Shown: piece by piece, positions 1 through 64,000 of the stretch
Layout: each line of letters starts with the position of its first letter
How positions within the stretch are numbered: the stretch's first letter is position 1
Source: Ulva prolifera
Lineage: Eukaryota; Chlorophyta; Ulvophyceae; Ulvales; Ulvaceae
Assembly (NCBI GenBank): GCA_023078555.1
Contig: CM041197.1
Location: 2,204,501-2,268,500 of the forward strand
Length of the DNA: 64,000 nt
Direction of reading: 5' to 3'
Notes under the pieces: generated by a model
What the model saw: only the letters and a program-made list of their open reading frames with translations
Told to the model about the DNA's origin: nothing
Databases searched by the model: none
Made by a program: the position numbers and the translations under genes

Positions 1-2006
1 GCAGACCAACTGGTACAACGAGTGCGCGAAGAAGGCCTCCAAGCTGCACAGCTGGGTGGCCTTCATTGACCTCGACGAGTTCATCATCGTCCTCAACAAG
101 TGCGTGCTCCATGTGCCCGCCCCCCCCCCCCCCCCCCATCCCAGTGACTCCAGGCAAAAAGTGGAAGGCTTGGTGTCGAAGCTCAACAACCACCGCCCTG
201 CAACAATAATGCGAGTTGAACAGAGTTGCACTCCGACGACTCGGCGTGGGGTACATGCTGTGGGCAGCTATTTCCACTCCACAGGGGGTTGCATTGCACC
301 CTGTGCAGTTCAGTGAAAGCACGTTGTTTTTCAGCTGCATTTGTGCCATGCCGTGATGGCCACTGATCCCCTCCACTGCTGCTTGCATAGCCCGTGAAAC
401 CTCACGTTCGATTCCGCCAGTGCCTAGCATCCCGTGTGTTCATACATGTTCCCCAGTCGCAGCACGCAATCACACAGCTCACACCACAGTGTCCTCGTGC
501 TGGTGTGTGTGTGTGTGTGTGTGTGTGGGCTGATGTTGGTGCCTTGGTTGCGTGGGGTTCCGATTCGTTCCGGGCGCGCGGCTCCCGCGATGCTGCCTGC
601 GTCTGTCCCTGTACAGTAAAGCCTGCGCCATGCCTTCTCGCCTTGCCCCTGCAACACACACCTCCCGCCATGCGTACGTGCCCACAGGCAACGCGCACAC
701 ACAAAGCTCACGCCATCCCTTTTCTCCTCTGTAATGTAAAGTAAAGTAAGTATTAGTTTACTGAGCCGTATCCTGACGAGTCCATTGACAACTCCGAATT
801 AACGGGACCACATCATGTCCTGGTATCACACAGCTCACGCGGATGTGTCTACAGGCAGCGCTCTGTGACGGAGAAAGACTCCCTCAAGACCGTGCTGCGC
901 CGCAGCTTCCGCTACAGCGCGGGGGTGTCAATGCAGTGGGTGCTGTTCGGCAGCGGTGGCCACAAGGAGCCCCCGGCGGCGGGCCAGCTGCAGGGCTTCC
1001 AGCGCTGCACCGGCGAGCTCACGCGCCAGATGAAGTGCATCGGCAGCTCGTACTGGCTGCACAACGTCGCCGCCTTCCGCCCGACGCACGTCCACCAGTG
1101 CAACTTCCGGTGCGTGCCCCTGGCCACCGACGCGGGCATCATCATCGGCTGCGCGCACATGCCCTTGAGCACCTGTGTATGCATGCATGCATGACCGCAC
1201 AGCCCTATCCACAGGGGCATTGAAAACTCAACGGTCCGGAACCGAACGAGGCTTCCAAGCTACGTACTTTGTTGTGTACCACTTTCTGGGTACACATGCG
1301 AAGTCCATGCTTTGCAAGCCGTGGTTTCCATGGCGCCCAGTCGGTGGCGACTGAGCGCACCAATCTACAAACCTGCCGTGCATGCTGCATCATGTGTGCT
1401 GTGCGCGCTGCGGCTGACAGTCACTCGGCCTTTGCCGTGGTTGACCGTGACTGCGTGTCGCCGCGAGATACGACAAGTCTCACTGTGTTGCCGTGTGGGT
1501 GCAGGTGCGGGGCGGTGGCCGCGATGGGCAACTCGGAGCCGGTGGACATGTGGCGGGTGCGCATGGGCAAGGGCAAGGGGCCGTACGGCATCAGCTACGC
1601 GGCCCACCTCCCCCCGGAGGACCACGAGCCCTTTGCGGCGCTCACCGACGAGTACCAGCTCGTCGTCTTCCACTACGTCACGCGCTCACAGGACAAGTTC
1701 ATCGAGCGCAAGATCAAGCTCAGCGGCACAGGGAAGTACGCCGAGACGTTTGCGCAGCTGCGCGCAAACACGAGCGACGTGTCGGAGGACGCGCTGTACG
1801 GCCGCTTCGAGGCGCTGTTCGGGCTCGACCGCGAGCGGCGCATCTGCACGCAGGCCGCGGCGGTGTCGGCCGCGATGGGGGAGGCGGTCGCGGCCGGGGA
1901 GTGGGCGCCGGTGCCGCGGGAGCCGGGGCTGCTCATGCGTGCGGAGGGCGGCGGCGCGCGGCGGATCGTGGCCGCCGACTACGACGAAAACCTGTGGCAC
2001 CCGTAG
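1..2006 (+). CDS. Glycosyltransferase family 92 protein, 3' part (5' end outside window)
   Basis: Probable Golgi/secretory glycosyltransferase of family 92 (DUF23 type), which adds sugar, often galactose, to glycans. Exons: <1-99, 855-1109, 1505-2006; together 284 residues and a stop, all junctions in phase. Introns open GTGCGT and close CAG. Exon 1 carries the DLDEF acidic metal/nucleotide-sugar motif after a Trp-rich stretch (about bases 56-82). Exon 2 reads SMQWVLFGSGGH, then a run ending HVHQCNF, as in the family's W-x-x-FG-S-x-GH block. Exon 3 has LVVFHYVTRSQDKFIERK, the conserved His-Tyr plus basic segment near the family's C-terminus. The N-terminal anchor and first part of the catalytic domain lie upstream of the window. 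Intron 1 holds a poly-C run, a (GT)n run and a retroposon fragment. Family assignment is by motif recognition; donor and acceptor sugars are unknown. Confidence 0.82.
119..137 (+). repeat. Poly-C run in glycosyltransferase intron 1
   Basis: An almost pure run of C immediately after the exon 1 donor site. It is one of several long homopolymer C/G runs in this window. Confidence 0.8.
501..528 (+). repeat. (GT)n microsatellite in intron 1
   Basis: Uninterrupted GT dinucleotide run of about 14 units, inside the first intron of the glycosyltransferase gene. Confidence 0.9.
733..815 (-). mobile_element. Retroposon fragment with (TTTAC)n tail
   Basis: Read on the minus strand, this begins near GTGGTCCCGTTAATTCGGAG, continues through GTTGTCAATGG and GGATACGGCTCAGTAAA, and ends in repeated TTTAC. 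The same sequence occurs at 39856-40023, where it is a clean insertion with a 5-bp duplication, and more diverged copies lie near 20425-20512 and 61276-61335. It sits in the last part of intron 1, just before the exon 2 acceptor. Confidence 0.6.
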
Positions 2007-3815
2007 GGCATGCGTGGGATGGTGGCGAGTGGCTGCTGTGCGTGCTGTGTCGTGAATGAGCGGGGAGAGTGAGAGGCACGGTGCTCGCGTAGCGCAGCGT
2101 ATGTGTGTGGGGGACGTGTTTGTCAGGATGATCTGACGGGATGTATGATGCGGAGCACAGAGTAGAGCTGCATGGCGCCGGGGAGGGGGGGCGGTTACTT
2201 CAGGCCACCGAGTGGCGAGATAATATGCATGAGGGCTCTTGCGGCAACGTGATGTTGCGGAGTGGCTGTGCGTCGATGCAGCCGGCATGAGATTCAGCTG
2301 AGCGCACACAGTAACATCAGATGACCGATACATGCGGCTATTTTAAAACAAACATGTATGCGCAACATTCGGCAAGCGAAAAAATTTATGGGGTTCCGAA
2401 GGGTGCAGAGGAGTGCTGTGGCCGCTGGAGAGTGTGCTGTGCATGCTGAGGGCCTGGGCGCGCTCGCACCGGTCAGATATGCACAGGTGGGAGCCAATGT
2501 GGACCTGTGTGCTGTGCTGCCGGCCGCACCTGCGGCCTACGCTGTGGCACACCAACTCTGCTGAGGTGAGGGGTTCATACACGTGTGACGATGACACAGG
2601 CCTCCGGTGCTGGGGTGATTCTTATGGCCATGGGCCCCAGATCTAGCATGTTTCTGCATTGCGAAGCTATGCATGCCACATGCGGACGTGGTGCAGCCTG
2701 TGGATGGTATGGCATACTGCATGTGTGTGAGGTGAGTTGACTCTGAAAAGTGTTCGAACGAGCATCTGCCTCGATGGTGTTGCTACCCAGTCAATATTCA
2801 CAACATACGATCGCCCTTTCATTTAGGCCTGCTGCGGAGTTGTCCACCGCTTCATGCGCATAGCGTAATGAGTATCCGCTTCTCGTCATTGGAAGTCCAT
2901 CCGTGTTACAAATGCTCATGCCCAAAAACATGCCGCCCTTCCAAAAACATGGTGAAGGACATCACGCAGGCACGGGTGGCGCACGCTGGGGTGTACTCGC
3001 CGCGGCTCCCCCGCTGCAAGCAGAACGCAGCCGGTGCATATTCCACCGCCATGCCACATGTACACAGTAAAAATCTCAAAATCAGGAATGGACGTCTACT
3101 CGCAATGAGTCACGCTGTTGTACAACTGGGTCTCCTGCCACTTTGTACACACCACACACATGCATATGTGTGGGCGACACGCGGCCGAGTCGCTCACAGC
3201 TGATGGCATCAGAAAATGGCCCTCAGTCAACAGATATTATTCATCTAGGCCTCTGAATCATGGGCCGTCTGTCAGTACAAACCTGCAGTATTTGGTTGTG
3301 TCGCAGGGGGCCGCCACCGTGGAGGCTTCCACAATCCCACGGCAAACCCAGCCGGCAATCCATGCGTGCTTGTTGTCCGAAAGCATTTCTGAGAGGACCC
3401 CGGCAGATTGACGGCGACGATCCCACGGATACAGTCTCGCCGCACACTTCCCTGCAGAGCAGCACGCTACTCACTTCCTTGCAGACGGACGCAGAAGACT
3501 CTCGCCCAGCCGCCACATCCCTCGCACGCCAAGTCTCTGGATCGCATGCGTGTAAAATACATGTGGCGTACGCGGCAAGTGCGCCCCGGGGACAACAAGC
3601 GTCGCAGCATTGATGATACTACCTTGTCCAGAGCCAGACCAAATACCACCACACGGCAGAGCCAGCACGGCAACAAAAACTACTAACATGATGAACAGCT
3701 GAGGCTTCAAAGAGGCAGCAAACGAGCCACTTCTAGCGATGCGCGCCAGGTTCGCGTGTGTGCGCGCACACATGCATGGGGGGCGCACCCTGCTACAGCT
3801 GCAGAGGCGGCCGCT
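2007..3815. other. Intergenic, convergent 3' ends
   Basis: The region lies between two genes that converge. Only short frames without recognisable motifs are present. I see no promoter, RNA gene or repeat of note. Confidence 0.6.
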
Positions 3816-4433
3816 CTACGGCTCAAAGGCGCGGCCCTCGGCGGTGGAGCCGCCGGTGGAGGCGAAGGCATCACCGATGGAGAAGTCATCGCGCTCGCAG
3901 CCCTCAATAACGCCGAAATCGCCCGTCGTCTCGGCAAATACCTCTGCTGCGACGGACGTGCTCCAGCACTCGCCAACCAGCAGTGCTTCCGCAATCGCCT
4001 GCACCATGGGTAGTATTGGATTCTTTGTTTGGTTTGGTAGTTCAGCATGAATGATCAGCAAGTCATTCTACTTCATTCGCAATGCGCATGCTCTCATCGA
4101 TGAGAGAACTGCATGGCAGCACAGCATCCAAGCAGCGAGCGCAGGCCCTTTCTGTCCCCTTGCAGCGAGCTCAGACATGGAACACGGAGTGCAAAGCACG
4201 GCCACAGGTAGCTGCGCTCAAATTATGGCACGTCCATTGGAATACAGACAATCAAGTCCGGGGGCCACCCTGACAAGAGGTCTCGTCACCGCGGTGACAG
4301 CCCACAGGACGCGGCCACACCCGAACACATATACAGCAGCCGCAGACCTGAGTACCCGACATGAGACACACTCACACCCCGCAGAGTCACGGCTGGACCG
4401 GGCACAGCATGGGAATGCCGGCAAGAGCCAACG

Positions 4434-4526
<93 letters not shown>

Positions 4527-5621
4527 GCAGCTCAGGCTGTAGGGCCAGTGAGCGGGCTAGCCTCTTGACATCATGTTGCGTATAGTGACTGGGGCCGGGC
4601 GCACCTTGGCCATGACCGTGGCGTACGCGATCGCTGAGCAGTCAGCGTAGGCCGACGCCAGCGACTCCTGGTTGCCGCGGGCACACGCCTCGACCTCCGC
4701 GCGCGCGAACGCGTCCGCGATCAGCTCGATGAACGTCGATGCGGCCCCAAAGTCCGCCGCAGCGGCGTTGCTGATGCAGTCGCACTCCTCCGCGCTCGCC
4801 GCGACGGCCGTCGCGTGTGCCTCGGCCGTCGCAGCGGCCCACGCCTCGGCCGTCGCGCTCGCGCTCGCGCACCCAAACGCGTTGCCCCGTGACACGCACG
4901 CCGCCTGCGCATCGGCGAGGGCCGCCGCGATCACCGCGCCGCTGTCGGCGCCGGCCGACACGACCCGCGCGATAGTGCCGTCAAAGTCTGGGCGGCAGAA
5001 CTCGGTGAACGCCGCGGCAACGGCCGTCGCGTGGGCGTTCTCCATCTGCTCAAACACGGCCGAGTTGGAGCGGCTGGTGCATGCCACGGTCGAGCGTGTG
5101 GAGAAGGTTGTCGAGCGGAAATTGTTGCCCTCGTTGCCCTCGTTCCCCTCATTGCCCTCATTCCCCTCGTTGCCCTCATCGCCTTCGTTGCCCTCGTTAC
5201 CCTCATTACCTTCATTGCCCTCGTTGCCCTCATTCCCAGTCTTCCCTTCGTCACCCTCATTCCCCTCGTTGCCCTCATTCCCCTCGTTGCCTTCATCGCC
5301 CTCATCGCCCTCATTGCCGATGTCACCCTCGAACCGGAAGAACTTGAAGCCTTCATTTCCCTCATTTCCTTCGTTTCCCTCATTGCCTTCGTCACCCTCA
5401 TCGCCGCCTCTTTTCTTCCCGCCGGCGAGGAGGGTGCGGGTGGCGGCCGCTTCGGCGGTGGTGGAGAGGGCGGCAGATGCGCGGGCGGGGGCTGTTGCGG
5501 CGCCCGCGACCAGCAGGCCAACAGCAGCAGCAGCGTAGATCCTGCATGCATGCACCCGCTCTGCTTCTCTGACAGAGCTCTGCAGTCAGACTCCACTGAC
5601 GCACGTGCCATCAGTATGCAT
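3816..5621 (-). CDS. Secreted alanine/cysteine-rich protein with Asn-Glu-Gly repeat tract
   Basis: Function unknown. Coding exons on the minus strand: 5541-4605 and 3998-3816, joined in phase 0 (donor AAG|GTGCGC, acceptor GTGCAG). The first exon starts with a hydrophobic signal-peptide-like segment (IYAAAAVGLLVAGAATA). Because 5541 follows a TGCATGCAG acceptor, a tiny first exon 5621-5605 (ATG, donor GTGCGT, right phase) is proposed; the alternative is the ATG at 5555 in the same exon. After the signal come 26 Asp/Asn-Glu-Gly tripeptides in three blocks, then an Ala-rich domain of about 220 residues with regularly spaced Cys. That domain aligns with the 30935-33180 gene across the splice junction (DCSAIAYATVMAK then AIAEALLVGEC against DCAARVFVDVYSKAAAEAAV), which supports exon 2. 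Total about 378 residues, probably extracellular or wall-associated. Confidence 0.7.
4435..4522 (+). repeat. (CA)44 microsatellite
   Basis: 88 bases of perfect CA dinucleotide lie within the intron of the alanine/cysteine-rich gene at 3816-5621. Such a run is expected to be length-polymorphic. On either strand it opens meaningless His-Thr or Cys-Val reading frames. Confidence 0.95.
5125..5405 (-). repeat. 9-bp coding minisatellite (Asn/Asp-Glu-Gly)
   Basis: The 9-base unit (plus-strand form close to TTGCCCTCG or TTCCCCTCA) is repeated 26 times in three blocks. The blocks are separated by the sequences coding FKFFRFEGDIG and KTG. Third-position changes are common while the NEG/DEG reading is kept. 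No stop interrupts several other frames, so antisense frames here are shadows. Confidence 0.85.
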
Positions 5622-8600
5622 TCTGCACAGCATGCATACTGATGGCCCGATGTGGGCATTGGAATTGTCGAAGCTGTTGAAGCGCACAGACACCTAGATT
5701 CAAAGGCTCAGAGGGATGGGGGTCATGATGCTGCAGCGATGATGGCCAAGGTTGTGATCTCTCAGACCTGGCCCGGGGCCATGTCGACTGTATCCACAGA
5801 TCATGCAAAGCGTAGTCTGTGTGAGAGCTGAAGGCTAGCGATATGAATGCTGTACCACTACTCTGTATGCTGATGATCAGGTGCTGCACTCTCATGTACG
5901 TCCATGTGATGGTCATTGAGTGAGGATGACCAGGGCTGCAGTGAGTGAGGATGACCAGTGCTACATGTTCAAGCGTTGAAGTTCATGGATTGGACAGTCT
6001 GAATTCTGTGACAACTGTGAAAAGGAGCACTTTCTTCTGAATGTTTGGACTGAGCGGAGAAAACATCTAAACTCAGTGCATTGAAGGCCAAAACTGCAAG
6101 TCAGATACACTATGACTATTCTTAGGGAACAATGCAACAGCATGTCCTTGGCCCGAGTTCCCTACAGCTGCCATTGATTGGGATCCAATCAATGGCCTGG
6201 CAACTGCCACAGACCGCCGCTGAGCTCCTGCATATGTGAGTGATTGAGCTCCTGCATATGTGAGTGATATCACTCACGGATCTCACACAGTGCCAGTGTC
6301 GGTGTCAGGATCACCTCCCAGTGTGTTACATTCTAGTACACATATGAGTGCAGCATGTTTGACATGTGGGGATGTGATGTGCTACAAAGCCAGTGTCACA
6401 GGATAATGCCCCATACAGCTTGCTTGTGGCCATGACCCAGTGAGTTGGGCTGTAAGGTTGGGGTCCCACTCAAGCTTGACCCTATGTCACTCACTGCACG
6501 GTTACTGTACACTGAACACTGCCCTTACGTGCATCCAGCATGGCTAGAGTACAGGCTGTGATGAACAAACGCCAACATGCATGTGCCCTTTCGCTACAGA
6601 AGTCCGCGACCAGTGTACCGATGCTATAAAGTACTATAGCAGTGCTGGAAAATCAGAAGCAGCAGCGGCCACGCCCGGAAAGTGCACCACGTGGGCGGAC
6701 CCTGCCCCCATGTCTGCTGGACCCATGCTTCCAATAGATGCTTGTCCATGCTGCGAGCACTTGTGCCGGCCAAGCCTGCAGGTGGCCGAGCAGACGGCGG
6801 ACGTCTGCCCAGGCGTGACCACGTAGTCCATGACACATATGCATGCAGCCCCAGCAAGTAGTAACCCCTTGACGTGCGGCGACGGAGGTCGGCGGGATGA
6901 GGAGCTCGAGGTTTAAGCGCAGCGAGCGACCGCACGGATGACGTTCACTTCCATCACACCGCGACTCGGCGGAGCTCGGATCGATGACTGATGCTGGGCA
7001 GACCTACCTCGTCTGAGCACATTCGAGCGATGTATGCATCCTGCAGGGGAGTGGGGAGTCCCGCATATGTGGACGCGCGCAGGATCTGGATTCCAACACA
7101 CATGGCGTTTCAAATTCCTGAATGCCGTTTGAACTGGCACCGCTGGTGAACGATATACGTAGTCTATGTAGCATGAAAGAAATACAAGCACTGCCGTACG
7201 GTGTCGCTGGCGGAAGCCTCGCCTTGCGGACCAAGTCGCGCGCACGTACACGAACAGAGGCAACCGCGCGCGGCCGCGGCATCGCGTTCGGCTGTGAGCA
7301 CGATCGAACAAGTACGCAGCATGCAGCAGGCTTCTCGCGCGTGGAGCGAGCCCGCCGCCAGTGACGCTTCGCACATGGCCAGCATGGAGCAGATTCACAT
7401 GCCACAACGTCGACAATAGTTCAATTGCATATTTCGTGTGCGGAGCCCCGCGGAGCTGCATGTTCAAGTCGACCGATGCACCAAGACACGTTTGTTGGCG
7501 ATGTCGCGCGGACACGGAAATATATACAGGGCACATACACGCACACATGCGTCCTCTGTCCGCAGATGCATGCGTCCTCGGGCTGTGCGCGGCCGCGGGG
7601 ATCCGCTGCAAGCTAAATTGATGCCACGTGCTCCATGCAGCCAGGGGCGAAGCCCTGGTAGCATCCTCATGTGCACCATGGCGGCGCTCTCAAGGTGTGC
7701 CCTGATGGCTTGCGGCGCAGCGGTTACCGTGTACCATGTATTAAGTCGAACGCATCCACCCTCGCGAGGCCTCGCGCCACGACTCCCGGGCGACGTTTCA
7801 GCCGTCGAACGCTGTCGGACGTCGGCAAGGCGGATGCATGCGAAGCGGTCCTGTCGTGAGATAGGACGGAAACGATGCCGGGAGGCTTTGGGGGGGGATC
7901 CCACGACGTCGAAGCAATTTCCTTGGGTAGAAACGCGGGCATGCAGGACGAATATGCATGTCTCGCACGAAGCATGTCATACTTGAAGGAACGGCCGGTC
8001 AAACTTTGTCAGGCGCTGTCATTGACGCGATCTCGAGACAATTGCCAGGCCGTCCGCAACCGCTATCACACCCAAGTCGCAAACTGACTGCCTCAGGGGA
8101 AACATCAGCTCTTTCAAAGCTTCGGAATTTGTGAAGTCAGGCAGCGCGCTGAGTACATCAACAATTCGTTCAAAATTCGTGTGGAGATCTGGGCTGTCGG
8201 GAGCGCACATCGTGGCTTCGGGGGCTGTAAGGCTGGCGTTCCTTCTCGAGCATGGGCTAGGTAGGGAGAGGTAAGCAAAAGGATTTTCATGCACTTATAA
8301 CCTGCCTGGCGTCCAGAAGACACTGCGCTGCAGCCATGCACCTGAGAACGAAGGGCTCCATGCAATGAATCTCGCCAGATAGCGATGAGCTTCTCGTTAC
8401 CTCGAGCGCCAGGACGCACGTTCGCGCCGTGATGACGCGGCCTGTGAACCAGCGCCAGCCTCGTGCCTGTCTCGATTGCCGTGTTTGAGGGCACTGAACA
8501 ATCAGATCTGATCAAAAGTGTGTGTGTCTGCATCTGGGAGTAATGAGCCGGCAGCTACCTGCATGCCAGACAGATGTGAATACACACGTACGACTCGGTA

Positions 8601-11346
8601 CGGTACGAGTGCATGATTTTCATAGTTAGCGCATGCATCGCGGAACAGGCGCCGCCGCGCGTTGCAGTATGCGAACCCTAGTTGACGACGAACACAAGAC
8701 GCTCGAACACTGCAGCGCACTGTCACTCCGACGAGGCCCCCGTAGATCCCGAGTTCACAGCGGACACGATCAAGCCCGGTGTCATTTCAAATTGACCGAC
8801 AGCTGGGTGCCCCGTGTGGTGAGTAACTCGCGCCCCATGTCCATAACCAGTGCACATGCATATGATTTGTCTCGGCGAGTTCATAACAACCATAACAAGA
8901 GACCTGCTAGTGCAGTGAGTCAAGTTGACAGCTGTTTGTACAAATGCATTGCAAGCACTTTCCGCGAGGTGTCTGCTGTATCTGCAAGGACATGGGCTGA
9001 AGCTTGCCATGGTCATCGATATCATGGGGCGACACGGTAGGATCTGGACCACAGGACTGCTGGGCGACGCAAATGACCGACTCAAGACGTATTTGCACGT
9101 GCTTCTTCTCAGCGATGTCGCGAGTGCGGTAAGATGCTGCACTGTGTCACACTACGTATACTAGGTCTGCTCAACGTCAACTGCAGAGTTCGGAACAGGC
9201 AGCCGTTTCTACCGCACCGCGGTGATCACGTGAGAGTGATTGCATACGCTGCTTTTGTTTTGCAAGTGTACAATAATTTAGTAAAGTGTTTCCTGGACTG
9301 CAACCTGCCTCGGGCGCGCATAGTGGGCAAGACTGCCATGCCAGCGCTGCCCTAGCAGCTCACAAGCGCAATCACAGTGGCAGGAGTGGTTACGGATCTG
9401 CAGCAACAAAACAAGCGTGAAGTTCACAACACTAGCGAAGTCGCGGTATTCGATACTGGAGCGAGGGCGTGTGCTGAGGCTGGGGCGGTCTCACTAGCTG
9501 TCTCACTACCAGATGGCGAAGTACTGAAAGAATTTTTTGCTATAAGCATTGAACAAATGATGAACATGAAACAATTTGGCTAGGAATGGAACAGCATTGT
9601 TCACATGCGCTCTCAGGCGTTGCCTGGCTGTGCTCAGCCGGTGCATACGAGAGCACAGCGCCATCAGCGTGAACACCGCGCCATCAGCGTGAACACTGCG
9701 CGTGCAGACAGATATATGGCTGCGAATTTCAGTGACACCCATCTTTCCATTGCCGCATCAGGAGCTACACAATCTAATTGAGCAAAACATAGGTCCAGGC
9801 GCCAATTGAGTCTGTGAGGTGCGGACGCTTTCGCCGGCGCAACTACATGAGATTATGAAGTTTGGTATATTGCATGCGTGAAAGTACTCTTGCATGCGAT
9901 TGCGCGTATGTAGCGTTGGCAATCGACTTGAGAGCTAGGACACTGGACCGCGTGGTCCCGAGCGCATTTCTTCACAACTTCAGCTTGCGACATGAAATTT
10001 TGGAGGATACTGGTCCGCATACAAGGACTGATGCTCAGTGAGAGATGGACGTCCGTGCAGCGTTGCTACATGGTGGCAAATTGAGAGCAACGCGGGGCCA
10101 ACATGTCCGGAAAGGCGAATAGAGCTCTATCTCATTACAGTGAGCAAGACCCGCTTATATACGCATGGATATGTAGTTGCCCTCAACAGGACTAGACTTG
10201 GTACAAACTGCCTCTGATACACTTTGCTGAAATGTTATTTCTTTTGCGCTGGCTGCAGGTGGCGGGACTACCGATCGCGGCCGCAATCCGTTTACACGGC
10301 AGTCTATGACAATGCAACATTCAAGCATTACCGATGCTTATGGCAGGTGGTTCGTGGGTGGAGCAGTATGCCTCTCTTGGAATGCCGACACATGTGAGCT
10401 TCATCCTCTGCAGCCGCGCAATAGTGATCACCCATAATCTGTTGGCTTTGCGAAGCTTCGGGGTTACGAAGAGGGTGAACATCACATTGGCCACGTAGGC
10501 ACTCCCACCTGTCCAGTTTATGCGACCAGCCAGCCAGGAGCTTAGTCATTCTACCGTCACGTACGTCTGTCGACGGCTCCGTCACAGATTGACGTCATAG
10601 CCAACTCAACGTAACGCTACGTTCACACTGACGGTCTGGCCGGGCTGTGTAGTCCCATACGGGCTGTCCTGCCTCATCAGGCCAACAGTTGCTGTGCAGT
10701 ACTTTTCACTGTGTGGCAGGTTGCCTGCGTGGATTAATCTGACAGCAGCAGCATCTGGAGGTAGGCGAGCTTTTCAACATCGTAATTACCTATTGTAGGC
10801 GGTCTCAGGTCGGCGTCCATGCTAGGTCAGCACATACCCATGCAGCTATGGAAAGCCGACTGCCATGGCACTACTGCATTGGAGGTCTGCACATGGCATT
10901 CGCCTTCCATAGCTCAGCATGGGACTTGACCTGCTGCTCTGAATGCAAAGCGATATGGTATCAGAATTGCACTGAGCGTGAACCAGCGTAAATTTGGATG
11001 TACTTTGCCATATCCTGAACATTTGGAGCTTAAGCATTGGATAACCAGGGCCAACTGCCAAAGAGATCAACCTCCTTGATACCATCTGGTGTATGATCGT
11101 CACACCTGGTGAATAGTAACACCTGGAAAAAAAAATACCATACCACTGGATTGCCACATCACTGAATCTGCTGCACTCTGCTCTGCTCAATGTCACCCAC
11201 ACAGGCAGCCAAGCCATGTGTCCGCCAGGCTTGGCACAAGGCTTGGCACAAGGCTTAGCCGCTGACCATTGGCCCCTACGGCCAGTGCCGATGGTTCGGT
11301 TAGATGCTTTCCCCCCACATGCACATGCATCTTGTGCAAGAACCAG
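5622..11346. other. Gene-poor region, no recognised gene
   Basis: Only short or non-ATG frames are present and none has a motif I recognise. Bases 6225-6266 hold a short tandem duplication (GAGCTCCTGCATATGTGAGTG, twice). The frame on the minus strand at 10328-10585 has a weak Cys/His pattern that could be decayed retroelement sequence. No RNA gene is seen. Confidence 0.5.
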
Positions 11347-11445
11347 TGTGGCAATCCAGTGATATGGCCGCTATACCACTGGACCCTTGCACGTCGCGAC
11401 GTGCAAGGATCCAGTGGTATAGCGGGCATATCACTGGATTGCCAC
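11347..11445. mobile_element. 99-bp palindromic (foldback) element
   Basis: Bases 11349-11396 are the reverse complement of 11397-11444 at 46 of 48 positions, with the centre at GCACGTCG|CGACGTGC. The direct repeat AACCAG lies on both sides (11341-11346 and 11446-11451), consistent with a 6-bp target duplication. Shorter relatives sharing the CAATCCAGTGGTAT core occur at 15461-15499, 40730-40770 and, as a half, 52225-52256. This fits a foldback or very short non-autonomous DNA element. Confidence 0.75.
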
Positions 11446-13135
11446 AACCAGCAGCCAGACTTCAAAAGCTGCCCATTCTTGGCAACAACAACAAATGTTC
11501 GGGGGCCCATGGCCCAGTTACAGCAGGTACCTGCGCACATTCAGCTGGATGCATGGGCATATCCCTTGTGCCGTGTGCTCAATGGACAATTGTATTAATG
11601 CTCCCACTACAGATCGCAAAAGCTGGCATGGAGGGTTCTGGAGAGCAACAAACTGAGGGCTCTGGAGGATAGTACGCCCAGGTACTGAATGTAAGTTGAG
11701 GTAGTGGCAATGACAGGCCCTCAGCTCACACAAACTGCATACACTTGCAGTTGCCATGCGACAAGGTTCTGTCATGTTGGATTTGCCTGCCATTGTCCGG
11801 GGGCCTATGTTTGCTACAGGCACAGTGTCATCGAGGCACTGCGGTACGCTGAGACAGATGCGATGCACGCCTGCTGGTTTATGTTGGAGTTAAAACAGCA
11901 CAGTAGTGGGCAATCGGTGTGGGTCTGGACAGACCTCCTGAGGACACACGCTAAGCACACCCAGGTGTCCTTGACTACATATACACCGCTGTGTAAAGAG
12001 GTGCAAAGAGGCGCGCGCGAAGAGCTTGTCAGGTTTGAGGAGCCCTTGTGGCAGAGCCATTGTAGCAGCAAGGCAACGATGGTACGAGAGGTTTCGCATC
12101 CACAGGCTCCTGCACTCAGGACTAATATGCAATCGGATAGTGACCGTTCGCAGATGCCAGATCTGTGGCGGGACCCCCATGCACAATCCCCGCATCTGCT
12201 GCAGCCGCCTCACATGCTGGCATGCCAGCATATAAAGCGGGTGCGAGTCTGGACAGCACACAGCTGCCTCCCTGTGAAGCCCCTCACTGGCATTGCATCA
12301 CGGCGACCGTCGTCGCGAGGCTTCCTGATGATGCGCCGTTGGCACGCAACCGACATTCCTGCGTGGCTGCTGCCATATGCATGGTGCGGCGGACACACCG
12401 CCACGCCACTATGCCCGCCACTATGCCAGCCACCGCGGAGGTTTGCCTGCGGAAGCTGCACCAAGTCCACTGACATGGCGACGTGAACGGTTCTCTGCGG
12501 CAGTTCCTGATCCACCCAGTGTTATCGTGCTTGGAATCATTGGCTGGTCCGGACAGCCAGACAGCTTTGCCAAAGAGCAGCACAACCCGGAAGCCATGTC
12601 GTCAAATGGACCAACACCGACGGCACATGCAGCAGCTGTTATTGACGCTCTTCGTGCATTCGATTGAAACGTCCGTTCCATGTTGTTGGTGATGATGCAG
12701 TGCTCTACACCGTGTCCGCAGTTTCGGTGGTGATGTGGTGGCCAAGGTGTCCTTGTGTCAAGAGAATCGACACTCTGCTAGTGACCAACACCCTGCAGGC
12801 CCCTGACACAGGCCAGCATCTCCAACGGAGAACACCGCCGCATTTCACAGCTTGTGTACCTTGTACGCCCTGCGATGGAGCCTAGCTGGGAGATCTAGAT
12901 CCCGAACTGTGGATGCAGCCACGGGCCCACGAGGTACCTCCATTGAGTCCTGCAGCTCCGGGCCAAGTTGTGGATGCCGGATTGTCCACATTGCCGACTG
13001 ATCATTGCAATGCACTGGATCTGACGGCCTCGCGACGGCACCTTCATTGCAGTGATCACATGCACGCCGACGCAGCAGCAAGTCTCGCGCGTGCAGTAAA
13101 GCACTCCTACCTAGAACCGTTTCCGGGCGTGTTTG

Positions 13136-13200
13136 TTACAAGGACAAAGTCGGACAGGCCGGTGACACCGCCAGGGCAACTCACAAGCACACAACAGCCA
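13136..13200 (-). mobile_element. Truncated TTGTAA-end retroposon copy
   Basis: On the minus strand this ends in the family's 3' terminus (TTTGTCCTTGTAA). It shares the preceding GGCGGTGTCACCGGCCTGTC-like segment and part of the body with the copies at 39302-40084 and 47112-47939. I could not find a clear flanking duplication. Confidence 0.55.
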
Positions 13201-15460
13201 GCAGTCACAGCAGACGCCGACACACGCCGAACGCGACCACAGCGTCCGAGCACAGCCATATGGCCCCACAGCCACCAAACGGTTATGGGTGTGTGCGGCT
13301 ATGGGAGGCTGTGGCATGCGTGTGGATTGGCGCGCGACCCACAGCCGGCACGTGCGGCCTCCGCTGCCGGGCTCGGCTGAGTGGGGGGCAGGAGGGGAAC
13401 TCCAGGCACGACAGATCCCCAGTCGCTGTTGCAGCATGCGTATCGATATCACTGAGCCACAGTCTGACCGAGCCCCGCAGACTCGTAGGCTCTCCTGAAT
13501 GCTTGGTGTTGCCGCTGCGGGAGTGACATCGCGAGCGCGGCTTGCGGCGCAGTGATGAAGGGGGTGCATCGATGTTGAAGTCCAGGGTTGACTGAGGCTG
13601 CGGGCGAGGCGCGATACCAGAGTCTGTTTGCCTTACGTCCGCATGCGGGAGGTTGCATGCAACAGGCTACACGACCGGCAACAAGCAGGTCCAGCTTGGA
13701 CAAGCACTGTCAGAGGCTATGGCACGGTTGTAGCAGCCTTCACCGGCGGAGCGTCTCACTTGACCAGGCTAGCATGGAGGCTGTAGGGCGAGCGCCACGT
13801 CAAACTTTCAAGGCGGAAGTGCATGTTGGCACAAGGTGTCAATGCAACACCAAAAACCGATGGGGCTTAAACAGCAGGGTACAGAAGACCAGTCATCATG
13901 CAAGCGTACAGATGTGTATGTCCAGGGGCCATGAGCTTGGACACCGCTGTGCCTGTTTCCTGCTGACCACCTCCAGAGTTGGGTCATCGGGGCTTTCCAA
14001 CTAGGCTGGAAACGCTGTGACAAGCAGCACACACCACCAGAGCCTCACCGGTCCCAATGTCATGTGATATTTTAATCGCGATCTGCTGTTCTCATGACGG
14101 CGTGTATGATGGCAGCGGTCTGGCCCTTATTCGGTGGACTACGCCTCCCCGGTACTTGGGAGCAGACGCATCAGAGAATCCATCCGATCCATGCTGAACA
14201 CAGTGAGCTCTATCTATCACTGATGTTGCTGTCTTTCCGCTGACTCGGCGGCAGCCTGTATCCTACATCTCTGTGGGCGGTGTCGGAACAGGTCACGCCG
14301 GGAGGGCAGCCACCGCGAAGGTCGTCACAGATGCAAGAGTCATATGACAGAAAGGACATTGTGAGACATGAGTACGCCCCAGGCCAGTCGCAATGCCACC
14401 GCAGCGCAACGCCGTCACCAAGTTTGACCATTGAGTGACAGAAGGTCAGCATCAACGAGTCCTGCAACAAACATAACAGGGCGGTGTCGCTGCAACGGTG
14501 TGGATTACAGATGCGGCTTCCCATTTCTGTCGCTTCTCGGCCTGTTCGCGAGTGTCAGCTTGTATATCAGCAGTCCACTTTTGCTTGTCCTGCCATGCAC
14601 AGGCTGACAGACAGCGCCAGCCATCGCACATCTGACCACATTCTCGTCGCAAGTTTGTGGGGAAAGACAAACAGCGCATCAGCCGTGCCTAGATCACAGA
14701 GAACACCGCAACTGTGGCATCGATGGCCGGAGCCGGCAGCTACTTCCAATAAAGAACGTAATCAGGTAACATGGCATGTCTGAGCATGTTGTATGTTAGA
14801 TGAGCTAGATGAGCTCATGGCTTATCAGGACGCGCTATTGGAAGACCGCTAACAAAGTTACACATACCGGGCCATTGTATGGCAAAGCAAACAAACACAT
14901 CAAGCCAAACACCTGATCATCTGCCACACAAGCAACCAGCGAAGCTCACCTCAGCTATTGGAAGACCAGGGCTCAATGATTGTGAGCAATGTGAACACCA
15001 GTGCAAGACCAGGTTGGTAGACCAGGCTGGTGCCTCGTTTCCCTCTTTTCTTGTGCCCCAACACAGGTGACTGGCATGCATCTGGCATGCTTTGCAGCAG
15101 ACAAGGATTCACCAATCCTGTGTCAAGGCCTTGCAGTTAGTTGCAAGTGGCAAGAGGTGCCCACAAGAGGGCTGTATGTAGTTACAAAGGACAGAGGCCA
15201 GGCATCGAGCCGTTGCTAGGAATTCACAAGCAAATCCACTCACGCAGTCATGGCACTCACGCAGTCATGGCACTAGGCCGCGCTCGTGCCCTGCCGGTAG
15301 TTCCAGCCAAGGGTTGGAGCCGCGCACGGAGCACATAAGCATTCCCTTTGCACAAAGCGACACTCAACCGTCGCAGAGCAGTCGGCTGCAGCGCTGTATG
15401 TATGTACGTATGCAAAATCACATCCACAATGAACACTTTGTGCCAAAGAAGTAGGGATGT

Positions 15461-15499
15461 GGCAATCCAGTGGTATGGCGGCCATATCACTGGATTGCC
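15461..15499. repeat. Short palindromic element
   Basis: A 19-base arm (GGCAATCCAGTGGTATGGC) is followed after one base by its reverse complement with one mismatch. The arm matches the outer part of the 99-bp element at 11347-11445, without that element's GCACGTCG centre. Confidence 0.75.
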
Positions 15500-16374
15500 T
15501 CAAGAGGGGACATGTCCATATCCATTTGGACATTGGCAGCTCCAGAATCCGGGATCGCATTCAGCAGTGGCAGGCGCACACTGCGATCTGGTGACCTGTG
15601 GTGGCTCTGTCACTGAATTGGCTTGAAGTCAGAGGATCAGCACAGGCCTAGGAAAGCGGCATCAGCAAGGCAGCCGACCCGGCACACATGGAAAACTTCT
15701 CCTCAAAATCTTTGCTGAACCTCGACAATTCACGCTGCCACGCAGCCCCTGCAGTATCTTCTGCACCTGTGCTTTCACAGCACAGAGACGAATATTGCGG
15801 ACCCTCACGGCGACGTATATGCCGCCCCCCCCCTAATTGACATTTGTATATCAGGAACAAAACAATGAGGGGCCGCCTGGAACCAAACAACCGCATCTGG
15901 CCAGTCAACAAACCCCTTCAGCGGCTGAACCCTCCAGCCACTTATCAAAATCATGCGCCTCGAGCACCACAAAGAAACAAAGAATCGCAGCCGAAAGAAG
16001 GCGCCCACATAGACGCAGGCTCAAGCGTGACCCTGGAGGCCCGTGCCCCGTGCTCCACCACGTCCAGCAGCCGACCGACCGCAACTCGACTGCGGCGGCC
16101 GGACCACACCACCAGAGCAAGGACTGGCTTCCTAGCACCGCAGGCACCTCACAGCATCGCGCCTTCCTACCAAACAGAATCACAGGGTTCTGCGCAGAGG
16201 TTCTGTGGACGCCTACGTCACCTCATGCACACAGCACACAGCAGCACGCACGATGTGCTTGTGAGGAACCCCGTCTGTCACAGAAGTCACATGGACTAGG
16301 AAATAGCTCAGGCAAAACTTGCGTACGGCAGTCGACTGACGGACGTCAGACGCAGCGGAAACCAATCACGGCCC

Positions 16375-16838
16375 TCAAAGCCACACCCGAGTGGGGCCGG
16401 GGCCTGTGGACCCCTCAACGCGGTGTGTGCTGTGAGAACCATGCTCCGCGCTGTGGCCCTCGGACTCCCCTATGTTGCTGCCGCCGGCGCCAGCGCCATG
16501 CATGCCGGTGCTTCCATGCGTGCTGGTGCCGCCAGAGCCGACCTGGAAGAGGGGGTTGTAGCCCGTGGCGCAGCTCTCAGCAGCTCGGCTGTCAGAATGG
16601 TCTGTCACCCACGCGGGCAAGGGCGCCTGGGCGGGGGCGGGGGTGAAGGAGCCGGCGCCGTGCTGTGCGCGCTGTGCTGCGTTGGGGCCGCGGAGGTGGG
16701 GCGGAGCGCGCGCGCCGTCCCATGCGGCATGTGCCGCTCCTGGGGCACCAGGGTGCGGCGCGCGTGTTCGCGCCAGCTTCTCGCCACCTCCGCCGATGGA
16801 CTCTGCACCGTGGCCCGCTGCGTTGAATGTGGTATGAG
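16375..16838 (-). CDS. Possible alternative terminal exon of the receptor kinase gene
   Basis: An open GC-rich frame of 155 codons, rich in Gly, Ala, His and Ser. It would follow directly if the kinase transcript used a donor at 17395 (GAAG|GTGTGT) and the acceptor at 16839 (CCCTCAG); the phases agree (1 base plus 2). The skipped segment has a CATGCATG run typical of introns here. Against it, frames are also open on the plus strand, and without this splice the kinase ends neatly at 17376. Confidence 0.35.
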
Positions 16839-17375
16839 CTGAGGGCGCAGGCAGAGGGGTGTGCAGCATTGCAGAAGGGTAATGGCAGCTTTACATGCAC
16901 GGTGATGTGTTGCACGGCACTGCTGTGACCTTCATGACTCAATGATGAGATATCCGGCTTGTGGCTGAGCCTGCATGGGGAGGGGAGCCATGCATGTGCG
17001 CGGACAGGTGGCCAGAAGGGTAAAGTCATGAAAAGGCAATCTGAATCGAGTGAAGCGAGGTGTCCTTGCAGGACATAGATGAACAGTCCAACGGCGGGCC
17101 GGTGCATATGGACGCATGTGGCTGCAAGCGGCGACAGATAGCAACTGCCCCACGCGACCCTGCCTCGCAATCAGTCGATCGCTTGCAATCATGCATGCGC
17201 AGCTGTACTGGCACGCTCACCCGGAACACAACCAGCTCGTGCCTCTGCCCTTATTAGACATCTGGCTTCAGAAGCACAGACACAAACGGGAGTGAAGCGC
17301 GTGCATGCATGCATGCACTCGCCATGCATTCCAGGTCGACTTCTACTACCGCCCACAGTAGAGTTGCCGGAATCA

Positions 17376-20300
17376 CTACACCTGAGAGCACACACCTTCC
17401 GAGTCACGGGGCGGTCCGGACCAGGACGCTGCGGTGAAGCGGTTGCGGCGGGGGGGCACCGTGTGGCGCCGCGGCGCCTGAACCCCCGCCCGACCCTTGT
17501 TCCGCAGCCGCGACGCCACCCGCGCGAACCCGGTCCCCCGCGAGCCGCGGGTCCGCAGCGGTGTGCTGTGCTCTGCAAGGCTGCTCGTGTCACTCAGCGC
17601 GGCGCTCGACTGCGCCTCCGGCGCCGGCGCCGGGGTACGCAGGAAGCTGCGCTGCGGCGGCTGCACGCCGCTGAAGGCGCCGCCGCCTCCGCCGGCGGCG
17701 CTCGCCGCCGGGCGGCCGCTGACGAACGGCCGGTGCTGGTACAGCTCCTGCCGCGACGGCGGCTGCCGCAGCGGTCGCTGCTGCGGCTCCTGCTGCATCA
17801 GCCGCTGCAGCAGCTGCCGGCGCGGTATCCGGTGCTGCTGCGCGGCCCCCGCCCCCGGCACATCGAGCCCCACGATCACATCGTAATCTTCGAGTGCCGC
17901 CCCCGCCGCGTCCCCATGCACTGCTTCGTCCATCACATGCCCCCCATCGTCCAGCACGCCCCCCTCCTGCATCCTTGGGCCTGCCGCCCCCGGCCCCCCG
18001 TCCAGCGCGGCGGCCACACCGGCCGTCGCCATCAGCGACGATTCGAACCCGCTCCGCGCGCCGGCCTCCCTATGCATCTGCATCGACGACCGCTCCGTAA
18101 TCGACTCACACGTCGACGACAGCAGCTCGTAAACCGCCGTCCGGTGTGGCCGCGCCGGGCTTCGGCCGTGAAGTGGCTGCAGCGCCGCTGCGAGCTTCGC
18201 GGCGACGCTCGCGATCGCGGCGTGCGACTGGTGCTTGTGTGGCTTCGGCCCGTGGCTGTGCGAGTGCGCGGCGGCGGCTGCCGACCCCCCCGGCCGCCAC
18301 ATCGCCCACGCCCCGCCGCTCGCCGCCTCCAACGTCCGCGCCCCCCCCGTGTCGTCGGACATGCGGTGGGCCGGCGAGTCGCAGAGCAATGCGTTCCGGG
18401 CGCTTGTGCCGGCTTCAACGCCGCCATCGTCCTCCTCGTCGCCTGCATCGCTCACTGGCGGAGGGAAAGCCGAGAGGCTCAGGCCCGAGCGGGGCTCACA
18501 GGTGGACATGGAGGTGAGGCCGCCACTGGGCACAGCCGCGAGCTCGCCGGCGCTGTCCGTGCCGATACGCCGGCCAATCGTGTCCGTGTACGAGCCGCTG
18601 TCGATCTCCTCGCCGAGGTCGCGCAGCAGGCCCTCGATCTGCATGCATGGTGCACATGAACGTGGATGGCACTGCCTGGTGTGAAGCCGTGGCTTTGCGC
18701 GGCGCGTGTGATGTATGGAACGGCCGCCGCCATGACGGTACAGGAGTCCAGTGGACGACGATCTTGCAGCGGCTGCTGCCGAGGCCACAATGGTTCTTGT
18801 GTTTGAGATCGGAGCCGGCATTGCTGTCGCCGCCAATTTGTATGTTTGTTCTGCGGTCCTGGTCCGATGCTGTGCGCAGTCAGCGCCCGGCAAATGAGCT
18901 CCTCACAGCACAAGCAGCAGTGGACACATGTGTATGGCAGCGGCGCCGCACCTGCTCAAACTTTGGCCGCTCTGCCGGGTCCGCCGTCAAACACGCACGC
19001 ATGGTCAGCATGTACGTCAGCGGCGTCGACCACGGCAGCTGCGGGAACTGCGAGTGCAGCCGGAAGTCTATCTCCTCATCTCCAGATCCCCCCGCGGTCG
19101 CAGGATCCCCGGCACCGCCGCCCTGCGCCCCCCCGACGGGCGAAGGCAGCGCCACCGCGTCTATGTGAGCCGGCGCCGGCAGGGTGGGGGACGGGTTCCG
19201 CTCCGGGATCGGGGGTGGAATGGTGAGGGTGTTGCGCTGGATCGGCCGGCTGGGGTGGTCGTCGGCGCCGCGGTGCAGGGGGGACTTGCCGGGGGCGGTG
19301 CCGGATGCGGCGTTGTCTTGGAGGGCAAAGGTCACGGAGCCGTCGGCAAAGGTGCTCTCCTCCTGAGGGGAGCTGAATGTGCCTCCGTCGATGTGGCCGG
19401 ACGATCTGCAGCACCGCACGCTGCGCCGTGAACGCACATGCCAGGGGGAGTGTCTACAACACAGAAAGGCCGGGGATGCGACGAAAGCGGTGGCAGGCAA
19501 GGCAACGTTCATACAAATCTGGGTGGGCACAACGGCAAATCAAATGTCTATCTCATGAGAAACTGCGTGCAAGACGATATGCTTCCGGTGGCCCCCAGAT
19601 GACAGACGAATCCAGAACCGATGACAATCGCAGAATTCGCTGAATCCTGGAGTCTCTGCCTGGTCAACTGGGGGCCAGGTCTCGAGCATGGTGCACTGCA
19701 GGTGCATGGTCGGTGCGCCGTGAACAGTCTGCTGTGAGCAGCTGCGCTATCTTGTGAGCGTATGCAGTTACATGTGTGTATATCTCTGCAAAAAACAGCC
19801 CCCAACCAGGCAGGCTATACAGTGGGCGAGGAGATGCAGGCCAGCCCGTACCGATCGGCACTGGCGTTCCAGGGCACCTCGCACATACGATAAAACATGT
19901 GACACACCTCGCCACACCTCGCCACACCTCGCCACACCTGCCGCACAATACGCCATACCACACAGCAGCGCTGCTACAATATGACGGATGAGGAAGGGGG
20001 GGGCACACTTGACGACGTATATCGGCGAGCCGGTCATGATCTCCCACATGACGATGCCGAAGGCGTACACGTCGCTGACCTGGTGCAGCTCGCGGCGCTC
20101 GGTGACCTCGGGCGCGGTGTAGAAGGGCGTGCCCTGGTGGATGCCGCTGACGTAGTCCTTGTCGCGCGGCAGCCGCATCGCGAGGCCGAAGTCCGTGAGC
20201 TTCACAGAAAAGTCCCCCGCGGCCACGGCGTCGGCGGCGCTGCTGTGCCGCTCAGGGTTGTACTGCACGGCTACGCAGTGAGGCTGGATGACTCGGAGGG

Positions 20301-23300
20301 CAGCTGTGGATTTTCATATGGACAAGGGGGGAGTATTGAGGCCGGGCGAATTCGATCGAGGCGCTGTCGTGGACGGTGAGTGGAGGTAATGTGAGGGGAG
20401 ACCCACTTAGCGCACTCCGCCACATCACGTCCAGTGTCAATGTGAAGTAAGTGTCGATCAACGCAGTACTGTTAAAGGGACATTGACAGCTCTGAATGGA
20501 TGGGACCACCTGCTGTGTGTGGCACAGTGAGTGTTGAGTTGCGTAGCTATGACTTCATCGGATCTTGGAGGCTACAGGGAACCGGGACCACGTGCCAAAG
20601 GGGCCTGCCACCTGGGCCCTTTGGTCTGACTCAGTGTGGGGTGATTTGACAGGATCAGGATCGTGACGGGTGCCGCTGAGGGGTTTGCAGGTGCTCATGG
20701 TTGATCACTAAACAGCAGCAGGCTGAGCACCTCGAGGCTGAGCACCACACAGCCCCAGAGACTGCTCGAGCACGCCGAAGCAGGAAGGAAACTCCAACAC
20801 CTGCCCAGCCTGTAGCTATGATGCCAGGCATGTTGCACAGGACATTGCAAGGAGGAAGCTGGACATGGGTGCTTTCCATAGGAATTCAAGAAGCAAGAAC
20901 CACCCCAGCATGGGGCACATTCCCAGCAACCACCCCAGCAGACAGGACACCACAGGGTATGTAACTATGCATAACACAACATAACAAGCCGTGCATGCGG
21001 ATGTTGCCACCTGTAGACAAACCTCCGAGGAGACGGCAGGCAGCATGCTCAGCCACATGCCACACCCGTGGGCACGTGCCAACATATGTACATTCCAGGT
21101 CAACCTCATAGCGCAAGTTTCTGTTTGATTTCAAAGAGTGCTGGAACAGGTGCTAGGTGTACACCTTCAGCAACCTGCCCCGACCCATACATGCACTCCA
21201 TGCACGCACCCGCCCCTGCCCTAGCCTATGACTGAACCTGCCTGTGCCCCTCTGCACTCTGGCCCTTCAACACTCAGGCCCATCAGCTCTGAAAAGCCTG
21301 AACAGTGGTCGTGTGTGGTGTGTGGTCGTGGTCGTGGTCTGGCCTGGCCGTCACCCAACACTGGTCTACAGGGGCGGTGATGCATGACTCGCATGTGTCT
21401 CATGTGCCTGGTTACTGAGGCAGCTTCAACAGGCTACATCCAACAATCTACTAATCTGTGACCTTCCTGCCTGTCTCTCCATACACCAGAGCGTGTGCTG
21501 TACACAACAGCACCACACAACAGCACCAGCGCGGCGTCAACATCCAGACAAAACCAGGCTGGCCTGCTTCCTAGACAACAGATCTCACCATGCAGAGGCC
21601 GCCAAAATCCAATATCAGTGATGGGCATGTGGGGGTCACATGCAGAGATAGCCCAGCCCAGGTGTGCAGTTGCATCTGTGCTACAGGAGGCTCTAGGCCT
21701 ATGACAGCGGATGAGGTCACAGGTCACACAACAACATGTGCACCCACTGCAGGTGCATTATCCTCTCCCACATGGATTGAAGCTCAGTTTGTGACCTGCC
21801 AGCATGAGCCTGCTGTTGCACACAACCACACAGCGTCTCCCACTCCCATTCATGCCAGAATGCATGCACATGCCATATGTCAGCACACCGGATTGCACAT
21901 ACTGGACTGCAACTCCTGCGCTGATGAGGCCCGGCACGTTCCTCCTACCACAACACCCCGCCATGTGGACCGGCCCGCGCTCGTGTGTGTCACAAAGTCG
22001 GAGCGGCTGGTAGCACCCGCGCTCGTATGTTTGTGTTCAGATGCTGCTTGAGCGGGTTCACACCACACAATGCTGAGACTGCACACGCTCCTCCGGGCAG
22101 AGTCAGGGGGCAGGGGGGGCGCACCTTGAGCAGCACGTTGGAGGGGTTGAGGTCGCCGTGGCAGATGCGCTTGGAGTGGAGGTACTGCATGCCGGCCGCG
22201 AGGCCGAGCAGCGCCCCCGACATGCGGCGCCACCGCACGCGCATCGTGTCGCCGCTGAACATCCCCGCCTCCAGGCCCCCCCGCAGGCTGCCGCCGTTGC
22301 AGTACTCCTGCACACCACGCATGTCACACATGCATGTGGAGCGGTCATCTGCATCTGTGCGTCGGCCTCCGGCGTGCTCGCTGCGGTCTTTTACCAGCGA
22401 CCGCCACTGATGCGTGTGTGCGCGCAACCCGGTCCTTCTGCTTGCATGCCGTGAACACGTCTTCGCCTTGCGCCCGCAGGGGCTGCCGCCAGAGTGGCGG
22501 AGTCATGCTGAGTCAGCACGCACCTGGATGAGGTAGAACTTGAAGACGCTGAGCTCCGGGCCGGCGGTGGACGTCGTGGCCTTCGAGATGTCGAGGATGT
22601 CGTGGCTGTAGGTGGCGACGACGTTCGGGTGGCCGAGGTTGCTGGCGATCGCGGCCTCGGACGCCACGAGCTCCGTCTCCCCGTCGCCGCCGCTGCTCGA
22701 AAAGATGACCGTCTTGATCGCGACCTCCAGCCCCCGCCACTGCCCTGCATGGAGTAAGGTGCCGTCACCCACTCGCGTTATTGCATAATCCCGCATGAAC
22801 AGGGCACAGGACGAGGGGCGGGTGGAAGTGCAGACGCAGAAGACGCGGTGCCAAAATCAAATGCAGCTGCCGCGGTGCACATTCCAAACCTGTGGAGCCT
22901 GCGTGCCCATCACCTACAGGGGAGAAAGGACCGCATGAGGCCGCTCACGCTGTCTCGTCGCCGCCCGGCCACGCTGCAGCGAATCATGGGTGCCGGCACG
23001 TACGACGGGACGCCGCAAACTACACCACGAGCAGAGGAACAGCACGCACAGCATGCCCAGCACCGCACCATGGTAGACGACGCCGAAGCCGCCGCGGCCC
23101 AGCACACCCAGCAGCTGCAGGTGGTCGTCCTGCAGCTCCGTCTGCAGCGCGGTCTGCATCTCCTTCACCGCAGTCGCGACCTTCCCATGCACGCGCGCAG
23201 CCCCCTCGACCCCCCCTCCCTCCGCCTCCTCCTCCTCCTCCACCGCCCCCTCCTCCTCCTCTGTACAGTCTGTGTCGCGCAGCGCAGCTAGCGCGAGGGA

Positions 23301-25622
23301 GTTGGGGACGAAGCAGCGCGAAACGCCGCCCATGTGCGCCCACCCGCCGCCGATCGGCCCGCCGCTCGGCCCGCCACTCCAGCCCCCGCTGCGGCCGGCG
23401 GTCCAGCCGCCGCTGCCGCTCAGACCCCCCCAGAGCCCAGGAGGAACCGCCCCGGACCCACACGCCGTGTCGACGGTCATCGCACGCGCGGCGCCCGGCC
23501 GCTGTGCAGGCGAGAGATCCACGATGCTCGCACCGCCGGGCGATGCGCCGGCAGCGCCAGCAGCGCCTGCGGCGCTGGCGCCGATGGCGCCGTCCGCGAG
23601 CGCGCCGCGTGGCACGAACTCCTCCGTTGCCCCTTTACTAGACGAGTGGACTCCGGACACGACGACCACGTCCCCCGCGTCGGCGGCGCTCCGGCCGCCC
23701 TCCTCCGACATCGCGAGTTCGTTCACGCCGCCGTAGGCCCCCCCCCGGCCCTGTGCGCCGCTTCCGGTGCGCATCTCCGGCCTTACTGCAGCACTCTCGT
23801 ACTCCACCCCCGCCTCGGGTTTCTGGGGCGACGGCGCGGCCTCATATGATGCGCGAGCCTTGCGCCCCGGCTGCCGCCGCCGCAGCACGCAGCGCAGCGC
23901 AGTCACGACAGCGACAAGCGTGAGAATCGCAAGCGCCGCGACAAGCACCTCCCACACCTTGACCGTCGCGTTGAGGTTGGCGCCGCTGGTTTCCCCCTCG
24001 CCGGCCGGTGCGCGCCCCCCTCGCTTCGCACGGGGCGGTGGCAGGAACAGCGCGACTGGAGCGCCGTCGGCGCCGACCATCGTGATTCCAAACCCCTCCT
24101 CCTGCCCGGCCTGCGTCGGCGTCGGCAGCCCGTCGGCCTCTGTGAAGAGGAACCCCCCCGTGCGTGAGATGTCTTCGCTGCGGGGACCCTGCACGTCGGT
24201 GCCGTTTGGGCGCGGCGGCGGCAGCGGCGGCGGCGTCAGCGCGCCCGACGCTGACGACTCCGGGAAAGCGCCACCAGGGTTCACCGCGGCGCCGTACGCC
24301 CAGTCGAGGTCGCCGCGGTCGCGCGCGGCCTCCGCCGCGGCGAGCAGCGGCGCCGCCGCGACGCGCGAGGCCGAGCTGTACCAGATCGACGAGTCGGAGA
24401 AGCGGAGGTTCGCGGTGGGAACGGCGGCCGGGCTGAGCTGGAAGGCCGCGCGGCGGAACGCGAGCGCTGCAGACTCAAAGGTCGGCTCGGTGAACAGCGC
24501 ACTCGACTCGAACAGCGAGTGTGGGAAGATGGTGGCGGAGTACTCCGGGAACGGCCGGGACGAGGACGTCACGTGGTATCCGACGTACGCTTGCAGGAAC
24601 TGCATGCATTGCGGCATTCACACGCCGCAGCAGCACAGCGCCGGGGCAAGGCGCCTCGGTGGCAGGGGCCGAGCTACACTGGCTATGTGCTCTGGATGAA
24701 CTACAGACATTCTCTCAGGCAGCAGGGTGGCTCGAGGGTACTTGAGGCAGTGAAGCACGAGTGATGCCACGGTCTTTGCCTGCGCATGTTCCACATGCAT
24801 ACCTCATGGTGGAGGTGGAAATCCTGAAAGCAGAAGAATTGAAGCAGCCCCGGCAAGGTGGGGCTTCAGCAGGAAGTCCCTTACACACTCAGAGACAGGG
24901 GAACAAATCACTTGAGTACAAGCCGACCTTAAGAGGGGGGGGGGGGCATGCCTGGAGGGCGATGAGGAGGTCGCTGTCGAGGAGGTGCACCGTTCCGGGA
25001 GAGCGGCCGAAGAACTGCTCCGCTATGACCTTGTGCGACGTGTCTAGAGCCGCGGTTCTCACGGACGGCAGTGTCCGTACCTGTGCCACACCCCGCCTCC
25101 GCCGTCGGTGCCGGCAGCCTTGTGCTTCACTCTATGTGCGTGCTGCTGCTGCGCGGCATGTGGCGCGTGCGTTGGCGCGGCAACGGTCCGATAGCACATA
25201 TGCAGTGAGTGTGTCTCGCTTTGCCAGCCGTGCTGCTGTACTGACTCCCAGGGAAATCAATGTCAGTCCCCACGGGGGGTGTGGGGGGGTTTCATGCGCT
25301 GCATGGACTCGCGCGGCCGGGGCTGCCGCATCGGACCAGGCCTCGGGGCGGGGCCGCTGGTGCCCCCGTGGCGGCGTGGAAATCAGTGCTCTGCCGATCT
25401 GCCCCGGGGCTGCCTCAGCGTCTTCAGCCTTGTGCTGCCTTCACTGCCCCGCCGGCCGGGGGGGTCCAAAACAAAGAAGCTCGGCTAGGGTCTGTGTAAG
25501 AAGGCCAAAGGCGAGGCGGCGGGCGGCAGGCGGCACCGCAGGAACAACGCGCAACATACAAACAAGAACCAAAACGCAGCTGGGGGCGGCGGTGTGTGAA
25601 GGTGGCTTTATTAAAAAATTAG

Positions 25623-25655
<33 letters not shown>

Positions 25656-25815
25656 CTGGCAGCGCTTGAACGTGAGGTGAGATGACCTGGGCACCTCGAT
25701 ATCGCCAGCCGGGCTGAACAGGCTCAGCACGGCACCGCGGCTTGTGCATTCCACAGTCAGGTTGAAGTGTGGCGGGAGCCGCAGCGGCTCCGCCGCCTCG
25801 AAGGTGAGCTCCTGG
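17376..25815 (-). CDS. Membrane receptor-like protein kinase, TKL type (5' end unresolved)
   Basis: Predicted membrane receptor kinase. Exons, minus strand: 25815-25656, 25080-24928, 24599-23069, 22744-22524, 22307-22125, 20262-20009, 19405-18952, 18638-17376; all phases agree, about 1405 residues. The first exons and the start of the third form an ectodomain. One transmembrane helix (VWEVLVAALAILTLVAVVTA) lies near 23960-23885, followed by a low-complexity juxtamembrane region. The kinase domain has the P-loop LGRGGFGVVYHG split by an intron, VAIK lysine, catalytic loop HGDLNPSNVLL, TDFG and an APE-type motif (TAPEV). HGD instead of HRD makes it a non-RD kinase, as in many algal TKL kinases. 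A low-complexity insert of over 100 residues separates YAFGIVMWEI from the last helices (ACLTADPAERPKF). A long disordered tail follows. The signal-peptide exon was not found; the two most upstream exons are less certain than the kinase exons. Confidence 0.8.
20425..20512 (-). mobile_element. Diverged copy of the (TTTAC)n-tail retroposon
   Basis: Inside the 1.86-kb kinase intron. On the minus strand it reads GGTGGTCCCATCCATTCAGAG, then CTGTCAATGTCCC and a degenerate CACTTACTTCACATTG tail. It matches 733-815 and 39856-40023 with many differences. Confidence 0.45.
21983..22025 (-). mobile_element. Degenerate TTGTAA-end retroposon copy
   Basis: Plus-strand TGTCACAAAGTCGGAGCGGC followed by TGGTAGCACCCGC resembles the reverse complement of the retroposon 3' end. 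It lies in the kinase intron between the exons at 22307-22125 and 20262-20009. Confidence 0.35.
25624..25653 (+). repeat. Poly-G run (30 bases) at a kinase splice donor
   Basis: On the coding (minus) strand this is a run of 30 C starting right after the donor GT of the exon ending at 25656. It gives a donor of the form CAG|GTCCCC. Confidence 0.9.
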
Positions 25816-28800
25816 CTGCAAGGTCGGCGCGGGAGTGAGAGCTTGAGCGCATATGGTAGCTTGGTAGCCAGGGGCGTTGCGTGATGCATGCGTCACGCGG
25901 GTCGGGATGCAGAGCACATGCAGTACGCATGCAGATCATGCACAGACAAGAAACCAAATCTAGTTCGGGTGGGTCACGTCTCTGACAGAGCATTGGCTTT
26001 GCGGCGTGGGGCGGGATGGCCCACACATGGTGGGTGGGCGGGAGTGAATGTGAAGTGGATGCGGGAGACGGATGGGGTGGCCAGTGTGACGCTGCTCTGC
26101 CGTGTTGTTATCGTTCGTGAAGGGTGAGGGCTGGCCCGCCGGCTTGCCGCAATTCGCCGATGTCCAGCCGGTCCAGCAGAGACGCGAGCACTGGCCGCGT
26201 CCAGCAGAGAATGGACGCATCACGTGAGGAACATCCCCCTGACCGATGTCATCAGGGATTTGGCAGTTTCAAAGCTGGCAGCGAACACAGCTTCCAGGTG
26301 TCAAGAGTCCGGTCTGAGTGAGGCGAGACAGAAGTGCTGATGTGCGAGTCAGGCGATGACGCCAAGCAAACGCAAACGAGGCACGGATGTGCAGTAGCAT
26401 GCGTGTTTCGTGCGCCTGTTTGTGTCCTTCGGTGCTGCCTGCCTGGCTGGCTTTGTCCTTGTAACACATGTGCAGTGGTGTTACGCATCACAAGGTCACT
26501 CTGAGCGTGCAGTAACAGAAGCCTGACCCACTGTGCCCAGTGCTGCATTCAATGATGCAAGACCGTGAATTGACTGACAAGAACTCGGGCTACTGTATGG
26601 CAGAGCACCTGCTCAGATCAACCAACATACATCAGCAACCTGCGAATGATGCAAGGCGGTGCATGTGTGTGAATTTCTGGTTGAAGGCATGACGGGGACG
26701 CTGCTTCCTGTATGATTAGCATATCAGGGATTCGATGAACACGCATGATGAGCGTCGCGTGATCGATCATGCGAATGCTTGTTGACGACTGGATTTGTGC
26801 ACCAGGCCTCTACGGGTACCATACCATGCCTGATACCAGCGCTGACCCGCGAAAGCATGACGACACCCAAATGTAGACAATTGCAAAGCACGTGCGATAT
26901 ACTGCACCATACGTTCACACATGAAATGTCGATGTTTCTTGCCCGTCCGGCCAACACCAACCGCTGCCATCTGCATCGTGGGGTCAAGCCAGGCCGGCCA
27001 GGATTCTGCGAGTGGGTGAATATTTCTACATACTGGAGATGTGCATCAGATTTCGCGTCGAGCCATCGGAGAGCACTCGCGGTTGCTGACCACATCATGT
27101 CGGTGTCCGTTTCCACGATGACAACGTGCACAGTGTGGCCTGTCACATATCCGCGACGACGATCATGACGAGAATAATATACTGCGAAATTGTGCGAGTG
27201 GGATTGGTCAAGGACAGCTCGGGCGGGGCCAAACATAACGTCACCTATGTAGCGTCCATGCATCCATCCGCCCGTTCGTGGAAGCACGTCTTAACTGGCT
27301 TTGCAATACAGTACCGTCTGTGACAGGAGATGTGGATTGCGAAGTGTGTTGATGGTGACAATTTCGAACGTGAGCCGCGATCACATCATGTAACGTCGCC
27401 ACGTGCATGTTGAGACCAGGGCAGTGTCACTTCACACGCCCAGAGTGCTCAAGCAGAACAGCAAGCGAGCTCGCCTGGGTCTATGTGAAGCTAGAATACA
27501 TGATGGTCAGTGGATGATGACGCCATGTACCCAAGTGTCACGTCAAATTGCCGGAAGCAGGACACGCGACAAGACAGAGCTCTTCGCCTGTGGCGATCGC
27601 CCTCGCACTCGTCTACCGTAGACGAAACAGCATACGCCGGATGAACGCTGATCCAGTGGCCTAATGCCAAAGTTGGCTCTGGCAGTCAGAGATACAGAGA
27701 CGTGCGCACCCGTCCTTAGTCGAAACACAGACATGTGCTGCCCTGGTATTGTTCTTAACTGCCCAGAGAATGTCCTCTGCGTCTTCAGCTGGCAAGCATG
27801 GACGTAGTGCTTGAGGTCCAGGGCTGCTGTCCGATGGAGCTGCAACGACGAGATCGATGCGAAAGCACAGGAAGTGGTACACGAGCAGCAACGCAACGCC
27901 GGCTTTCGGCATACAGCAGATGCTAAAGTACATAGATCTATCTAGCAGCCAATCAGAAGGCGCATACTTTGCTCACATACTGTCAAGTGAGGCGAAGTCC
28001 TGGGCTGGAACAGTATACACAGTTGTGAACAGCACTGCCGCATCAGGGACGTGTTTTCTTCCCGTGCCGTCGGAGGGCCGGTGAAGACCACGACATTTCT
28101 ATCCCTCGGAATTACATCGGACTGCTGCGTGTTGCATGCCTGGAAGTTGGCGGAAGAAGCTGGTGTGCGCATTCGTAAACACAGCATCGGCTGCCGGTGT
28201 CCAGCAGTGGTCGCCACGGCCAACGCTCTTTCTGTAATCTCGCGTCACCCCCGGGACAATCCAAGGACATATCCTTCCGCCTGAAGTCAGCAGGGAGGCT
28301 CGCTCCTGGCTTGGGCTGCGGCTGTGACGATATACGTCTGCCTCATCCAGATATGTATACATACAGAGGATGGCGTGCAAGCGAAACACACGCGCATCGC
28401 ACGGTGTATCTCGAGAGACACCCATTCCTTCGGGGCTTCTTGCGGGCGTGCACACTGCGTTTATGCATCAGTGTGCGAGGCGCAGCGGGGCCATCGAAGC
28501 TTCAGGGCGACCACATGCATGCATATCGCGCAGGACGTACATGTGCACCCGCATGAGCGTCACGAGCGCACGCCAGCTGGCGTCGACCAAGATATTACAT
28601 GCATGAACCGGCCTCGCATGCACACGTGAGTATATCTAGACAAGTATATACGTTGTGGAGATATTTCGACATCACCTGCGCCAGGAGAGTGCATATGCTT
28701 CCACACCAGCCTCCCTCAAGGCGTCAGCCTCCTGGGCCGAACGTGCATCAGATCATGCAGGTCAACGCTGTTGCGATAGCTCCGTTGCCGCGGGAAGGGC

Positions 28801-30934
28801 AGCGCCGCGATATGCATTCCGCGCATGCATTGTGACTGCGCCCGCAGCCTGAGGCACACCAGGAATGCTAGGGCGCCGTGCGCACAGTGACGGCGCCAGA
28901 TTCACACAGCTGCGTGTGTGGTGACAGCACGCCACCCTGGGCTCACAGCACACCGAGATGCATAGAGATGCCTGCGCTTCACCGTGACGTCATGATCACG
29001 GCGTGGCCATGGTGTGGCTAGCAGCTGCTTCACTGGGTGCTTAATGAATACAGTGGCTGCTCCATTGGGATCAGGATAGAGGCCACACATATCTGCAGAC
29101 AAATGCGTGGGTTTTTGTTTGGCTTTGCGTGCGCTGATTGTAATAGTGGCAAGGGCACAGCAGTGGTTGTGTTTGTGTTCGAACACAAAGATCTTGCACT
29201 GCTGTTTGCTGGTGTCGCGGTGCATGCAAGCCTCCCGGGGCCCCACCATCATCCTTGGAACACACATCCACACAGTTCAATCACATGCTACCTGCAAGGG
29301 GGCATCAAGGCTGCTGCGGACAACGCGGCCCATGCAACACGGCTCGGAATATATATCTCCCATGTTACAACGATCATCACCAGATCTTGAAAACCAGCCA
29401 CCCTGCCGGCGCGGCGACATCTCCCAAAGTAGACTCCTATCAAAGACTAGGTGCCCTTAAATTAACGGACAAAAGGTAACACAATTCTAGAATGCTGTAT
29501 TTCCGGCGGGATCATGATGAAAGCACTGCAGAGTTCTACCTAGGTGTAAGGCGCGGGGCGACACAGCACAGCATGCAAAGCATGCTAAGCAGACCAGGCC
29601 ACCCCACACGTGCGCAGCGCCACACCTCGCGGCATCGCCGCAAGGCCATGGCGACTGCAACTGAAATAGGCCCTCCCGCCACGGGCAAAAAGAATAAAAA
29701 TAGCCCCTGGGAACAGGTACAGAGCCCTGCCGACAATGGCAAATGGGGAAAGGGTGCGCAGCCGCAGCTGCTGCACCTGACATCGGCGCCACGAGGGCGT
29801 GTGATATCACTTGAAATAGTCCAGGAATTTCGGCGATGGCGCAAACAGCACACATGTCTGGGCTCTCGATGCAGCCATGATGGCCGCCACAGCGCCAGCA
29901 CAGTGCCACCGTCACGGATTTTGATTGAAAAACTTTCCGCGGTGGGACAGCACTATGGTTGTGGTCAGGGGTCAGGAGGCGATATATCGATGCACCGCTC
30001 GGGCCAGCTAGCAGCACCCCGCCAAGGAACCTTCCCGCTACGGCTGCAGACCTCTAGACAAAACATGGCCATGGGGTAGGCGCTGCGCGCTTCCTGCAGC
30101 GCTACGCGCCTCTACTTTGTATTATTTCGAAATAATAATAACAGAATTCTGTTGTCTTCAAAACAGCGCAGTGCCTGCAACGCCCTTCAATCAGACACTC
30201 TTGCCAGCGTATACATAGCCTCATCCACATTCGGTGGACAGGGTCCATGTGATCCCCGCCAGACCCTGCGCGAGGCACCCCAGAGCTTGGGGGCGGACCT
30301 TCCCCCAGTTGTGCAGCCGGCGGTGGCCCCGAGCCTCCGCAGCACGGCGGCGCAGCATGCACAGCACGGCCGACACACCGCTTCCGGTGTGGCACCCCGC
30401 AGAGTGACGATCCGCCGCAACTTGCCTTGAAGGAGGGCGGCAGCGGCGTTTGCCAGCGGCGCTCAGTTGTCATACTGCATACCACACATGCATATGGGGA
30501 TCAGCGAGGGACCACAGAAGGAAGGGCAACAACCTCGCGGCACACGCGAAGCATCCGCCTTTAGGCTGCTACCACACACACTTGTCTCAACATGGCCCCC
30601 GCAGGACAGGGCCACCACAGGGCCACCACAGGGCCACCACAGGGCCACCACAGGGCCACCATGCCACAGCACTGGGGCAGCACGACGCGGAGCTTGCACA
30701 AGCACACAGACACAGGTGCCCACTGGCAAGAATCCGTTGTTCGAACAATGGCAGCATGCATCTCGGACGCATCATCACCACTCGTCCGATCCCGGACATC
30801 AGAGTCGTCCGTGCCCCTGTGGACATGGCTGCACAATCACGCACACGTACTGTAGTACAGCAGCCCAGCAAGTGGGCTGATGTATGCCGTGTTGTGCTGT
30901 GCCAAACATGCAGCAAGGCCTCTAAGGCCTCTAA
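25816..30934. other. Gene-poor region, no recognised gene
   Basis: This should contain the missing first exon(s) of the kinase gene near 25.8-26.6 kb, but none could be fixed. A minus-strand frame near 26.2 kb (ASLLDRLDIGELRQAGGPAL) is suggestive, but has no good splice sites. A 187-codon minus-strand frame at 26724-27287 has no ATG at its start and no recognised domain. Bases 30607-30660 hold five GGGCCACCACA units in tandem. Confidence 0.45.
26397..26464 (+). mobile_element. Truncated TTGTAA-end retroposon copy
   Basis: Ends CGGTGCTGCCTGCCTGGCTG then GCTTTGTCCTTGTAA, the family 3' end. The following CACATGTGCAGTGG resembles CACGGATGTGCAGTAG about 85 bases upstream, a possible decayed target duplication. 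The left boundary is approximate. Confidence 0.55.
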
Positions 30935-33180
30935 CTATACCGGAGGGAGGGCTTGCAGGCGGTGTGGCCATGGGGAACGCACCGCGTCGGCGTAGGAGTC
31001 CCCGTACGTCTCCACATCCGCCGAGCCCCGCACGGCGTCGCTGGCATCGCAGAACTCCGTCCACGTCACCTCGGCGCTCACGGCGGTGGCCACATCGGCG
31101 TAGATCGCGGTGTCGCTGAAGGACACACAGTCCGCGTTGACCGCGGCCTCGGCCGCGGCTTTGGAGTACACATCGACAAACACACGCGCCGCGCAATCCA
31201 CCGCGGCCTCGGCCTCTGAGACCTGGTTACCTGCACGCATGACATCCATGCATTGTCTGACGTGCCAAGAAGGAGCAGCCGGGCCATGTGAGCACGAGGC
31301 GCCCTCCAAAAAATACAGCCAGAACCAAAACCAGCCCAGAAGAGCAATTTCGGGCACAGCAGAACAACGCAGCACGCTCGCAGCCAGGCAGAAGCGCCAT
31401 GAACAAGCAGAGCCGAGCGCGCGATCTCGTCCTGTGGCTGCGAGTGGCTCGCGTACGCGTCCGCGGAGCGTACCAGTGGCGCAAACGGCTGCGGCGGCGG
31501 CCGCGTAGACGTCCGCGATGAGCGTCTTGACCACCGCCGCGTCCCCGAACGTCCACGCGGCGGCGTTGTCGCAGCTGCAGGAGGCAAAGGCGTGGGCGGT
31601 GGCCTCGGCGTGCGCGGCGGCCGCGGCGACCTCGAACGCGTACGCGGTCGACTCGGAGTAGGCGCAGCCGTTCGCGCGGCCGCCGCCACTGACCTCTGTC
31701 ACACACGAGGCCGCCGCCTTGACAGTCGCCTGCAAACAGAGGTGATGCCGTGTTTGTGCCGTGCTTGTGTACCAGAAGAGTGAGCGGGGATCGACAAACA
31801 CAGCAGAATCATCTTTCTAAACAGTCTGTTCCATACCTGTCATACATGTCATATGATGAGTGTGCGCGTGCAAGTGCATGCATGCAGCATGTGAGGGCTG
31901 CTGACAGTGGCAGTCAAGCGCAGGTACTAGCAGTACAGCAGCAGCCATGGCGCCTATGGACGTGCACATCTGGCTAAGCTTCACATGCATGGTGGAGGGG
32001 CAGCGGGGGCGCACTCTCGCCCAGGCGGCGGCCACGTCCGCCATCTCCTCCTGCAGGCTCACCAGCGAGCCGTCCCACGCTGGGTCACACACGTCGGCCA
32101 CGAGGTCCGCAACTGCACCCCACAGCCACGCCTGTCTGTTTCACAATGTCTGCCTGTGTCACAATGTCTGTCAGGTTCACAATGTCTGTCGGTTTCACAA
32201 TGTCTGTCGGTTTCACAATGTCTGTCTGTTTCACAATCGAAGCACTCAACATGTGGCGCATGCATGTCATGCATGTTCAGGCGGCGCTGCGATGGGATCG
32301 TATGTGAGTGCCGCTTAAGCGTTTTGTTGTTTTTCCAGCCGGCAGCGTCAGGCTGTGGTAGTGGCTGTGCCACAAACAATCTGAACAGCAGCTACACCGG
32401 AGGACACAAGCTAAGTAAATCCAGATCCACTGTAGTTTACAACTGGAAGCAACTGGAAGCAAGCACACCAAGTGCTGCACTGTGGAAAGTCGGACACTTC
32501 AGCGCTGGCCACAAGGCCGGTGCGGCACTTGAGGGACCACTGAGACAAATGAACCGATGTTCTGATCCTGGCGGAGGTTCCTGCGATACTATCTGCCTCT
32601 CTGACATTGATCTCGCAACATATACCGCACGAAGGTGTAAAGCTACATGCATGTTTCAGATCACAACGCCTGGTAGTATAAATTAAATCATACCAATTGG
32701 TGCTCTAGAGCTACCATGCAATGGTCCAAATCCTTGATGTTCACAACCGAGTTCAGGGTTCAGAACACTATCATATCGCATGATACATAACACGAGGGGC
32801 TCTTCCAGTTAACTGGACTCTTCCAGTGCACAACTTTGGCCCAAGTCTGGTGTCTTGTCTTCGAATTCCCACACGCGCGCATGTGATCACACATCATGAT
32901 CACACACGTACGCGTGGGCCCGCGGTTGACGACTCGGAGGGGCGCACCGGCGGAGGTGTAGCCGTCAAGGCTGCCGGCATACGCGTCCGCGGTGGCCAAG
33001 GCAGAGCAGGAGGCCTTCGCGGAGCCGCTGCGCGTGCCGGAGCCGCCGGAGGTGCGGCGCGACGACTGGCGGCCGCCTCCATGGTCCGGCAGGCCGCCGG
33101 AGAAGCCGCGGAAGCGGGTCTGCAGCTGCGCGGTGGCGCAGGCTGCGGCCGCGGCCAGCAGCACTGCAGTGATCAGAAAC
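30935..33180 (-). CDS. Secreted alanine/cysteine-rich protein, paralogue of the 3816-5621 gene
   Basis: Function unknown. Exons, minus strand: 33180-32948, 32112-32015, 31729-31474, 31230-30935; phases agree, about 293 residues plus a short missing start. Donors are GTGCGC, GTGCGC and GTACGC. The first exon gives a hydrophobic signal-like FLITAVLLAAAAACATA, then a Gly/Ser/Arg linker in place of the Asn-Glu-Gly tract of the paralogue. The Ala-rich domain follows with conserved Cys; blocks such as GRANGCAYSESTAYAFEVA match GNAFGCASASATAEAWAAA. No in-frame ATG exists before the signal segment. The exon begins after a CACCTGCAG acceptor in the same phase as the paralogue, so a small upstream ATG exon is likely. 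Near the end GCG|GTGCGT could be a donor; if used, the last 15 residues change and the stop lies further downstream. Confidence 0.65.
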
Positions 33181-33246
33181 CTGCAGGTGAGGCCAGCGGT
33201 GAGGGTCACGTCCTGATCGTGTGGCGGCTGGTGCTGACGAGGGGGG

Positions 33247-33310
33247 GGTGTAGCAATGGATGGGGGGGTGTAGCAATGGATCGGGGGGGTATATATAGCA
33301 ACGGATGGCA
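33247..33310 (-). promoter_or_regulatory. TATA-like box with triplicated 20-bp motif
   Basis: Bases 33290-33297 read TATATATA (minus strand GCTATATATACC), about 110 bases before the signal-peptide exon of the minus-strand gene. Three near-copies of TGTAGCAATGGATGGGGGG overlap it in tandem. The position suits a core promoter, but no ATG lies between it and the exon at 33180, so the link is tentative. Confidence 0.35.
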
Positions 33311-36300
33311 GGCGCTGTTATGCTGTGGGGGCTGTGGTGCTGTGCTGCGCTGTAACATGCATCCATAGGCATCACATGACGAATTGTACAATTGCAAGCA
33401 GAGCAAGCAGCTCTGTGTGTGAATGCTCAGACAACAGGAAAACAGAGGTGCACCATGGTGACAATGGGGGGCTGCTGCGCTGCCAGTCACTGATGATTAC
33501 TTATGCCAGCACTGTCTGCTCGATGACTAACTGACTAACTGCCTGCGGATCCGGAGTATGCACACATGTGCAAAATCATCATGCAATGATGATGCCAAGA
33601 TGTGAACATGTGAATCTTGCGACTGTTGTGCTGTCCAGATATCTTGCACTGGCAGTCGGAAGCCTAGCTAGCTCATGCTAGAGTTCAATATGATATCAGT
33701 ACTATGTAGTACACCCAGTTGAAAAAATAAAATGCATTGCGCCGTGATCCGATCCAGCTAAGCTGGGCCAGCTCACTAAGCCCTGGGCCGTGCCTATGAA
33801 ATCATCGACTCGGTCCAGGTCACCGAAGTCGACATACGCGGTACGATGCGATCCTGGAGGACGCGATCCTGGCGGACTGAGGTGTGGGCGCGGTTGTAGT
33901 GTGTTCGTGTGGGTATGCGTGTGTTGCTTTTGATTCGGATGAGATTTGGTTTTGGAAGAACATACCTAGGCCTGTGCACAAGCTGAAGCTGCAGCTGGGC
34001 ACGTGCGCTGCGATTGATCAAGATCTAGCGCTACCTAGCCCGGGCCAAGAGGGGTCCAATGGAAACTGCGCGCAGTTGCGGACCGCAGGCGCCTCCCACC
34101 AAAACTCACAATCTCTGCAGCTACTAGTATAGTATACCTATCTAGACAATGTGCATGCCATAGGGACGCACGGCTGGTGAACGCGGCCAGCTTCGCGATC
34201 ACAACGTCGGCAGGCAAAGCAGCATTGCTGTTATTTGTAAAGAAGTGGTTGGCCGCCAGTTGTGACCGCGCGGAAAATAAGCCGTGGTGTGACTTGTGCA
34301 TGGGTCACTGGTAATAGGTGCGAGAGCACAAGCGTACGCGATCGCGTATGCCGCTCCGAGTCGAACGGCAGACCAGCGGTCGCGAATTGCGCTGCCGCGG
34401 CAAAGCGAGGTTCCGCCGTAGCCGTAGCGCGCCACACGCACAGGTGTAGCGCTCGGCCGAGCTTACGTACTTAGCTACCGGTGGCCATGGGCGCTGATGT
34501 GCCACGGATAGATGCGTCCACGCTGGAAACGCGTGCGCTGGAGTATCTGGCCAAATATCAAACGGGAACTTCGTCACGGGATTGACTGCTCGACTGGACG
34601 AGGCGTTCGTGTGCTGTCCGTGACGACAGTCAGGTGCACGTGAACGGGTGGACCTGCCGATCGGCAGCAAACTCGAGCGCGCGCAACAGCAGCTGTTATA
34701 TAAATTGCGCAAGCCAACACAGATATTTACAAAGGAGTAAACGGGAGACAAACACCACAAAAGAATCTCTTCCGAAACAACAGCAACGTACACACACACA
34801 CAAGCACACTACAACCGCGCAAGCCAACGCAAATATGTATGGGGCATCCGGCGAGCTCGGGATGCATTTTCGCACGCATCCGCGACGATGAAGCGTATGC
34901 GTCTCCAGAACTCCGAAAAGAATCGGGGCTATCTCTTGATACCGGTGGCATCCAGTAACAGGCGCTCGCCTGGAAGTATCTGTTTACAGTGAACAGGAAG
35001 AGACAGACGCTGTGCACAGCAAAATACTCATCTGTAACATGAAAGAGGGCAGCCCTGCTGCAGCAGCGGCGGTCGAAGCATGTACACGTGGCGGCCGCTC
35101 CCCACATCGGCCGATCGAATCCGCTATTCGCGATCGCCCGTATCGACAGGTTCCATGCTCTACACACGCCTCCACCCGTCGTCGTCATCGGGAAGCGCAT
35201 ATGCATGCAGCACATGTACAGCATCGCCACAGTCTGTGGTCCCGAGTGCGGGGTTCGACGCAGTTACGGCAAGCAGTGTTACAGCGCTTGAGATTATCTC
35301 ATGATGGCTCCTAACGAGCTGCGTCAGCTACACGGCACAAAGCGCGCGCATTTGCAGGCAATTCGTTGAAAATCTCGATCGCGGCGTGTGGAAACTGAAA
35401 AACACAGCAGCTGCGCACGCTAGCGTTCGCTGCATCTAGCGCTTCTCGGCGCCGCGACTCGAGGGCGCGCACAGACCACAAATCGCAACACATCGAAGCT
35501 GCAGAGCCATACATGATATTGCCCCAACAACGCGTGCGCACCTCGTCATCGAGCCTGAGTTCCTTCGAGACGACGGGCTTGGCTTTCGGCAGTGGCTACT
35601 GTAGTAGAAGCCCAGGACGTTGAAGAGCTAGGTGCTTGTGGCCGAGGAGCAAAAGCACGCAGGTGGTGGTGGAGCGAAGCTGATGCCAGGTGACGGCCGC
35701 GACCAGCAGACAATGGTATAGACACCTGCGGCGCGTGGTTTGTCGCTGTTCACCTCGTCGCTATCTGTGTGGCCCACGGCAGCTTTACAAGTCTACGCGA
35801 GCGGTGTGAGCTAGAGCAAGCTATAGCTAGGGCTGCGCCGTGCGAGCCTGCGCAGGAACAGTGCGGAGGCAGCGGACACGAGTCACGTGAGCTTGTGACG
35901 TCGATCTAGAGACGCTACCGCTAGTGCTGCTCGGGCATGTGGAGATATCTTTAAAGAAATTTCATGTACAACTTGATGGACAGACGCAACACCAGGCGGG
36001 TAGCACAACGTTTTCTCGACAAACACACGCGCATGTTTATATGGTCTGTGTTACAGGAGTGCGTGCCAGGCTCGGCATCAACCGCCGGACCTGCTGGGAT
36101 GCGTGGTTCCAGCTGCAGCGTCCATGGCCATGCATGCTATGCATGGCGTCACCATACGTACGAACTGCGGAGTCCCGCCGTCGTGACCGCTACGGGGTAT
36201 TCTCGCGCAAACTCGACACGTGTACGGACGCACAGTCCTTGCTTCGGAGTAGATCGAATTCTCAGGAGGGCCGCCGCGGTAGCGGGAGCTGGTCCTTGGC

Positions 36301-38064
36301 ACACGCGCGCATCACGCGCGACCTTGAGGTGGGGCTTCGAACAATCAGCCGCGTTATAATGGCTTATAATGGCTCTCGTGCACACCGGTGCGCATGTGGT
36401 AGATTACAAAAGAGCACTTCGACGTACGTCGCCATGGGTCTGACGCTCCACGGCTGGATAGAGGCGCACAGCGGGGCTGCTAGCTATAGCGGCATGAGGT
36501 TGTCATCATATGATGTATGCAGCTGCGGTGATGCATGCAGCTGCCGTGCACAGCTCGGCAGCGAGGCATTAATTAAGTTAATGTTTGACACCACTGTAGC
36601 GGTGCGGCGTCATATGAGACATCTAGACGGAGATCCGTCGCGCGGTGCGTCAGCACGAGGTGGTGCCTCGTGACGTCGCATTGTGTACAGGGGTGACGTG
36701 ACCAACTCGGGACGGGCCCTCGGCGGGTCGAAGTGTCGAGACCAGGTGAGCGACGCACCCTTGCAATTGGCTTCGGTCACTACGGCCGTCGTGGCGAAAG
36801 GGAAGTTACGGCTGTGCATCAACTCTGCCGGCCTGTGGCTCAGCAAGCGCGTTTATGATCGGCAAGCCATCGGCATCGATATCGCCGCGGGGCAGTTCCT
36901 ATTTCGAGACCACTTGCTCAGTAGTCGTGGGGTCACGTTCGAGCGCCTGCGCGTGTGGTCAGGGTCGAGCGTCTTCGTCACACAGCGGACGCACGCGCGG
37001 CGAGCTACATGTTCGGATCCAAAAATCTGCGATACATCGTAAACGCATGGCGTCCTTTTCTTGCATTTAAGATTGCGTTCAGTGCGCTATGCAGAGTCCC
37101 GAGTCTTCTGGCGCCTGTCGATGCGCGGCCATATGCACATGCATGCAGGTGAACGAGTGCTCTCGAGGCCGGCAGGGTCGCATGCCGACGTCGACGATGG
37201 CGATGGCGGATGTACGAATTGGAAACCCCCACCCTTACGAGATGTAGCCAGCAGCGAACAGGCAGGCCGCCCATTGCGAGGAGATATGGTTAACAAACGC
37301 GACTCGGATCCGGAGCTGCGAGGCTGCAAACCGACGAGTCTGCGAGGAAGGCAGCGAGGCGCATATGCGGCCGAAGGGGGTGCGTCGTTGCAGCGCACGG
37401 GCGGGTACGTACAGGTACCACACCACTGGGGGGCGCGGATGCCGCCCAGTTGATGCATCCCAGTGCACATGTGTGATGCATGTGTGATCGCACACCCTAG
37501 GCCTCACGGGCAGCCACGGCGCGCCGCGGCGCCGGACGAGCTGCGACATGCGACGTGCACCGACATCGGGGCCTGTGCGAATTAATTCTGCACCGCAGGG
37601 TTCTGCAGCGCACGTGCGTTTTGCGCTATTCTGCTAATCGTATGGACTCTATCCTAGCGCTGCAGGAAGATAGTGCTAGCTGTATACATGTCTGAATGGC
37701 AACCACGTACGTGGCCCACAGGCCTTGCATGACGTTCATCACTGAGTGGGAATGGCCATTGCCTCCAGTGACTGCCCTCAGCCGCGACATGGCACAATGC
37801 ATCACCAGGGGGCTGGGGGGTGAGGTACCTCACGTGGCACATGAGGCAGGGTTGTCACGGTGCTGCACAGGGTTTAAAACCGGAATTCCGGTCACACTAG
37901 GGTTCTGTGTGGCCCCCACAACCCGGGTGGCCGTGATAAACACCCCAGCGTATTTCTTTCAACACCTGTGCGCCTGAAGATATCTCGCAATCGACACTTT
38001 GTTTGAACACAGCCTGAATCAGCGGGCATCATTGTTTGCAAGCATCAGCCTGAGGCTCAAATAC
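33311..38064. other. Gene-poor region, no recognised gene
   Basis: About 4.7 kb with many short frames and many CpG-rich palindromic hexamers (CGATCG, GCATGC and similar). No domain, RNA gene or repeat family was recognised. Composition at 34-37.5 kb resembles that at 7-8.7 and 26.7-28.7 kb, which may be old transposon sequence. Confidence 0.4.
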
Positions 38065-38071
38065 ACACAAG

Positions 38072-38110
38072 CCTGCGTTGCTGCCCGCCTCGCCGCCTTT
38101 GTCCTTGTAA
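38072..38110 (+). mobile_element. 39-bp TTGTAA-end retroposon copy
   Basis: Reads CCTGCGTTGCTGCCCGCCTC then GCCGCCTTTGTCCTTGTAA. ACACAAG stands before it (38065-38071) and again across its right end (38110-38116), consistent with a short target duplication. Confidence 0.6.
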
Positions 38111-38903
38111 CACAAGACGGCATCCTCTTGCAAAGCAGCGCTTGTCGTCTTCCCGGTAACACTACGTAGGATATCCTACTAATTAGTCGCTGTGTTAGTC
38201 GCTGTGCTAGTCGCTCGAGCCACAAGGGCCGTGGTGGCATCAAGGGTGGCCGGGGGACACCAGCACCAGCACCAGCACCAGCACCGGCACCAGGCGTGGC
38301 ACCAGGCCGCGGAGGCAGGGAAGGTAGCTTCCCCATACATTTGCAGCTGCAAATGTGCTAGCAGGAGGATGGAGTGGAGGTGCAGCATCAAGGGTCGGCC
38401 TGCGCCATGTGCATATGATGCATGGGGTGATGCAAGGGGTCTTGCCCGTGGGACGGCACTGTACATGTGGGCACTGTACATGTGCGGGCGCCGCCCGGCG
38501 GGCAGCACCGTGGAAACAGCACCGCGGAAACAGCGGACAGCGCAATTAAGAGCATGTTCACGAACCATTAATCACCAACCATTAATCAATATTGGTCATG
38601 GGGAGATGCTCTGCAAGCCAGCTTTGCCCACTGGCAGCCGCTGCGGAGGGCAGTAGCAGATACGTATTATTGTTTTGGGCAGCAGATTCATGTTGCTGTT
38701 GGGTGCAGACGCCGGAGCATGTGCTATCAGTGTACATGTGCTGTAAGTGCCCTATAAGTGCCTGGGCTTGATCCAGACACATGGCACTGTTGTACAGTAT
38801 TTGGTCAGTATCTAGTCCGTATCTAGCTATAGGCTGCACTTCTGGCAATGCAGCTGCACAGCACACTGCAAAGGTTGTGTTCTTAAGAATGCAATTTCTG
38901 GTT

Positions 38904-38939
38904 TCGCGGTGCTGCCCGCCTTGCCACCTCATCCTTGTG
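38904..38939 (+). mobile_element. Degenerate TTGTAA-end retroposon copy
   Basis: CGCGGTGCTGCCCGCCTTGC then CACCTCATCCTTGTGG is the family 3' end with several substitutions, including loss of the terminal TAA. Confidence 0.4.
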
Positions 38940-39147
38940 GCATGCTGTCACATGCTGCGAACGTGTCATTACACTGTTGACCACATACATAGACCTGTTG
39001 CAGCAGGAGTCAGTGCTGGCGCCATCATGATATGCATGGTGTTGTGGTGCAGGCTGTGGCACTCACACACCTGCTGTACTGCCTACTACCCAAACCCATG
39101 TGACACACATGCCTGCTGCGGGTGTGGGGTGTGGGGGCTCGGGTGTG

Positions 39148-39286
39148 TTACAAAGACAAAGCCGGAGGGGCCGGTAGCACCGCGGCCGCCAGGACAACGA
39201 GGAAGCACACGAACAACGCAAAGCACACGCGACAGATGAGCAACAGCCACCGCGAATCCGCCCAAACCCAAGTCACAACAAGCACC
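39148..39286 (-). mobile_element. TTGTAA-end retroposon copy (minus orientation)
   Basis: Starts TTACAAAGACAAAGCCGG on the plus strand and continues with the reverse complement of the family body (GCCAGGACAACGAGGAAGCA, then CGAACAACGC). It is inverted relative to the next copy, which inserted beside it; together they imitate a long inverted repeat. Confidence 0.65.
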
Positions 39287-39301
39287 CACACACCCCCACA
39301 C

Positions 39302-40084
39302 GGGCGTCGGCCGCAGCTCGGGCGCACCGTTGGACAGCGCGCGCTGCCTCTAGATCTGCTGCGAGACCCGGCCCCCGGACACGATGAGCCTTGTGCGTGC
39401 TCTGTTCTGGGCGGGGCGGCGGATGATGGAGCTTCCGTGCGCGTGTTGCTCCGCCGCTCGGGCCTGTCATGTTTGGGTACGGGGGTGCAGAAGACGCGTT
39501 GGGGGATGGCGGCGATGGGGGATTGGGTCGGGGGGGGGGGGGGTCTGGGGCCCCCCGGTGGCTTCCGCAATGGGCTGGCGCCGGCCATGCTGCCACCTTG
39601 GGCTGCCGCGGCCGCACGAGCGGCGGGGTTGTATTGCATGCTGGCGCGGGGGTGCTTGTGTTGGGGGGGTTGACCGGGTGCGGGTGCGAGGGTGTGGTGT
39701 GAGGGTGTGTGGGCGGGATGCGAGTGGGGGTGTGTAGGTGCGTGTGGGGGCAGGTGGCTGTGGAGGTGTGTGGATGCTTGTTGTGACTTGAGTTTGGGCG
39801 GATTCGCGGTCGCTGTTGCTCTCCTGCCGCGTGTGCTTTAAATTTGCGTTGTTTGTAAGTAAAGTAAAGTAAATCTGCATTTACTGAGCCGTATCCTATT
39901 GGACATTGACAACTCCGAGTTAACGGGACCACATATGCCGAAGGGGTAAACCACCTGGAAACCCCCCTCAGACGACCGCACGCAACTCACAGGGCCTCCT
40001 CCTGTGCTAAGCGAGGTGGTCACGTTTGTGTGCTTCCTCGTTGTCCTGGCGGTGCTACCGGCCCCTCCGGCTTTGTCTTTGTAA
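39302..40084 (+). mobile_element. TTGTAA-end retroposon, longest copy, with 15-bp target duplication
   Basis: The 3' end is CGGCTTTGTCTTTGTAA at 40084. The 15-bp sequence CACACACCCCCACAC precedes the element (39287-39301) and follows it (40085-40099) exactly, which fixes both ends. The 3' body shares about 200 bases with the outer element at 47112-47939. A second element is inserted at 39856-40023. No protein was recognised, so this is a non-autonomous or 5'-truncated copy. Confidence 0.8.
39856..40023 (-). mobile_element. (TTTAC)n-tail retroposon nested in the 39302-40084 element
   Basis: 168 bases interrupt the body sequence found uninterrupted at 47870-47890 (GCGTTGTTCGTGTGCTTCC). The 5-bp GTTTG flanks it (39851-39855 and 40024-40028). 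On the minus strand it starts GTGACCACCTCGC and ends in (TTTAC)n. The part next to the tail matches 733-815. Confidence 0.8.
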
Positions 40085-40122
40085 CACACACCCCCACACC
40101 ACGCCCACGGGGCTTGTGTGTG

Positions 40123-40147
40123 TTACAAGGACAAAGCAAGCAAGGCA
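40123..40147 (-). mobile_element. 25-bp TTGTAA-end insertion with 19-bp target duplication
   Basis: Only 25 bases of the family 3' end are present (TTACAAGGACAAAGCAAGC... on the plus strand). They lie between two exact copies of CCCACGGGGCTTGTGTGTG (40104-40122 and 40148-40166). It is a very strongly 5'-truncated copy. Confidence 0.8.
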
Positions 40148-40292
40148 CCCACGGGGCTTGTGTGTGGTTTTGTGGCTGTGGCCAGCGCAGGTGCTGACGT
40201 GGCGTGGGTGTGCTGACGTGGCGTGGGTGTGCTGACATGTGCTGTGTGCTGTGTGGTGTGCGGCTCCTCTGCATGCCATATGGTTGTTGCCC

Positions 40293-40328
40293 GCGGTGCT
40301 GCCTGCCTTGCTTGCTTTGTCCGTGTAA
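40293..40328 (+). mobile_element. TTGTAA-end retroposon copy
   Basis: CGGTGCTGCCTGCCTTGCTTG then CTTTGTCCGTGTAA, followed by CACATGCC. The left boundary and target duplication are not clear. Confidence 0.5.
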
Positions 40329-40729
40329 CACATGCCTTCTGTTTACCATGTGCTGCGGAGTGCAATAAAATTCGTGATGTCTCACACTGCCTGCCGCTGG
40401 CCGCCATCGGCCACTCTCGAGTGCCCACCACTGGCAGGAGCAGCTCCACTGCTGATGGCATGCCCACGAGTGCCACCAGGACTGCTGTAGCTGTGCAGCC
40501 ACGGCTTATATACTTATATATATCCACCACCAGACCATGGCACCGTACGATGCAAAGTGGTATGTGAGCTTGTGTATGTACAGTGCACCTTTGAAGCGGC
40601 TGTGCACTGAAGGTTTGGATCAGTTTCTGGATGCAGATTCGATTGGGAAGGCAATAGCAATGTACCGCTGTTTATCAGAACAGGATCTCTTGCTACATTT
40701 GTCTGCACCAGCTGCGATCGTTGTACACG

Positions 40730-40770
40730 TGGCAGTCCAGGGATGTGACCGCTATACCACTGGACTGCCA
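40730..40770. repeat. Short palindromic element
   Basis: TGGCAGTCCAGGGATGTGAC faces CGCTATACCACTGGACTGCCA, an imperfect inverted repeat of about 20-base arms. It is related to the elements at 11347-11445 and 15461-15499. Confidence 0.65.
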
Positions 40771-41679
40771 CAGAAGCCGTGCCACGCGACGGCAGCGACG
40801 GCACGTTCTTGAGTCCTTCCCCGGACACATGCATTGTCGGTTAGGGGGCCTTGGAGTGTGTTGTCTGGGCATGCACTTGCAAGACAGTGCTTTCTTTTGT
40901 GTGGCCTGGAGATCAGTGTGGGGCACTGCACCCTTTGCACCTGGACTCTGGAAGGAGGCAGGTCATCTCCACAGGGACCGGATGTCATGTGAGCCAAAGT
41001 CTACACATGGGAGTGTATTTGCATAGGTACCAGTCAGAAATACCATTGTCTGATAGCATTCTGTGACATTCCTGAGCCTCTGCAGCTGGAGCACAGCAGG
41101 CCAGGGCTGAGTGCCACAGCTCAACAGTTCACGTTGTCAGTGAAAGAAAGTTGAGTGCCGGAAAGTTGAGTCTTCAGTGAAGTGTGTGTTCTACCCGTGG
41201 CGTCCTCCATGCCCTCAGCCCTGCACTGCTCTATTGCCTTAATCCAAACAATAAATATTAATACCTTGGATCTCCGAGTGCCAAAACTTACTCATCGCTT
41301 GCATATATCAGTGCATCTGCTGTAGGTCTATAGACTAGCACTGTTATCAGACGCCAATTGTGGGGTGTAGTTGCCAGTCATGGCCATGTGTGTGCGTGCG
41401 TGTGCACCTCCGTGCATGAGCCCTCTGGATGAAGCAACTTGCTTGAAGTACCAGTACCACACCATGCCATACCATGCCATGCCTGTGGCTGAAGTACGTA
41501 TCAATATCACACCTCAGCGAAAAGAAAGAACAAGCGCAGTGTATTTTATTGTATTCAACATATAAGTTATATATTGTAGTGCATTGAAAAAGTGTAGAAT
41601 TGACATCTCCTTTGAAGATTGCTGTGAGAAGCTCTGTCACCTCTGATGCGCAGAGTCCATTGGCACACACCATCATCAG

Positions 41680-41966
41680 TTGTGTGTCGGCCGTTGTGTG
41701 TCGGCCGTGGGGGTTTGTGCGTGCGCGTGTGTGGGTTTGGGTTTGTGGGTGTGTGGGTCTGTGCGTGTGTGTGCTGGTGTGTGGGTGTGTGCTTGGCGGA
41801 TCTGTGTCGCTTGCTGCGCCGGTGATGGGTGAGATGTTCGTGGGTGTCTTGGTGTTTGCTTCGTCTGCTTGCTCCTTTCGCGGTGCAGCCTCACAGCCAT
41901 ACACACAGAGGTCTGCTTGCTTCTTTCGCGGTGGTGCTGCCCGCCTTGCTGCCTTTGTCCATGTAA
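41680..41966 (+). mobile_element. 287-bp TTGTAA-end retroposon with 14-bp target duplication
   Basis: CACACCATCATCAG lies exactly on both sides (41666-41679 and 41967-41980). The element ends TGCCTTTGTCCATGTAA. Its body, from GTGTGTCGGCCGT onward, matches 47415-47645, so both belong to one subfamily, distinct upstream of the last 45 bases from the 39302-40084 type. Confidence 0.85.
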
Positions 41967-41980
41967 CACACCATCATCAG

Positions 41981-44136
41981 AAGACGAAATTCACACAGCT
42001 GCAACACACAGTGCTGCCAGGAAGGTGCAATGCAGCTGGATGACAGCCACTATGATCACACAGCTGGCTCTGTGACATCACATGATGAACATGGGAGCCA
42101 GCCACCCTTGACCTGAGCAGCTGCAGCACCTCCAGCAACTGCAGGATGAGTCAGCAGCTGATGCCCAGCTACCCCAGCCCAGCCTGCAGCTCCTACATCA
42201 TCCCACCTGTGACACACTGGAATTGTCTATTCACTAGCCCAGGAGGGAGTGACAACTCTGGCTTCATGGTAGTTGTTGCTCTGTCAAGGCCTCAGCTAGC
42301 CTTTGCATGGGGCATGAGCCAATGGCGAGCCTCATCAGTCATCATGAAGCTGTTGGTTAGCACACCAGGTGGCACAGGCTGCCTGCATTGGAGCTCCACA
42401 GGCTGCCTGCATTGGAGCTCCTGGAGTTGACAATTGACGTGCCAGAAAGCCTATAGCTATAAGCTCTCCCATCATGCATAGCGCTATGCATGATGGGAGA
42501 CCAGTGCATCATGAGTTGGTGCAGCACAAAGTCGGAGAGGCAGGTAGCTCTGCATGCACACCAGCACCGTGTGACAGAGGTCTCACCAGCATGCTGGTGC
42601 AGCACAGTGCCGCATTTCAACATTGAGCATTTCAACATTGAGCCGCAGTGCATATCGATCGGCTGCTCTCATGATGCCGGGGAGGCGTGCTGTCAACATG
42701 TCAACAGGGCAAAGGCAGGGCGGGCGCTGTCAAACTGCATAGGCACTATGGCCACAATAGCTCACCTGCGTGAGCCACCAAACTGGGTGGGTCAGATGAG
42801 GGTGAGCCAGGCTGCAACCTTGTCAAAGCTGCGCATTCTTCGTGCTTTCTGTCTTCGTGCGCTTTCATCATGAACCTCTCTGTAACAGGAGTTGCTGGGG
42901 ATGGATCTGCATTTGATCTACTATCTCAGAGATACTCGCATCGACCACACACCTGCAGGTCTAGGAAATGATGCAGCCAGTCCAACCCAGCCATACAAGT
43001 TGATTTCGCGCTTCCCAGGACAGGCTGGACATGGCAGGCTCGCTCTTGGCTCATGGCTAACTTGCGTGGCCAAGGTGCTCCACTGCCCACGCAGCGCGAA
43101 TATTTGTCCTCGGTCCCTGCTATCGCCGCCACCGCTGCCCAGTGGAGGCATTTGTGCACACATGCCCCTGTGGCTCTTCACCTCTGGGGAGAGCATCAGG
43201 GTCTCACCAGCTCTCACTACTTGAAGAGCCACAGTTTGGGAGAGCCACAGGAGCACGCACACGCCTTCCTCTCCGACGGTCCGACTGTCATTGTGAAACA
43301 TAGAGCGGCCACCGCTACCTGAAGGGCCAGAGGGTAGGGGGGTAGCCCCCCCCCCCCCCCCCCCCCCCTGGTGGGGGGTTACGGGAGGGTATGGGGGGTT
43401 AGGGGAGGTTGGGGGGACACCATCAGACTGGAACGGCTACACCGGGCACACAAGTCAGCCGTGCAATCACTGCATGTGCCACTGATCCCCAGTAGCCACA
43501 GAGCTCAGGTGCGCGGCGTCCAGCGGCGACGACGACCAGCCTCTCTCCAAGTTTTTGATCGTGTGCATGCTTCAGTGAGCCGGGCAAGCCCGCAAGCGCC
43601 CGTGCAGATGCGACCAGATGCCTGTCAGATGGCGCATGCTACTGTCAGTATAGGTTTGGCAGGACAGTGGTGACGTGCGCACACATCTAGGCTGGCCTCC
43701 GTGGCAGGCGCATGCATGCTCGCCATTCAATTCAGGTGCCGGGTCTCGTTGGGTCGTCTCACGCATGCCGACATCTTGAGCAGAGACAATCAGGGCACAG
43801 TTCGTTGTGGCCGGACGGCTTATCGCCACAGGTGACGGCGGCGGTGGAAGTCACAGACACCCATGTACTTTTGGCTGCAGTCTCACACAAACCCGTGTGA
43901 TGTTATCGGCAGCACATGCAAGATCACGCATTGCTGGAGGGCTACAGGTGGACACCTGCTAGGGTGTGCTGTGCTCTGTGGCAGAGCAGCAGGTCGTTGC
44001 GGCAGCGGATAGAGGGCACAGGATGCGGGCTCGGAGGAACGAACTGCAGCAAGTCCACAGAGTAAACTGCCTGAGGCCGCACCACATCGCGAGCTCACGC
44101 TCTCCAGTAATGGCTCTATTCCCACCATACCTGCAG

Positions 44137-44173
<37 letters not shown>

Positions 44174-47100
44174 AGATGTGTCGGGTTCGAAGGGAGGACA
44201 TCAACACATCTGTTGTTCCGGCAAGTCAAGGCGCCTTTCTGGCGGGCCAGCGCGGCTTCCGCTTTACAGAGGCCAGAGCTCGGAGGCAGCTCTCCCTCGT
44301 GCTGCCATCAACTGATCATTGATTGATGGGTGTGCTATGCGGCTCAACCCGTCGAGGCGGGCAGCACCGCGAAACCACCAAACCGGTTGATGGATGCAAA
44401 CGCTCCGCCTGCAACGCCCCCCCCCCCCCCCCCCTCTCCCCACATCGGCACAGCCGCCTGTATGGACCGCCCTTCGAGCTCAGTGTATACAATACATTGA
44501 CTGCCATGCGGCACGCCACGATGGTGCACACACTAGCCTGCAGGCGCCAGCTGATTCAGGCGTCTGAAGACTGACCACAGCACCTCCACGTGGGGCCCCT
44601 ACAGCACTACTGGTAGGCGGCCCTCAGCACACCCGAGGCGCAGCCTGCTCAGCGGGCACAGCATGCTCATGATCAGTAGGCACGGCGATCAGCAAAAGCG
44701 CGTGCTCCAAAAGCGCAGCTGCCACAGCCTCCAGCCCCTGGGGTTGCTGGCCTGGTGTGGCACTGTGGTGGCGGGTTGTGTGCATGCATGGGCGGATCAT
44801 GTAATTCCCGAGGGCACATCACGTAATATTGCCATGGTATCCCTCTGCAGGTTTTTCTGCAGGTTTGTGTGCCTGAGCAGGGTTTCTACACTCCATGGGC
44901 CATTGGCATTTGAGGCCATTGGATTCTGATGGTCTGACCCATGTCAACATGGCGGTGTTGTCTGCCATGCCCTGAATTTCCTGTTCCGCGGTCGTCCCTG
45001 CGACGGCATATGCACGTGGCACTGCAGTCCCTGAACACGTGGTGGCCGTTTTTGTTGCAGTCTCATGAGGCGCTGGAGCTGGATCGAAGAACAGCGTCAG
45101 GCTGGAGCCTGCACGTCAGGCAAGCGGCCTTCTGAGAAACCAGAAATCAGCGCCCTCGCCACTGAGATGCTCAGGTTGTGGTATTGATCCCCAGATGCGG
45201 GAGAGAGGGACACAGACAAAGCCTGCTTGCTTTGAATAATGTTGGTGCGTTCCCTGGCTACTTTGGACTGTCGATGACATGTTCAAGCTGCCGAGGTGGG
45301 CCCTGCTTAACCCGATAGTGCTCCTGAGGGTGCACCCGATGGTTCACACAGCACTTGGTGGCAGTGCAGGCCTAGACAAAACAACCTCAGCGTAAATTTT
45401 TGATCTCAGACAGCGAGTATCTCGAAGGTGGGGCTAGAGCTGCTGATATACGTGGCAGAGATCTGGGTTACACGAGGAAGAGGCCCCACATACCCCCTTT
45501 TCTGCACGTCACAGCCTGTGATGGCAGCTGTTGCCATATTCAATTGAAGTTATGCTTGAGACTTCATAGAGCACTGCAGCTACTTGATGATCTGCTGGTG
45601 CCGAAAGTCACAGCCACGGGCTAACGGGCTCCTGACCATCAGCGTTGTTGGGCAGGGCTAAGGCTGGAAGATCTTCATCGTGTGAGCACCACCAGAAGGA
45701 CTGAAAGTGCAGATTTGACAACAGATTGCAGCAAATCTGCTGCGTTGATCGTACTTTGGGAGCGTGGATCGCTGGCTGTGTGACATGAACTTCATGAGAC
45801 ATGACATGAGCCTGAGCATGTGTGTTTCGAAAAATGCAGCCTGCTGAGCAGTTATAGCGCCAGCAGTATGTTACCGGCCCACAAGGGATGGAATAGGATA
45901 GACTGGCGGTGCTACGGATGCTGCTCCGCACCAAATCGGGCTTGAGCACCGCACATCAACGCCAGCCGCGATGCAAATCATCGGTCTGAAATCAAACTTG
46001 GGATTGACACGCATGGTTGGATGCGCTGACGTGACGCTGCATGTATGATATCAGAGGCAAGCATGCGTCACGTCCAGCCCTGTCGTTGGTTCTTTCGAAT
46101 GAAGTTCCAGGCACAGACACCACACAACAGTCACATCTGAAGTCATACGGCAGCTGTTGTTGCAGTCCTGAGAGCATCCTGTATTGGCAAAGGGGGAGGT
46201 GGTGCGGCAATGGTATCGATTGAAACACCTCAGAAACATCATAGGAATTGCACGGCTGTGACGAAGCGTGTCGTTGCCTAATTGGATTCACGACATGCGC
46301 CAAATCATGCTGATGATGGGCTATAGGTGTGCGCATGGATGTCCGCGACAACGAGCCACAGTGTGGATTCCACACCTTTCGAAAAGTCGAGATCACTGCA
46401 GCTATCACTGAGCGGCACAGAGCTTCTGCCGCAGTGCCGCAGTGCTGTACCTATGGCCTTAGCTCCGTGCCATACAAGATAGCTGTCTTCACAAAATCCT
46501 TCGAGGAGTCGCATTGGATGTCCATGTCTGCAACGAGAACACTCTCATGCTCCACATCTCGAGGTCATGGCATGGGGCAGCATATTCAGAGAGTGAGGAA
46601 TATCTGGATGTCCTGTCCCAAGTCAGACCACGACAACATGCAAAACGTTCAGCCCGGGTGCCAGTGACAAGACGCCTATGGAAGAGGCACCCATGGTGCA
46701 CTCACGCGACATCAAAGCAACACCGCAGCACACGAACCCAGTTGTGAAGCAACACACAGGAACTCCTCGCATGCCTCACTGCTTCAGCCTGCCGTGATAG
46801 GTCACGTCGACCACAATCTGCAGAGCAGCAGGAATTGCGTGCTGGAATGGCACATCAACTAGTTGTGTTCAACCGTCAACACGCTTGTGTTCAACCGTCT
46901 TTGTCACAGATCACAGCCGGCAAGACGAGTGGCATCGTAGGGAACGCCAGCAAAAGGATCACAAGCGAGCCATGTCGTGACCATCAATGAACATGCGATA
47001 TCTCCAAAGCACCGCAGGTACACAACATTCCTCAGCAACAGGCTACGGCCACGGCGCTATCGGTAGTACTGCCGTCTGGCATCCCCTGCACGCTGCTGCT
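41981..47100. other. Gene-poor region, no recognised gene
   Basis: Contains poly-C runs at 43346-43368, 44137-44173 and 44417-44434 and a GGGGGTTA-type G-rich patch at 43370-43410. Frames at 42892-43224 (plus) and 46305-46514 (minus) show no recognisable motif. No RNA gene is seen. Confidence 0.5.
44137..44173 (+). repeat. Poly-C run (37 bases)
   Basis: Longest homopolymer in the window. Others of the same strand are at 43346-43368 (23), 44417-44434 (18) and 60437-60461 (25). Confidence 0.9.
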
Positions 47101-47133
47101 CAGACGCAGGCGGGATGCGAGTGGGAGTGTGTG

Positions 47134-47235
47134 TTACAAGGACAAAGCAAGGCAGGCAGGTAGCACCGCGAGCAGCAACCAGGGGAACCGCACACGACAC
47201 AACAAGCCACACGCATCACACACCAACACACACCC
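47134..47235 (-). mobile_element. TTGTAA-end retroposon copy nested in the outer element
   Basis: Plus-strand start TTACAAGGACAAAGC. The 19-bp target duplication ATGCGAGTGGGAGTGTGTG stands at 47115-47133; its right copy is ATGCGAG at 47236-47242 plus TGGGAGTGTGTG at 47658-47669, split by the next insertion. Confidence 0.75.
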
Positions 47236-47242
47236 ATGCGAG

Positions 47243-47645
47243 CGCGGCGGTGTGCCGGGCTGGCGTAGTGTGCTGTGGCTCGGTGGGGTGGGGGTGGGTC
47301 TTGGGGCTAGGGCGGCCCCCGGCAGTCGGGCGGCCATGACGGGCGGCCTCAGGCAGCAGTGTGTTGGGTTTGGCCCTGTCGTACGGCGGCGGGCGTTGAG
47401 GTGTTGGTGGTTGTGATGTTGTGTGTCGGCCGTGGGGTCTGTGCGTGCGTGTGTGGGTTTGGGTTTGTGCACATGGGTGTGTGGGTGTGTGCTTTGCGGT
47501 CTGCGGATCTGTGTCTTTTGCTGCGCCGGTGATGAATTTTTTTTGTTGGGCGTGGTGGGTTTCGCGTGCGTGGGTGTCTGTGTGTTTGCTTCGTCTGTTT
47601 GCTTCTTTCGCGGTGCTGCCCGCCTTGCTGCCTTTGTCCTTGTAA
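47243..47645 (+). mobile_element. TTGTAA-end retroposon inserted in the previous copy's target duplication
   Basis: The 12-bp CACCCATGCGAG flanks it exactly (47231-47242 and 47646-47657). It ends TGCCTTTGTCCTTGTAA. From about 47415 it matches the 41680-41966 element. Confidence 0.8.
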
Positions 47646-47687
47646 CACCCATGCGAGTGGGAGTGTGTGGGTGCGTGTAGGGGTGTG

Positions 47688-47756
47688 TTACAAAGGAAAA
47701 AGCCGGAGGGGCCGGTAGCACCGCCAGGACCAAAAGGGAGAGCACAACAAACGCAA
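47688..47756 (-). mobile_element. 69-bp TTGTAA-end retroposon copy
   Basis: Starts TTACAAAGGAAAAAGCCGG on the plus strand. The 13-bp GTGTAGGGGTGTG flanks it exactly (47675-47687 and 47757-47769). It is 5'-truncated. Confidence 0.8.
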
Positions 47757-47952
47757 GTGTAGGGGTGTGTCGGTGCGTGTGGGGTAGGTGCCTGTGGAGG
47801 TGTGTGGATGCTTGTTGTGCCTTGGGTTCGGGCGGATCCGCGGTCGCTGTTGCTCTTCTGTCGCGCGTGCTACGCGTTGTTCGTGTGCTTCCTCGTTGTC
47901 CTGGCGGTGCTACCGGCCCTTCCGGCGTTGTCCTTGTAACACAGACGCAGGC

Positions 47953-50900
47953 ACCCACGCACGCCTCGGCGGTAACACTTGAGCAGCAAGTTTCGGTGTC
48001 AGGCATGCGCCTTTGGAACACATCGGAACGCGCCACACACAGCTGATCTGCCGGAGCACGCCCGTCCATCGGATCCACCGTACACAACCCTACTCCCTGT
48101 CCCGCACCGAGTCCTAGTTGCTAGTATCGTTGGCAGTAGCATCGAGGATGGCGCTATATGTGGTGATCTGGCCTGAGAATACCCGAGATAGTGTGCGCAG
48201 CCTGCGTGGTAGATGGGTGCGCTGCAGGCTGTGCTGGAAAAGAGTGCTTATTGGTTCTGATGCGATGCGGTCCGTATTGTTGTGCTGCTATGCTTTGGCA
48301 CGAGCTCTGCCATGCAAGTTGCGCAACGGCCCCCTGGCCACACTCGTTCTCTACCCACGACCATCTGACACATGCATGTAGGCCTTCATAACCTTCGCCC
48401 ACCCCCGGTGTCCGCCCGGCAGTCCCAGTCACATGCGGGCAGTGCCTCACTGCCACAGATGATTCAGTGATTCGCTTGGAGCCTGGGCCCCTGAGTCGCT
48501 TGGAGCCTCTCTGGCTGCCACTCACACAGAAGCAACGCAAGACTCACTGAGGGAACCACAGATGCCGCAGACATCACAAACAGCCAACAAGCGCATGCAC
48601 GTGTGACCCATGATCACACTGCATCCGAGAAGGTGATGATATCTATGGGTAATGGGTGGGGTGGGTGACAATGAGCAGGTCCATCACAAGTCCCTGGGAT
48701 GGCAAGCCATCTCATGGCACATGTGGAATATTGTGGTGTGACAGGCCAGAACAGGCTTCACATGACAAAATGGATGCTAGAAAATTCTTCGCTCATGGGG
48801 TCCGGCGTGCCATGTATGTGTTGGCGTGTACTCCTGAGTCGAATTGTGTGCAGGACATTGTGCCAGCAAGTCACAACGCTTGGCCCAGGCCTTTGTCTGC
48901 GTGCATATGGCCTTTGTCTGCGTGCATTACGTATCATGGCATTGACAAAATGTGAAATTTACAGTACGATGCGAGAGGTACCAGGTGTCGCAAGTGGCGG
49001 AACATGGACTGCAGCTGCACGAACTGCGACATGTGCTGTTTCGTCCGTGTACAGGCATCTGTGCGCGATAACACCGCACACCGACGCGACATGCAGCCTA
49101 CCTCAAACAATGCACATACGCAGGCGAGCGAAATTTACTACCTGCGACGGTAGCGTGTTGCCGGTGCCACGGCAGTGCTCAACAATGAATGCGCGGAAAC
49201 CATAGGGACAGAGGTCGAGCATTGTGGCAGGCTACCAGCATGATGGAGTGGAGAGAGTTACGTGAGATCTGCACGCCCATGACAGTAGCAGCGACCTGCA
49301 TGATAGTTGATGAACGTTGACGCTGCTGGGGGCGACTGGCTCGCACCGCTGCTAGCGCTGCCGTCCAAGAGGAAAACTTTCTACGCACTGTCCATGCTCG
49401 GAGCCAATGCAGACATAACTGCCGAAAATCTTGACATATGGCATTCGTCAGAAACTGTAGTGGGTATGTTCGGAAAGCAGAGCGCGAGCAGGATGACGAT
49501 GACCAGCAAGCACGTCATTTACTGTTGCACACATAGAGAGTATTTTGGCAGCTGTAGGAAGGTCATGCAATCGCAGAATTTGGCGCGTCTCGCTTCGCAA
49601 AGTGTCTGCTGAGAATACATGTCTCGTGAACCGCGGTTTTTCCCAGCAGCTATGCTTGTAGACACACGATTCGGCAATGCCTTACAGCCTAGCAGCAATC
49701 GCTTTTGTACTTGGAGCAATGCATATTCCCCAATAGTGTGGTGACAAGGTCTGAAATAACAGCTTTTGCACACTCGGCTCACGTAACCTGCATGCGCGTG
49801 TTTGGCTCGGCTAGCTGCTGTACGAACCAGGCATTGCTGAGCACCTTTTTCCAGGTGAGAAGTTACATCAGCGGTACGCATTCGGCTTTACAAACTCAGA
49901 CCATCGCAAGCAGACACGTGTGAAGTCCTGTCGTGACATCAATGTCAAAAATGTTGTTCATGTGAGCTGTAGAATGACATTGCAGCTGTCGGGTGAGCTG
50001 GCTGGCAGAATCAAGCTCCACACATGGCTCCAACGCTCAGACGGAGGCAGGTGCCAAGCGACGCTGCCTCTGCGTGCCTGGCTGGTGTGATTACGTGTGG
50101 CCAGGCTCCAATGAGAGCAACTGCAAATCTGTATGCAACCAAAGTACAATGACACTCTTGCAGCTGACCCCTCGAGAACACCATCCACATGCCTCCAAGG
50201 CCCATGAATCCCACTTCGTTCTAGCTCAAGTACCTCCCAATCGTATCCCTGTGTGAATTTCTGCATCAGGATGTACACTGAACAGTTCCCGTATTTGTAT
50301 CGATTTATATATGATTTATATACGCCTTTACGTATGCATCAATCCAGACAGCACAGCAGGAACTGCACTCCAGCACACACACACACCCACAAGGCAGAGC
50401 TCCCTCCTGTATTGTGGGAGCTGAGTAGGATCTCTGTACAGAGACATGCGGCACAGCCTCAACGCGCGCATCACAGGTAAGCCAGACTTGTATGAACAAG
50501 TGGTATGAACACGTGCATTCTTCTGCTGGCATTCCCGGAGCCGTTCAGCCGATGCCTCTCGCCTGTGACAAAAGCATTCGCAAGAGTTGCAATTATTACA
50601 CCGGTCGCGTCGCCTGCCTCTTCTGTCAGGCAAGGTCCCGCGAGGCATGTCGAACACAGACCGGCCGGCAACGCGGCCGTTCGCTGCTGCGAAACCATCA
50701 CGCTGAAACCATCACCCTGGTTCCCATCTAACACGTGTGCTGCTGAGCACTGGCCACCAGGCAATACACGCACAGAGACACCACGCCAAGCAGGTCAACA
50801 TCTGTCTGAGATAGGCTCTGCCAGGCACGCATGGAGGTCAGTGGGAGCCAGCCACCAGCAGCAGAAGGCTGCGTGAGGCAGCTACCTACAAGCCCAAGAG

Positions 50901-51476
50901 AACAACGCTTCCTGATGCTAGCTGGAGCAGCTTGATAGTCCGCCACCCACAGCCACACTTCTAGCGCCATAGCTTCAACAACACCATACAAAAAATTGGC
51001 CAGGGCAGTGTCGCTTCCCCATGCCGGTGTCGCTTCACCGCCCTCAATCACGCAGGGGCGCTCGGCTTGTACCGCTGGCACGCATGCATTGCATTCTTCA
51101 CGGTGGGCACAGACGTTATTCACATCCCGCGCACGTCGCACGCACTGCGGCAGACCGGCGGGCACCGCCGTGCATGCAGTCCATGCACTCTGCCCTGGCA
51201 GTGACTGCACTCACCAACGCAGGCGCATGCTGCAAATGCATGCGCCCTGGCGTTCGGCTTACCCGCCGTCTGTCCTACAATTTGGCAATATGAGTCCCTG
51301 GTTTCATGACGCAGGCCCTTCCTTTGAACAGCAGCCGCCTCCCACACGGCGCCGCCCCTGAGCACGGGCACCACGCATGGAGTTGCAGAGCCACGAGCCA
51401 AAATCAGAAACCCCGCAAGACCTCACGCAGGAACATAGGAGCCCACATGGCAGCAACCCTGAGGGGCCCAGGCTCG
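47953..51476. other. Gene-poor region, no recognised gene
   Basis: Short frames only, with no domain recognised. The stretch 50290-50335 is AT-rich (TATCGATTTATATATG). It ends at the CobT stop codon, so it should hold the CobT 3' untranslated region. Confidence 0.5.
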
Positions 51477-54400
51477 TTAGCTGCCGTCGGCGGGGGGCCC
51501 GGCCAGCGCGAGGGTGTCCTCCAGCCGTCCCATGTCCTTCAGCATAGCACACGCCATGCCCAGCATGGGCAAGCACAGCAGCGCGCCGGTGCCCTCCCCG
51601 AGGCGGAGCCCCATGTGGAGCGGGGGCGCGGCGGCGACGCCGGCGCGGCGCAGCGCGGCGAGCAGCGTCGCGGCGCCGCGCTCGTCACTGCGGTGGCTGA
51701 GCAGCACGGCGCCGGCGGCGGCGGGCTCGAGCAGCACTGCGGCGAGCGCGGCCGCGCCGCTGATGAAGCCGTCGACGAGAACCACCATCTTGGTCTGCAC
51801 ACGCACACACTCTCCATTCTACACGGATTCTGCTACGCAGCAGCATTGGGTTATCTGATTGGGTCAGCTGTTTCTTGCATTGTCTTCTCCGCTGAAGGAT
51901 GCCGCAGGGACGGTGGCAGCGATCGTACTCATCGTCTCACCTGCAGCTGTCGCACTCAAGCGCTCCAGCAGCTGCTGCAGACTGATACATACTACCGGTG
52001 GAGCAGTGCACAGTCGTCGGACCCGACCAGTCATCACAACACACGCAGGATCTCATGGCGGGATAATTAATAATTTGGTCTGATGGCTGTATGGCAGCGA
52101 CGCGTTGCGGTGCAGGGCGGCATGGCACTGGCACACCACGTGTTACAGGGACCAAGACGGCGAGGCAGGCAGCACCGCGAAACGCAGCGTCAGACAGTGT
52201 GCATGAGGCAGCCCAGTGCTATCGCCGCTATACCACCGGATCCTTGCACGTTGCGGCGTCACTGGAAACCACAGTGCAGCATGTGAGTCCACCCGTGGAG
52301 GCGCACGTCTCGGGCTGCGACGATGGCCCCCGCGATCGCCGCGAGCTCCAGCCCGCCCACCTCCTCCAGCATCGCCTCCGCAAACTCCCTCGGAACCCTG
52401 GCTGCGGCCTCATCCTCGGTCTCCGCCGCATCGGCGCCGGGGCGCGGCAGCGCGCGCCGAGAGAGGTCGGCCGGGGGCGGGCGCGCCTTGTGCGCGCGGT
52501 CCACGGCAGCCTGCACCACTCGCACCTTCTCCGCGAGCCCCGCGTCGTCGACCCCCGTGCCGCGGCCAGTGGTCTCCGTTGCTGGTGCCCCTGCATCAGC
52601 CTGCTGGATCAGCCGGTGTGTGAGGCGCCTGTGTAGTCGTGCAGACGCTCGCATTGGGCTCGCCGCAGGTTCTTTGATGCGGCCTGGCTCTGTGGACAGG
52701 GAGCGCAGACAGTGATTGGGCACACTTGAGTCGCTCCGGGGCACAGGCAATCGGTGGCATCAGACTGGGTCTTGTCGGGGCTGTCACAGGCCAAGAAAAA
52801 TAGACGAATCTCTCGGTGCGATCGAGCCCAGCTCCACCACGTCGGATGGCCCTCGCCGATCCCCATGACCCGAGGTTGTTGCTCCGATGGCAGCGCAGTG
52901 AAGTGTGCGTAGCAGCCGGGCACGTGCCTGAAACGGCAGCCCGGCTGCGGCAGCCGCTGCACATGCGGTGACGCGCAGACCTATTATACTCTAAAGGACA
53001 TCAGATCAAGTCGACACACGAAGGACACCAGTGACCACAAACACGCCTTCTCTGCTACCCCACCAACGAAAACCACGACCTCCAGCATCACTGGCACCAT
53101 GGTCGGAGATCCGCCACGGGTGGGAGGCGCACCGGTGAGCGCCGAGAGGAGCGCGGCGGCTGCCGTCGTGTTGCCGATGCCGATCTCACCGACGCACAGA
53201 ACCCTGACGCCGTCCTGCGCGGCGCTGAGCGCGGCGGCGCGGCCCATGGCAATCGCCTCCTGGCACTCCGCGTGCGTCATCGCCGCCTCCGTCAGCATGT
53301 CCCGCGAGCCGTCGCGCACGGGCTGCTGGTCGATGATGATCGTGTGGCCTGCACGCATGCGCATGTTGCATGTGCATACATGCATGGCCCCGAGTCCCCG
53401 CCGATGCCCACAGGCACATTGACACCCCGGATCGGGAGGGAATCCCCAAAGTTTTGCACGTCCACCCGCCTGTCAAGCAAAGCTGAAATGACCGTCATGC
53501 ATGCGCAGGGGACAGGCCTGAGTCATCTGCGTCGATTGCGCTGACTAGGCAATGTCTCGCATGATGTGTGTTGCCTGCTGTGGAGGTGCCCATCCGACGG
53601 GAGCCTTGAGCGGCACAGTGTTGCGCACACGCTGGGGTGGACACAATACAGGCACGGCCGGGAAGCACGCGGGGGCGGGGCCAGTGCTCGACAGGGCCAT
53701 GTTTTTCTCTGGAGGGATTCCCGCTGGATTCAATCAAAACCGAGCGGTGCTGCACCGCTGAGGGACAGCTGCCAGCGGGCTGCGCTCGCGACCTCCAGGA
53801 ATGATTGGCCCTGACAGCCCGAATTCAGCGGCGAATCCTGTCAAGGACCCCCCCAATCCTGACGGGGTTTCTGGGCAAAACGTCGATTTCAGCGGGAGTC
53901 CTGGCGGGATGTAGAGCACTGGGCGGGGCTTCGCACCGAGGCGGTCAGCGTCAGGGGTCGGGTTCGCAAAGAGGCTGGAGCTCGCTTCGTCGTCCGTCGC
54001 GTAGTCGCCGCCGGGCAGGAAGCTGGAGAGCATGCCGGAGGAGACGCGGGCGGCGGCGTTGGCGGCGGCGGTGGCCGGGGGGGCTGGGGGGCAGATGCCG
54101 ACGTCGATGGCGTGCACGGAAGCGCCACACGCTCGCGCCATCACGCAGCTCGCCGCGATGCCCGCGCGGATCGACTCGAAGATGGCCGACGTGACTGCAT
54201 GCATGCGACGCGGCGGAGTGCGTCAGCCCATTCAGCATGAGCAGCGTATGTACAGTGCAAGTGCATGTTTCGCTGGGGGAACAAGCCGCAGCACGGCGGG
54301 AACTGGTGTGCCAGATCTGTTGATGGCAACGTGGCGGCAACCGTAGTCATCGGGCCTCGATGGCACAGGACAATTCCGAACATGGTATTCTGATGTCTGG

Positions 54401-55827
54401 ACTGTGTGTTCTGATGTCTGGACTGCGAACATGTGACCTGATGTCGTTGGGCCAATGCTGGGTGGCAGAGAGCATGCACAGCGCACAGCACGGGCCCCCG
54501 GCCGGTGTGCTCGTTGCCGTTTATGCGATGAACGAGACCGACAGGCACGGGGCGCGTGCCGGAGCGAGGCCGGGGCGGTCTGATGGGAGGCCTGGCAGGG
54601 GAATGTGCCCTTGTGAGATAGCTCACGTGGCCCTCCGGCTGCTCCCGTCCGCGGCTGCATTCATCGACTCGTTCTTTGGTCTGAATATAGTGTGCGATTG
54701 TACGGACACGGGCTTGTAAAGTGATGCCGGCGTTACATGACGTTGGGTCGCATCCCGGTCGAAGCTGTGCTGCTCCGAGGGGCAGCGGCAGACGTTCGTG
54801 TAGACTCGATACAAGCACACGCACATGCGTCACAGGTTGGGGGCGCACCGCTGGAGGGGTAGGCGCTGACGCTGTGTGCCATGGCGACGCCGTGGTCTGC
54901 TCCGAAGATGAGGAGCCGCGCCGGGGTGGCCACAGGGGCGAGGGTCCCTTGCCGCGTGGCCAGCCTGCAACACCCCCCGATGCTCAGGGCCGTGTGTTAC
55001 AGGGTTGCAGTCGGCAAGGCAGGCGAGGCAGCGCAGCGTGTCTCGAACGGAAACACCACACGCGCAAGCTAGCACCGACACACTCCCACACCCACACCCG
55101 CACACATTTTGACCCACACAGGGCTGTGTGGAATAAACGAGGGAGAGCCCTATGGGAACAGGCCGCGGGCGGAGCATGAGTGCATTTGTCCCCAGGGATC
55201 TGTGCGTTCATGCATGCGCGTGGCATTCACAATGTTGCGAGCGTTGTCGCCACCGAGTACTGGCTACCGCGACCAAATGGGGGCAGATGCGCGAAACACA
55301 GCTTTCTCATGTACAGCAATATGAGTTTACCGCATTCAAGTGCTCGAGATCGTGTGTGTCTGAGGTCTCGCAGCGCAGCTGCGCCACGTCAACAGGTCTG
55401 GCTCGGAGGCTCCCCAGGCGGCTGTACTGTTGCGACATGCTAAGCACAAGCAAACATGACACACAGAAACCGCAAGGGATGGTCTCCGTTACGACCAGAT
55501 AGGCACGACAGCGTACACTGTCGTTGTGAGTCTACGTGGCTGCGACAAAGACCGCCGTTATCACGTTGCAACGTTGCATCCCCGGCAAGCATATTCAAGA
55601 CCATTGCTGCACATGTTACATAAGTCTGCATCAGGCTGCCTTCAAAACGCAGATGTATTGCATCTTGAACGATGAGAGGTAACAGGAAGGTCGTGATGGG
55701 GATCTGACGTGGGCTGAAGGCATGGTCGCTCGCACCGCTCTGCCCAGTCTTCAAGCATACCGAGCGATCCAGGAGGCTTGGTCTTCCCGTCCAGCGCGTT
55801 CCGCGCCTGCTGCTGTATGCTCCCCAT
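51477..55827 (-). CDS. cobT: CobT: nicotinate-nucleotide-dimethylbenzimidazole phosphoribosyltransferase
   Basis: Makes alpha-ribazole 5'-phosphate from nicotinate mononucleotide and a lower-ligand base such as dimethylbenzimidazole, for the nucleotide loop of cobalamin. Exons, minus strand: 55827-55736, 54964-54849, 54194-53937, 53348-53133, 52590-52307, 51794-51477; phases agree throughout, 427 residues. Motifs in order: LDGKTKPPGSLG (residues 12-23), IFGADHGVA, SVSAYPSS/VTS across a junction, HAIDVGI, PVRDGSRDMLTEAAMT, GEIGIGNTTAAAALLSALTG, TGRGTGVDDAGLAEK, LVDGFISGAAAL and RLGEGTGA, whose Glu (about residue 389) corresponds to the known catalytic Glu. The family is usually about 350 residues; the excess is mainly a low-complexity insert after HAIDVGI. 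The ATG at 55827 follows an in-frame TAG, and no transit peptide is visible, suggesting a cytosolic enzyme. It is divergent from cobS. Five introns and GTGCG donors exclude bacterial contamination. Confidence 0.92.
52143..52190 (-). mobile_element. Truncated TTGTAA-end retroposon copy in the last cobT intron
   Basis: Plus strand TTACAGGGACCAAGACGGCG, then AGGCAGGCAGCACCGCGAAA, matching the family 3' end in reverse. It lies between the exons at 52590-52307 and 51794-51477, where the intron also contains the palindrome half at 52225-52256. Confidence 0.55.
52225..52256. repeat. Half copy of the palindromic element
   Basis: CGCTATACCACCGGATCCTTG then CACGTTGCGGCG matches the inner half of the 99-bp element at 11347-11445 with a few changes. 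It lies in the last cobT intron. Confidence 0.5.
54997..55050 (-). mobile_element. Degenerate TTGTAA-end retroposon copy in cobT intron 1
   Basis: TTACAGGGTTGCAGTCGGCAA then GGCAGGCGAGGCAGC resembles the reverse of the family 3' end. No flanking duplication could be fixed. Confidence 0.4.
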
Positions 55828-56565
55828 GTTTGACGAAGGCTTGAAGGCGGGGAATGGACAGATGGGATGCTACCGAGGTTGGGTTCTGCGATCAGCCGCG
55901 AAGATGGGTACAGCAGCTGCGGTACGAGGGCACTACGACCTCTCAGGAGTCAAAGAGTTTAGAATATGCGGTATCTAGAGCCTGAGGCAACGGCCTTGCG
56001 CAGCTCGCCTCTGGGAGAAGAGGAGTGTCCTAAGCAACGACCTGCAGCTAGCGCGTCAGAGCAAGAGACAGCAGCGCTGCGACATGACATGCGCAGACTT
56101 TCTGATGCCGAGCCCCATTCAGTGGTCTGTGTTTCTGTCAGCTGAGCCTAGGTCTTCGTGCTGCAGTGACAGCTCCTGCTCAACGCTCCACTGCACCCCG
56201 ACATCTCGAGCTGCTGCAGCGGCAAAGACTCGCGGGGGGGTACAAATTTGGCCCACATCAAAATATCAAGATGCTTAATAGGCTGCAGATGCCAGCCGCG
56301 TCATGTGCTGCAGACAATGCGGCTTGCATATTCTAACAGAGACCTCAGAGATTGCACGACATGATGTCGCGCCGTTAGAGTTGTCACTTGCTGTGGATGC
56401 GGCCCTTCGAATGCTGAGCCCGCGTTGAAATATGAAGTTCTGAGTCTGCATGAACTAATCTCGATTTTGAGCGGAATGTGTATTTTGGTGTACGCGTAGT
56501 TTGACGGATCCAGCGACTTGAACTGGTTGTTCGCTACGTCAGAAACGGAGATCGGCAGCTCCCCA
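55828..56565. promoter_or_regulatory. Probable shared upstream region of cobT and cobS
   Basis: This lies between the cobT start codon (minus) and the first possible cobS exon (plus). Divergent genes of one pathway often share control elements here. I see no TATA box close to either start, and no known B12-responsive motif can be named. Confidence 0.4.
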
Positions 56566-56673
56566 ATGAGCGCACAGGTCGATCAGACTCAATCAGAAGC
56601 TTCTCAGCAGCCAGTCATGGCCGGGAGCGTGGTGTCGAAGCAGGAGATCGAGGACAGAGGAGCCGGCACTGCG
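56566..56673 (+). CDS. Possible first exon of cobS
   Basis: An ATG opens 36 polar codons (MSAQVDQTQSEASQQPVMAG...) ending at a GCG|GTATGG donor in phase 0, the phase needed by the cobS exon at 57677. The peptide is hydrophilic, not transit-like. The donor differs from the GTGCG norm, so this is one candidate among others. The proposed intron contains an AT-rich patch at 56755-56795. Confidence 0.3.
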
Positions 56674-57604
56674 GTATGGGTCGCCTGCCTCAGCAGAGTC
56701 ACCACACGCAGAAACCGCCGCCAACGACCACGTTTTGGGCTGCAACTTGCCTTACTTACTTGCCCTATAAATTACTTATATATTATACGTTTTGAAGGTT
56801 ATCGAGCTACCGGTGCTCTAGGCCCACCCCATCGCAGCATGCTTAAACAGTTCAACACATCCATCAAGCCGTGAGAGTGCAGTACAACTCCCACCAATTC
56901 AATCACACTGCATCTGCGCTATGGAGTGATATGGCTCCACGAATCATTACGCCGCATGCATCATGCTGTTCGCAGACGCGAAGCCGTGCCATGTCACCTG
57001 CAGCCAGATCACCAGAGAGCCCCACTCCCAGAATGCCATAGATACTGCATCATGTTTGCAACGGACTCTCCGGGGGCGCCGCTCAATTGCGGCCCTCCCG
57101 CAACGGCTGTTACTCCCAGGCAGGTGTCACTGTGAGACCTGCAGTGCATGATCTGAACACATGCCATCATTGCAGCACGGGCATACCCTCTCCACCACCA
57201 CGCTTGATGTTCATGCCGCTGTGCACAGCACACACTCCATCGGACAAGCCAAACGCATGGCCAAACCAAGTCAGCTGCTTGGCACAACATCATGCATGAG
57301 TACTCCCCCCCCACTACAAGAAACATGACCGGCGCAAAGAAGGACATGTGCAAGGTGCCACTTTCGACTTAGCCCCCCCCCCTTTCCCGAAAGGTATGAG
57401 TGAAAGTTCCCCGTAGAGCATGTCCAGCCCTCGTGCAAGCATAAAGCGCAGCCTCGCTCCGCCTCCGGCCTTCCCCGGCTGTCCCCCCAAGCACTGCTCC
57501 ACACGGACTGCGCAGAACGCGCATACATGCATGCATGCGGAGGGCACACCGGGAGTGGCGGCACAGCAAACATAGTAGTGCTGGGCCGGGGGTGCTCGCT
57601 GCCT

Positions 57605-57642
57605 CCGCGGTGCTGCCGGCCTCTCCGCCCCTGTCCGTGTAA
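57605..57642 (+). mobile_element. TTGTAA-end retroposon copy upstream of cobS
   Basis: CCGCGGTGCTGCCGGCCTCTC then CGCCCCTGTCCGTGTAA, 35 bases before the first certain cobS exon. It has substitutions and is not followed by the usual CAC. Confidence 0.5.
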
Positions 57643-57670
57643 GCTGCAAGTCGTCAATGTCGCAGCATGC

Positions 57671-59741
57671 ATGCAGGAGGGGGGCGACCCGTACGATGCG
57701 CGGCGGCCGTTACGCAGCGAGTGCCGCACGCTCTTCACCTGCGTCATGTTCCTCACGCGCCTGCCCGTAGGCACCTGGGCCGACCACCACCCGACCTTCC
57801 TCATGCGCTCGATGGCGTACTTCCCGCTCGTCGGCCTCGTGATCGGCGCGTGGGGGGCCGTGTGGTTTCAGGCGGCCGCCGCGCTCTGGGGGGCCCCCAC
57901 CGCCGCCGCCCTCTCGACTCTCGCCACCGTCTGGCTGACAGGTGCGGCGTCGCCCGCATGCATGTGTGCCTGGGGCGTGACGCGTACATGCCCGATGTGG
58001 CCGCGGCACAACGCGGCACATACGTAAGAGCCGAGTAGTCAGCATGCATGAAATGTATGCATGTGTACTTCCATGCGACTACTGCCATCGCCGAGCTGTC
58101 CAAGTGCATCACGGTGTAGTGTAGTTGCGGCCGCTGCCATGCATTCAGGCGAAGCACTCGCTCCAGCATGCCAGTGACGAGCGCATCAGGCCACGCAAGT
58201 ACGCATGCATGCAGGCTGCTTCCACGAGGACGGCCTCGCGGACACGATGGACGGCTTCGGCGGGGGCTGGGGGCGCGTCCAGATCCTGCGCATCATGAAG
58301 GACAGCCGAGTCGGAACGTACGCGCTCGTCGGCACCGTGCTCGTGCAAGCCGTCAAGCTGCTGTCGCTCGCCGCACTGCCGGCGCCGGCGGTCGCGCTGC
58401 CGCTCGCACACTGCCTCTCGCGCTGGGTGCCCCTGCCGATCTCCTTCATGTGCTCCTACATCCAGGTGTGGTGCCGCGTGCTGCGTGCTGCGATGTGTGT
58501 GCTGTGGCGCGGGCGCGCTCTGTGCTGCGCAGTAGCGCCAGATCGCTCATCGGTGTGTGTGTGCCGCGGGGAGCATAATTGGCGTGTGGCACTAGTAGTA
58601 CTGTTTCAGTGGATCGAACCCATCGGTGTGGTCCCGCGCCTGTGTGCCAATACGTGAGCGTGGTGCCGGGCTGGTCAAGACGCTGCACCCTGCCCAACGC
58701 CATCCCTCCGCAACTCGACCAGGAGTATGATAGCTGGTCCAGTTGGGGGGTTTGAGAAACAAGGCGCTGCGCTTGCGCGTCTTGTCGTGACTCTCCTGCA
58801 TGCTGTGCTGTGTGCTGTGCGACACGTGACACAATTGCGCCCGCACCATCCACTCACCCGCCCGCGCCGCCGCAGGACGAGGAGGACGCGAAGCGCGGCC
58901 TCTACAACTGGTTCGCCAAGGTCCAGGAGCTCTTCACTCCGGCGCGGCTCGCGGCGTCGACCGTGCTGTGCGTCGCCGCCGCCGTCGCGCTCTCCGACGC
59001 CTGCACCGTGTGCCTCGCGCTCGCGCTGTGCTCCGCGATCGCCGTCGCCGCCGCGTCGTACGCCGACAGCATGATCGGCGGCATCGTCGGGGACTTCCTC
59101 GGCGCCACCGTCGCCGTCACCGAGGTCGCCCTCTACCTCCTCCTCCGCCTCGACCTCTGTGGCGACGGCATGGTGCGCTGCTGCGTGCTGTGCATGCTGC
59201 GCAGTGCAAAATTTTTGGTCCATGCTGTGCACGCTCTGGTCCGTGCAGCGTGTGCTCTGCATGCTGGGGTCGAGATGATAGATGCTGCTCAGGCCGTGCC
59301 TTGCTGTGTGCTGTGGTGTGGGGCACACGCATGTGATTTATAGTCTGCAGCGTGCCGCATGTTGGCACCGGACGCTGCGCCGGAAATGCTTTGGCATGGT
59401 GGCCATGTCCTCCGCCAGGATGTGCGGTTGAGGCTCGCGCTGCGCCCTGGCGCCAAGGCTCGCACACGGCCACTGGTGCATGCACCGCGTGCCGCGTGCT
59501 GCGTGCTGAGTAAGGGGCCACCCCACCACCATGGGCCGAAGTACATTGACAACTTAAACTTCGATCTGTGCTCGGAATCGCTGAAGTGATTAACACGGTC
59601 GCCCAATGCATCGTCATCATGCACGAGCGTTGTTTGCAGGAGCTGTTTCAAGATCGAGGCGTGCAGGCGAGCGTCGGGATGCTCGCCGCCGCTATCGCCA
59701 CCCTCTACATCTACTGCACTGTATTCGTCACAACGATATAG
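57671..59741 (+). CDS. cobS: CobS: adenosylcobinamide-GDP ribazoletransferase
   Basis: Integral membrane enzyme that joins alpha-ribazole (phosphate) to adenosylcobinamide-GDP, giving adenosylcobalamin (phosphate) and GMP. Exons: 57677-57941, 58215-58465, 58876-59172, 59640-59741; all phases agree, 304 residues. Motifs in order: MFLTRLPVG, MAYFPLVGLVIGAW, then LTG joined across the first intron to CFHEDGLADTMDGFGGG (the family's H-x-DGLAD-x-DGFGGG metal-binding block), ILRIMKDSRVGTYA, and SMIGGIVGDFLGATVAVTE. Several hydrophobic helices alternate with these loops, and the last short exon encodes a final membrane helix. The ATG at 57671 could be the start, but its bases form a GCATGCATGCAG acceptor, so an upstream exon is likely (candidate 56566-56673). 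It runs divergently from cobT. Confidence 0.9.
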
Positions 59742-62700
59742 CTCACACGTGGGTGCATCTGCCTTCTCGACGGTGTCATGCTCGCCTGATGCCCCCCCAT
59801 CCCGCGACTGTGGTGACTGCGGCCGGTGCCGACGCGTGGGAAGCACACCGCTCCGTTATTCGCCCAAAGGTTGTCAATGGGCTATGGGCTTTCATCGACA
59901 CGCGCGGCCGGCACCTCTGACCGGGCCTTCCTGACCACAGTCTGGTGAGCACGGAACTCCCATGCATTCATATACCGCAGCACCCTTGGGGTGCAAGTCG
60001 GGGGCGGGGAGGCATGCAATCTGGTGTACGGGAGCCGGCACAGGCACCACAGTTTTTTTTTTTTTGGTTATAGCGCACGACGCTGCCAATTGACCCACCG
60101 GACACGGCGGTCGTGGCTGCCGAGGGCGGCGGAGACACCGGCACACCTGCAGCGGATGCACATGCACCGCGTGCACATGCACACAGGGGGGCTCCGCGTC
60201 GCCCAGCACAGCACAGCGCAGCGCAGCATGCGCTGGCAGATGGGCTGCCCTCCCCGTGCGCGTTCATCTGTGATCAATTTGAACATATCCGGCCATTGTA
60301 TGGCAGAGCAAGCGTTCATCTGGTGTGATTTGCGGCAGGCGTGCTGACGTGGCTGCGAGGTCTGCTCCGTAGGCTCGCGACGGCGCTCCCTCTTGACCGT
60401 GATACGTGATCTCTCTGTGAAGCACTGCCCTGCAATCCCCCCCCCCCCCCCCCCCCCCCCCTGGTCGGCGCTGCTGCCCGGGTGCTGCCTTGCGAAGCGG
60501 GCAAGCGAGGGTAGGGTGTGACGCACAGTCGCGTGCGAAGATCGCTCGCCACCCGGTCGCCATCCTCCTGCTCACTCTGGCGCTGGCTTTTGTCTGTGTA
60601 TGCCCTTCAGCTCCCAGCCTGCGTTCGGGCCGCGGCATTATGGGCAGCTGCTCTGCTTGGGACCTGTGTGTCACGCCGGGGGGAGCCTTGGCGGGGTGCA
60701 GGTAATGCTAGCGCAGGCCTGTCGGTTGATTTCAGTAGCTGCTCTGCCATACAACGGCGCGAGATGTTGCAAGTTGAGTGCTCATGCTAGCGCAGGACTG
60801 GGGGAGCCTACCGTGGAAACGCTCCCGGGCTGCAGGTTGGTGTGGGAGGGGTTTTGGGTACCTGAGACGGGGCCACTGTGTGTTTGACATGAATCAACGA
60901 ATGAGTACCAGTGCCTGATAGAGGCCATCATGTGGAGTCCTTCGCTGGGCTGGCGGCAGGCGCAGATGCGGCTGCGGCTGCGGCTGCTCGGCGCTGCTGG
61001 GACATGGAGTCCGAGCGGGTGCTGCCGTGGATGCGTGAGGGGCGCGAGCCGGTGTATGCGCTTGAGATCTTGCTCGGAGGCTGCGCCAGAGTGGCTGGGT
61101 GTAATATAATGTCAAATGTCAAACGTAGTTTTATGCTTCGTAATTCTGTCTTTGGCTGTGTTTGTGCCATTGTGTGCTTCATTTCATGCCTGCATGCAGT
61201 TGCTTGCATGATGCTGGTCAATCGACAGGCTGCAAGCATCTGAGTCCCCTCTGCGTGTCCCTGCGATTCAAAGTAGTAGTGTAAAAGTCAAACTAAGTAT
61301 GAATTTACACAGCCGTATCGTATTGGGAATTGTGTGTACTCTGCTGCGTTCGACGTGTGTCGATGTGTGAAAACGGCTTACATGGACTGTAAATTGCACC
61401 ACGGTGGGATCGTGGTGGAACATGCCAGCTCTGAGTGTCTGTGATGGACCAAGCCTGCACCGGGCAGGGTAGGACCTATGGTGCTTGAATAATATTATTA
61501 ATGTCACTGTGATGCAAGTCCTGCTCGTCGATGTAATGCGCGTGCGCGTGCTTGTGGCATGCACAGCTGTCGTACATCGTACAGGTGTGCAGGTCAGAAA
61601 CGCTTGCTTGCTCTACCTTTCATGCACCCGTTGTAAATGTCAGGTATACTGTGTTTGTACGCATAGCATCACTCTGCTCAAACACGCACCACTGTGGATT
61701 TGTTACTGAAGAGTAAACGGGTGCAAACAATTTCAGCAGACGATTCTGATTCTGATTCTGATTCGGAACTTTCCGAATCACCGTTCGCACACACAGCCAC
61801 AATGCAACAACCTGTACACACACGCCCTGATCCGCCAGAATTGGGTCCTTATGCACCAACCCACAAAGTTGTTAACAGGAACCCGGCTCACGCTAGATGA
61901 TAATTTCGGACTCCCGTACCATATAGCAGTGCCTTTCTGCAATGACACAAAATTTAAAGAGCAAGCGCATCGTCCACTGCGCGGACGCGCCTTTGAAACT
62001 CCGCCCGCTAGCAGCGACCAGCAGCTAGCCACATCCCCCAACTGGCCGAAAATAACAATGCAGCCTTGTCCATGTACAAACACGGCTCCACCGCAAACAG
62101 ACTGAATCGGAGGGCTGCACGACCTGGCACGTCCTGCCAGAAGCGGCCATAATTCCTGGGCTCCGCCCGCTCCGCCGTCGCCCCCGTCACACACGCCGTG
62201 GCGGCTGCATGTGTACGATGCCACCGGCGCATGCGTGATCACGACGCCCGTGGCACCGACCTCAAGGCACATCTACAATTGCAACCCCGATGCGCCCGCG
62301 TGGCGATTGTCCACCGCAGCCACACCCCCTGCAAGGCCACGGTGGCAGCTTTGACTCAACGGCTGCGTCTACTGTAGTGGTCGCTCATATTCTCCTCTTA
62401 TTTATGGGTGTTCAGCCTCATAATGGTCCTCATGCCCAGCCTCTTAAACACGACCCCAACCTCGTCATACTTATGAGGCCAATTTTCGGTCCTCATATTG
62501 TATGAGGAGTGTTCGTAAACTTATGCGACGCGACATGCGGCGCAGTATGAGCGACTCGGTAGAAGCTGCAGTGCGCTGTTCCGGTGGATATTCGACTGTA
62601 CACACTATTACGTGATGATATGGTGCTGTGCCGCGGTGTCCATGTGAATTTGTGGTTCGCTCGCATCAACATCCGGTGGCCAGCACAGCACCCAAGACGA

Positions 62701-62935
62701 CCACCCCCCCATGCCCACTAGCACGCGTGGCTGTGCTAGTGGCGCATGGGAGGCTGGTATTCTTGAGCGCAACTGCTCACTGCACCAGATGGACATTGAG
62801 GAACTGGAAGTATGTGGTGTCCATGGGCAGCTGGATTCACCTCCATTACCTGATACTATCAAAGCACTTGCTTGCATGCATTCGCTGCTACTTGAAGCTC
62901 AAGTAAGTGGTTACCCACTAGTTGCAACTACTCCT
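59742..62935. other. Region downstream of cobS, no recognised gene
   Basis: Holds poly-C at 60437-60461, a run of 12 T near 60053-60064 and a diverged (TTTAC)n-retroposon-like stretch at 61276-61335. Bases 61738-61765 repeat GATTCT. A possible isolated exon lies at 62106-62354. No transfer RNA or other RNA gene is seen. Confidence 0.5.
62106..62354 (+). other. GC-rich open frame, possible unassigned exon
   Basis: An 83-codon frame between stops, locally GC-rich compared with its AT-richer flanks. It encodes SWAPPAPPSPPS followed by WRLHVYDATGACVITT and ends WQL. The Pro/Ser start recalls hydroxyproline-rich wall proteins, but no ATG or clear splice sites define it. Chance opening is quite possible. 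Confidence 0.2.
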
Positions 62936-63510
62936 CCAGTCAGTGTTGACCTGCTGGCTATGGGTTGGTCAGCTCAGGTGTCCATGACAACAAGTAGTGC
63001 AGAACGTGCAGAACGAACCTGCTTCTCGAGAGGCGCCTCACACATGCACCTAATCCTGCATTCACATCCAGTCAGTGTTGACCGGCTGGTTGTGGGTTGG
63101 ACAGCACACGGCCAGGCCCAACAAGTAGTGCAAGCAGTGCAGAACGAACCTGCTTCTCGAGAGACGCCCCACACATGCAACTAATCCTGCATTCACCTCC
63201 AGTCAGTGTTGACCGGCTGGTTGTGGGTTGGACAGCACACGGCCAGGCCCAAGAAGTAGTGCAAGCAGTGCAGAACGAACCTGCTTCTCGAGAGGCGCCT
63301 CACACATGCACCTAATCCTGCATTCACCTCCAGTCAGTGTTGACCGGCTGGTTGTGGGTTGGACAGCACACGGCCAGGCCCAACAAGTAGTGCAAGCAGT
63401 GCAGAACGAACCTGCTTCTCGAGAGGCGCCTCACACATGCACCTACTCCTGCATTCACCTCCAGTCAGTGTTGACCTGCTGGCTGTGGGTTGGACAGCAC
63501 ATGCGGCGGA
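62936..63510. repeat. 131-bp tandem repeat, about 4.4 copies
   Basis: CCAGTCAGTGTTGACC recurs at 62936, 63068, 63199, 63330 and 63461, a spacing of 132 then 131. Units include GGTTGGACAGCACACGGCC, then AGTGCAGAACGAACCTGC and TTCTCGAGAGGCGCC. The first unit is the most diverged. Since 131 is not a multiple of three, long frames through it are not coding evidence. Confidence 0.9.
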
Positions 63511-64000
63511 GTGGTGACAGAGGCAGACAGGGCACGCAGGTGTATTCATCCGCGCGCCGACCGGACAGTGGATAACATAGGATAATCGAGGCTTGGTATG
63601 CATTATAATACGGGATGTTTCGATGTGTCAGTCGCATAGGACGTACGTCAGATGGGCTGGGCTGCCAGTGTGTTAGCATGGCGGGATGTCAAGTGGGCTG
63701 TCCTGCGGTTGTATATTACACGCTGAGTGTCATATCACGGCCCTCCGCAGATGGTACAGATGTAGTGCAGGCCTGGTTCCTTTCGGTCGGTTCTTGTCCC
63801 GATCTGATCCCATCGCTCTGACATGGCGACGACGATCGCACCAGCGCCACGCTCGCTTTTGCGAGACTAGTCGTGGTGGTGCTCTCGTGAGCCAGATGAA
63901 CGTTCACGTCGTCTTCTCGCCGTTGTCATACATTTTACGATTCGTCCCAAGTAACCACCTTCGTTGGACCCAGACATCGTTCGTCACTTACACACGGCCA
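63511..64000. other. Window end, no recognised gene
   Basis: No frame with a motif, RNA gene or repeat is seen in the last 490 bases. Confidence 0.5.

Follow-up and report, generated by a model that had tools for sequence, protein, structure and literature searches.

The CobT and CobS genes and their arrangement

Two genes whose predicted products are CobT and CobS lie head to head in the window, the whole 64,000-nt stretch of Ulva prolifera DNA that was analysed. The pair is found at 2.25 Mb within a contig of 12.5 Mb. The assembly amounts to 88.9 Mb, and each gene occurs in it as a single copy. CobT is read from the minus strand, and its spliced model joins six exons into a predicted protein of 427 aa. 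Exon 1 (55736..55827) carries the start ATG and the motif KPPGSLG, exon 2 (54849..54964) GADHGVA and exon 4 (53133..53348) VGEIGIGNTT. An inserted loop that is absent from six aligned bacterial CobTs is encoded by exon 3 (53937..54194) and a second one by exon 5 (52307..52590), while exon 6 (51477..51794) contains RLGEGTGA and runs to the stop codon at 51477. CobS lies on the plus strand, where four exons give a predicted protein of 306 aa. Exon 1 (57671..57941), whose start codon is uncertain, is followed by exon 2 (58215..58465) with HEDGLADTMD and MKDSRVG, exon 3 (58876..59172) with GIVGDFLG, and exon 4 (59640..59741), which adds a hydrophobic C-terminal segment and the stop codon at 59741. 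The limits assigned by the first-pass annotation, 51477..59741, match the stop codons of both spliced models exactly, and all the motifs it had named for the two proteins are present and in frame.

Both genes had been described as split by introns with in-phase joins. It was found that the five introns of CobT and the three of CobS are all of the GT-AG type, and that the frame is kept across every one of the eight joins. The donors begin with GTGCG in seven introns and with GTGTGG in the remaining one, and CAG closes the acceptor of every intron. Third-position GC is 89% in CobT and 93% in CobS, against 56–63% GC in the eight introns, and GC by codon position gives both genes a strong coding signal. 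Since the start ATG of CobS (57671) overlaps an acceptor-like string, CATGCATGCAG, an exon upstream of exon 1 is possible. No homologue is available for comparison with exon 4 of CobS, which lies beyond the Pfam domain and is the least certain exon.

The start codons of the two genes are 1,843 bp apart (intergenic region 55828..57670, GC 56%). This interval would hold both promoters and both 5' UTRs, and the shared upstream region proposed earlier is simply a distance of at most 1,843 bp. As Rfam gave no match at its gathering thresholds, the 64,000-nt window contains no known riboswitch. In bacteria, the same two enzymes are encoded in one stretch, the cobT-cobS(-cobC) operon. Both genes were present at 74 of the 90 bacterial loci examined and were co-directional in all 74, whereas the algal pair is divergent and intron-split. 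The algal proteins differ from those of the operon as well, CobT by its inserted loops and CobS by its extra C-terminal segment. The description of the pair as unusual for a eukaryote stands only in part: algal COBT, COBS and COBC and their link to remodelling have been known since 2016 (Helliwell et al. 2016, PMC4850488), and it is the divergent arrangement alone for which no report was found among open-licence PMC papers. That the two genes are neighbours by accident, without co-regulation, is rather unlikely, although the space between them, up to 1.8 kb, would be large for a bidirectional promoter. In 88.9 Mb, two genes named beforehand would stand divergently within 1,843 bp of each other with a probability of about 1e-5, but this figure overstates the case against an accident, because the pair was picked after being seen.

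Family assignment and native origin

The assignment to the two enzyme families was borne out by Pfam, with E-values well outside what chance would give. The spliced CobT matches PF02277 with an E-value of 1.9e-92 (310.5 bits, gathering score 22.6), and the spliced CobS matches PF02654 with 5e-45 (154.6 bits, gathering score 23.2). Against the NCBI models, CobT falls below the cut-offs (TIGR03160, 298.4 against 319.3; NF000996, 293.1 against 306), its match being made of three stretches that are broken around the two inserts. Judged from the predicted protein, CobT is therefore granted the family name, and the equivalog name is withheld under the NCBI cut-off rule. Six NCBI models match CobS and none reaches its cut-off, the best scores being 176.2 against 273 for NF001277 and 90.5 against 110 for TIGR00317, with the rest below these.

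The residues expected of these families are in place. In CobT, E389 of RLGEG in exon 6 and E210 of GExGxxNTT in exon 4 align with E317 and E174 of the S. enterica enzyme (1d0s), which we take to be its catalytic residues. E389 is found in 77 of 78 bacterial rows, with a gap in the other one, and E210 in 75 of 78, with Asp in three. A simple Kyte-Doolittle plot gives about six hydrophobic regions in CobS, as in three bacterial CobS proteins, though one region is also picked out in CobT, which is a soluble enzyme; the bacterial relatives of CobS are membrane proteins. CobS contains both loops of its family, HxDxxxDxxD (H94, D96, D100 and D103) and GxxGDxxG (G243, G246, D247 and G250), and each of these eight residues is identical in all 86 bacterial rows. 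It was reported that S. enterica CobS needs aspartates D82, D86, D89 and D229 of those loops (PMC8092220).

On the evidence of gene structure and sequence, CobT and CobS are native genes of the alga, as had been proposed. Both families are bacterial and the two genes often occur in one stretch in the bacterial kin, which might point to contamination or to a recent transfer from a bacterium. However, five and three GT-AG introns interrupt the genes, they sit 2.25 Mb inside the contig, and their identity to the aligned bacterial kin is 42–43% at best over the alignments. The introns and the placement on the contig exclude a contaminant. In 'quick' trees, CobT and CobS are both placed on long, deep branches, which also argues against a recent arrival, and this explanation as a whole is extremely improbable. 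The origin of the pair from a single bacterial lineage was considered too, but no donor is named, because both trees carried long-branch warnings.

The CobS alignment kept 80 rows from 592 stretches, at least 587 of which were relatives, and this sample was picked by likeness to CobS. Searching genome contigs with CobT alone gave 134 pattern matches and no relatives, and searching viral contigs with CobS alone gave no pattern match. With alignments, the viral collection yielded no CobS and a single CobT, which looks bacterial or phage-borne, judged by its neighbours (locus L124).

B12-related genes in the genome

METH and METE, which the first-pass annotation had proposed looking for, were both found by whole-genome searches, METH in open pieces. 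One METH match includes a TAG, which its coordinates place at the first codon and which is therefore probably an intron edge. The Helliwell et al. 2016 genes COBT and COBS are nuclear in the present genome and occur together with METH. A corrinoid adenosyltransferase of the CblB type is present, and methylmalonyl-CoA mutase was not found in the whole-genome search.

No match at E<=0.1 was obtained genome-wide for CobU/CobP (PF02283), CbiZ (PF01955), CbiB (PF03186) or BluB; the CobU/CobP model matched six of 14 prokaryote controls. The search for a CobC-like phosphatase returned 10 histidine-phosphatase matches, all weak and below the cut-off; the model also gave weak matches in 13 of the 14 controls and exceeded the cut-off in two controls. 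The best of the 10 is most like fructose-2,6-bisphosphatase. The searches were made exon by exon, with intron-free prokaryotes as controls, and could therefore miss a short gene for CobU, CbiB, CbiZ, BluB or the mutase that has many introns. The split genes CobT, CobS, METH and METE were all recovered by the same procedure.

A likely role in cobamide remodelling

In Chlamydomonas, COBT, COBS and COBC were described by Helliwell et al. 2016 (PMC4850488), who linked them to the remodelling of pseudocobalamin. According to the same paper, Chlamydomonas reinhardtii and Pavlova lutheri possess all three genes and remodel with DMB (5,6-dimethylbenzimidazole). The present alga shares with these two species COBT and COBS, with no CbiZ or CbiB found, and resembles Chlamydomonas in having METH with METE. 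It differs in COBC, for which there are only the weak histidine-phosphatase matches. In the present alga the genes are head to head, an arrangement that the consulted passages of Helliwell et al. 2016 do not mention for C. reinhardtii or P. lutheri.

The two genes probably form the COBT-COBS pair of an alga that uses B12 facultatively, in which CobT would activate DMB and CobS would install it on an imported cobamide. CobT would join external DMB to phosphoribose to give alpha-ribazole phosphate, and CobS would place the latter on the corrinoid of, for example, pseudocobalamin. A histidine phosphatase would then take off the phosphate, and the product would serve METH. The remodelling phenotype that accompanies COBT and COBS is known from Chlamydomonas; we infer that the present alga does likewise and that its DMB is external, and also the identity of the phosphatase and the route by which the old base leaves. 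Pseudocobalamin remodelling, one of two roles put forward by the first-pass annotation, is retained as the likely one.

The other role, salvage, would have the pair finish cobinamide into cobalamin, as CobT and CobS do in bacteria. One review credits all eukaryotes with the ability to use cobinamide (PMC8123684), which conflicts with the experiment in which cobinamide and DMB did not restore the growth of Chlamydomonas (PMC4850488). CobU is also missing from the matches at E<=0.1, although a short intron-split gene could have escaped, and salvage by this pair is very improbable.

How the old base would leave is a separate matter. The most economical idea may be that CobS swaps it, and a minimal remodelling system of eukaryotes, with the base exchange carried out by CobS itself, is tentatively proposed as one possibility. 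Running backwards, CobS would convert imported pseudocobalamin (phosphate) and GMP into GDP-cobinamide and alpha-adenosine (phosphate), and then take the alpha-ribazole phosphate from CobT in the forward direction. The CblB-type adenosyltransferase, which has no known client in a genome where the search found no methylmalonyl-CoA mutase, would maintain the corrinoid in its adenosylated form for CobS, and the head-to-head genes would yield both committed enzymes together. If true, a base swap by CobS would explain why CobU, CbiB and CbiZ are unseen, and why DMB works with pseudocobalamin and not with cobinamide in Chlamydomonas. Both PMC7733943 and PMC8092220 cite a proposal that Vibrio cholerae CobS is bifunctional and takes part in remodelling, in vitro proof being lacking in 2021. 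It is also conceivable, with a probability that again falls short of even, that an unrelated and unrecognised enzyme removes the nucleotide loop in the manner of bacterial CbiZ or CbiR, that a non-homologous kinase/guanylyltransferase replaces CobU, and that CobS works forwards only. An unseen hydrolase is plausible, since CbiR itself, a member of a large TIM-barrel superfamily, was reported only in 2020 (PMC7733943). However, the exon-by-exon search at E<=0.1 found no CobU, CbiB or CbiZ, and such an enzyme predicts the use of cobinamide with DMB, which Chlamydomonas does not show, unless a cut that retains the phosphate by-passes the kinase step or cobinamide is not taken up. Against the main reading of the pair, A. 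anophagefferens can use pseudocobalamin when DMB is very high, although it has CobT and no CobS was found there (PMC4850488), and CobS may therefore be dispensable in some cases.

Algae that remodel shape the sharing of B12 in water, because most of the cyanobacteria searched are predicted producers of pseudocobalamin, a form that the tested algae use poorly (Helliwell et al. 2016, PMC4850488). A 2020 paper stated that the genes required for algal remodelling had not been identified (PMC7733943). The present assembly, with its multi-megabase contigs, contains CobT, CobS and CblB, while CobU, CbiB, CbiZ and the mutase were not found in it, and this combination leaves fewer options for the algal chemistry. 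CblB is also kept without the mutase in hornworts and liverworts, for a reason that was left open (PMC11439496), and the present genome offers a lead on this retention in some green lineages.

Gene models and enzyme identity

Both genes lie in the window (2,204,501-2,268,500) of a 12.5 Mb contig (C2) of the 88.9 Mb, 44-contig assembly, and their exon structures were assembled by hand. CobT is encoded on the minus strand by six exons (55827-55736, 54964-54849, 54194-53937, 53348-53133, 52590-52307 and 51794-51477; 427 aa), and CobS on the plus strand by four (57671-57941, 58215-58465, 58876-59172 and 59640-59741; 306 aa). The reading frame is preserved across all exon joins, so the anatomy proposed by the first-pass annotation, intron-split genes with in-phase joins, is correct; all of the motifs that it quoted were found in the window sequence. 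GTGCG occurs at seven of the eight intron donors and CAG at all eight acceptor ends. Third-codon-position GC of the spliced coding sequences is 89% (CobT) and 93% (CobS); GC is 56-63% in the eight introns and 56% in the intergenic stretch. A genome-wide search found one CobT and one CobS locus, both in the window, and no second copy of either. Strings of the GCATGCRTGCAG type stand immediately ahead of CobT exon 3 (54195-54208), CobT exon 4 (53349-53362) and CobS exon 2 (58201-58214), and one resembling this type (57666-57676) overlaps the CobS start ATG.

In Pfam, CobT matched PF02277 with 310.5 bits and CobS matched PF02654 with 154.6 bits. Since neither reached the NCBI model cut-offs, and since the CobT match falls into three stretches split by two inserted loops, the assignment is kept at the level of the Pfam families, and the exact reactions are likely ones. 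The Pfam matches start at residue 4 (CobT) and 25 (CobS), and therefore neither protein, as modelled, would carry a long N-terminal leader. CobT E389 and E210 align with E317 and E174 of S. enterica CobT, which we take to be catalytic or pocket glutamates. CobS contains the motifs H94-x-D96-xxx-D100-xx-D103 and G243-xx-G246-D247-xx-G250, and each of these eight residues is identical in 86/86 bacterial rows among the matches listed. Work on S. enterica CobS describes the aspartates of the loops matching both algal motifs as required, and a histidine variant as rescued by extra precursor (PMC8092220).

Several features of the algal proteins were observed in the alignments. The inserted loops lie within CobT exon 3 (53937-54194) and exon 5 (52307-52590) and have no counterpart in the six plasmid-borne bacterial CobTs aligned, while CobS exon 4 (59640-59741) encodes a hydrophobic C-terminal extension absent from the bacterial CobS aligned. 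CobT I74 (exons 2-3) aligns with S. enterica Q88 and I211 (exon 4) with L175, both presumably lower-ligand pocket residues; among the matches listed, bacterial rows have Met at the former in 77/78 (one gap) and at the latter in 78/78. Given Ile at both positions, the base preference of the algal CobT may differ.

Arrangement and origin

The comparison covered 90 loci: 80 bacterial, selected by CobS likeness among the matches listed, nine plasmid (two from one record) and one from a viral collection. Both genes were in the fetched stretch at 74 of these, CobS alone at 12 and CobT alone at four, some of which are perhaps explained by stretch ends. Among the matches listed, the paired genes were co-directional in 74/74, whereas the algal pair is divergent. 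The chance of two pre-named genes lying divergently within 1,843 bp is about 1 in 100,000, but this pair was noticed first rather than predicted. No report of a divergent CobT-CobS arrangement was found in the open-licence literature.

Quick trees were built from 86 and 78 rows of these loci, with the window protein added to each. Among the matches listed, the branches of both algal proteins were long and fell outside the main groups of Bacteroidota and betaproteobacteria, and both placements carried long-branch-joining warnings; under such a warning, CobT grouped with the CobT fragment L124 (support 91). By eye, this IMG/VR contig has cobalamin-like frames adjoining phage-like frames. Top identity in the trees was 42% for each protein among the matches listed, and 43% for CobT against Deinococcus in a separate alignment; short CobS pieces reached 60-67% over 12-14% of the length. 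A bacterial contaminant or recent bacterial transfer is excluded by the introns, the long branches and the low best identity (42-43%), so that the pair is native, as had been claimed. An old transfer is possible, and no donor is named.

Pathway genes and cobamide remodelling

CobU, CbiB, CbiZ, BluB and methylmalonyl-CoA mutase gave no match in the genome at E<=0.1, and are probably lacking; the searches work exon by exon, which leaves these absences short of proof. The first-pass annotation had asked for METH, METE, a CobU/CobP-like kinase and a CobC-like phosphatase. METH and METE were found, the former as separate open pieces whose start and B12-binding parts were recognised by eye; a TAG forming the first codon of one piece is probably an intron edge. 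The alpha-ribazole phosphatase model gave only 10 weak matches, none above the cut-off, and weak matches also in 13 of the 14 prokaryotic controls. The best resembles fructose-2,6-bisphosphatase most. Histidine-phosphatase pieces at C9:5503313-5505767 are ordered in a way that suggests two tandem domains. A single CblB/MMAB-type corrinoid adenosyltransferase gene lies at C3:10,565,420-10,565,938 (Cob_adeno_trans, 194 bits); among solved structures it is most like mitochondrial adenosyltransferase 2idx (2.2e-47), which we take to be the human enzyme.

Bacterial CobS acts on adenosylated corrinoids, which gives the adenosyltransferase a possible job although the mutase was not found: it would supply CobS with its substrate. 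CobT would activate DMB, taken from outside given that BluB was not found; CobS would attach alpha-ribazole phosphate to the corrinoid, a phosphatase would complete the cobamide and METH would use the product. To remove adenine, CobS would run backwards with GMP and then forwards. We infer that such base swapping by CobS is the most economical idea, because CobU, CbiB and CbiZ were unseen and cobinamide is unusable in C. reinhardtii, where cobinamide plus DMB is described as failing to rescue the metE mutant (PMC4850488). The same source counts against an indispensable CobS, as it describes an effect at 10 uM DMB in Aureococcus, where CobT and CobC were present and no CobS was found. For V. 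cholerae CobS, a remodelling role was proposed (PMC7733943), with in vitro proof described as still missing in 2021 (PMC8092220). The adenosyltransferase product has another possible client in type II ribonucleotide reductase, described as using adenosylcobalamin and occurring in some Chlamydomonadales; methylmalonyl-CoA mutase is described as rare among chlorophytes, and the presence of CblB without the mutase in hornworts and liverworts as lacking an explanation (PMC11439496).

The pair and its function are another example of an already published kind, as Helliwell et al. 2016 reported that C. reinhardtii and P. lutheri possess COBT, COBS and COBC, listed 46 more candidate strains from several algal groups, and described growth of P. 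lutheri and the C. reinhardtii metE mutant on pseudocobalamin plus DMB (PMC4850488). What this analysis adds is a gene set for the whole genome; it points to CobS as the remodelling enzyme and offers CblB a possible role. Pseudocobalamin remodelling, suggested at first pass, is supported as the likely role; cobinamide salvage is unsupported, with CobU not found at E<=0.1 and the C. reinhardtii result against it. Remodelling has reportedly also been treated by Baum et al. 2020 in C. reinhardtii and by Ma et al. 2020 in V. cholerae.

Light-harvesting genes and other features

The chlorophyll a/b-binding family gave 38 genome matches, many of them single exons. The top scores of open frame L023 were two long multi-domain chains of PDB 9vfj named LHCI, followed by many LHCII chains, and open frame L026 (query approximate at its first two residues) was nearest to CP29 chains. 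On these likenesses and the family matches, the antenna is assigned as green-type, chlorophyll a/b, and its bearer is probably a primary green alga. On the minus strand of the window, an open frame at 4557-5585 carries GNEGDEG repeats (collagen repeat match, 1.6e-10), and two protein-kinase domain fragments (19768-20313 and 21990-22502) possibly belong to one intron-split kinase.
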